This document shows positions 1 to 35,176 of a stretch of 35,176 bases of DNA, one piece after another (position 1 is the first letter of the stretch; the number at the start of each line of letters is the position of its first letter). A model generated the notes under the pieces. That model ran no database searches and was not told where the DNA came from. It saw only the letters and a list, made by a program, of their open reading frames with translations. A program made the translations under genes and the position numbers. Origin of the DNA: a virus; IMG/VR virus record IMGVR_UViG_3300007735_000657, positions 1 to 35,176 of that record; one strand, 5' to 3'.

Positions 1-1
1 A

Positions 2-223
2 AAAATAATTCCAATTCAGGACATTCTCTTTCTTGTTCCTGATTTTGATGATGCTCCTGACTTCAATCTAAATCAAGGTATTACTCAATCTGGTAATTTT
101 ATTGGAAACAAAAAACCAACAAAATTATCAAAAGAAAAAGAAAAAGAACTCCTAGAGCTTCTACAAGAATTCTTTCCGGGTTCGAAACTAAAAATTTGGA
201 ATGGTAATCTAATAGTTCGATAA
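2..223 (+). CDS. 3' end of an unidentified protein (truncated by window start)
   Basis: An open frame enters from the left edge and ends at TAA 221-223, giving the last 73 residues of a protein. The visible part has an acidic stretch (PDFDDAPDF), a Lys/Glu-rich helix (KLSKEKEKELLELLQEF) and ends GNLIVR. I do not recognise the family. It points the same way as the late genes that follow and is separated from them by about 150 nt with a direct repeat and a late-type promoter, so it probably ends the preceding transcription unit. Confidence 0.6.
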   Translation, partial: KIIPIQDILFLVPDFDDAPDFNLNQGITQSGNFIGNKKPTKLSKEKEKELLELLQEFFPGSKLKIWNGNLIVR

Positions 224-230
224 TCTTTTC

Positions 231-355
231 ATGGGTCCCCTCCATAGGATTCCTCCCAAAATAAAAAAAGGAATCTTTTGGTTCTTCTTCATTGTCTTCT
301 CTGTTTGCTATCTGATTCCTATTTTGAAATCAATGGGTCCCCTTTGGTAGATTCC
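231..355. repeat. Two-copy direct repeat in the 224-374 intergenic gap
   Basis: ATGGGTCCCCT occurs at 231-241 and again at 333-343. In both copies it is followed after exactly six non-matching bases by GATTCC (248-253 and 350-355). The two copies are 102 bp apart and the second lies just before the promoter of the next gene. The core GGGTCCC is a near-palindrome. No gene is visible in the gap. The role is unknown: a protein-binding site or a remnant of a duplication are both possible. Confidence 0.6.
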
Positions 356-361
356 ATAGTT

Positions 362-369
362 CATAAATA
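362..369 (+). promoter_or_regulatory. T4-type late promoter CATAAATA
   Basis: CATAAATA differs from the T4 late consensus TATAAATA at one base. It ends 5 nt before the ATG at 375, the same geometry as five other late genes in this window. By T4 spacing, transcription would start on the A of the ATG. Confidence 0.6.
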
Positions 370-374
370 ATGTT

Positions 375-755
375 ATGAACAACAATTGGATTAAACAACT
401 ATCAAGAACCTACATCAATCTAACAGAAGAAGATAAAAAGGGAGATCCCAGAGGAGTAAATCCAGGAATGCGGGATACTACTGGACCATCTTCAGGTGGT
501 TCTAAAGAGGAATCATCCTTTTTTAATTTTTTAGATAGAAATCCAAATTACTTAACAAAAGCTTCTGCATCTACAGGCAATCCAGGAAATCCTCCTAAAC
601 CACCTAAGTTTAAACCAGGAAGAGGAAATAAATTTACTAAGCCAGAATGGGATAGCCAAAATGGACGTTGGATTATAAAAGAGGTAGATAGAAAAGGTAA
701 TGTTGTAAAAGAGTATTATTACGATCCAAAAACTGGTCAGTGGTACGGAGAATAA
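375..755 (+). CDS. Candidate internal virion protein with DPKTGQW motif
   Basis: 126 residues, not recognised as a named family. The N-terminus (MNNNWIKQLSRTYINLTE) is a short helix reaching Leu-Thr-Glu, compatible with a capsid-targeting peptide cut after (Leu/Ile)-x-Glu. The middle is Gly/Pro/Lys-rich and probably disordered. The C-terminus is a short beta-like repeat unit ending YYYDPKTGQWYGE. The same DPKTGQW occurs in the reverse-strand gene at 3698-4390. A late-type promoter ends 5 nt upstream and there is no Shine-Dalgarno sequence. Late expression and a place inside the head are inferences from the promoter, the start and the neighbours. Confidence 0.6.
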   Translation: MNNNWIKQLSRTYINLTEEDKKGDPRGVNPGMRDTTGPSSGGSKEESSFFNFLDRNPNYLTKASASTGNPGNPPKPPKFKPGRGNKFTKPEWDSQNGRWIIKEVDRKGNVVKEYYYDPKTGQWYGE

Positions 756-770
756 TTTTAATATTTTAAT

Positions 771-799
771 TTGACAAAACTCAAGACCTTCGATATGCT
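771..799 (+). promoter_or_regulatory. Possible sigma70-like promoter in the 756-858 gap
   Basis: TTGACA (771-776) is followed after 17 nt by TATGCT (794-799), which matches TATAAT at four of six positions. Downstream lie two weak hairpins: TCGC/GCGA, and AACAA/TTGTT just before the late promoter at 846. No coding frame fits the gap. It could be an early promoter reading into the next gene or a small RNA start; the -10 is poor, so confidence is low. Confidence 0.25.
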
Positions 800-845
800 T
801 CGCTGTGTAGGCGATCAACAAGAAATATTGTTTAATTGTTATTAA

Positions 846-853
846 TATAAATA
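846..853 (+). promoter_or_regulatory. T4-type late promoter TATAAATA
   Basis: This is an exact match to the T4 late consensus and ends 5 nt before the ATG at 859. By T4 geometry the mRNA would begin at the start codon. Confidence 0.75.
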
Positions 854-858
854 TCTTC

Positions 859-1251
859 ATGGATATTAGACTATTTCTTGGTTACTTAAAGGAAAAACAA
901 AATAATAATTTTGAGATGACTTCTTTTGCAAATGAAAGAAGATCTAGATCATTTTTATCACCAAGATCATTATACGAATCTCAATTTGAGGTTTGGCGTA
1001 GCATGGCAGGATCTGCAATGTCTAGAGGATTGCATTTAAAACCATTCCATACGCTAACAGATGAAGAGAAACATCAATTAGGGCAAGATGCCAAATACAT
1101 TGGTACGCATTCGGGCTTTTCTATAACTGATGATCATACTAGTGATCCTCAATTCATGAGAGGATACACAGGTAAAAAATTTATAAGTACTGATAGACAA
1201 CCTTCTGGTATTGCAAGATTTACAGAATTTTTATCAAGATCTAGAGTTTAA
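859..1251 (+). CDS. Small late protein, candidate internal head protein
   Basis: 130 residues, not recognised. The start MDIRLFLGYLKEKQ has the hydrophobic-then-Leu-x-Glu pattern of T4 capsid-targeting peptides, with a possible protease cut after YLKE. The remainder is Arg/Ser-rich (RRSRSFLSPRS) and mildly basic with no clear domain. The start is fixed by the perfect late promoter ending 5 nt upstream; no Shine-Dalgarno is present. The next gene starts one base after its stop, so the two are probably co-translated. Confidence 0.65.
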   Translation: MDIRLFLGYLKEKQNNNFEMTSFANERRSRSFLSPRSLYESQFEVWRSMAGSAMSRGLHLKPFHTLTDEEKHQLGQDAKYIGTHSGFSITDDHTSDPQFMRGYTGKKFISTDRQPSGIARFTEFLSRSRV

Positions 1252-1252
1252 T

Positions 1253-2956
1253 ATGCTAAGTAATAAAGCTTATATTTTAAGAACATTGTTGAATGAAGCA
1301 AAGGCTTCTAAAAAATCACAATCTGGTCAAACTTCAACACATCGTCATTCTGTTCAAGCACAAATTGCAGCTGCATCAGCAGATGATGAATTTGTACCAT
1401 ATTCATTTCAAACACCTTCTGGACAAACAATTGACGTATCAGAGCCACCAGAAGAATATACAGCTCAATTTGAACCAGTAACTGGTCTTGCCACACCCGG
1501 ACAAGAAGAAGCGCATGGTAAAAAATTAGCAAGAATCAAAGAAATTTTAGGATCTTATTCTGCTAAAATTTTACCCGGAGCAGAAGGAAAAAGAAAAGAG
1601 ACTGTAGTTTATGGTCAATTGGACGGAAAACAAATGTTTACTCCTCCAACCATTGGTAAACCAGCAGCAATTTCAACTAGAACTGGCGGAAAAGGCCACA
1701 ATGAAGATTGGGATGATCATATTAAAGCTGGAATGCAACATGCATGGAAGTTATTTACTACTGATCGACAAGCTTTTAAAAGATTGCACAGAGAAGCTAG
1801 AGATTTAGCTCCTGGTCTGGATGTTTGGTCAGTCAGTCCAAAAACAGAGGCAACTACGGAAGAAGATCCAACAGTTCATAATTATGCAATTTATGCTCCT
1901 CCAGCAGATACTGGTAGAGTAGAAAGAAGAACTACTTGCGCTCATTGTAGTGTTGGATGTAAAGGTGCTTGCCTTTCACAATCTGGACATGCTTCTTTGA
2001 CAAAAGCTGTTCCTCTCTCAAGATTAAAGAGAGGGCATTTACAGCACATGGCTCCTGCACATTTCGGTGCTTTGATGTTAGCAGAAATGATGGGTCATCA
2101 GAAAAAGGCATCTGGTACAAAAGGACATGTAGTAGCATGGCGACCAAACGGAACAACAGATCAACCATATCATGATTGGATTCCAGAATTATTCCATAAA
2201 GATAAAATGGTAAAAAATAAACAAGGAGTGAGAGTCATGACACAGAAACATGCTCCTATGTTTGCTGGATCATATTCATATGCATATACTGCTGTTCCAG
2301 AAATTCGTAGCAATTTTGCAAATGTTACTCACTCATTTAAAGAAACAAAACATAGTATTTCATCTGGAATTGATCATATCTTAGGAGGAAAAACTTCTTC
2401 ATGGCTTCCGATTGCAACTAAATCAGAAAGTAATTTACCAGAAGGAATAATTTTCCACAGAAGAAAATCTCCAACAGATCCTGGAGAATTGATTGTTTCT
2501 CCCGCAATAAATGGAAATAGAAGTGATAATAGACCAGTAGATCATGTAACATCTTTAAGAGATCCACATGTAAGAAATATTAGAGCTGCTTCAAAGGCAT
2601 TAACATCAGCAGGATTTAAAGTTACTCCAGGAACAGTTGCGGTAGGAACAACTAAAGTGCCAAAGAACAAAAAGGGATCTAATAGAGTTCTTGGTCATGG
2701 TCTTAAAACAGGATTTTTAAGAGATCCAAAATCAGTTCCTTCGCAGCAAATATTAGCAAAACTACCAAAAGAATTGCAGGGTCTTAGATGGCACTATTTT
2801 GAGCATATAGAATCTCCTCCACAAGGTTCACCTCAAGGACAATCAACAGCACCTATTCAGGTATCAGTTTCTGCTAAACAAAAAACAACAAACGAAAGTT
2901 ATTGTCCATCATGTGATCCTCTTTATGATTATATTTTCTCATACATAAATAATTAA
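1253..2956 (+). CDS. Large late protein with CxxC-x3-C-x3-C cluster, candidate internal virion protein
   Basis: 567 residues from the ATG that follows the previous stop by one base; an upstream in-frame ATG at 1211 lies inside the previous gene and is less likely. The N-terminus (MLSNKAYILRTLLNEAKAS) looks like a capsid-targeting peptide with a cut site LLNE|A. A Cys cluster at residues 229, 232, 236 and 240 (CAHCSVGCKGACLSQSG) resembles the Cys motif of the phage Gene-product-88 family. The later stretch with INGNRSDNRPVDH and IRAASKAL also recalls that family, but this is a weak by-eye match. The cluster could bind Zn or Fe-S. No catalytic residues can be assigned. Confidence 0.65.
   Translation: MLSNKAYILRTLLNEAKASKKSQSGQTSTHRHSVQAQIAAASADDEFVPYSFQTPSGQTIDVSEPPEEYTAQFEPVTGLATPGQEEAHGKKLARIKEILGSYSAKILPGAEGKRKETVVYGQLDGKQMFTPPTIGKPAAISTRTGGKGHNEDWDDHIKAGMQHAWKLFTTDRQAFKRLHREARDLAPGLDVWSVSPKTEATTEEDPTVHNYAIYAPPADTGRVERRTTCAHCSVGCKGACLSQSGHASLTKAVPLSRLKRGHLQHMAPAHFGALMLAEMMGHQKKASGTKGHVVAWRPNGTTDQPYHDWIPELFHKDKMVKNKQGVRVMTQKHAPMFAGSYSYAYTAVPEIRSNFANVTHSFKETKHSISSGIDHILGGKTSSWLPIATKSESNLPEGIIFHRRKSPTDPGELIVSPAINGNRSDNRPVDHVTSLRDPHVRNIRAASKALTSAGFKVTPGTVAVGTTKVPKNKKGSNRVLGHGLKTGFLRDPKSVPSQQILAKLPKELQGLRWHYFEHIESPPQGSPQGQSTAPIQVSVSAKQKTTNESYCPSCDPLYDYIFSYINN
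2944..2951 (+). promoter_or_regulatory. Late-type promoter CATAAATA with a short leader
   Basis: CATAAATA lies at the end of the preceding gene, 14 nt before the ATG at 2966. An AAGGA Shine-Dalgarno (2955-2959) lies between, so this gene could have a short conventional leader, unlike the 5-nt cases. Confidence 0.4.
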
Positions 2957-2965
2957 GGAAATAAT

Positions 2966-3631
2966 ATGTCAACATTTATCTACACACTACAAAGAAAAAT
3001 TCAAGAATTACAAAATTTTAAATATAATTTGATTAATGAAAATAATGATTTAAGATTAAGACTACAAATGATGACTGAGGCCGATACTGGAGATGATGGC
3101 GGCAGAGGACCAGAAGTATCAGGCGTAGAACAACAAGCACAGACATACCAAGGACAAGGTGGTATGTCAGCTTACGATGTAAGAACAGTCAACAATCCAA
3201 TGCATTATTATACTGGATTTCAAGTTACTAATCCTCCCTTTGCATTACCAAATATTTGGTCCACTTATGTTTATAATGAAGATGGAGGCACTTTACTGAT
3301 TCCATATGCTTATTATAGCGATCATACACAAGTAGGATGGCAAGTTCCTAGCTTGACTCCTAATATGATAGGACAAATTGTTGCTCTAAATCTTCTTCAT
3401 AATCCACAATTTAGTTTTAACAATTTTGAAAGTGCTAATCAAATTTATACAGCATTCAAACAAGCAATTATGAGTCTACCTGTAGGATATGGGGATACGC
3501 CAATTGTACAACAATTCTTAACAGTAACCTCAAGTCCAAACTTTAGACAATGGGTAAGTTCTGGATTAAATAGCGTAACTCAAAGAGATTCCAATGGAGT
3601 TTGGGATATGAGCGCACGCTGGCCATTTTGA
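2966..3631 (+). CDS. Late protein of unknown function with N-terminal coiled coil
   Basis: 221 residues. Residues 1-40 form a helical, probably coiled-coil segment (LQRKIQELQNF and following). A Gly/Gln-rich acidic linker follows, then a Tyr/Trp/Asn-rich domain with TVNNPMHYYTGFQV and WQVPSLTPNMIGQ that looks like a beta-rich structural fold. MMTE|AD near residue 38 is a possible prohead-protease site. AAGGA seven bases upstream supports the start. It is the last forward gene before a bidirectional terminator. No family is recognised; virion location is inferred from the late cluster. Confidence 0.65.
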   Translation: MSTFIYTLQRKIQELQNFKYNLINENNDLRLRLQMMTEADTGDDGGRGPEVSGVEQQAQTYQGQGGMSAYDVRTVNNPMHYYTGFQVTNPPFALPNIWSTYVYNEDGGTLLIPYAYYSDHTQVGWQVPSLTPNMIGQIVALNLLHNPQFSFNNFESANQIYTAFKQAIMSLPVGYGDTPIVQQFLTVTSSPNFRQWVSSGLNSVTQRDSNGVWDMSARWPF

Positions 3632-3648
3632 TAATTAAATGAAGAAAT

Positions 3649-3676
3649 AAAAAAGGCCCTGAAAGGGGCCTTTTTT
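3649..3676. terminator. Bidirectional intrinsic terminator with GAAA tetraloop
   Basis: Stem GGCCCT/GGGGCC closed by a GAAA loop, flanked by six A and six T. It works on either strand and sits between convergent genes ending at 3631 and 3698. Confidence 0.9.
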
Positions 3677-3697
3677 ATTAAAAATATAAATTTTATT

Positions 3698-4390
3698 TTA
3701 TGGAAGAGGTACTGTATCTGTTATAGTAAATGTATCTATTGTTTGATTTGTAACAGCATTTATTATAGCTATTCCAAATGATAATTGGTTACCTTCTGCT
3801 GTAAACGCACCATGGTCGGACGAATAAATAAATTGTGATGTAGGATTAGGGGGTGGAGTAAAAGGAGCTGCTGGAACAGTATAAGTATCAGATTCATCAT
3901 TTACACTAGCAGCCTTCAAATCAAATGTTATTCTAAGACTTAATGAAGTAAAAGCATTAAATAAAAGTACTGCTGTATTTGGAGTAAAATCCTCTACATT
4001 TTTACTGATAAGTTTTAATTTTATTTGTACTGGTTGATTATGAGTTTGTGTAAAATATCTGATTTCTGATGGAGTTTCATCTCCATTTTCTACTATAAAA
4101 TCATCAATAGGATTTGCTAATGCTACTCCTCCAAGCGTTGCAGCAAATCCTAAAGTATAAACTGGAGTTACAGATGATTTATTTTTACCGCCATTACCTT
4201 CTTCTCCATACCCCCCAAATGCATTCATCGCTTCTTGTACAAAAAATTGTTCATTTAGACTTCTTCCGTTGTTTATCCATTGCCCAGTTTTTGGATCTTG
4301 GATATAATGAGAACCTAGAAAATCGACATATTCATTTAGACCCTTAGAGTTCTTTTTAAAATTACCAAATTGTCTAAGAAAATTGTTCAT
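3698..4390 (-). CDS. Reverse-strand late protein with DPKTGQW motif
   Basis: 230 residues from the ATG at 4390; an in-frame ATG at 4426 would overlap the divergent gene and is less likely. The N-terminus MNNFLRQFGNFKK is a short hydrophobic/basic helix. Around residue 37 is QDPKTGQWINNG, shared with the gene at 375-755, and RSLNE follows as a possible protease site. A Gly-rich linker leads to a beta-rich C-terminal domain with a Pro-rich patch. It could be an internal head or decoration protein. It is divergent from the transglycosylase-like gene with only 18 bp between start codons. The family is not recognised. Confidence 0.65.
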   Translation of the reverse strand: MNNFLRQFGNFKKNSKGLNEYVDFLGSHYIQDPKTGQWINNGRSLNEQFFVQEAMNAFGGYGEEGNGGKNKSSVTPVYTLGFAATLGGVALANPIDDFIVENGDETPSEIRYFTQTHNQPVQIKLKLISKNVEDFTPNTAVLLFNAFTSLSLRITFDLKAASVNDESDTYTVPAAPFTPPPNPTSQFIYSSDHGAFTAEGNQLSFGIAIINAVTNQTIDTFTITDTVPLP

Positions 4391-4408
4391 ATGAACTATA
4401 TATTTAAA
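4391..4408. promoter_or_regulatory. Compact divergent late promoter region (18 bp)
   Basis: Only 18 bp separate the start codons of two divergent genes. They contain CTATATATTTAAA on the plus strand and AATATATA, six bases before the ATG, on the minus strand. Both are degenerate late-type octamers (about five or six of eight matches). Two overlapping late promoters in this space would leave almost no untranslated leader on either side. Confidence 0.4.
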
Positions 4409-5140
4409 ATGCGTACATTTAAACAATATCTAGCAGAACGAAAATTAATGATGGGTGCTGCTCTAGCTGGTACTTTGCTAGGCGGTACAGCAGCACTAAT
4501 TAAAAAACAAACAGAAAATTTACCAGTACAACAATCGCCATCGTTAACTGTTACTCCTAGAGCCACAAATGCAAATCAAGCTACTACTACAGTAACTACA
4601 ACTGAACAACCTACTACACAGGCCACAAAAACACAATATACTCCATCTCATCCTGTGGTTGGAAGTTTATTAAATGCGTTTTCTCAGGCAGAACATAGAG
4701 GTACTGGTGTAGTGGATTATAGAATACACAATCCAAAACATGCAATTAGAACTAAAGCTGGTGAAGGAACATCTTCTGCTTGGGGAGTTTTTCAAATTAC
4801 TGGTTCTACTGCCAGAGATTTTGTAACAAGAAAACCACATTTATTTGATGACGAGACTAAAAAATATGCATTAAAATTTGCAGATATAGGAAAGCAAATG
4901 TTAAATGCGCCGAAAAATCATCCTACTTTAGGGTTGGGTAGACCTACTCCTTTAGCAAATCCAAATGAGCATCATCTTTATTTAAAAATGTCTGATGCTA
5001 TTCTTCGTGGTATGATGGATGATATGAAGATAAAATGGAAAGATGGAATAGACGATAGAGAATTGCCTAAAATAACTAAGAGATTTCGTGGAGAAGACGA
5101 AAAAGTGTATCTTGATACAGTTAAACTACACATGAGGTAA
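4409..5140 (+). CDS. Virion lytic transglycosylase-like protein with candidate capsid-targeting start
   Basis: 243 residues from the ATG at 4409. Residues 1-10 are MRTFKQYLAE, very close in pattern to the T4 capsid-targeting peptide, with a cut expected after YLAE. Residues 14-31 are hydrophobic and could insert in a membrane. A Thr/Gln-rich linker follows to about residue 80. The C-terminal domain has AEHRG with candidate catalytic Glu95, and SSAWGVFQITGSTA (122-135), which resembles the SLT lysozyme-like motif (SxxGxxQI). The likely role is local opening of peptidoglycan during infection. Domain assignment is by motif, so moderate. An earlier in-frame ATG at 4370 overlaps the divergent gene. 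Confidence 0.65.
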   Translation: MRTFKQYLAERKLMMGAALAGTLLGGTAALIKKQTENLPVQQSPSLTVTPRATNANQATTTVTTTEQPTTQATKTQYTPSHPVVGSLLNAFSQAEHRGTGVVDYRIHNPKHAIRTKAGEGTSSAWGVFQITGSTARDFVTRKPHLFDDETKKYALKFADIGKQMLNAPKNHPTLGLGRPTPLANPNEHHLYLKMSDAILRGMMDDMKIKWKDGIDDRELPKITKRFRGEDEKVYLDTVKLHMR

Positions 5141-5142
5141 AT

Positions 5143-5613
5143 ATGTTAGCTGATAAATTTTGGATAAATCCAAAGGGACAGATACTTTGGGTTGTTGATA
5201 ATTATGAAGATTGTATCTTAGATAATTTAGAATTTTTTAATCTCAACAAAGAAAATGCAATTTGCAAAAATGCATATAAACTTGCATTTATTGAAGGAGA
5301 ATTAACAGATGAATGTCTAATTCTTAGATCTTCGATATTAAATCATCTATATGAAAGTTTAAATAAAATTAAAGATCATATTTCTGATATAAACAAAGTA
5401 GAATTTCATCTATTAATTGATAATAAAATTATGGTTCGTTCTTTATGCGGTAAAAAAGAAATAGATTTGTTTTTAACAGAAAGAATATTTGCAAGAAGTG
5501 GCAAATATATCCAATTTGAGATAAAAGAACAAAAAACATTTTTACATAATTTAACATCAATTATACATAAATTGTATGCTAAAAAGACCAAATCCAACCT
5601 TATCTCCAAGTAG
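5143..5613 (+). CDS. Unidentified 156-residue late protein
   Basis: The gene starts two bases after the previous stop, with GAGGT as a Shine-Dalgarno overlapping that stop. The protein is mixed alpha/beta: an N-terminal beta strand pair (WINPKGQILWVVDN), acidic helices, then LLIDNKIMVRSLCGKKEIDLFL and a basic tail (KLYAKKTKSNLISK). I see no catalytic motif, signal or membrane segment. Its 3' end overlaps the next gene by 38 nt in another frame. It probably belongs to the same late unit as its neighbours. Confidence 0.6.
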   Translation: MLADKFWINPKGQILWVVDNYEDCILDNLEFFNLNKENAICKNAYKLAFIEGELTDECLILRSSILNHLYESLNKIKDHISDINKVEFHLLIDNKIMVRSLCGKKEIDLFLTERIFARSGKYIQFEIKEQKTFLHNLTSIIHKLYAKKTKSNLISK

Positions 5614-6325
5614 ATTCAAATCTAAAGATATTAAAAGTTTATTAGAAACAGTTAAATCTGTTGCTAATAGAAGTCTATTGAATGAGTTTGGAATTGCTGG
5701 AGGACCACAAACTTCAACTAGTTCGCCAAGTGATCCATTACTGGATTTTCAAAGAAAAAAAAGACCTCTTGGTGGTCTTGAGGTTCCAGGATCTGATGTA
5801 GAACAAGAACCAGAAGCACCAGAAACACCAGAAGCAGAAACATCTACTACAGGTTTCGGATCAGGAAAACAACAAGAAACAAGTCCTACTAGACCTTCTG
5901 GAACACCAGCTACTTTATTGGGATCTGCATCCAAAGGATATAGAGGAACAAAATCAGGTTTCCAGACATCATCTTTTGCTGGGCAATCAAATATGGATGC
6001 TGTTAAAGCAGGATTAGGTTCACAAGCAGGACAATTTGGAAATGTTGGTGGAAAACCAAATCCCGGAATGGATTATCGTGCAGGAGCCTACTATATGCTA
6101 ACTGAACCAATGGCACAAGCCACAGCTGCTAAAGCTGGTGCTGCATTAGCTGGCAGCTTAGAAAAATTAGGTGCTGGAACTGGAACTGTAGGAAATATAT
6201 TAGGAACAGCTGCAACTGCACTTGGTATAGATGCAATTGCCGAACCTATAGGACAAGCTACAGGTACAAAGCCAGTAAGTGTTACTCAGAAACCAAGCAC
6301 AAAGCCACCAAAACCACTGAGATAA
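5576..6325 (+). CDS. Gly/Ala/Pro-rich candidate internal virion protein
   Basis: 249 residues. The N-terminus is basic (MLKRPNPTLSPSRFKSKD) followed by a helix ending NRSLLNE|FG at about residues 33-39, a good Leu-x-Glu prohead-protease site. Then comes a long low-complexity Pro/Glu/Thr/Ser region and a C-terminal Ala/Gly-rich helix region (residues ~175-225) that is hydrophobic enough to be membrane-active. The end is Lys/Pro-rich (STKPPKPLR). No Shine-Dalgarno is visible; it overlaps the preceding gene by 38 nt, suggesting coupled translation. Function is unknown; packaging in the head is inferred. Confidence 0.6.
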   Translation: MLKRPNPTLSPSRFKSKDIKSLLETVKSVANRSLLNEFGIAGGPQTSTSSPSDPLLDFQRKKRPLGGLEVPGSDVEQEPEAPETPEAETSTTGFGSGKQQETSPTRPSGTPATLLGSASKGYRGTKSGFQTSSFAGQSNMDAVKAGLGSQAGQFGNVGGKPNPGMDYRAGAYYMLTEPMAQATAAKAGAALAGSLEKLGAGTGTVGNILGTAATALGIDAIAEPIGQATGTKPVSVTQKPSTKPPKPLR

Positions 6326-6326
6326 T

Positions 6327-6983
6327 ATGGCAAGTGCTGCCAGATCTGCTAGACGCAGACAAGAAAGAGAACAAAGAAAAGCTAATAAGCGCGCTGCTTT
6401 AGCGCAACAAAGCACCGTTGGTTTAAAACCAATTGGTGTTTTTTCTTCTTTTATACAAACTGTTACAGAAACTACAGAAAAATCTTTAAGAAGATTAAAT
6501 AATAATATTCTTAATATTTTTGGAAAAGGTGAAACAGAAATAGTAGAAGAAATACAATCTACTATGAAAGTCGGAGATCTTTTAGATCCCGGAGATATAG
6601 AACTAAAAGGAATTGATGAAGCATTTGGTGTTGTTGAAGAAGAAAAGCAGAATGAAAAAGAAAACACAACACTAAAAGTAAATAAAGTAAAAAAGATAGT
6701 TAAAAGAAAATTTTCTAAACCAAGTGTTTATAGATTAATCGAATCTTTGGGAAATTACATTTGTACTGTGGATTTTATTCGTATAACAAATCCTCAAGTA
6801 GAGAGAATAATGAAATGTAGTACAGATGGAAATTATGTACCAAATATGGTCGATGGAAAACTTGGTTCTTATGGTGGTAGAATAATAGTTTGGGATTTTG
6901 AAAAAAGAGGATATAGAAGTTTTTATGCTAATAGAGTAATACAGATTTCTTACGAAGAAGAAATCTATGAAGATGAGGAATAG
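6327..6983 (+). CDS. Basic N-terminus, acidic C-terminus protein of unknown function
   Basis: 218 residues, starting one base after the previous stop. Residues 1-25 are strongly basic (SARRRQEREQRKANKRAA), which could bind DNA. The centre is a charged helical linker, and residues ~130-205 form a compact domain with YICTVDFIRITNPQVERIMKC (split here only by reading) and YGGRIIVWDF. The tail is acidic (EEEIYEDEE). No homologue is recognised. Opposite charge at the two ends would suit contact with packaged DNA and with a protein partner, but that is speculation. Confidence 0.6.
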   Translation: MASAARSARRRQEREQRKANKRAALAQQSTVGLKPIGVFSSFIQTVTETTEKSLRRLNNNILNIFGKGETEIVEEIQSTMKVGDLLDPGDIELKGIDEAFGVVEEEKQNEKENTTLKVNKVKKIVKRKFSKPSVYRLIESLGNYICTVDFIRITNPQVERIMKCSTDGNYVPNMVDGKLGSYGGRIIVWDFEKRGYRSFYANRVIQISYEEEIYEDEE

Positions 6984-6996
6984 CCATACATAAATT

Positions 6997-7167
6997 ATGG
7001 CTAGATCAGACAATCACGATCTTGATATAGTAATCTTTGAAGCTAAAAAAGTTATTGATTGCTATGAAAAATATCTTTTAGATGTTGCTGATTGGAGAGA
7101 GCTAGCAAAAATTATGAAGATATTGGCAGAGACTATTGAAAAAATAGAGGAAAAAAGAAAGAGATGA
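6997..7167 (+). CDS. Small helical protein (56 residues)
   Basis: An open frame runs from ATG 6997 to TGA 7165-7167. It is predicted all-helical, with IVIFEAKKVIDCYEKY and a charged C-terminus (ETIEKIEEKRKR). Its stop overlaps the next start in an ATGA arrangement, typical of co-translated genes, and it fills the gap between two late genes in frame. Function unknown. Confidence 0.5.
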   Translation: MARSDNHDLDIVIFEAKKVIDCYEKYLLDVADWRELAKIMKILAETIEKIEEKRKR

Positions 7168-8600
7168 GTGGAAGTAAAAGATGCTGTTGTGGAAATGTTG
7201 AAGGTTGTTTAAGATGTACGACACCAACATCTTTCTTAGGAGTTCCGCCATATAGTCAATGGTGTGATTTTGTCTATGGTTTTACTTTTGGAGTAGCACA
7301 AGACAGCTTAGGAAGCGTTCTTTTACCAGAAATAAAAAGTAATTATACGTTTACTGATTATGCAATAAGAGTAAATACAAACACAGATGGGTATTGTGAG
7401 TGTGATCCTGATATTACATTTAATTATCTTTCTTATAACGGAAGTACTCTTTATTATGATGTAAATTTAGTTGTAGATAATAATGGTAATGTCATAAATG
7501 CAAATAATATTGGCTGTACCTATGATAATAGGAATATTTTTAGTTATGATCTTGAAAGTAGAAATATACTTTTTGATATTAATTATATTGGTATGATTAA
7601 TGATCAATGCCCAATTTACGATTCAACAGGATATTTGTGCGGTCTAGGACAATTACCTACAGATATTGAAGGTTTTTATGGCATCGGTTATGGAATAACA
7701 CAGCACAATGATGCTGGTTTTAGTTGTAGATTTAGAGCTTGTGGATTTTACACTAATCCTAATAATCCTACTATTCCAATAAAATGGAATTTACCACCAG
7801 GATGGTGCGATCCGCACGATGGAGTAGTCAATTGTCAGCAAGGACTTGATAGATTTCTTATTGGTGTAACATTCAATCATATGGATTCTTATGTTATAAA
7901 AAGTATACAATATGCTCCAGTAATAAGAACAATAGCAAATACAACTCCAACACCAACGCCAAATTGTTTTTATGAAATTGTTGATCCTAATATACCCGGA
8001 AGTACTAATAGACCGTCACCTGTTTTAAGATCTTGTTATGCTCCTTCTCCGGAGGAAGAATGCAGATGCCAATCTGGACTTTTAATTTATGTAAAAGGCA
8101 GAGCAGAACAATCAATTAATAGTATTTTATACGAAGAAGAACAAATTGTTGGTCCTGGTTTAGAATTAATAGGAAATAGAAATTTTTTAGCAACTGGAAT
8201 AACTTTTGGTTCATATTCTGGTCCAATAGGATCTGTGGAGTGTTACTTGTATTATTATGGATGTATTGATGATGCAATATATGGAATTGCATCTCCTAGA
8301 GAAAGAGTTTTTGTTTTAGATTCTGGGGTATTCATTTACAATGGAGTCTATGAAACAGGATTAGCAAGTCCTCCATCTCCTCCAATATGCTTTGGTCCAA
8401 TAAATCCTCCTCCACCATTTACAAAATCTGAATGCAATTATACAAATTTTAGTTTTGATGATCTAGAAGAATTTGATACTTGTCCATATAGAACACATGT
8501 TTGTGTAAGCGGTCCTTTTGGGCAGAAAAATCTTCTACCAGCTAGTTTTTTTATAAATTTAGGAATACCGCAGCAAGTTATAGTTACAAGATTGAATTAA
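7164..8600 (+). CDS. Cysteine-rich 478-residue late structural-type protein
   Basis: The protein starts MSGSKRCCCGNVEGCLRC and contains about 25 cysteines spread along its length, often as CxC or in loops (YCECD, ECRCQ). The rest is rich in Asn, Tyr, Gly and Pro with beta-strand patterning, like fibre or decoration proteins. A Thr/Pro stretch (TTPTPTPN) marks a linker near residue 265. The CCCG start and pairwise Cys suggest metal binding or disulfides, unusual for a cytoplasmically assembled virion protein. The gene overlaps the upstream small one by 4 nt and converges with the reverse-strand nucleotidyltransferase, overlapping it by 4 nt. No family recognised. Confidence 0.65.
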   Translation: MSGSKRCCCGNVEGCLRCTTPTSFLGVPPYSQWCDFVYGFTFGVAQDSLGSVLLPEIKSNYTFTDYAIRVNTNTDGYCECDPDITFNYLSYNGSTLYYDVNLVVDNNGNVINANNIGCTYDNRNIFSYDLESRNILFDINYIGMINDQCPIYDSTGYLCGLGQLPTDIEGFYGIGYGITQHNDAGFSCRFRACGFYTNPNNPTIPIKWNLPPGWCDPHDGVVNCQQGLDRFLIGVTFNHMDSYVIKSIQYAPVIRTIANTTPTPTPNCFYEIVDPNIPGSTNRPSPVLRSCYAPSPEEECRCQSGLLIYVKGRAEQSINSILYEEEQIVGPGLELIGNRNFLATGITFGSYSGPIGSVECYLYYYGCIDDAIYGIASPRERVFVLDSGVFIYNGVYETGLASPPSPPICFGPINPPPPFTKSECNYTNFSFDDLEEFDTCPYRTHVCVSGPFGQKNLLPASFFINLGIPQQVIVTRLN

Positions 8601-8953
8601 GAAAGATAAAAACTTTTTTTTGTGTCTTTTATGTACAAAGATATAATATTAGTTGTTATTGATTTTAAACTATTAACTCTTTGTGAAATTGGTATATTTT
8701 TATTTAATATTGCTTCATTTTCTGTATAAACAAATGCATGTATATTTTTATTTTCTAATAGCCCTGTAGCTTTTAAACTGATTAAACTTTTTTCTGTAGA
8801 ATTTAAATAATTTTCTACAATTACGATAATATCTACATCGCTTTCTTCATTTTCAGTTCCTACAGCATATGAACCAGTTAAAAAAATAGCATTGATAAAA
8901 GGTTTTTTTACAGTAGAAACAATTAACTTAGTTTCTTCATCGGTAAGAGGCAT
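8597..8953 (-). CDS. Minimal nucleotidyltransferase (MNT-type)
   Basis: 118 residues, the usual size of a stand-alone minimal nucleotidyltransferase domain. Residues 25-45 hold the family signature: GS at 27-28 followed by SDVDIIV, with Asp39 and Asp41 as metal ligands. Proteins of this family transfer nucleotides (often AMP) to proteins or small molecules; the target here is unknown and no HEPN partner is adjacent. It is the only reverse-strand gene between the late cluster and the sigma70-like promoter of the GMP reductase gene. Family confidence is high, function open. Confidence 0.75.
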   Translation of the reverse strand: MPLTDEETKLIVSTVKKPFINAIFLTGSYAVGTENEESDVDIIVIVENYLNSTEKSLISLKATGLLENKNIHAFVYTENEAILNKNIPISQRVNSLKSITTNIISLYIKDTKKSFYLS

Positions 8954-8978
8954 GTTTTATGTATTCATGAATTCTTTC

Positions 8979-9006
8979 TGGACAAAGTAATAAATTGTAC
9001 TACAAT
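8979..9006 (+). promoter_or_regulatory. Sigma70-like promoter for the GMP reductase unit
   Basis: TGGACA (8979-8984), 16-nt spacer, TACAAT (9001-9006). An AAGGG ribosome site follows close to the ATG at 9017. This is probably a host-polymerase promoter, expressed before the late genes. Confidence 0.65.
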
Positions 9007-9016
9007 GTAAGGGCAT

Positions 9017-10036
9017 ATGGAAACGCAACTAGATTACTCAGACATCCTAATCGTACCTCGTCATTCAAGCGTCAACTCTAGGTCAGAAGTCAATCTGATG
9101 CGAGTAAACATGGGACGCATTCCTTGGAGTGGTGTTCCTATCGTGGCCGCTAATATGGCAACAATCGGTACGCTGGAGATGGCAGAGGCTCTTGCCAAGA
9201 GCATGTGGCTGACCTGTCTCCACAAGCACTACACGGCAGCAGAGATTCTTTCTCTATCTAGGGATGGCCAGTATTTCTCTGCACCAACAATCGGGCTGGA
9301 CAAAACCAGCCGTGAAACTTTCCGTCAAGTTATGGAAAAGCAGAATGATTTTAAGTTTGTTTGTATTGATGTTGCCAATGGCTACATCGATAACTTCAGT
9401 GAATTAGTGTATAATATTCGTCGTGAATATGGAGATCGGGTAAATATCATTGCGGGTAATGTTGTTACCCCAGAAGGAGTAAGGCTACTATGCAAGGCAG
9501 GCGCGGACTTTATCAAGGTTGGAATCGGCCCCGGAAGTGCATGCACGACACGCAAGATGACCGGAGTAGGGTTTCCGCAGTTCTCAGCAGTCCAGATGTG
9601 TGTAAAAGAAGCACGACAAATTCCAGGACTGTCGGGAATAGTCGCGGATGGTGGGTGCGTACATCCCGGTGATGTCTCCAAGGCATTTGCCGCAGGAGCA
9701 CAGATGGTCATGCTGGGAGGAATGCTAGCAGGCCACGATGAAGCTGGCGGATGGGAGTTCGATTACACTACAAATACAATGGTTCCGACATTCTACGGCA
9801 TGGCATCAGAACACGCCATGCAGACTCACTACAATCAGCGAAACCATTATCGTGCAGCAGAAGGCAAGCGGGTTGTTATTGAACCAAAGGGTCCAGTAGA
9901 AAATACTGTACGAGAAATCATGGGCGGTGTTCGTTCGGCATGTACTTATGTTGGCGCAAAAAATCTTGATGAACTTTCTAAGAATTCAGGTTTCATCAAG
10001 GTAAATCGCCAGTATAATACTGCCTTCGGAGACTAA
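9017..10036 (+). CDS. guaC: GMP reductase
   Basis: 339 residues, close to the ~347 of bacterial GuaC. The enzyme reduces GMP to IMP with NADPH and release of ammonia, moving guanine nucleotides toward adenine nucleotides. Features seen: GVPIVAANM near residue 40, CIDVANGY at 116-123, the catalytic loop GPGSACTTR with Cys176, phosphate-binding DGGC at 211-214 and GGMLAGH at 234-240, and the C-terminal YRAAEGK and GGVRSACTYVGA typical of GMP reductase. There is no CBS insertion, which separates it from most IMP dehydrogenases. Base composition is clearly more GC-rich than the late genes. It leads an operon with the next two genes. Confidence 0.92.
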   Translation: METQLDYSDILIVPRHSSVNSRSEVNLMRVNMGRIPWSGVPIVAANMATIGTLEMAEALAKSMWLTCLHKHYTAAEILSLSRDGQYFSAPTIGLDKTSRETFRQVMEKQNDFKFVCIDVANGYIDNFSELVYNIRREYGDRVNIIAGNVVTPEGVRLLCKAGADFIKVGIGPGSACTTRKMTGVGFPQFSAVQMCVKEARQIPGLSGIVADGGCVHPGDVSKAFAAGAQMVMLGGMLAGHDEAGGWEFDYTTNTMVPTFYGMASEHAMQTHYNQRNHYRAAEGKRVVIEPKGPVENTVREIMGGVRSACTYVGAKNLDELSKNSGFIKVNRQYNTAFGD

Positions 10037-10037
10037 T

Positions 10038-10562
10038 ATGAATATTTTCGTACTTCATCGTGATGCCCTGGTTGCTGCTAGTCATATGTGCGACAAGCAT
10101 GTAGTTAAGATGATTCTTGAAAGCGCACAAATGCTTTCAACTGTTCATCACCTGTACGATAATCCATACAACCTCCCACTATACAAGAAGTGTTTCGTCA
10201 ATCACCCATGTACTCTGTGGGTTGCCGATAGTAGTCAAAACTACAACTGGTTGGCAGAGCATGCATATGCACTCTGCAACATCTATCGCAATCGTTACGG
10301 TAAGACTCATAAGAGCACTGATCTCATCTTCAAGATGCTGTTTCAGTGTCCAGAACTACCGAATCGCGGTCTGACCAATTTTGCTCAGGCCATGCCAGAT
10401 AAATACAAGGTCTTTGGCGATCCAGTGCTTGCATATCGTAAGTACTATGTCGGAGAAAAAAGTAGGTTTGCAAAGTGGACTTGCAATCCTCAACCAGAAT
10501 GGTATACTACAATGCTTAAGGAGAATGAATATGAGCGAAGTAAAGATTTTGCGACTAACTAG
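10038..10562 (+). CDS. Conserved phage protein, possibly pyrimidine-dimer glycosylase-like
   Basis: 174 residues. The start MNIFVLHRDALVAASHMCDKH (read in two parts: MNIFVLHRD, then CDKHVVKM) followed by ILESAQMLST, and later NHPCTLWVADSSQNYNWL and AMPDKYKVFGD, matches a family common in T4-like and other large phages. Some annotations call it a pyrimidine-dimer DNA glycosylase; I cannot confirm activity. The conserved Asp, His and Lys of CDKHVVK could be catalytic. GGAG precedes the start, which lies one base after the guaC stop. It shares the GC-rich composition of guaC and overlaps the next gene by 32 nt. Confidence 0.7.
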   Translation: MNIFVLHRDALVAASHMCDKHVVKMILESAQMLSTVHHLYDNPYNLPLYKKCFVNHPCTLWVADSSQNYNWLAEHAYALCNIYRNRYGKTHKSTDLIFKMLFQCPELPNRGLTNFAQAMPDKYKVFGDPVLAYRKYYVGEKSRFAKWTCNPQPEWYTTMLKENEYERSKDFATN

Positions 10563-10845
10563 TGGTGAAGAACTGATTGGTAAGGTTACTCAGTCAGATG
10601 ATTCGTACAATATCAAGAAGGCTTACATCCTGATCCCTATGGGCCAGGGTCAGATTGGTTTTGCGCCATACATGCCCTACACCAAGGCTGAGGATGGCAT
10701 TGACATTCCAGACATGCATGTTATGTTTGCGTTGCAGCCAATGATTGAGATGGAGAATCAATACACTTCTGCTATCAGCGGTCTAGTTACTGCTCCAGCA
10801 GGAATGGGTAAGATTCTCGGTGCAGGGCTGAAGCTTTCCGAATAA
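10531..10845 (+). CDS. Small Sm/LSm-like phage protein
   Basis: 104 residues. The ATG at 10531 is chosen because a strong AAGGAG lies at 10518-10523; it overlaps the end of the previous gene. The sequence opens MSEVKILRLTSGEELIGKV, the pattern of a small five-stranded Sm-like barrel seen in marine T4-like phages, followed by AYILIPMGQGQIGFAPY and a flexible Gly/Ala tail. Such proteins might bind RNA, but that has not been shown to my knowledge for this group. It is the last gene of the guaC unit before the convergent HNH gene. Confidence 0.65.
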   Translation: MSEVKILRLTSGEELIGKVTQSDDSYNIKKAYILIPMGQGQIGFAPYMPYTKAEDGIDIPDMHVMFALQPMIEMENQYTSAISGLVTAPAGMGKILGAGLKLSE

Positions 10846-10847
10846 AG

Positions 10848-11318
10848 TCATAAACCGTGATCATATTCCCAATGACAATTGGGACATAAACACAAGATAT
10901 TATCATTTCTATTGATTTCACTAATTTTAGTGTCCAATGGAAATGATGATATTGGTTTTTTATGACATGCTTGAACATGCTTTGAATAACCACATTTTTC
11001 ACATCCATTTGAATTTTTCATTTTAGATGTAGATCTTGCCCTACTTCTAACCAATGCAAATGCTGAAGATTTGTGGTGTTTCCAATATATTGCCTCTTGA
11101 AGAGTCATGTCCTTTGCTTCTTTATTTTTGGCCCACATTAAATAATGTTCTCTACATCTTGTTCTTGACGCAGTAATAGCTTTACCGCAATCTACACATT
11201 TATTTTCTGGTTTTCTTTTTGGATTTATTTTATTATTGAAAGTTACAGAACAGCTTTTACTGCAAAACTTAGGATTTTTTGTTTCTTTGTTACAAAGTTG
11301 GCATTTGCGTATTGACAT
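10848..11318 (-). CDS. HNH endonuclease, probable free-standing homing endonuclease
   Basis: 156 residues with four Cys pairs. Two N-terminal treble-clef-like zinc ribbons are visible (CQLC...CSKSC and CVDCGK...CREH). The C-terminal HNH domain has CEKCGY, HVQACHKKP, then NDNILCLCPNCHWEYDH, carrying the usual Asn and terminal His. It would cut DNA at a specific site. It is AT-rich and lies reversed between the GC-rich guaC unit and the tRNA cluster, a common setting for homing endonucleases inserted near tRNA genes. The tRNA promoter overlaps its start codon on the opposite strand. Confidence 0.85.
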   Translation of the reverse strand: MSIRKCQLCNKETKNPKFCSKSCSVTFNNKINPKRKPENKCVDCGKAITASRTRCREHYLMWAKNKEAKDMTLQEAIYWKHHKSSAFALVRSRARSTSKMKNSNGCEKCGYSKHVQACHKKPISSFPLDTKISEINRNDNILCLCPNCHWEYDHGL

Positions 11319-11339
11319 GTTTCGAAACCCTGCTATAGT
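11312..11339 (+). promoter_or_regulatory. Sigma70-like promoter for the tRNA cluster
   Basis: TTGACA (11312-11317), 16-nt spacer, TATAGT (11334-11339). It is a near-consensus promoter 28 bp ahead of the first tRNA-like gene. Its -35 overlaps the start codon of the divergent HNH gene. Confidence 0.8.
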
Positions 11340-11367
11340 ATATATATAAGGTAGTTGATTCGAATAT

Positions 11368-11442
11368 ACGGGTGTATCGGCTCTGTCTTCTAAACAGATT
11401 TACCGTAACTGGATGATGCAGGTTCGATTCCTGTCACCCGTG
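11368..11442 (+). tRNA. tRNA-Arg(UCU)-like, D arm not foldable
   Basis: Acceptor ACGGGTG/CACCCGT pairs fully. The T arm GCAGG-TTCGATT-CCTGT is canonical. The anticodon arm TCTGT-CTTCTAA-ACAGA gives anticodon UCU (Arg, AGA codons, which are frequent here). However only 7 nt lie between acceptor and anticodon stems, so there is no D arm, and about 19 nt lie between anticodon and T stems instead of 4-5. Total length (75 nt) is normal. It is either a truly unusual tRNA or a rearranged, inactive copy. Confidence 0.6.
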
Positions 11443-11458
11443 TTTAATGATAAGTATC

Positions 11459-11574
11459 GATCCAGCGGCGTGGTAGGAACACGCGGAGTTGACAAGACTC
11501 GCTCTAGTGTAAAACGGTTTATTTAATTGACCGATAAAACTAGAAAATGGGTGCAAATCCCATATGGATTCCCA
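11459..11574 (+). tRNA. tRNA-like element with a ~46-nt structured insertion and encoded CCA
   Basis: Acceptor GATCCAG (11459-11465) pairs with ATGGATT (11564-11570) except the last pair, followed by C and CCA. A D-arm-like hairpin GCGTG/CACGC has a GTAGGAA loop. An anticodon-like arm GAGT/ACTC has loop TGACAAG (no U33). Then comes a long arm with nested CTAGT/ACTAG and CGGT/ACCG. The T arm ATGGG-TGCAAAT-CCCAT has G where U55 is expected. Identity cannot be assigned. It may be a degenerate tRNA or a tRNA-mimic RNA. Confidence 0.4.
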
Positions 11575-11575
11575 A

Positions 11576-11646
11576 TGGAGATTAGTGTAACGGTAGCACA
11601 ACTGACTCTGACTCAGTTTGTCCTAGTTCGAATCTAGGATCTCCAA
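11576..11646 (+). tRNA. tRNA-Gln(CUG)
   Basis: Acceptor TGGAGAT/ATCTCCA, D arm with GGTAGC, anticodon arm ACTGA-CTCTGAC-TCAGT giving anticodon CUG (CAG codons), and T arm CCTAG-TTCGAAT-CTAGG. All four arms pair. CCA is not encoded beyond the discriminator. It starts right after the preceding tRNA-like element. Confidence 0.92.
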
Positions 11647-11649
11647 TAC

Positions 11650-11721
11650 GAGGATGTAACTCAATGGCAGAGTGTGACCCTTCCAAGGTCAATGTTGCGG
11701 GTTCAAGTCCCGTCATCCTCT
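11650..11721 (+). tRNA. tRNA-Gly(UCC)
   Basis: Acceptor GAGGATG/CATCCTC, D arm ACTC-AATGGCA-GAGT, anticodon arm TGACC-CTTCCAA-GGTCA giving anticodon UCC (GGA codons, common in this phage), T arm GCGGG-TTCAAGT-CCCGT. All arms pair. It ends 7 nt before the next coding gene. Confidence 0.93.
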
Positions 11722-11728
11722 TTGAAAT

Positions 11729-12340
11729 ATGAAGGTTCTAATTGCATGTGAATTTTCTGGAATTATAAGAGATTCCTTTATTGCAAAAGGACATAATTCT
11801 ATTTCGTGTGATATTTTACCAACAGATTCTCTCGGACCACATTATCAAGGAGATGTTAAAGATATCTTGAATGATAATTGGGATTTAATGATTGCTCATC
11901 CACCATGTACATATTTGGCAACAATGGGAATATGGTGGAATCATAAAAGACCAGAAAGATGGGAGCTAACTTACGCCGCAAAAGATTTTGTTCAACTTCT
12001 TTGGAATGCTCCAATAAAACATATTGCGATTGAAAATCCAATTGGTTATTTAAATAAAAATTGGATGAAACCATCACAAATTATACATCCATGGCAATTT
12101 GGTCATGAAGCAAATAAACCTACTTGCTTATGGTTAAAAAATCTTCCATTGTTAACTCCAACTAAAATTGTTGAAAAGGGAGAATTTTACACAAAGGCAA
12201 ATGGATCAAGAATATCTAAATGGTCGCACACAACAAGCGGAACTAAAAAGATAAAAAGAGCAAAAATTGCTTCAACTACATTTAAAGGTATAGCTGATGC
12301 AATGGCAGAACAATGGAATAATATAGATGTCAACACTTGA
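11729..12340 (+). CDS. Cytosine-5 DNA methyltransferase-fold protein
   Basis: 203 residues. Seen: an N-terminal nucleotide-binding start MKVLIACEFSG (EFSG 8-11, in the place of the FxGxG SAM motif), an acidic strand end SCDILP, then IAHPPCTYLA with the PPC catalytic motif (Cys60), and IENP (101-104) equivalent to the ENV motif of C5 methyltransferases. It is shorter than a full Dcm and lacks an obvious target-recognition domain, as in the small phage versions. It may methylate or modify phage cytosines. No Shine-Dalgarno; it directly follows tRNA-Gly and is AT-rich, unlike the genes after it. Confidence 0.72.
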   Translation: MKVLIACEFSGIIRDSFIAKGHNSISCDILPTDSLGPHYQGDVKDILNDNWDLMIAHPPCTYLATMGIWWNHKRPERWELTYAAKDFVQLLWNAPIKHIAIENPIGYLNKNWMKPSQIIHPWQFGHEANKPTCLWLKNLPLLTPTKIVEKGEFYTKANGSRISKWSHTTSGTKKIKRAKIASTTFKGIADAMAEQWNNIDVNT

Positions 12341-12647
12341 AGAAGAAATTTATGCGTTGCAGAGGTGCAAAGAATTCATCTATAGTCTTCTTGACCCAAA
12401 GCAAACACCAAAAGTACCAAAAGAAATTCGTGAAAAGGCACGGATTGTGGTAAAACACTATCCATTAGTGCTTGACATGTTTGTGCGTAAGTACTACAAT
12501 GAGAAGATAGTCGGGTCAAAGGCGACTACTTATGATTATTCCCAAATTGAGCGTGAAATTGAACGATATCTTGACGCAGACGATGCCGATTTGCCTAGAA
12601 ATGGAACGGCAGAAGAAGCATGTAAGCCTGATCTTCCACAAGAATAA
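12327..12647 (+). CDS. BPSL0761-like small protein
   Basis: 106 residues. The stretch ALQRCKEFIYSLLDPKQTP followed by KVPKEIREKARIVVKHYP fits the BPSL0761 family pattern (a helix, LLDP-x2-TP-x-VP, then RHYP), found in proteobacteria and their phages with no known function. The C-terminus is acidic. It overlaps the methyltransferase-like gene by 14 nt and the next gene in another frame by 47 nt, so this is a tightly packed unit. Base composition is richer in GC than the gene before it. Confidence 0.7.
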   Translation: MSTLEEEIYALQRCKEFIYSLLDPKQTPKVPKEIREKARIVVKHYPLVLDMFVRKYYNEKIVGSKATTYDYSQIEREIERYLDADDADLPRNGTAEEACKPDLPQE

Positions 12648-12927
12648 GCTTGTTTCTATTGGAACCAATCAATTTAAGACACATCCACTTGCTCGTAAGT
12701 ATGGATATGTCATTGATTGCGTTCATTCTGAGCTAGATGCGTTCAATAAGCTGCCAAAATCCTACAAAAGAGGCGAAAAGAGGTTGAAATTGATCAATTT
12801 TCGTATGAATCGGTTTCACCAACTAAGAAATTCCAAGCCTTGTAAGAAATGTTTGTCGTGGTGTGTTGACTTCTTTGATGAGATCTGGTACACTGATGAT
12901 GAAGGTTTTCAAGAATTGGAGATTTAA
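12601..12927 (+). CDS. Cytidine/deoxycytidylate deaminase-fold protein
   Basis: 108 residues from ATG 12601; in-frame ATGs at 12583 and 12532 give longer versions but lie deeper in the previous gene. The zinc-binding deaminase signature is present: CVHSELDAF (His42, Glu44 as proton shuttle) and KPCKKC (Cys81, Cys84). The domain is compact, with strands LIFHKNKLVSIGTN at the N-terminus. It could deaminate dCMP or a related nucleotide to feed dTMP synthesis, or act on DNA/RNA bases; the sequence alone does not decide. No Shine-Dalgarno is visible and translation is probably coupled to the upstream gene. Confidence 0.7.
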   Translation: MERQKKHVSLIFHKNKLVSIGTNQFKTHPLARKYGYVIDCVHSELDAFNKLPKSYKRGEKRLKLINFRMNRFHQLRNSKPCKKCLSWCVDFFDEIWYTDDEGFQELEI

Positions 12928-13119
12928 ATGTACAAGCATGGCGAAAAAATTGTAAATTCTGAGAATAGTCGTCCTTGCACCGTCGTAGGATCGCAAACTT
13001 CACGGGCAAAGGACAAGAAGGGCATGATTTACGAAGAAACTGAGTATTGTGTCCGCTATGAGGATGGCTCAACGGACTGGATTGCAGCAGAAAGTGCAAA
13101 GAAGCTCCTAATCGACTAA
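12928..13119 (+). CDS. Small SH3-like protein of unknown function
   Basis: 63 residues, preceded by GGAG nine bases upstream and starting directly after the stop of the deaminase-fold gene. The strand-rich sequence (YKHGEKIVNSENSRPCTVVG, then EYCVRYEDGSTDWIAA) looks like a small SH3/Tudor-type barrel. No family can be named. Its stop shares one base with the next start. Confidence 0.6.
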   Translation: MYKHGEKIVNSENSRPCTVVGSQTSRAKDKKGMIYEETEYCVRYEDGSTDWIAAESAKKLLID

Positions 13120-13385
13120 TGTCATACCGCATTCACATCGATATCCCCCTCGTAGTCTCCTGCCAAGAGGAGGCTATAATCGCCGCCAGAGCCATTATGG
13201 AGAGTTTGGCCTCCCCAGAGGCCCTACAGTCCGTAAAGGCTAACAGCGGCACACAGGTCAACTATCGCCTTGGGGACGATACTGACCGCCAGAAGAGCAA
13301 TTATTTGGTTTTGACTCCTTCTGGGCATGTTACTAACCAAAAATGTAAAATTCTCTTGACAGAGGAGCCATCTTCAGTAGAATGA
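13119..13385 (+). CDS. Unidentified 88-residue protein
   Basis: The start overlaps the previous stop (TAATG), so translation is probably by re-initiation. The protein has a beta strand (YRIHIDIPLVVSC), a helix (EEAIIAARAIMESLAS) and a further strand region, suggesting a small alpha/beta fold. It is GC-rich like its upstream neighbours. Its last codons contain the sigma70-like promoter for the structured RNA and tRNA-Ile. Function unknown. Confidence 0.6.
   Translation: MSYRIHIDIPLVVSCQEEAIIAARAIMESLASPEALQSVKANSGTQVNYRLGDDTDRQKSNYLVLTPSGHVTNQKCKILLTEEPSSVE
13356..13383 (+). promoter_or_regulatory. Sigma70-like promoter for the structured RNA and tRNA-Ile
   Basis: TTGACA (13356-13361), 16-nt spacer, TAGAAT (13378-13383). 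The -35 is perfect and the -10 has five of six matches. It is embedded in the end of the preceding gene; transcription should start near 13390, exactly where the hairpin-rich RNA begins. Confidence 0.75.
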
Positions 13386-13389
13386 TGGT

Positions 13390-13473
13390 GTAACAGGGAA
13401 CGACAAAGCACAAATCGTTCCGCCCTAACGGGAAAGCGAGGACTAGATCGCCAGCACATATGGTGCTGTAATT
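13390..13473 (+). ncRNA. Candidate structured small RNA (four hairpins)
   Basis: This 84-nt non-coding stretch sits between a coding gene and tRNA-Ile. It folds as GGAACGA/TCGTTCC (13397-13403 with 13415-13421), CCC/GGG with a TAAC loop (13423-13432), GCGA/TCGC (13436-13451) and CAGCAC/GTGCTG (13452-13468). It has its own promoter and no T-loop, so it is not a normal tRNA. T4 makes two stable non-tRNA RNAs (RNA C and D) in its tRNA region, a possible parallel. It could also be a tRNA leader processed away. Confidence 0.55.
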
Positions 13474-13546
13474 GGGTAGGTAGTTCAATCGGCAGAACCT
13501 TCCGCTTATAACGGCAGATGTGTGGGTTCGACCCCCACCCTACTCA
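13474..13546 (+). tRNA. tRNA-Ile(UAU)
   Basis: Acceptor GGGTAGG/CCTACTC (one G-U pair), D arm GTTC/GAAC, anticodon loop CTTATAA giving anticodon UAU (AUA codons), T arm GTGGG-TTCGACC-CCCAC. The anticodon stem has one mismatch (T-C). AUA is rare in many GC-balanced hosts but frequent in this AT-rich phage. Confidence 0.9.
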
Positions 13547-13560
13547 TTGGAGATATAAGT

Positions 13561-13713
13561 ATGATTATGACCGAAGAAGATAAAAAAATCGTACTAGTTC
13601 TCAAGGATGAGATTGAAAAGATCAAGGTCAATATGATTCTGGAGAATAAAAAAATTGACCAAATTGTTTCAGTTTTAACTAAAATTATTCAAAAGGAGAA
13701 TAATAATGCATAA
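13561..13713 (+). CDS. Small helical protein (50 residues)
   Basis: The start is chosen for GGAG at 13549-13552; an ATG at 13567 is also possible, while one inside the tRNA at 13522 is not credible. The protein (MIMTEEDKKIVLVLKDEIEK and so on) is almost entirely amphipathic helix, probably a coiled coil, ending in NNNA. It overlaps the next gene by 8 nt. Function unknown. Confidence 0.5.
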   Translation: MIMTEEDKKIVLVLKDEIEKIKVNMILENKKIDQIVSVLTKIIQKENNNA

Positions 13714-14014
13714 TAATGTTTTTACTTACCGTTGGCTTGCTGTTTTTACCGCGTTTGCTTCTTTGATTCTGCATCTTGATAATGCAAAGGCTCCACTCGT
13801 TTGGGCATTTGCTGGCCTAACAGGTCTTCTGCTTGTTGCAGAGATTCGTCGCCTTTCAAAGGAAGTCTGTTCACTTGAGCGTAGCCATGCTGACCGCACC
13901 ATCAATGAAAATCTTGATGATGTTCGTCGCAGCATGTGGCAACAGACGGATTCCCTTCATGAGCGTATTGACAATTGCTCAAATACTTGCTCCAAGGCAA
14001 AGACTCGTCTTTGA
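13706..14014 (+). CDS. Small inner-membrane protein with coiled-coil tail
   Basis: 102 residues with a strong AAGGAG ribosome site. Residues ~9-24 (WLAVFTAFASLILHL) and ~31-46 (PLVWAFAGLTGLLLVA) are two membrane segments separated by a short charged loop. The rest is a soluble helix rich in Arg, Glu and Gln (SKEVCSLERSHADRTI, then DSLHERIDNCS), likely cytoplasmic. It could be a holin-like or membrane-remodelling protein, but nothing in the sequence decides. It is the last gene before a strong terminator. Confidence 0.6.
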   Translation: MHNNVFTYRWLAVFTAFASLILHLDNAKAPLVWAFAGLTGLLLVAEIRRLSKEVCSLERSHADRTINENLDDVRRSMWQQTDSLHERIDNCSNTCSKAKTRL

Positions 14015-14037
14015 GTTAATTAGTTAATCTTAATCAC

Positions 14038-14068
14038 AAAACCCCCCGACTCCAGCGGGGGGTTTTTT
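14038..14068 (+). terminator. Strong intrinsic terminator
   Basis: CCCCCC (14042-14047) pairs with GGGGGG (14057-14062) around a 9-nt loop, with A4 before and T6 after. It ends the early block immediately before a late promoter. Confidence 0.93.
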
Positions 14069-14070
14069 CA

Positions 14071-14078
14071 TATAAATA
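14071..14078 (+). promoter_or_regulatory. T4-type late promoter TATAAATA
   Basis: A perfect octamer directly after the terminator, ending 5 nt before the ATG at 14084. The adjacency of terminator and late promoter cleanly separates early and late transcription. Confidence 0.85.
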
Positions 14079-14083
14079 GCTAT

Positions 14084-14332
14084 ATGGAAAACTTTAAATC
14101 AGCAACAAATATTTCAATGGATGGAACTGGAAAACTTCCAGCAAAAAATAAAGCTTGTATGCTTGTTGCAGGAACTGCAACAAATCCAGGATTTACTTTA
14201 GATTTTAGATCTAATGATGGTACACTTAATACTACTCATGTAAAAATATCATCTAATACTTCTGCATTTATCCCAACCCGTGTATATGGGATAACAGGAA
14301 TAGCAAATAGCTCAGCAGTATTTTTTAACTAA
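14084..14332 (+). CDS. Small late protein, beta-rich (82 residues)
   Basis: Starts MENFKSATNISMDGTGKLPA and continues with alternating hydrophobic/polar strands and many Thr/Ser/Asn residues, like small decoration or fibre proteins. There is no family match that I recognise. The promoter octamer fixes the start at +1 of the transcript by T4 geometry. Its stop overlaps the next start (TAATG). Confidence 0.6.
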   Translation: MENFKSATNISMDGTGKLPAKNKACMLVAGTATNPGFTLDFRSNDGTLNTTHVKISSNTSAFIPTRVYGITGIANSSAVFFN

Positions 14333-14640
14333 TGTATAGTTCATTACCACAAAATTTTGCTTTTGATGACGTATATAAATCTGCAAAAGTTTTATATGAG
14401 CTTGATTCATCATCTGGATTATTATTATATCCTTTAACAATAGAACAAAATAAATGTTTTATGTTTTTTTCAAATACATCTGATACTAATGCACAAATAA
14501 CAATTAATGGTAACATAGTAATTAGATTTGCTAAAAATGATGCCGCACCAAAATGTTTTGGATTTCCATTTGAATTAAAAACAATAGATGCTTGGTCTAC
14601 AACTGGAATAGGAAAATTAGTAATTATTGGCTTTAACTAA
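14332..14640 (+). CDS. Small late protein, beta-rich (102 residues)
   Basis: It begins MYSSLPQNFAFDDVYKSAKV and shows a beta-sandwich-like strand pattern with ITINGNIVIRFAKND in the centre. It resembles its upstream neighbour in size and composition, and the two may form one surface structure. No Shine-Dalgarno; the start overlaps the previous stop, so translation is probably coupled. Its own stop overlaps the next start in the same way. Confidence 0.6.
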   Translation: MYSSLPQNFAFDDVYKSAKVLYELDSSSGLLLYPLTIEQNKCFMFFSNTSDTNAQITINGNIVIRFAKNDAAPKCFGFPFELKTIDAWSTTGIGKLVIIGFN

Positions 14641-15356
14641 TGAGATATCTCAAATCATTCTTACAAGAATCAGTTACCCTTCAATATCATTCGGAATTGA
14701 ATCCGAAGTTCTGGGTAAATGTTTTTTTAAAAGATGAAGTAAGAAAACACCTTATTGATATCGCAAAAGAATGGTTGAAGTTCACAGAAACACCAGCATC
14801 ATTTGTTGATGATATTGTGCTGACTGGTGGTAATGCGAATTACAATTACACCGATAATTCTGATTTAGATATTCATATAATTTTGAAACCAGAAAAATTA
14901 AACATCTGCAAAAAAGACCCAAATTACTATAAAGATAAAAAATTAATTTGGTCATTAACTCATGAAATAACAATCTATGATGTTCCAGTAGAAGTCTATG
15001 CTCAAACTGAAAATGTAGAAATACCAAAAAATCAGGGAGTGTATTCTTTAAAAACTGGCAAATGGATTGTTAAGCCAGAAAATTTGAATCTTGATTTTTC
15101 AGCAGATCCTTTATTAGATAAAAAAATTGAAGACCATGTTTATGAAATAGAACATGTTCTAAACAATACTACCGATCCATCAGCAGCAGAAAAACTTCTT
15201 AAGAGATATCAAAAGCTAAGAAAAGCTTCAATCTCAAAAGAGGGAGAATTCAGCCAAGATAATCTTATATTCAAAGAATTGAGAAACCGTGGTTATATTG
15301 ATAAGATAAGACAATTTGTATTGTCTATGATAGACAAAAAATTATCTCTTAAGTAA
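14640..15356 (+). CDS. Phage nucleotidyltransferase with candidate capsid-targeting start
   Basis: 238 residues. Residues 1-10 are MRYLKSFLQE, the pattern of a T4 capsid-targeting peptide with a cut after FLQE. The nucleotidyltransferase core follows: DDIVLTGGNANYNY with GG at 63-64, SDLDIHI with Asp75 and Asp77, and VPVEVY with Glu118 as the third acidic residue, so all metal ligands are present. Similar proteins occur in many T4-like phages. If packaged and injected, it would modify a host target at the start of infection, as T4 Alt does by ADP-ribosylation. The substrate is unknown. SLKTGKWIV near residue 135 recalls the DPKTGQW motif elsewhere. Confidence 0.75.
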   Translation: MRYLKSFLQESVTLQYHSELNPKFWVNVFLKDEVRKHLIDIAKEWLKFTETPASFVDDIVLTGGNANYNYTDNSDLDIHIILKPEKLNICKKDPNYYKDKKLIWSLTHEITIYDVPVEVYAQTENVEIPKNQGVYSLKTGKWIVKPENLNLDFSADPLLDKKIEDHVYEIEHVLNNTTDPSAAEKLLKRYQKLRKASISKEGEFSQDNLIFKELRNRGYIDKIRQFVLSMIDKKLSLK

Positions 15357-16614
15357 TATTTACTATGCCATATAAACTTGGCATACCTCTAGCACCATAA
15401 TAGAATGTTCTTGGAGTTGATGAACTCACAGTCAGTAAAGTGTAAGCTGATTCTGTTCCAGCAACATAATTATTTTCAAAAATATTAAGATAATCTTCAT
15501 TTAACAATTCATTAACAGTTTCAGCAAATACTAATTCATATTTTGAAGTATCAGAATAATTACTAAAATGTGATTGATCAAATTTAAATATTCCTTCTGA
15601 AATATTTAATGTCGGATTTGTAGAATTTACAACTTCTGTATATACACCAGCAATTACATAATTATTGCTTGATATTTTTACAAAAAATTCTGCATCAAAA
15701 TTAAGACCATCAGTTTGGTATCCAGCAGTAAATCCTACGCAATTACATTCTTCCGTCCATGTATTTAATACGTTTTTTTCTTCATATTTAAATCTTCTTA
15801 GATAAGCTTGTAATTCGTTTTGATTTTCAAAGCATTCTAAATAATTTCCATCTACAGTATAGGTTTTAGCGCAACCATTTAAATCTTTATCTATTTCTGT
15901 TAACGATAAAGGCGGAATACCTCTTACATAAAGATTTATTGTACTTAATTGCCCTAATCTATTATCATTATTTACACTATCTTTTAAGAAAATTAGTTCT
16001 TCGTTTTCACTTGAAGTTTCTACTTTTTCTATTCTATATCGATCTATATTTGCTGTGTTACCAGCATAAGAAACTTCAATAAGATCATTTTCTACTGCTC
16101 CCAATCTTTCAACAAGACCAATATTTGTCATAGATTTTATGACATGATAAGGATCTCCAGTAAATCCAGAATTTAAAGTAAATTGCGGTGAATTTACAAA
16201 ATAATCGCGTTCGTATCTTGATTCTGTATTATTTACACTTGAAGCAGATATAACAGTTGTTAAAATTAAATTATTATTTTGAGCACCATCAAATTGATAA
16301 ATTCCATTTATATTAGAAGTTATTCCATCTTGATCTTTTACATAATAACCATCAGAAATAGTAAACGTATTTCCATTAGTAAGACCTTGCAAAAGAATAT
16401 CAATATACTCTAGATCATTTTCCGATTCTGTATTTGAATAATCAAAAATAGCTTTAGTAAAAGAATTATAAAATTGTACTAGAGGAGATGAGTTTATTTT
16501 TTTTCCTAATAGATCAACATCAGTATATGAGTTTACTATATTGATTCCATAAGAATCAAATGTCTTCACCAAATATGGCGGATCATCATTTTTGAAGAAC
16601 TCTTGTTCTGACAT
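15349..16614 (-). CDS. Reverse-strand fibre-like structural protein (421 residues)
   Basis: The start MSEQEFFKNDDPPYLVKTFD is followed by long Ser/Thr/Asn/Tyr-rich beta-strand sequence typical of tail-fibre or surface proteins. A pair of Cys near residues 300-302 (EECNCVG) may be structural. It lies 3 nt downstream of the other reverse-strand fibre-like gene and converges with the nucleotidyltransferase gene, overlapping it by 8 nt. No collagen-like repeat or chaperone domain is seen. Exact role unknown. Confidence 0.6.
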   Translation of the reverse strand: MSEQEFFKNDDPPYLVKTFDSYGINIVNSYTDVDLLGKKINSSPLVQFYNSFTKAIFDYSNTESENDLEYIDILLQGLTNGNTFTISDGYYVKDQDGITSNINGIYQFDGAQNNNLILTTVISASSVNNTESRYERDYFVNSPQFTLNSGFTGDPYHVIKSMTNIGLVERLGAVENDLIEVSYAGNTANIDRYRIEKVETSSENEELIFLKDSVNNDNRLGQLSTINLYVRGIPPLSLTEIDKDLNGCAKTYTVDGNYLECFENQNELQAYLRRFKYEEKNVLNTWTEECNCVGFTAGYQTDGLNFDAEFFVKISSNNYVIAGVYTEVVNSTNPTLNISEGIFKFDQSHFSNYSDTSKYELVFAETVNELLNEDYLNIFENNYVAGTESAYTLLTVSSSTPRTFYYGARGMPSLYGIVNIT

Positions 16615-16617
16615 GTA

Positions 16618-17682
16618 TTAATTTGCCAAGAAATATAGTTTTTGACCTGTTGATCCGCCACCGCTTAGAGCAAAAAGCTTATTCAAATTTGATATTTCTA
16701 TGAAAAGATTTTCTCCAGGATCAATTGGATATGCATTTGTAGTTCCTATTGCACTAGTTATTCCTACAAAAATTTGGAATGTATTTGTATAATTGCTCTT
16801 TAGATTTACGCCTCTAGCACATGTAAATCCAGCAGCACTAACTGCTGTTGGTGTTGTTGTTGCTGTAAATAAACCAGTAGTTAGAGTTGTTGGTAATGTT
16901 TGCGAGTCTACTGTTATCTTAGCAGTTCCTGCTTTTAATAAAGTTTCAATTGCTGGAATTCTTGATGTAAATGTTGCTCCAGAATTACCAGATTGATTGA
17001 TTGATGTTAGTAGAGATTCAAGGGTTACTCCGGTAATACTAACGGGTGATCCGGTTGAACCTTGAATATAGAGAGGACCAGTAGATCCATTATAAACTGC
17101 AACTGATGGATTCACATTAGCAGTTAAAGTAATTGGAGCACCAAGAATCTGAACCATTAGAGCAGGGCTACCTCCACCGTTGGAGACACCCGCAATTAGA
17201 TTGGTAGTTGGATCAAATAAACGAACGTAAGCCCCGCTGGTAGCCCCATCAGGTCCTATACCCATACCTTTTATTTTATAATCACCGCTGGTAAGATTTG
17301 TAACAAATGCCTGTGTATTTGTGTAAATATTTGTTAAAAGAGTGTTACCAGCCTGATCTTGGGTAATAACTGCATTATTAAGACCCGAACCATTTACTTT
17401 TAGTGAACTTGTGCTATAATTAACTACCTGAACTGATCCAGCAGTTCCTCCACCAGTGATGGTAGCTCTAGTGTTTAGAGTTACACCAGTAGAAGCTAAG
17501 TATGCTGGTAGTGGACTAGTTGAGGTTACTCTGGTAGCGTCTGAAGTAGCTCCGAAAACTAATTTGGTTAATTGAACATGCGAAGTAGTGCCATAAACAT
17601 CAATAACAAAATCAGTTGCGATACTAGCAGTAAGGCCACCAGCTATACCTACATTCAAGTTGGGATCAGTATTATCAGGCAT
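16618..17682 (-). CDS. Reverse-strand Gly/Thr-rich surface or fibre protein (354 residues)
   Basis: Begins MPDNTDPNLNVGIAGGLTAS with a GGAG ribosome site about 8 nt upstream. It is rich in Gly, Thr, Ser and Val, with repeated strand-turn units (ATITGGGTAGSVQVVN and similar) like adhesins, capsid decoration or fibre shafts. The C-terminus (IDPGENLFIEISNLNKLFAL and following) is of a type often found as a phage tail-fibre or head-decoration domain. More GC-balanced than its neighbour. First gene of a two-gene reverse unit; ACTATATAGT upstream may be part of its promoter. Confidence 0.6.
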   Translation of the reverse strand: MPDNTDPNLNVGIAGGLTASIATDFVIDVYGTTSHVQLTKLVFGATSDATRVTSTSPLPAYLASTGVTLNTRATITGGGTAGSVQVVNYSTSSLKVNGSGLNNAVITQDQAGNTLLTNIYTNTQAFVTNLTSGDYKIKGMGIGPDGATSGAYVRLFDPTTNLIAGVSNGGGSPALMVQILGAPITLTANVNPSVAVYNGSTGPLYIQGSTGSPVSITGVTLESLLTSINQSGNSGATFTSRIPAIETLLKAGTAKITVDSQTLPTTLTTGLFTATTTPTAVSAAGFTCARGVNLKSNYTNTFQIFVGITSAIGTTNAYPIDPGENLFIEISNLNKLFALSGGGSTGQKLYFLAN

Positions 17683-17720
17683 TTTATCTCCAAATTACAA
17701 TACTATATAGGGTATTAATT

Positions 17721-17945
17721 ATGCTTATCGAACCAACTTTTAAAAACCAATTTTCTAAACTAATTATAGAACATGTGACTAAAACAAATTGCACTTATAT
17801 GGATGCAATTTTAAAATATTGTGCTGATTATGAGATTGAGCCTGAAGGGGCTGCAAAACTGCTCACCAAACCAATAATCGAAAAACTAGTCGAAGAGGGA
17901 AGAGATCTTCATATCTTGCCCAAAAAGGCCAAACTTCCCTTTTGA
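17721..17945 (+). CDS. 33: Late transcription co-activator gp33
   Basis: 74 residues, shorter than T4 gp33 (112) but matching the compact versions in environmental T4-like phages. Recognised by CTYMDAILKYCADYEIEPE, AAKLLTKPIIEKL and the C-terminal KKAKLPF. In T4, gp33 bridges the beta flap of host RNA polymerase and the sliding clamp, with gp55 acting as sigma, to activate late promoters; the short hydrophobic C-terminus is the clamp-binding tail. Its place beside gene 32 and the TATAAATA promoters in this window agree with this role. No Shine-Dalgarno; TATATAG lies just upstream. Confidence 0.85.
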   Translation: MLIEPTFKNQFSKLIIEHVTKTNCTYMDAILKYCADYEIEPEGAAKLLTKPIIEKLVEEGRDLHILPKKAKLPF

Positions 17946-17969
17946 CTAATCACCAGACTTTGGTATACT
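17942..17969 (+). promoter_or_regulatory. Sigma70-like promoter of gene 32
   Basis: TTGACT (17942-17947), 16-nt spacer, TATACT (17964-17969). It starts within the stop region of gene 33 and would give a leader of about 40 nt for gene 32. Confidence 0.75.
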
Positions 17970-17979
17970 ACACCATCGG

Positions 17980-17996
17980 CCAAGGGAGTTCCTTGG
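17980..17996 (+). promoter_or_regulatory. Leader hairpin of gene 32, candidate autoregulatory site
   Basis: CCAAGG (17980-17985) pairs with CCTTGG (17991-17996) around GAGTT, about a dozen bases before the AAGGAG ribosome site. In T4, gp32 represses its own translation by nucleating on a leader pseudoknot; this hairpin is in the right place, but I find no clear pseudoknot partner for the loop. Confidence 0.45.
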
Positions 17997-18016
17997 GAAA
18001 AATTTAAGGAGACTAT

Positions 18017-18892
18017 ATGTCATTTAGCGATTTTAAGAAGCGTTCGAAGTCCAGCATTGAAGATCTTACCAAGAAGATCGAAGACCTAAACAAGACTGCC
18101 GATTACAAGGATGATCGGTTCTGGAGGCCAGAAGTTGACAAGGCGGGTAACGGCTATGCCGTGATTCGTTTTCTTCCAGCCTGTGAAGGTGAAGATGTTC
18201 CTTGGGTCAAGGTTTACTCGCACGGCTTCCAAGGCAAGGGTGGCTGGCTGATCGACAACTGCCCAACCACGCTTGGTCAGAAGTGTCCGATCTGCGAAGC
18301 CAACAGCGAACTTTGGAACAGCGGTGTCGAAAAGGACAAGGACATTGCCCGTAACCGTAAGCGCAAGCTAACGTACATCAGCAACATCCTTGTTGTCAGC
18401 GATCCTTCAAACCCCCAGAACGAAGGTAAGGTATTCCTCTTCAAGTACGGTACGAAGATCTTCCAGAAGATTCAGGAGGCCATGCAGCCTCAGTTCAAGG
18501 ACGAGGAAGCCATCAACCCATTCGACTTCTGGAAGGGTGCAAACTTCAAGCTGAAGATTCGTAAGGTCGCTGGTTACACCAACTACGACAAGTCTGAGTT
18601 TGACGGTGCTGCTGAACTCTACAAGGGCGATGACGAGAAGCTTGAGAAGCTGTGGAAGACTCTGTACAAGCTTCAGGACTTTGTTGCTCCTGGTGAGTTC
18701 AAGTCATACGACGAACTCAAGAAGAAGCTCAACGATGTTCTCGGCGGTGACATTCGCAGTGTTGCCCCTGCCGCTAAGAGAGCGGAGGACGAGGACGAAG
18801 TGGCTGAGGCCGTTCCTGCTCGTAAGGCTCCCAAGCCTGACGAGGACGAAGACGCGCTTGAATACTTCAAGCGACTAGCTAAGGAAGATTAA
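18017..18892 (+). CDS. 32: Single-stranded DNA-binding protein gp32
   Basis: 291 residues, close to T4 gp32 (301). The N-terminal basic region (FKKRSKSSIEDLTKKIEDL) serves cooperative self-contact. The OB-fold core holds the zinc ligands His69, Cys82, Cys90 and Cys93 (YSHGF, NCPTT, QKCPIC). The C-terminus is acidic and flexible (AEDEDEVAEAVPARKAPKPD then DEDEDALEYF), the platform for replication partners. It coats ssDNA in replication, recombination and repair. Codon use is strongly GC-shifted with AAG and CTT/CTC, fitting very high expression. AAGGAG precedes the start, and a terminator follows the stop. Confidence 0.95.
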   Translation: MSFSDFKKRSKSSIEDLTKKIEDLNKTADYKDDRFWRPEVDKAGNGYAVIRFLPACEGEDVPWVKVYSHGFQGKGGWLIDNCPTTLGQKCPICEANSELWNSGVEKDKDIARNRKRKLTYISNILVVSDPSNPQNEGKVFLFKYGTKIFQKIQEAMQPQFKDEEAINPFDFWKGANFKLKIRKVAGYTNYDKSEFDGAAELYKGDDEKLEKLWKTLYKLQDFVAPGEFKSYDELKKKLNDVLGGDIRSVAPAAKRAEDEDEVAEAVPARKAPKPDEDEDALEYFKRLAKED

Positions 18893-18912
18893 ATCTAAAC
18901 CAAAGCAAAGCC

Positions 18913-19593
18913 TCACAAGACCCTCCAAATTGGAGGGTCTTTTATTGAACTAAGAAAATCTGTTAGATCATCTATATTTTCTCCTTGAGCAGAGAAAGGC
19001 TGATCGTTTGATGAAATTATTGGAGAACTATAACTTTTTTTAATATCAGTATCAAATGTTCTTTCATCTGTTACTTTTTGTTCTTCTAATTGTTTAATTC
19101 TTTGTTCTATTATTGTCTTTTCTATATCTGATAATTTTTCAGAACTTGATTGAATTGCCCTTAATTGCCCAAGTTCGGTAGTATCTTCTACCATTTCTTT
19201 TACAGCTTGTTTAGTTTCTGTAGTTGACTCTGGAATTGAATTGTCCGGAGATGATTCAAGAGTTTCTATTGGAAATTCATTATTTGATTCATTGCCAGTC
19301 ACTGTAGAAGTATTTGGAGTAGAAAGTTTAACAGATTCTGGTGGAGGAGAAGTCTCCATCATGTCTGATTCTTCTGCTATAGGTTTAGAATTATTATTTG
19401 AATCAGGAATAGAAGTTTCAATATTTGTAGAAGATGGATCTATTTGTATTGAATTATTAGATTCATTTTCGTCGGAAATTATTGATGAGTAATTTGATAC
19501 ATCCATGCTAGGATTTTTACCATCACCTATTTCTGTTTTAGCATTGGTTTGATTACTTTCATCAGTATCATCAAAAATTTCTTTATCAAGCAT
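18913..19593 (-). CDS. Low-complexity acidic Ser/Thr/Asn-rich protein
   Basis: 226 residues, mostly disordered: Asp/Glu/Ser/Asn/Thr-rich up to about residue 130 (SSTNIETSIPDSNNNSK and similar), then one helical coiled-coil segment (SEKLSDIEKTIIEQRIKQLE) and a short C-terminal motif (NIDDLTDFLSSIKDPPIWRVL split at the Asp). It lies directly downstream of gp51 with an 8-nt overlap and AAGGA upstream, so it belongs to the gp4/tube/gp26/gp51 unit. It could be a baseplate-assembly or tape-measure-binding factor. The family is not recognised. Its last codons double as a terminator stem. Confidence 0.6.
   Translation of the reverse strand: MLDKEIFDDTDESNQTNAKTEIGDGKNPSMDVSNYSSIISDENESNNSIQIDPSSTNIETSIPDSNNNSKPIAEESDMMETSPPPESVKLSTPNTSTVTGNESNNEFPIETLESSPDNSIPESTTETKQAVKEMVEDTTELGQLRAIQSSSEKLSDIEKTIIEQRIKQLEEQKVTDERTFDTDIKKSYSSPIISSNDQPFSAQGENIDDLTDFLSSIKDPPIWRVL
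18918..18943. terminator. Intrinsic terminator after gene 32
   Basis: AGACCCTCCA/TGGAGGGTCT (18918-18940), a 10-bp stem with an AAT loop, followed by a T-rich tract. It lies inside the last codons of the convergent reverse-strand gene, so both strands are constrained. Confidence 0.9.
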
Positions 19594-19759
19594 ATGAATC
19601 CTTTTGTTCTTCTAATTTATTTTTATATTGATTAAAGTAAACATCTCTCTCCCAAGGAAAAACATTTTCAACATCAGATATTGATATTACATTATTGGAT
19701 GAAAGAAAAAAATTCATTCTATAATATAAAACCAAATCTATATGATTTAAGCTAATGTA
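19586..19759 (-). CDS. 51: Baseplate hub assembly gp51, probably a -1 frameshift extension of gp26
   Basis: 57 codons in the -1 frame of gp26, read from the last T of the slippery run (19759) to TGA 19588-19586. It holds IDLVLYYRMNFFLSS, then FPWERDVYFNQYKNKLEEQK, which I recognise as the small gp51-type protein of environmental T4-like phages. There is no ATG, and no good GTG/TTG with a ribosome site, before the conserved LVLYYRM; the internal ATG would discard it. A -1 shift at T-TTT-TTT would give a gp26-gp51 fusion of about 282 residues. The alternative is an unusual start codon. Confidence 0.65.
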   Translation of the reverse strand, partial: YISLNHIDLVLYYRMNFFLSSNNVISISDVENVFPWERDVYFNQYKNKLEEQKDSYA

Positions 19760-20433
19760 AAAAAATTTAGTACGCCATCCAATCTGAGGGTTCTTTCTAT
19801 ATTATCGCTAGTAGTGTATTTGACGTTCGAATGGCATTTAGGAAGACTTAATACAAAATCTTTTATTTCATTATATTCTTTTTTTGTCAATGATGAAATA
19901 ATTTCATTCATATCAGATGGACTTAAATCATTAAAATTATAAACAGAATCATCTTTAGAAATTAAATCAATTGATGATTTAATCATATGATCCATATCAA
20001 AATTTCCATCTATTGATAAAATTTTTAGGACAGTAGGCTGTTTAAAGTTTATAGTATAATTATCAGATAATTTAATAGTAAAATCTTTACTTGATTTTCC
20101 TAATTCAAGTTCGGTAAGATTCAATGTAGTTTTTACTTTTTCTTGCGTTATAGGACAAGTAAAATTTGTTTTAACTACTTCTCCTATAGATTTAGCTCTA
20201 AGATTGCAGAATAAAAATTCTAAATCTTGAATGGTAATATCATCAATTGAAATATCAAAAAAACATTTTTGAATTAATTCTAGTACATTTTTTATAATCA
20301 ATAATGGATTTTTTTCCTCTTTTATCAATAAAAGATTTTTTTCATCAGATACTAAAAATGGTCTAAAATATACTTTTTCCTTTGAACTAGGAATTTGTAT
20401 TTCATACTTAGGATAAGATCTTTCAAATTTCAT
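19747..20433 (-). CDS. 26: Baseplate hub assembly protein gp26
   Basis: 228 residues (T4 gp26 is 208). The N-terminus YPKYEIQIPSSKEKVYFRPF followed by LVSDEKNLLLI is the signature of the T4 base-plate family (PF12322). FTCPITQEKV in the middle is a short conserved loop. In T4 it acts in assembly of the baseplate hub and is not a major part of the finished virion. The start follows an AAGGT ribosome site and overlaps the stop of the tail-tube-like gene by one base. Its last codons carry the slippery site that would connect it to gp51. Confidence 0.88.
   Translation of the reverse strand: MKFERSYPKYEIQIPSSKEKVYFRPFLVSDEKNLLLIKEEKNPLLIIKNVLELIQKCFFDISIDDITIQDLEFLFCNLRAKSIGEVVKTNFTCPITQEKVKTTLNLTELELGKSSKDFTIKLSDNYTINFKQPTVLKILSIDGNFDMDHMIKSSIDLISKDDSVYNFNDLSPSDMNEIISSLTKKEYNEIKDFVLSLPKCHSNVKYTTSDNIERTLRLDGVLNFFTLA
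19759..19765 (-). promoter_or_regulatory. Candidate -1 frameshift site (T TTT TTT)
   Basis: Minus-strand T7 read in the gp26 frame as AAT TTT TTT ACA, four codons before the gp26 stop. It is a perfect X-XXY-YYZ heptamer, preceded by AAA so that A-AAT-TTT also qualifies. Slipping back one base joins the frame of gp51. Confidence 0.6.
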
Positions 20434-20978
20434 TACACTACCTTATAGTTTTTAAATGTAAAAAAGACTTCAAATTCTGCAAAATTTCCAGCATCTGATC
20501 TCAACTGGATTGGTTGTATTTTAATAGGAAATGCTTCGCTAAAAAGAAATACGCTTTTGATTGAGCCATTCATATCAAGACATTCAACGCGAACAAATCC
20601 GGGTCTAGCCCAATCATCATATGCTCTAGCAAAAGAAACACTATTAGTTATACTTCCATCTTCTACTAAAGTATTCATCCAATCTTCAATCAATTTATAA
20701 GTTTTCCAATTCTGTTCAATTGGAAAGGTAATAACTAAATTGGATGAATTTGATCCATAACTGCTATAGTTTTGGGTCATAGGAATATTTCTACCAAATC
20801 CAGGACCAGGCAATTTGTCTGCTATGGTGTCTATTTGTCTGCCGCCAAATGATATCTTAGTAGATGGAATTGTGTTAGTTCCATCAGGAGCATTTATGAT
20901 TACATTGAATCTATTTAATCTTTGTAATCCTCCAGCACTATCAATAAGATTCTTTAAATATGTAATTGCGTTGCTCAT
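20433..20978 (-). CDS. Tail-tube-fold protein (gp19/gp54 type)
   Basis: 181 residues. Seen: RFNVIINAPDG at the start, the turn KLPGPGFGRNIPM near residue 55, DDWARPGFVRVECLD and a C-terminal PIQLRSDAGNFAEFEVFFTF, which matches the last strands of the contractile-phage tube fold (compare the T4 gp19 ending with P-x-L-x-W then FEV-x-F). It may be the tail tube itself or a baseplate tube-initiator (gp54-like); its place beside gp26 argues for the baseplate. The start overlaps the gp4 stop by 4 nt. Confidence 0.65.
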   Translation of the reverse strand: MSNAITYLKNLIDSAGGLQRLNRFNVIINAPDGTNTIPSTKISFGGRQIDTIADKLPGPGFGRNIPMTQNYSSYGSNSSNLVITFPIEQNWKTYKLIEDWMNTLVEDGSITNSVSFARAYDDWARPGFVRVECLDMNGSIKSVFLFSEAFPIKIQPIQLRSDAGNFAEFEVFFTFKNYKVV

Positions 20979-21403
20979 CGAAAAAGTGTCTTTTCTGTTA
21001 GAAGTTTAAAATCCCATTCATTGCAGCTACAAACATTTTTTGCTGCTTCCCATTTAGCTTCATTTACTAAAAAGGTCACTAATTCGTTTTTATACGATTT
21101 TCTTTTTTTATTTGCTGGTTCTTTTGTTTGTTTTTCTGGTTTTACTTCGACAATAATAGTCTTTGTGTTACCAGTTTTTTCTTTCAACATAACCATAAAA
21201 TCTGGATAGTATGTGTGTTTTTTCTTATCAATGGGTGATATGTAAGGTATCTTTACACACTCATAACACCATTTGATAACATTGTCTTGAACATCGAAAT
21301 ACTTGCAGAGTTTTCTTTCCCATAAAGATTTGCAAAGTATTTTTTCGACATCTCCGACATATTTTTCGGCATTTAAAGGTACAAATTTTGTTTTGTACGG
21401 CAT
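20975..21403 (-). CDS. 4: Head completion protein gp4 (gp50), TnsA-like nuclease fold
   Basis: 142 residues (T4 gp4 150). Conserved: ILCKSLWERKLCKYFD, IPYISPIDKKKHTYYPDF and IIVEVKPEKQT, then AKWEAAKNVC and LLTEKTLF. The Glu in SLWER, Asp in YYPDF and Glu-x-Lys in VEVKP form the TnsA-type nuclease active site. In T4 it completes the DNA-filled head so that a tail can join. A late octamer TATATATA ends 5 nt before the ATG. First gene of the reverse late unit. Confidence 0.9.
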   Translation of the reverse strand: MPYKTKFVPLNAEKYVGDVEKILCKSLWERKLCKYFDVQDNVIKWCYECVKIPYISPIDKKKHTYYPDFMVMLKEKTGNTKTIIVEVKPEKQTKEPANKKRKSYKNELVTFLVNEAKWEAAKNVCSCNEWDFKLLTEKTLFR

Positions 21404-21408
21404 CGAAA

Positions 21409-21416
21409 TATATATA
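21409..21416. promoter_or_regulatory. Shared palindromic late promoter TATATATA
   Basis: The octamer reads the same on both strands and differs from TATAAATA at one position. On the minus strand it ends 5 nt before the gp4 ATG; on the plus strand it is 12 nt before the gp48 ATG. It may fire both ways. Confidence 0.55.
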
Positions 21417-21428
21417 ACGGATTCAAAA

Positions 21429-22211
21429 ATGCCATATACTTATCCAACAAACACAACAGATCAAACAGAAATACCATATTGGGTAATATTTTACAATGCT
21501 CCATATAGTGTGTTGGCCGAGGATAGAACTCGTACAGGAGTTTATAATAGAGCGTTTGACTATATTCAATTACCTCTTCCAACTGGAATGGAAGTAGAAA
21601 CAGCACATTCTTTTAATGAATCGTTTAGCCCCATAGATCCTTTTGTGGGAACTGCTGCTACTGAAGTCAATCTTGGTGGTAGATTAGAATTAGCTAAGAA
21701 AAGATTTTTAGATCCATTACTTGTGCGATTAGAGAGATTTTCAACTCTTTCAACTTTTAGAAAATATGGAAATACTAATGAACTTCAAATCGATTCAGAG
21801 GCAAGAAGAGAATTTGGTTTTGATTATTTGATGGTTCCTAAAAATATTGACGATTCTGTTATTATTAATGGTATATGTAATTATTTTAGATCTGCTTCAT
21901 ATCCTTGGAGAGCAGATTCAGCTGAAAAAATTTATCCTCCATCTTTATGGGGAATGCAAGTAGTAGGTGCTGGTGACTCTACCTTCTTAACAGAATCTTG
22001 GCTATCAGATCCTCTTGTGTGCGTATTAACTAATGTTGTTATTAATAAAATTCCATTTGATGATAAGTCTGTTGCTAGAGTATTCCAGAATGGAGCTTCT
22101 ATGGCGACAAGTTTAAGATTGGTATTCAAAGAATTTGAAACAGGGACATACGATCCTAGCAGAAATAGAGTATTGAGTAAATCAGAAATAACTGTAAATC
22201 CGCCAGAATAA
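21429..22211 (+). CDS. 48: Baseplate tail-tube cap gp48
   Basis: 260 residues from the ATG at 21429; an in-frame ATG at 21303 lies inside gp4 and upstream of the promoter. Residues 1-60 are an extended arm (MPYTYPTNTTDQTEIPYWVI and after). The domain EARREFGFDYLMVPKNID, YPPSLWGMQVV and VLTNVVINKIPFDD is the tube-like fold of gp48, which caps the baseplate and starts tube growth. T4 gp48 has 364 residues, so this version is shorter. It begins the forward baseplate unit that runs to the terminase. Confidence 0.75.
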   Translation: MPYTYPTNTTDQTEIPYWVIFYNAPYSVLAEDRTRTGVYNRAFDYIQLPLPTGMEVETAHSFNESFSPIDPFVGTAATEVNLGGRLELAKKRFLDPLLVRLERFSTLSTFRKYGNTNELQIDSEARREFGFDYLMVPKNIDDSVIINGICNYFRSASYPWRADSAEKIYPPSLWGMQVVGAGDSTFLTESWLSDPLVCVLTNVVINKIPFDDKSVARVFQNGASMATSLRLVFKEFETGTYDPSRNRVLSKSEITVNPPE

Positions 22212-22215
22212 TAAT

Positions 22216-22959
22216 ATGTTTAATAAATTTACTACAATATCATATACAATAAACGATAAAGATTTATCGGTGAAAGATTTCTCAAAATCATTTGATTTAT
22301 CTTCACTAAAAGATAATATTTATTCAAAAAATATAGAAACTGATACTTTTTTAGATGTAGTTTCATATAACACATATGATTCTTTTGTTTATTATCATGT
22401 TCCTTTATATGCTGGCGATATATTAAATCCATATAAAGAATTGCCAAAAACATCAAAAGAATCTGATTTAAATCTTGAACAATATACTTCTTTATTTTTT
22501 ACTAATATAGCAGGCTCTTGTTTTTCAGTAGGAGATCTAATTGCTAAATCTCATACTGGATATAGTGCTGGTTTTGATGTTACAGATAATTTTGGTTATG
22601 TGATGGATATAGACTTAGAATTGAAAAAATTAAAATTATTAAATGTTGGTTCTGTTGGAACTGGTCCCTGTTTATTAATAAGAAAAAATAATAATTCTTG
22701 GGGAATTTTTGCGACATTCTATAATAATCTTGAAGAGAATTACGCAAATTCCGCCAAAGAATTCTTTGATAATTCTTCAATACAGTCAATTGATACAAAT
22801 ATATTAAATACTTATTATGATTTTAGGAACGGTCAGACCAGTATGAATTATTCATTCAATACAGAAAATGATATATTTAAGGGTAATAAATCTATACTAT
22901 ATTTGGTAGATAGAAAATCATTGACAAATTTTGAGGATGCATTGAATGTCGGTAGCTAA
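22216..22959 (+). CDS. Baseplate wedge protein, possibly gp53-like
   Basis: 247 residues starting 4 nt after gp48. The N-terminus MFNKFTTISYTINDKDL followed by a helix region and FVYYHVPLYAGDILNPY recalls gp53, which begins with a short strand and then Y-x-V plus a region for wedge contacts. T4 gp53 has 196 residues. The rest is Asn/Asp/Tyr-rich. The match is weak and rests partly on position between gp48 and gp27. It overlaps the next gene by 14 nt. Confidence 0.5.
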   Translation: MFNKFTTISYTINDKDLSVKDFSKSFDLSSLKDNIYSKNIETDTFLDVVSYNTYDSFVYYHVPLYAGDILNPYKELPKTSKESDLNLEQYTSLFFTNIAGSCFSVGDLIAKSHTGYSAGFDVTDNFGYVMDIDLELKKLKLLNVGSVGTGPCLLIRKNNNSWGIFATFYNNLEENYANSAKEFFDNSSIQSIDTNILNTYYDFRNGQTSMNYSFNTENDIFKGNKSILYLVDRKSLTNFEDALNVGS

Positions 22960-25015
22960 TTTTACAACAATTGTTCAATTATCGATAACACATGGTAGAG
23001 ATGGAACTGTGTGGAACATAGTTAATTCAGAAAATCCTAATGAATCTTATGGATTTTTTGAAAGAATGAATATTGATGAAGGAATTCTAAGTGTTATACC
23101 TAGCGGGACATTAGTTTTGCGCGATGAAGGTGATATAATTTCCGATTTTAATTTTACCGGAAAAGATAAATTTTATGCTAAATTAAAAGATTCTAGAAAT
23201 AATGAAATAGAATTACTTGATTATTATGTCTATCAAGTCGCCAGAGCTACCGATTATCAGAAAAAAAGTGAGGCTAGATTAGTAACTATTAAATTTATCC
23301 ATGAATCGTATTTCTTCAATGAAAGATCGGTATTTGATTTTGAAGAAGATATTAAATTTATATGCAGACAAGGAAATGAAGATAACTGGGTAGGTCGTAT
23401 TTTTCAACAATTCTTTCCAAGAGATTATCCAAATAATGCTTTTGCATCTAACACTGGCAATTATGCATGGCTAAAACACAAAAATTTAGCATTCCCTAAT
23501 GGAAGAAGAGCAGACCAAACAAAAATATTAAATTTGCTTAATTATTTTGCAGAAAATTCAAATGCTGATAATACAGATCAAATTCCTAGAGCAGATTTCT
23601 TTTTTTGGAAAGATTTAACATCTGTAAACTTTCTTTCTATTGGTGATGAAATTAATGCTAATCCAATTCCAGATAGAAAATATGGAATATTCGATAGAGA
23701 AAGCATTGGTCCAGATGGTGTTATAAAAATTGATGATATATCTGTATTTAATTTTTCGTTCATGGATTTTGAAACAAGTGGAGGATTTCAATCTTATTAT
23801 GAGAGAGTCGATCCAAATTTAGATCAACCACATTTTTATCTGATGGATTCGACCAATTCCTTAAAAACTAAAATTATTAATTACAATATTTTAGATTATT
23901 ATTCAGATTTTGCATTTGTCGATAAAGTACCTAGTGAGCAGCCAAAAGAAGGAGAGGAAGGTCCTCCTGGCACAGAATGGATTCCGGATCCAAATGTTGC
24001 TGATTACGAAATAATTAATTTTGGAGAACCACAAATTGATATTTCGTCGTTGAGAGGAGCAACTTCTACCAAATATACTAAAAGAGTATATGATGAAGAA
24101 AAGTTTGGTTATTTTGATTATGGTTTTAATAATTCTTTTTATTCTGAACCATCATATTTTTATAACACAGACGCAGGAATTACAAAAATGGATTCCACTT
24201 CAAGTAGAAGAACTTCTATGCTGTGGCAAAATATGTTTGATATTGATGAAGAATCCCCATTAGATAAGGATGATGATACTAAAAATATTGGAAGATTGTA
24301 TATCAGTCTAAAGAAAAGTAAATCTACTTTAGCTTCTGTGTATTTCAAACTTAGAAATTTAAAAGAACAGTGGAATATATTCAAATATGTTATTTGTTGT
24401 TTAAGGCAAGAGTCCAGTTTTGAATTTTGGGCAATAGTAAGACCAAAATCAATTGCACCATCAAAGACAGGAATAAACACATATAATTTCCAAGAAGTTT
24501 ATTTTATTCCTAGATTTGGTATCTCTCAAATAACAAATAAAGTAGATTTTCTAAAAGGACTTACTCTTGAAGCAAAAGGATTAACTTCGCTAGGAAGTCC
24601 ATTAAATACAGTACCAACAAGCGGATTTACTTTTATGGTTCCTACACAAAATATTGGAACTAATCAAACAGCATTTAACATCAACGAAATAAGAAATTTC
24701 ACAGCTCAAATAAATGGTATAGATTATGCTTATGCTGGCCCAGGAACTAACATGAATGTTACTGGATATCCATCTGCGTTTAAAAATATTCCAGTTGGAT
24801 CAAATCTAGGCATCAATACCACAATAACTCCAAATAGTGCTGGATTATATGATGTTGGACAGGTTGTTAAAATGACTGCTATTGATTGGAAATCTATAAG
24901 AGGAGTAAGCGTTGATGAGACATGGTATCAAAACAACAAATATCTCTTTGTTTTCGATTCACAGAACGATAAAGAAGGATTCTGTGATGGTTCTAATATT
25001 ACTATAAGTACATAA
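22946..25015 (+). CDS. Baseplate hub protein, gp27-like N-terminal part
   Basis: 689 residues, much longer than T4 gp27 (391). The first 120 residues carry the hub tudor-like pattern: GILSVIPSGTLVLRDEGD then DKFYAKLKDSRNNEIELLDY and VTIKFIHESYF. A long middle region contains YGIFDRESIGPDG and a Pro/Gly/Glu loop (EEGPPGTEWIPDP). The C-terminus (GLYDVGQVVKMTAIDWKS) looks like a further beta domain. It would form the central hub that receives the spike. The next gene appears to hold the equivalent of the gp27 C-terminal domain, so the hub may be made from two chains. Confidence 0.65.
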   Translation: MSVANFTTIVQLSITHGRDGTVWNIVNSENPNESYGFFERMNIDEGILSVIPSGTLVLRDEGDIISDFNFTGKDKFYAKLKDSRNNEIELLDYYVYQVARATDYQKKSEARLVTIKFIHESYFFNERSVFDFEEDIKFICRQGNEDNWVGRIFQQFFPRDYPNNAFASNTGNYAWLKHKNLAFPNGRRADQTKILNLLNYFAENSNADNTDQIPRADFFFWKDLTSVNFLSIGDEINANPIPDRKYGIFDRESIGPDGVIKIDDISVFNFSFMDFETSGGFQSYYERVDPNLDQPHFYLMDSTNSLKTKIINYNILDYYSDFAFVDKVPSEQPKEGEEGPPGTEWIPDPNVADYEIINFGEPQIDISSLRGATSTKYTKRVYDEEKFGYFDYGFNNSFYSEPSYFYNTDAGITKMDSTSSRRTSMLWQNMFDIDEESPLDKDDDTKNIGRLYISLKKSKSTLASVYFKLRNLKEQWNIFKYVICCLRQESSFEFWAIVRPKSIAPSKTGINTYNFQEVYFIPRFGISQITNKVDFLKGLTLEAKGLTSLGSPLNTVPTSGFTFMVPTQNIGTNQTAFNINEIRNFTAQINGIDYAYAGPGTNMNVTGYPSAFKNIPVGSNLGINTTITPNSAGLYDVGQVVKMTAIDWKSIRGVSVDETWYQNNKYLFVFDSQNDKEGFCDGSNITIST

Positions 25016-25017
25016 AA

Positions 25018-25722
25018 ATGGCTAATGAAAAAATAAAAAGTATAGGAACAATAGGAATTGATATTCTTGCTTCGGCAGAAAAATTTGTCGATAGCAAAGA
25101 ATATAAATGTGCGAATCCGTTAGCAGCAGAAAATGGTGGACCAATATCAATACAGCAATGCGAACAACTATATTTTTCTGGTTATAACGGAATAACACTT
25201 AAACCACAAACACCAGAACCATCTGATAATCATCTTGAGACAGCATTTAATGATTTAAAAGGTTGCACCTTTATAAAAGAAAATATGGGTCAAGATTATT
25301 TGGGGTGTTTTCCAGAAGATCCTGACGCATTTTTCAGTTGCGATTGCCCCAAAATAGGTAAAAAATTTCCAAAATTATTAAAATTTGCTATTAAAAATTC
25401 TACATTTTGGAATACAGATCTAAGAACACCTCTAGCCAGAGCTTCTTTTGTTAAGTTATTGACATCTTTTAGGATATCAATTACTGTTATTGGAGATTTT
25501 AGTCTCTATCCAGGTTCTATAATAGAAATCATTGATACCCCTTTATTAGGTTTTCAGTATAATAATCCAAAAATAGCTGGAAAATGGTTAGTTTTGAATG
25601 CTACTCATACTATAGGAAAAGATAGATTACACGAAACAACTTATGTTTTATCTGCCATAACAAATCCTAAGTTCTTCCAAACTTACACAAGCGCAATAAA
25701 TGAAATAAATATTCAGAGATGA
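25018..25722 (+). CDS. Second hub protein, resembles gp27 C-terminal domain
   Basis: 234 residues, starting 2 nt after the large hub gene. The C-terminal half has ISITVIGDFSLYPGSIIEI and WLVLNATHTI followed by HETTYVLSAITN; T4 gp27 has the parallel order IGNFNLTPGVKI, VDEVIHEL and THLYMFTNA. The N-terminal half has Cys pairs (GCTFIKEN, FSCDCPK) and no recognised domain. No lysozyme domain of gp5 is present. It overlaps gp25 by 4 nt. Hub membership is supported by order and this motif match. Confidence 0.6.
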   Translation: MANEKIKSIGTIGIDILASAEKFVDSKEYKCANPLAAENGGPISIQQCEQLYFSGYNGITLKPQTPEPSDNHLETAFNDLKGCTFIKENMGQDYLGCFPEDPDAFFSCDCPKIGKKFPKLLKFAIKNSTFWNTDLRTPLARASFVKLLTSFRISITVIGDFSLYPGSIIEIIDTPLLGFQYNNPKIAGKWLVLNATHTIGKDRLHETTYVLSAITNPKFFQTYTSAINEINIQR

Positions 25723-26078
25723 AAAAAAATCTAGACATTTATTTTAAAGCAAATTCAAGAAAAACCATAAGTTCTGTGGATGAGTCTTTTTCGGTAAAAC
25801 AACAAATTAAAAATTTGTGTCTTTCTCAATTTGGAGAATTTAGATTCAATTCTGATGTTGGTTCTCTTATCAATGAATTCAAATACGATAAGGGTAATGC
25901 TAGGCAGTATTACATATTAAATGTTCTAGAAAATAAGTGCAGACAACATATAAAAGGATTGAATAGAATAAACATAACAATAGACAATAGTGATCTTATA
26001 AATCGAAAAATATCGATTAATGTTAATTACGTTGTATATGGTAAGGATTCTTCGTTCAGGTTTTATTTGAATAAATAA
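25719..26078 (+). CDS. 25: Baseplate wedge protein gp25
   Basis: 119 residues (T4 gp25 132). Features of the GPW/gp25 fold: SVKQQIKNLCLSQFGEFRF followed by NSDVGSLINEF, and the second half ENKCRQHIKGLNRINITI. gp25 sits in the inner baseplate and starts sheath assembly. The start overlaps the second hub gene by 4 nt. A late promoter for gene 6 lies in its last codons. Confidence 0.82.
   Translation: MKKNLDIYFKANSRKTISSVDESFSVKQQIKNLCLSQFGEFRFNSDVGSLINEFKYDKGNARQYYILNVLENKCRQHIKGLNRINITIDNSDLINRKISINVNYVVYGKDSSFRFYLNK
26070..26077 (+). promoter_or_regulatory. T4-type late promoter AATAAATA
   Basis: It differs from the consensus at the first base, overlaps the end of gene 25, and ends 5 nt before the gp6 ATG at 26083. 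Confidence 0.55.
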
Positions 26079-26082
26079 TTCT

Positions 26083-27810
26083 ATGAATGAGCCGAAGAAT
26101 ATAGATTTAATTAACTTAGATTGGAATAATCTAAGACAAAATTTAGTTAATTACTTAAAAAGCACAGATTTTGCTAACGACTATGATTTTGATAGTCGTG
26201 GAACCACAATAGATCTATTATTGGGGTTATTTACATATAATACTAGCATTGGATTGCATTACTTGCATATTTTAAATAATGAAAGTTTTATATATTCTGC
26301 AAAAAATAATTCATCTATTGTAAAACTTTTACAAAGCTATGGTTACACAGCTAACAGATATAAATCTGCAACTGCTCTGGTATCGTTTACAAAAATAGAT
26401 AGCACTTTAGCTCAAGTTGATAGATACGCAGCAATACGAGCAAAAAATGATAAAAATACTAATGTAAATTTTTATTATATTGGTCCAAAAGTTACCTTGG
26501 ATTTATCAACTACCTTGCCATTTTATGCTGGTGTAAAATTAGTTAAAGAACAAACTGCAACTGTTGATCTTGATTCTCAAGAAATTGAAATATTCGATTC
26601 AACGGTAGATATTAGAACTATAGTTGTCAAAGTAAATAATGATTACTGGATCAATTACACAAATGAGCCAGTTTTAGGTACTGACGAAAATTCCAAAATA
26701 TTTTTTATTGTAAATAAAGGCGATAAAATTTTTATAAAATTTGGAAAAAATATTCAAAATGTTGAAACAACAAAAGGTAAATCAATAGTATCTACTGATA
26801 TTGTAAAAATTTCTTATGTTGTTTCAAATGGAGAGATTGGAAATAATGTATCTTTTGATGATACTACGCAGTTTATAAGCAATGGAACTCTATCAATTCC
26901 AAGCGCAACATTGTCTTCAAATACATCAAGTGGCGGTTATTCTACTATCGATTCTGATTATTTAAAATACATGGCTCCAAGAGCTTATGGTTATTCATCT
27001 CTAGTCACTAAATCAGATTATGAATATGTTATAGTTAATTCTGGATTGTTGCCAGAAGTAACAAATATTAATCAGAGAATTTCAGTTTTTGATGGTCAAG
27101 ATTTCAATGATGTTGGTGGTAAAGTTTACTATTCTATAATTGATCTTGATGTAAATTCAAGTGAAATCGATTCTCTAAATCAATTAATTTCAGAAAAACA
27201 AATAATTGGTCTTTCAACAGAATACTTAGAAAGTGATGATTTTACTTGCAAATTAACTATTTCTTGTTCATTTGACTCAAGAAAATCTACTTCTAATAAA
27301 AATATTTTAAAGGATGAATTGATAAAAGAAATAGAAGACTTGTATGAAACTAAACTATTCTTTAATGATCTCTCAAAGAGTGATATAATTTCTATTATAG
27401 TTAATAAAGATAAAGGGCTATCTGTTTCAGAATCAAATATTAGTTTTAGCTTTGAAAAGGTACTTGATCTAACAAATCAAAGAACTATTAGATTTTATAA
27501 TTCAATTTCTTCTATAACAAGTGATTTAGTTGATACTAATCTATCAGCATCACAAGTAAAATTTAATAGTACATCCACTACCGTTCCAGGATTAAACGGC
27601 TTTTATTATATTTCTGCCTATAATTCTTCTGGTACTTTAGTAAAAAATAAAGTCGGAGTATTCAATCCAACTACAGGATTAATAGTTTTTTACGATTCTG
27701 TTGTTCCCACAACTTCATTTAATCTTATTATTAGTCCATCATCAGCTTCTATAGTTTCAATAAACAATCAAGCAATATCTTATACTGTAGATTCATTGAC
27801 CATAACATGA
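26083..27810 (+). CDS. 6: Baseplate wedge protein gp6 (baseplate-J-like)
   Basis: 575 residues (T4 gp6 660). The N-terminal domain FANDYDFDSRGTTIDLLLGL followed by FTYNTSIGLHYLHILNNESF and KLLQSYGYTANRYKSA is the gp6 signature. The middle has the baseplate-J region (APRAYGYSSLVTKSDYEYVI). gp6 forms the continuous ring that holds the wedges together. A late promoter octamer ends 5 nt upstream. The stop overlaps the next start by 4 nt. Confidence 0.92.
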   Translation: MNEPKNIDLINLDWNNLRQNLVNYLKSTDFANDYDFDSRGTTIDLLLGLFTYNTSIGLHYLHILNNESFIYSAKNNSSIVKLLQSYGYTANRYKSATALVSFTKIDSTLAQVDRYAAIRAKNDKNTNVNFYYIGPKVTLDLSTTLPFYAGVKLVKEQTATVDLDSQEIEIFDSTVDIRTIVVKVNNDYWINYTNEPVLGTDENSKIFFIVNKGDKIFIKFGKNIQNVETTKGKSIVSTDIVKISYVVSNGEIGNNVSFDDTTQFISNGTLSIPSATLSSNTSSGGYSTIDSDYLKYMAPRAYGYSSLVTKSDYEYVIVNSGLLPEVTNINQRISVFDGQDFNDVGGKVYYSIIDLDVNSSEIDSLNQLISEKQIIGLSTEYLESDDFTCKLTISCSFDSRKSTSNKNILKDELIKEIEDLYETKLFFNDLSKSDIISIIVNKDKGLSVSESNISFSFEKVLDLTNQRTIRFYNSISSITSDLVDTNLSASQVKFNSTSTTVPGLNGFYYISAYNSSGTLVKNKVGVFNPTTGLIVFYDSVVPTTSFNLIISPSSASIVSINNQAISYTVDSLTIT

Positions 27811-28565
27811 TAATATTCTTTAATCAAAACAAAAATCAATCTTTAACTCCTAATGAATTAGATGTAAATGCAGGAGCTGAATATGCTATTGGTGTTTTGA
27901 ATGCAAATTATAATGTATCGCAATCATTGAATACTAGAAGAAATTTTTCTTACTTGATAGAAAATCAATTTCCTATATGGCTAATAGAAGATGTAGAATC
28001 AAATTCTTCTTATAAAATTATTGATTTCGTCCAAGAATTATATAATTGGATCTATTCTCCTGATGGGCTTGATTTGTATCCAAATTTTGAAAATTTGCAA
28101 AACGCATTTTATACAAATGAAGATTGCTTGAGAAAAATATATTCATCAATATTCACGGATTTTGATTTTGAAGATTTTACAGATTTAGCTTCTTTAAGAG
28201 AGTTTTTAATTTCAAATAAGAAAAAATTCGTAGAGAAAAAAGGCACACAGAATTCTATAAAGTATTTCTTGGAAACATTCTTTGGAAGTCAACTTAACGA
28301 CTATACAATAGAATATGGAGTAAATGATGTTTTTGTGCTCAACAGCTCAAATACAAACGAAGACACTCTATCCAACGGATCATCATTACAGGAATATTCC
28401 ATAAGATTAGAAGCAGATATAGATGAGAAGTATCAAGACGATTTGATCAATTTACTTAAACCTATGGGATTCAATTTTGATTTAGTTAAGGCTGAAAATA
28501 GCATTTACTCCGGATCTATTACAGGAACCGATAAAGTAGAACCTTATGAAATAGTGGTTTCATGA
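27807..28565 (+). CDS. Baseplate wedge protein, tail-protein-I / gp7-like
   Basis: 252 residues. The central stretch LREFLISNKKKFVEKKGTQN followed by SIKYFLETFFG is the hallmark of P2 gpI-type wedge proteins (a helix, then KKGT and a FxxxFFG motif), the counterpart of the T4 gp7 N-terminal region. It is far shorter than T4 gp7 (1032), so the outer gp7 arms are absent here. It follows gp6 as expected for a wedge pair. ATGA overlap with gp6 suggests coupled translation. Confidence 0.65.
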   Translation: MIIFFNQNKNQSLTPNELDVNAGAEYAIGVLNANYNVSQSLNTRRNFSYLIENQFPIWLIEDVESNSSYKIIDFVQELYNWIYSPDGLDLYPNFENLQNAFYTNEDCLRKIYSSIFTDFDFEDFTDLASLREFLISNKKKFVEKKGTQNSIKYFLETFFGSQLNDYTIEYGVNDVFVLNSSNTNEDTLSNGSSLQEYSIRLEADIDEKYQDDLINLLKPMGFNFDLVKAENSIYSGSITGTDKVEPYEIVVS

Positions 28566-28567
28566 TC

Positions 28568-28575
28568 TATAAATA
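28568..28575 (+). promoter_or_regulatory. T4-type late promoter TATAAATA
   Basis: A perfect octamer just after the preceding stop, ending 5 nt before the ATG at 28581. Confidence 0.8.
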
Positions 28576-28580
28576 ACTGT

Positions 28581-30452
28581 ATGCCAAACGACTCGTCATC
28601 AAGATATTCATCATCTATTGAAAAATTCATAAATAGTGCCATCGTCAATGACTACTATATTGGCTTGGGGGTAGAGTCTATTGGCTATGAAGATCACGAT
28701 ACTAGATTAAATAAAAAAATATCAAACGTAGCAAGTCTAATAAAAAGAGTTAAAATAAGCGAAATTAATGCTGCTTTTGAGCGAAATTCGTGGTCGGAAG
28801 GAAAATCGTTCAAAGTATTCGATTCTACTGATCCTGATGTAAAAAATAGTACATGCTATAACTCATCGACAAATGAACTTTTTCTTTGCATAGAAAACGA
28901 ATCTAATAATCTTTTCAGCAGAAGAGATCTGAACAATAGATCAAAATTTGCCCCATCGGGTTCCAACGGAACTATTATAGACACTGGTGATGGCTATAAG
29001 TGGTTAAAGATCAATTATGATCCTTCTCCGATATCTACTAATTATATTAAAATTTTTGGTATTGAATCCCTACAAAACTTTAAGGGATATACTGCTGATT
29101 CCCAGGGTCCAACAGCAGCTTCTACAACCCTCCATGGGGCTTCTGGACTAACTTATGGTACATGCTGCTTGTATGTCAAAGAAGCCTTTATAGAGCCTAT
29201 TACTGGGAAAACATACGCAGCTGGAGACATTTTAGCTGCTTATAAAGTTCCAAATGCATGGAGTTGCGATTTACTTGGTTCATTGACTAATTTGCAACCA
29301 GTATTTAAAACAAGTGTTACTGGTACTGAATATGGAGGATTCTTCAACATATCCGGTACAGCTGGCTGTACTCCTTGCGATGCCACTAATGCAAATGTAA
29401 CTCCTATTCTTTCTTATGTTTCGGGTGGTTCCGCTGGATATAGTGCGACAAATTCATTCAAGAAAAATTATGAAATCTTGTCTTCTATACCATCAGGATG
29501 CATACTTAATGCAATTTTAAACGATGATACTTCCATTAATTATTATGTAAGTGAAGAAAGACCGGAGATCAGACTATCTGTTGATGGAACCATTGGTTCT
29601 TGCAAAGCATATTTAAAAACACAATATGTTGGTGGAACAAATGGTTGGAAGGTCATAGGAATTGAACTTGAAAATCAATTGTCCAGTAGCAATATAACAT
29701 ATATCGAACCAATAAACTTGGTAACGGCAATCGGAACTGCTTCTGAAGGAAAATTCTCAAAATTACTCGCTTCAATTCAATTTAATTTAGCTCCAATAAC
29801 AAAAACTGGAGAGTCATATCTTTCAGTATATGATTTACTAAGAACTAAGCTCCTGTCAGTTACATCAAATATCAATTCAACAGATGTTCAAACTTATATA
29901 ACAAATGCTGGAGCTACCTTCAATTATTCAAGCGCATTCTTAATTAGCAATGTTAAAAATTCAAACAGTTACAGATTTGCTCCAAAAATTTATAGAGATT
30001 ACACAGAATTCTCAAAGGCAAGCTCTACAGTAAAAATTGAATCTATCGAAGGGAATATAAACGATATTATCTTTGAAACAACTTGTACAGATATTGCCTC
30101 ATCGTTGATATCTGACGATTACTTTATTAGCAAAGCCAGTTTCGATAAGAGCATTGGAGATGGTTCTACTCAATTTGAGCCATTTAAGACTGTATCTAGT
30201 TACAATCTTGGGTTTGACAATGTTACTTCTGGAAATACCACTGGTACGTTTGAGCTTTCTCATTACTCAGCTTATTCGATAGGAACTGGCGGTACATACT
30301 ATTATGAAGATGTTGGAAGCACTGGTGGAGTTTTCCAAATTACTGGAGTTACGGCAAGTTCAATAAATATATCTGATTGTGATGTTCTTTTTGCAACTGA
30401 CACCACATTCAACGAATCTAAGACATCACTAACACTAATTTTCAATATCTAA
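28581..30452 (+). CDS. 8: Baseplate wedge protein gp8-like
   Basis: 623 residues, about twice T4 gp8 (334). The N-terminal third matches: IVNDYYIGLGVES, a Trp/Arg loop, LFLCIENESNNLFS, then SNGTIIDTGDGYKWLKINY, where gp8 has the IEPGDGYVWEYLF element. The middle holds Cys-containing inserts (YGTCCLY, GCTPCDA) not in T4. The C-terminal half is Ser/Thr-rich beta sequence. In the baseplate gp8 bridges wedges as a dimer. A perfect late promoter ends 5 nt upstream. Its stop is followed one base later by the next start. Confidence 0.72.
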   Translation: MPNDSSSRYSSSIEKFINSAIVNDYYIGLGVESIGYEDHDTRLNKKISNVASLIKRVKISEINAAFERNSWSEGKSFKVFDSTDPDVKNSTCYNSSTNELFLCIENESNNLFSRRDLNNRSKFAPSGSNGTIIDTGDGYKWLKINYDPSPISTNYIKIFGIESLQNFKGYTADSQGPTAASTTLHGASGLTYGTCCLYVKEAFIEPITGKTYAAGDILAAYKVPNAWSCDLLGSLTNLQPVFKTSVTGTEYGGFFNISGTAGCTPCDATNANVTPILSYVSGGSAGYSATNSFKKNYEILSSIPSGCILNAILNDDTSINYYVSEERPEIRLSVDGTIGSCKAYLKTQYVGGTNGWKVIGIELENQLSSSNITYIEPINLVTAIGTASEGKFSKLLASIQFNLAPITKTGESYLSVYDLLRTKLLSVTSNINSTDVQTYITNAGATFNYSSAFLISNVKNSNSYRFAPKIYRDYTEFSKASSTVKIESIEGNINDIIFETTCTDIASSLISDDYFISKASFDKSIGDGSTQFEPFKTVSSYNLGFDNVTSGNTTGTFELSHYSAYSIGTGGTYYYEDVGSTGGVFQITGVTASSINISDCDVLFATDTTFNESKTSLTLIFNI

Positions 30453-30453
30453 A

Positions 30454-31164
30454 ATGAGCACTACCTTTCCATTTGACGATCAATTCCCTCTAACTAACTA
30501 CCCATATTCAAGTAGATCGTGGGGGTCAAATGTAGATTCTACAACTAAAAAGAACTACAATTTTGTAGGATTTAAACCAAAGTCAAGACTACAAGCATCA
30601 GAATTAAATGAGCTTCAGGAAATTTTTGCCATGCAAAACACTCTCAATCTTAATATGATTAGAGAGTGGTTTAATGAATTAAATGGCACTACATGTGATG
30701 GTCCAGCCTGGAACGGTGCTACTCCTCTATTCCCAAAAGCACATCCATCAGGTGGAACATTCGAAGCTCTTGTTGGATACACATATACCGGAACTGGTGG
30801 AATTACTTTAACCTTTAATGAGGGTTGGTATCTAATTACGCTTGATTCTGGAATTAAGCAATGGATCTATCTCAATAGCGAAAAGAACACAAATATAGTA
30901 CCAACATCAACCGTTGAGTATTATTCTGGTATTTCTTTTAGCTCAGATTATATCGATTGCACCGAAGATACAAGTTTACTTGACAATTCTTCGGGATCAC
31001 CGAGCCAGTCTATCTGCGGAGCCGATAGATATCAGATCAATTTCACTACAGCTGGTATAACAGGAGTTACCGGATTTAATGAAGGCACGTTCCAGAAGAT
31101 CGTAAAGTTTACCTTGACAGGTTCTACTTTATCTGTAAGTTACATCAATGGTTTGACTATTTAA
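30454..31164 (+). CDS. Baseplate or fibre-attachment protein (236 residues)
   Basis: The N-terminus has FDDQFPLTNYPYS and then NFVGFKPKSRLQASELNELQ, a motif seen at the start of several phage baseplate/fibre proteins that plug into the wedge. A helix (MQNTLNLNMIREWFNEL) follows, then a beta-rich Thr/Gly domain. It starts one base after gp8. It may connect a short fibre to gp8; no receptor-binding tip is evident. Confidence 0.6.
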   Translation: MSTTFPFDDQFPLTNYPYSSRSWGSNVDSTTKKNYNFVGFKPKSRLQASELNELQEIFAMQNTLNLNMIREWFNELNGTTCDGPAWNGATPLFPKAHPSGGTFEALVGYTYTGTGGITLTFNEGWYLITLDSGIKQWIYLNSEKNTNIVPTSTVEYYSGISFSSDYIDCTEDTSLLDNSSGSPSQSICGADRYQINFTTAGITGVTGFNEGTFQKIVKFTLTGSTLSVSYINGLTI

Positions 31165-31179
31165 AATAGGAATTTTTTT

Positions 31180-31803
31180 ATGATGAAGAAAAAACCTTGT
31201 GGTTGTGGAAAATCGTCAACAAAAAATACTAGTATTCCCATGGAGCAAAAAAAAGAAGAACCGAAAGTATTTTCTGAATCTCCATTAAAAACAATTAATT
31301 CTGGAATTTTTAGAGGTCTTAGCATGGTTCAAAGCTATGCGATATCTCTTATTTCGCGTGGTATTTCTTCCAAAAAGGTAGAACCCATGACAAAGCAATT
31401 AAGAACAATAAGTTGTTTTGGAAATAAGAATGACGGCGGAGAATTACCTCCGTGTTCGCATTTGATGAAATCTGAAACAGAAGGTAAATATTATTGCGGA
31501 GCATGCGGATGTGGTGATAAACCTAGCACATGGTTAAACGGAAAAGATTCAGAATATAGTAAATTGGATTATCCATCTCTATCATGTCCTTTGACAATGC
31601 CAGGATTTACCAATTATTCTCCCAGCACACCAAATGAATGGCAAGACCCAATAACAAGAAAAAAATACATTGAGTCGATGAAAGTTGCCGATATTAAAAA
31701 AGTAGATATTACGGTAAATGAAATTCCATTAGAAATATTAGAAGTTCTTAAGAAACTTCAAGAAAACAGTAATCAAAAAATAGATGCTCCGCCAGATGCA
31801 TAA
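31180..31803 (+). CDS. Cysteine-rich protein within the baseplate-neck gene order
   Basis: 207 residues with an AGGAA ribosome site. It starts MMKKKPCGCGK and has a second cluster at ~105-112 (YYCGACGCGDK), plus PPCSHLM and LSCPLTMPGF. The Cys pattern suggests a metal-binding site (Zn or Fe-S). TWLNGKDSEYSKLDYPSL followed by CPLTMPGFTNY appears to be the conserved core; I associate it with proteins in the same place in other T4-like phages but cannot name a function. The C-terminal helix ends before a late promoter for gp13. Confidence 0.6.
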   Translation: MMKKKPCGCGKSSTKNTSIPMEQKKEEPKVFSESPLKTINSGIFRGLSMVQSYAISLISRGISSKKVEPMTKQLRTISCFGNKNDGGELPPCSHLMKSETEGKYYCGACGCGDKPSTWLNGKDSEYSKLDYPSLSCPLTMPGFTNYSPSTPNEWQDPITRKKYIESMKVADIKKVDITVNEIPLEILEVLKKLQENSNQKIDAPPDA

Positions 31804-31806
31804 ATA
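31799..31806 (+). promoter_or_regulatory. Late-type promoter CATAAATA for the neck genes
   Basis: It overlaps the preceding stop codon and ends 6 nt before the gp13 ATG, one base more than the other cases. Confidence 0.5.
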
Positions 31807-31812
31807 AATTAA

Positions 31813-32616
31813 ATGGCGAAACCAAATTCAAAAGAATCCCTCATTGAATATACTTTTAGGCAGCTTGGAGCACCTGTAGTAGAAATTAATGTCGATTATC
31901 AGCAAGCATTAGATCGTATGGATGATGCTTTGCAGTTCTTTTCCGAAAGACATTTTGATGGTGTAGAAAAAGCTTATTTTTCATATCAGCTTACCGATAC
32001 AGACATAACGAATAAGTATATCAACACTAATTCTTTTGGCCCTATTGTTGGTGCATCTGGAGGAGATCCTAACGGATATGATATTTTATCCATAATTAGA
32101 GTATTTCCGTTTGGAACATTAAACACAAATGAGTTATTTGATGTTAGATATCAATTAGCTCTTAATGATGTTTATGGTATCAATACCAATCTTGGGTTTG
32201 TAAATTCTACTCCAATTGCTAATTTTGATCTGACTAAGAGATACATTCGTCTTATTGAAATGATGTTTGATCCAGAAAGAACAATTCGTTTCAATAAAGT
32301 TACAAATAAATTATACATTGAAACAGACTGGACAGCATTAAAAGCTGGAACATACATTGCTATTGAGGCTTATGTAAATCTAGATCCAGATCTTTATCCA
32401 GAAATCTATAACGATAGAATGTTGAAGAAGTACTTCACCGCTTTGATAAAGAAGCAATGGGGTCAAAATCTAGCTAAATTCGATGGTGTTGCTCTTCCCG
32501 GTGGTGTTCAGTTAAGAGGTGGAACCATATTAGCAGAGGCAGAGAGAGAAATAGCAATTTTAGAAGATCAAATTGTTTCCTCGTATGAACTTCCTCCAGA
32601 TATGATGACGGGATAA
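31813..32616 (+). CDS. 13: Neck protein gp13
   Basis: 267 residues (T4 gp13 309). The N-terminus EYTFRQLGAPVVEINVDYQQ followed by ALDRMDDALQFFSERHFDG is a strong match to gp13 of T4-like phages, and KKQWGQNLAKFDGVALPGGV is the conserved C-terminal portion. gp13 with gp14 closes the filled head and offers the site for tail joining. It begins a head-tail-joining and packaging unit 13-14-15-16-17, the T4 order. Confidence 0.92.
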   Translation: MAKPNSKESLIEYTFRQLGAPVVEINVDYQQALDRMDDALQFFSERHFDGVEKAYFSYQLTDTDITNKYINTNSFGPIVGASGGDPNGYDILSIIRVFPFGTLNTNELFDVRYQLALNDVYGINTNLGFVNSTPIANFDLTKRYIRLIEMMFDPERTIRFNKVTNKLYIETDWTALKAGTYIAIEAYVNLDPDLYPEIYNDRMLKKYFTALIKKQWGQNLAKFDGVALPGGVQLRGGTILAEAEREIAILEDQIVSSYELPPDMMTG

Positions 32617-32617
32617 T

Positions 32618-33556
32618 ATGGCTTTAAATCCATACTTCAGATTTCAATCTACTGAGCAAGATGTTGTTGAAACGAACATCATAGAAATTATTCGTATGAT
32701 GGGAAAGAATGTTTACTATATCCCAAGAGAAAATGTTCAATTAGATAGACTATTTGGAGAAGATCCTTTGAATAAATTTTCAAAGGCTTATCAGATAGAA
32801 ATGTATGTAGCATCTGTTTCTGGATTTCAAGGTGCAGATATTGTTAGCAAATTTGGTCTTGAAATAAAAGACTCTGTAAGCTTGATTGTAAGCAAGAAAA
32901 GATTCACAAAAGAAATAACTGAGAAAAATCAAGATCTTATTCGTCCTAGAGAAGGAGATATAATTTATTTTCCTTTGACTAAGACTATGTTTGAAATTAA
33001 CTTTGTAGAGCACGAACAACCATTCTATCAGCTAGATAAAAACTATGTGTTTACTTTATCTTGCGAAACATTTGCTTATTCTATGGAAAAATTCGAAACT
33101 GGTACTCAGGATGTCGATGCCATTACAGATTTCAAGCAGTCGATATACAACTTCTTGATTGGTGCTACTGCAAACGGATTTACTGCTGCTTACAATAGAA
33201 CCGTTCGTGGAGAAAAGGTATATGTTCCTGGAAGTATTGCTGGAACAACATCTTTCTTCAGAGTATTGGATTTGGATCTATTAGGAAAGACGCTAACGGT
33301 AGAACTGCTATCTTTGGATGGAATTACATTTACCAGTCCAACTCAACTTACAAGTTCCGTATCTGGTCTTACATTCGAAATTAAGAGTTATAGTAGTACC
33401 AATTCGTATGGTACAATTAATACAGTTCTTGATGATACAGAAGGGGAAGTACCACCTCTTGACTATCAGAGAGGATTTACTGGTTCCGGAAGCAAATATG
33501 ACGAACCAATCATAAACTTTACAGAAACAGATCCATTCTCGGAAGGTAATTACTAA
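32618..33556 (+). CDS. 14: Neck protein gp14
   Basis: 312 residues (T4 gp14 256). NPYFRFQSTEQDVVETNIIE followed by IRMMGKNVYYIPRE at the N-terminus, YFPLTKTMFEINFVEHEQPF and CETFAYSMEKFETG are typical gp14 elements. The extra length is a Gly/Ser/Thr-rich insertion at about 190-270 with beta character. It starts one base after gp13 and its stop overlaps the gp15 start. Confidence 0.9.
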   Translation: MALNPYFRFQSTEQDVVETNIIEIIRMMGKNVYYIPRENVQLDRLFGEDPLNKFSKAYQIEMYVASVSGFQGADIVSKFGLEIKDSVSLIVSKKRFTKEITEKNQDLIRPREGDIIYFPLTKTMFEINFVEHEQPFYQLDKNYVFTLSCETFAYSMEKFETGTQDVDAITDFKQSIYNFLIGATANGFTAAYNRTVRGEKVYVPGSIAGTTSFFRVLDLDLLGKTLTVELLSLDGITFTSPTQLTSSVSGLTFEIKSYSSTNSYGTINTVLDDTEGEVPPLDYQRGFTGSGSKYDEPIINFTETDPFSEGNY

Positions 33557-34635
33557 TGTTTAATGCATTCAATAATCAATCAATAAGAAAGCTAGTTGTT
33601 GCATTTGGTTCATTATTCGATGAAATTTATGTGCTTAGAAAAAATAACACTACAGATATTGAAGAAAAAATAAAAGTTCCAATTACTTTCTCATCAAAAG
33701 AAAAATTTCTTAGAAGACTTGAGCAAAATTCATCTATTTCTGATAATGTAAAAACTCAAATTAATTTGCCATATATGAGTTTTGATATAACTGGAATAGC
33801 ATATGATAATAATAGAAAAAGAAATAAGTTAAGAGTAGCTTCTACTTCTGAAACTATAAACGAACAAAATATCACTTATAAAACATTTGCAGAAACACCA
33901 ATTGCTGTTTCCATGAATGTTTATTTTTATACTAGAAATTTAGATGAAATTTTTCAAATTATAGAACAAATTTCATCATATTTTAATCCTGAATTTAATA
34001 TTAGATTAAATTTTAATGATATTCATAAAAATGTAAATGTGCCTATTACAATGAAAGATATCAGAATCAGTGATGATCATGAAGGTAATTTTGGTTCTAA
34101 AAGAACATTACTAGGATCTATATCATTTATTGTTTCTAGTTATCTTTTTGGTGAGATCAAAACTGGAAATTCTATCAATACTTTTACATTTACGCAAGAT
34201 GCAGATCCAGATCCTGTAACGTATGCTGCATTATTGAATGCTCAAGGATCAAGTATTGTTATTAACTCTAGCTATTTAAATCAATATTATTCTCTTTCTA
34301 CATCTGCTAGTACATTTATTTCTAACTTTACATGGGAAGAAAATAATGTAACTGAATTACAAACATCAATTCATTTATTAGATGAAATCAATAATAAAAT
34401 TGTTTCTCAAGTTAAAATAAATGCTAATACTCTAGCATTGACTCAAACTAATGTTAATACAATATTAAAAGATCTTAGTGTTTATGAAGGATTAAATCCA
34501 TATGACACAGTTCCTTGTATTCCGGAAATATATTTAATTGATTACGGAAAGCCAAAATATTATTTTAAGATTTTTAATGGAAGCGTTAGTACCACATTTA
34601 GAGCAAATATAAATTCTATAACTGCATGTCAGTAA
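33556..34635 (+). CDS. 15: Tail terminator / sheath stabiliser gp15 with long C-terminal extension
   Basis: 359 residues (T4 gp15 272). The first ~205 residues match gp15: FNNQSIRKLVVAFGSLFDEI, VPITFSSKEKFLRRLEQNSS, then PIAVSMNVYFYTRNLDEIFQ and IIEQISSYFNPEFNI. In T4 a gp15 hexamer caps the tail and binds the neck. Residues ~206-359 form an extension with a helical stretch (LQTSIHLLDEINNKIVSQVK) and a Tyr-rich end; I do not recognise it. Confidence 0.92.
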   Translation: MFNAFNNQSIRKLVVAFGSLFDEIYVLRKNNTTDIEEKIKVPITFSSKEKFLRRLEQNSSISDNVKTQINLPYMSFDITGIAYDNNRKRNKLRVASTSETINEQNITYKTFAETPIAVSMNVYFYTRNLDEIFQIIEQISSYFNPEFNIRLNFNDIHKNVNVPITMKDIRISDDHEGNFGSKRTLLGSISFIVSSYLFGEIKTGNSINTFTFTQDADPDPVTYAALLNAQGSSIVINSSYLNQYYSLSTSASTFISNFTWEENNVTELQTSIHLLDEINNKIVSQVKINANTLALTQTNVNTILKDLSVYEGLNPYDTVPCIPEIYLIDYGKPKYYFKIFNGSVSTTFRANINSITACQ

Positions 34636-34650
34636 TTGTGAAATGTTTTT

Positions 34651-35067
34651 ATGGAAAATCTAGATAATTTTTTTAATATTGAACAGCCCAATAAAGGTCC
34701 AACTGCAATAGAGCAAGTTTCTCATGATAAGGATTTCGATTATGCCAAGCGTAATATGTACGACATCATTGAGAAGTCCAAGGTTGCTCTTGATGGGATT
34801 ATGAAGGTTGCTTCTGAAGGCGATTCTCCCAGAGCATATGAAGTCGTAACTCAAATGTTGAAAACCATGTCTGAGATCAACAAGGATCTTATCGATCTGG
34901 AGAAGATCAAGAACGAAGCAAATAAGACCACAATAAAATCAACTACAAACAATTCGTTCTTTATTGGTTCAACAAGTGATCTTCAAGATCTAATCAATCC
35001 AGAACGGAGCAAGAAAAAGGCTCTAGATATAATTGATGTGGAAGTGAAGAATGTCGAGGAAATTTAA
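34651..35067 (+). CDS. 16: Small terminase subunit gp16
   Basis: 138 residues (T4 gp16 164). The central helix pair RNMYDIIEKSKVALDGIMKV followed by SPRAYEVVTQMLKTMSEINK is the ring-forming core, and NNSFFIGSTSDLQDLI matches the T4 segment with VFMGSPTELMDEI. It recognises phage DNA and regulates the gp17 motor. No Shine-Dalgarno is apparent. Codon use shifts to higher GC within this gene and on into gp17. It overlaps gp17 by 17 nt. Confidence 0.9.
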   Translation: MENLDNFFNIEQPNKGPTAIEQVSHDKDFDYAKRNMYDIIEKSKVALDGIMKVASEGDSPRAYEVVTQMLKTMSEINKDLIDLEKIKNEANKTTIKSTTNNSFFIGSTSDLQDLINPERSKKKALDIIDVEVKNVEEI

Positions 35068-35176
35068 AGGTTACTTAGGTAATCCAAACCTAAAAGAAGC
35101 TGGAGTAAAGATTGACTTCACCGAAGAACAGATTCGGGAGTATGTTCGTTGCTCCCAGGATCCAATCTACTTCATC
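35051..35176 (+). CDS. 17: Large terminase subunit gp17, N-terminal 42 codons
   Basis: ATG at 35051 in a frame different from gp16, open to the window end. GNPNLKEAGVKIDFTEEQIR followed by EYVRCSQDPIYFI is the conserved start of T4-like gp17 (NPNLK-GAGV, then CSxDPIYFI). The ATPase and nuclease domains lie beyond the window. It would drive DNA into the head. Confidence 0.9.
   Translation, partial: MSRKFKGYLGNPNLKEAGVKIDFTEEQIREYVRCSQDPIYFI

Follow-up and report, generated by a model that had tools for sequence, protein, structure and literature searches.

A closely similar described system is the G/GT pair of phage lambda (Xu, Hendrix & Duda 2004; PMC5009743), in which a short and a long tail assembly chaperone share one start, and the long form gains a -1 C-terminal extension through tandem slippage shortly before the short ORF ends; for function we use the model as summarized in PMC5009743. 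In T4, gp26 and gp51 have been listed as hub assembly chaperones (PMC3004832). The tail assembly chaperone (TAC) genes of T4-like phages were identified by Vladimirov, Gautam & Davidson (2022), whose work we cite as it is reported in PMC10885494 and PMC12846349. According to the former, frameshifting is replaced in some T4-like phages by two genes, a short one and a fused long one, and according to the latter, poly-T slippery signals are known in T4-like TAC-N genes. In the Vandenendeviridae and Andersonviridae (PMC12846349), TAC-N likewise has a poly-T site at its end, the -1 frame is invariably open and the C part has been misannotated as a separate gene.

Here we analyze a 35-kb virus fragment from IMG/VR (hereafter, the window), in which, judging from sequence comparison, gp26 and "gp51" are very probably one tail-assembly-chaperone gene decoded in two ways by a -1 slip. 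The window holds the same two protein families as the T4-like gp26 (TAC-N) and gp51 (TAC-NC) of Vladimirov et al. (2022), as far as that work is summarized in the later papers. T4 and related genera have the long form as a separate gene and a gp26 without an in-phase slippery site, whereas the window has one locus and a -1 slip. The window shares with lambda the layout described above but differs from it in sequence family (PF12322) and in its site, which is of the U UUU UUY type and not the G GGA AAG of lambda. With the Vandenendeviridae and Andersonviridae it shares all three traits named above, although those are other phage families and their motif is GTTTTT, against T TTT TTY here.

Results

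The gp26-gp51 junction in the window

The features of the locus are collected in Table 1. The match of gp26 to PF12322 reaches 158 bits (cut-off 24.5) and aligns residues 8-225. On the minus strand, its 3' end reads AAT TTT TTT ACA TTA GCT TAA in the zero frame, with a T run of exactly seven and three codons between the heptamer and the stop, and the coordinates and counts given in a preliminary description of this DNA, which proposed gp51 as a -1 extension of gp26, proved correct. As also stated there, gp51 lies exactly at -1 to gp26, its frame being open from stop to stop, from 19801 to 19586 (minus strand), and the length forecast for the product, about 282 residues, agrees with the sum of the two parts. 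Three features of a G/GT-type arrangement are present in the window, namely a shifted ORF that is open through the overlap, an in-phase heptamer before the stop and a second ORF without a start of its own.

Table 1. Coordinates of the features at the gp26-gp51 locus of the window.
Feature	Position	Strand	Basis
gp26 / TAC-N, zero frame, 228 aa	19747..20433	-	T4_baseplate PF12322 (Pfam E 2.7e-46); phrog_150 baseplate hub (PHROG E 1.6e-50)
Slippery heptamer T TTT TTT (zero frame AAT TTT TTT ACA)	19759..19765	-	sequence; in phase among relatives
gp26 zero-frame stop TAA, fourth codon past heptamer	19747..19749	-	sequence
gp51 / TAC-C, -1 frame from slip site, 57 aa + TGA	19586..19759	-	phrog_634 baseplate hub assembly catalyst, E 1e-14; -1 coding signature ahead of any ATG
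Predicted frameshift product TAC-NC, 282 aa (225 + 57)	19586..20433	-	read-through of the -1 slip; natural counterpart is T4-type gp51
Next gene after gp51, 226 aa, unknown, low complexity	18913..19593	-	ATG 19593-19591 overlaps the gp51 frame end

The lack of a credible gp51 start codon in the window was confirmed. Ahead of the ATG of LYYRM, which lies 17 codons in, the gp51 frame has one common start codon only, a TTG at codon 11, and no Shine-Dalgarno (SD) motif accompanies it. The missing SD is weak evidence alone, because an SD-like motif is found in only 13 of the 33 window genes. In the sister contigs L001-L010, even the LYYRM ATG of the window is missing.

Conservation of the slippery site and of the -1 phase

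We fetched 19 sister loci at 65-74% identity. All 18 that reach the junction read AAT TTT TTT AC[A/T] TTA NNT TAA with gp51 at -1, and in 10 of the 18 no ATG precedes MFPWERD. Moreover, gp51 lies at -1 in each of 16 annotated phages (Kyanoviridae, Straboviridae, Emdodecavirus, Menderavirus, Busanvirus and others), 15 of which carry T TTT TTY. Sister loci, annotated phages and a wide IMG/VR scan together gave 98 distinct T4-like junctions, and an in-phase T TTT TT[C/T/A] is present in 97 of them (72 T TTT TTC, 22 T TTT TTT and three T TTT TTA). The one exception, Vibrio phage Kuja (L031 1565-1605), reads AAC CTT TTT CAA TAA with the -1 frame still open, and may use another slip site. Past the slip, each of the 98 junctions has a -1 frame without stops over at least 55 codons, while 5' of it the frame is frequently closed at once; no relative was found to have a -1 frame interrupted by stops or an out-of-phase heptamer. 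Comparison bears out the slip site, its phase and its conservation, and beyond the T4-type group most of the T4-like phages examined carry the same signal.

An in-frame T TTT TT[T/C/A] occurs eight times in the 8953 codons of the 33 window genes, which puts the chance that any one gene carries such a site among its last ten codons at about 1%; recurrence of the same in-phase site in nearly every distinct relative removes chance as an explanation. One of the eight is a second in-frame T TTT TTT in gp26 itself, at codon 58 (TGT TTT TTT GAT, near 20262, minus strand). Sequencing error as the source of the seven-T run was considered and rejected, since independent contigs repeat the exact run. One gp26 relative, in a record labelled Streptococcus phage GXN1 (L038 1504-2253), has no recognizable gp51 at -1; this record holds only 40 annotated features in 176 kb, and its host label or sequence quality looks odd.

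Selection on codons and on the -1 frame

For statistics we used 38 representatives sharing less than 60% identity, and a stricter set of 20 at 45% identity. The residue ahead of the FF pair varies (N, S, D or T), whereas the third base of its codon is invariably T (background 63%, combined 10^-8.6 over the 38), and the first Phe is always TTT (background 66%, 10^-8.8); in the set of 20 the corresponding values are 10^-4.3 and 10^-5.5, and all of these overstate the strength of the signal, because the representatives share ancestry. FF pairs elsewhere in gp26 are written T TTT TTY in only 4 of 81 cases. In the window clade, between the gp26 stop and codon 17 of the -1 frame, 8 of 11 third positions are variable, against 1 of 11 second positions. 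Judged by this pattern, coding selection acts on the -1 frame of that clade even ahead of any ATG start.

Two-gene phages of the T4 type as a natural control

T4 gp51 is a protein of 249 aa encoded by a separate gene on the opposite strand to gp26. A profile (HMM) of the frameshift products aligns the T4-type gp51 proteins across the junction, LedFFrialshesLenyyktnF with LHSVFNLLINPDEVFSFYEINH; by this alignment, T4 gp51 is a natural gp26-gp51 fusion. T4-type gp26 retains FF, but as [A/G] TTC TTT in 6 of 6 loci (IMG/VR). At that place in gp26, an in-phase T TTT TT[C/T/A] is absent from all seven two-gene genera checked (Tequatrovirus, Krischvirus, Slopekvirus, Lazarusvirus, Pseudotevenvirus, Gualtarvirus and Muldoonvirus), as expected if a gene of its own for the long form removes the need for the site. 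PF12322 matches number one in the 35-kb window and one per record in the relatives (504 of 504). In one T4-type record (L127 2501-3246), the gp51 gene is split over two frames mid-gene near KFKNP, which is either a real frame change or a sequencing error.

The preliminary description knew of no gp26-gp51 fusion in T4-like phages. On this point it has to be amended: T4 gp51 itself is such a fusion, and the T4-like chaperone genes had been identified by Vladimirov, Gautam & Davidson (2022), as later papers report.

gp51 start codons and alternative readings

Among the traits whose conservation across T4-like phages the preliminary description proposed to test, the T run (97/98) and the -1 phase (98/98) held, while the absence of a gp51 start held only in part. 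Of the 38 representatives, 22 have no ATG, GTG or TTG within nine codons of the slip, and 15 have an ATG near the junction. These 15 are distant relatives that retain the slippery site, and their ATG is preceded by AGGA in two and by no SD-like motif in 13. Close relatives combining an ATG and ribosome site for gp51 with the loss of the slippery run were looked for, and no close relative without the run was found. Annotated gp51 starts lie about 50-75 nt late in HTVC008M, Melnitz-2, S-RSM4 and C48C1, and gp51 is not annotated in Ah1 and ACP17.

It could be argued that gp51 is translated on its own, either through termination-reinitiation or by initiation at a non-AUG codon (ATT, ATA or TTG) close to the gp26 stop, given the close spacing of the two frames, the ATG at or just past the gp26 stop in the 15 representatives, and the annotation of T4 gene 26, which includes a shorter second product, 26', presumably made from an internal AUU start. 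We consider this improbable, since most representatives (22 of 38) have no ATG, GTG or TTG near the slip, L011-L018 have TTT in place of the window's ATT at codon 4 and the TTG at codon 11 is not conserved. Additionally, it leaves the in-phase heptamer, the codon constraint and the homology to T4-type gp51 just past the slip unexplained. In the phages with an ATG just past the slip, however, a separate gp51 made by reinitiation may coexist with the frameshift product.

Slippage of RNA polymerase on the T run, giving mRNA with an extra U, would suit a seven-T run in an AT-rich gene, but it is very unlikely: the run is six T then C in 72 of the 98 distinct junctions and T TTT TTA in three, and six T is short for polymerase slippage, while both variants fit tandem tRNA slippage. 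A reading in which gp51 is decaying and the heptamer simply follows from an FF motif in AT-rich DNA, as an AT-rich genome (34% GC) and a short gp51 left unannotated in Ah1 and ACP17 might suggest, can practically be dismissed, since the -1 frame is always open and under coding selection, no out-of-phase heptamer was found among the relatives, T4-type gp26 keeps FF yet codes it TTC TTT in 6 of 6 loci, and codon choice at the site is far from background.

Stimulatory elements around the slip site

In support of ribosomal frameshifting, the RNA 3' of the slip folds better than shuffled sequences (mean z -2.0 vs -0.3), and the downstream stem-loop goes beyond synonymous recodings of gp51 in 23 of the 38 representatives at p<0.05 (Fisher 1e-19, again an overstatement given the shared ancestry). 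Some 10 nt ahead of the heptamer lies an SD-like element (mean -6.3 vs +0.2 kcal/mol background), a spacing known from dnaX-type -1 sites. With amino acids fixed, this signal shrank to a modest one (Fisher p 0.008), and we therefore claim it for only part of the family. Nine members of the window clade show no convincing stem-loop (p 0.04 to 0.64), and the window has no SD-like stimulator (p 0.78, amino acids fixed). On these sequence tests, the window clade seems to rely on the heptamer alone, and since its lineage lacks a clear stem-loop or SD-like element, slippage may be inefficient there.

Predicted structures and gene neighborhood

AlphaFold2 models of gp26 (pLDDT 89) and of T4-type gp51, the natural fusion (pLDDT 87), share the same order of elements, and gp51 adds three C-terminal helices. 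For residues 1-93 of gp26, the top solved structures after realignment were 3fgx (Z 8.3) and the HK97 TAC (2ob9; Z 6.2, 80 residues, rmsd 4.0), with the next matches for this region at Z 3.0 or below, and these values are suggestive of a TAC-like fold of the modeled N-terminal domain. The HK97 protein differs in that it is a 104-residue chain, while gp26 includes an additional beta-rich region, and the two showed no sequence similarity. A Foldseek search of the PDB with gp26 and T4-type gp51 gave no match below E 0.1, the TAC fold surfacing only on realignment; NCBIfam held no match for gp26 or gp51, a gp26 profile search of PDB sequences returned chance hits only, and Phage_TAC_5 (PF08890) had no match in the window.

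In HTVC008M and Cr30, the gene after next past gp51 is annotated as tape measure. In the window clade, gp51 is followed by the 226-aa protein and then by a convergent gp32. The gp32-like ssDNA-binding protein gene of the window (18017-18892, plus strand; phrog_224, E 2e-115) stands at about 49% GC, against about 25-30% in the surrounding region. A chimeric assembly, considered on account of this GC jump, was rejected, since sister contigs have the same convergent arrangement. The window also carries three tRNA genes, Gln(ctg), Gly(tcc) and Ile(tat), at 11576-11721 and 13473-13547 (plus strand). In the record of Acinetobacter phage Konradin, gp26 and gp51 are both annotated as tape measure protein assembly chaperones.

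Discussion

The comparison across T4-like phages strongly supports the initial proposal of a -1 extension of gp26 and of a G/GT-like pair; gp26 and gp51 are very probably a G/GT-type (TAC-N/TAC-NC) pair, a concept already known. What our analysis adds is a lineage without a plausible gp51 start, the breadth of conservation, the anatomy of the cassette and the two-gene control. In the mechanism we propose, most ribosomes would end at the TAA and release gp26 (TAC-N, 228 aa), while a smaller share, holding tRNA-Phe in both the P and the A site, would slip back by one base on U UUU UUU and continue in the -1 frame to yield the 282-aa gp26-gp51 fusion (TAC-NC). If the lambda G/GT model carries over, TAC-N would cover the tape-measure protein, with the helical C-terminal part of TAC-NC bringing in tail-tube protein. 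We infer the occurrence of slippage, its efficiency and the partners of both forms, whereas the coding selection acting on the -1 frame, the T4-type natural fusion and the absence of the site there emerge directly from the comparison.

As to how the two arrangements arose, we lean slightly towards a three-part -1 cassette (U UUU UUY, preceded at about 10 nt by an SD-like element and followed by a stem-loop) as the ancestral and prevalent means of making the T4-like long chaperone. The separate gp51 of T4 and related genera would then be a derived replacement, after which the slippery site decayed, and the AT-rich window lineage would get by with the heptamer alone and no gp51 start.

Many T4-like genomes, among them those of marine cyanophages and pelagiphages, have gp51 ("baseplate hub assembly catalyst") entered as a protein of its own, truncated or left out. 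Should gp51 prove to be the C-terminal end of a frameshift product, these entries would be in error and the long-standing puzzle of the role of gp51 would become a chaperone question. The clade would then also offer a natural comparison of frameshift decoding and gene duplication as ways of setting the chaperone ratio.
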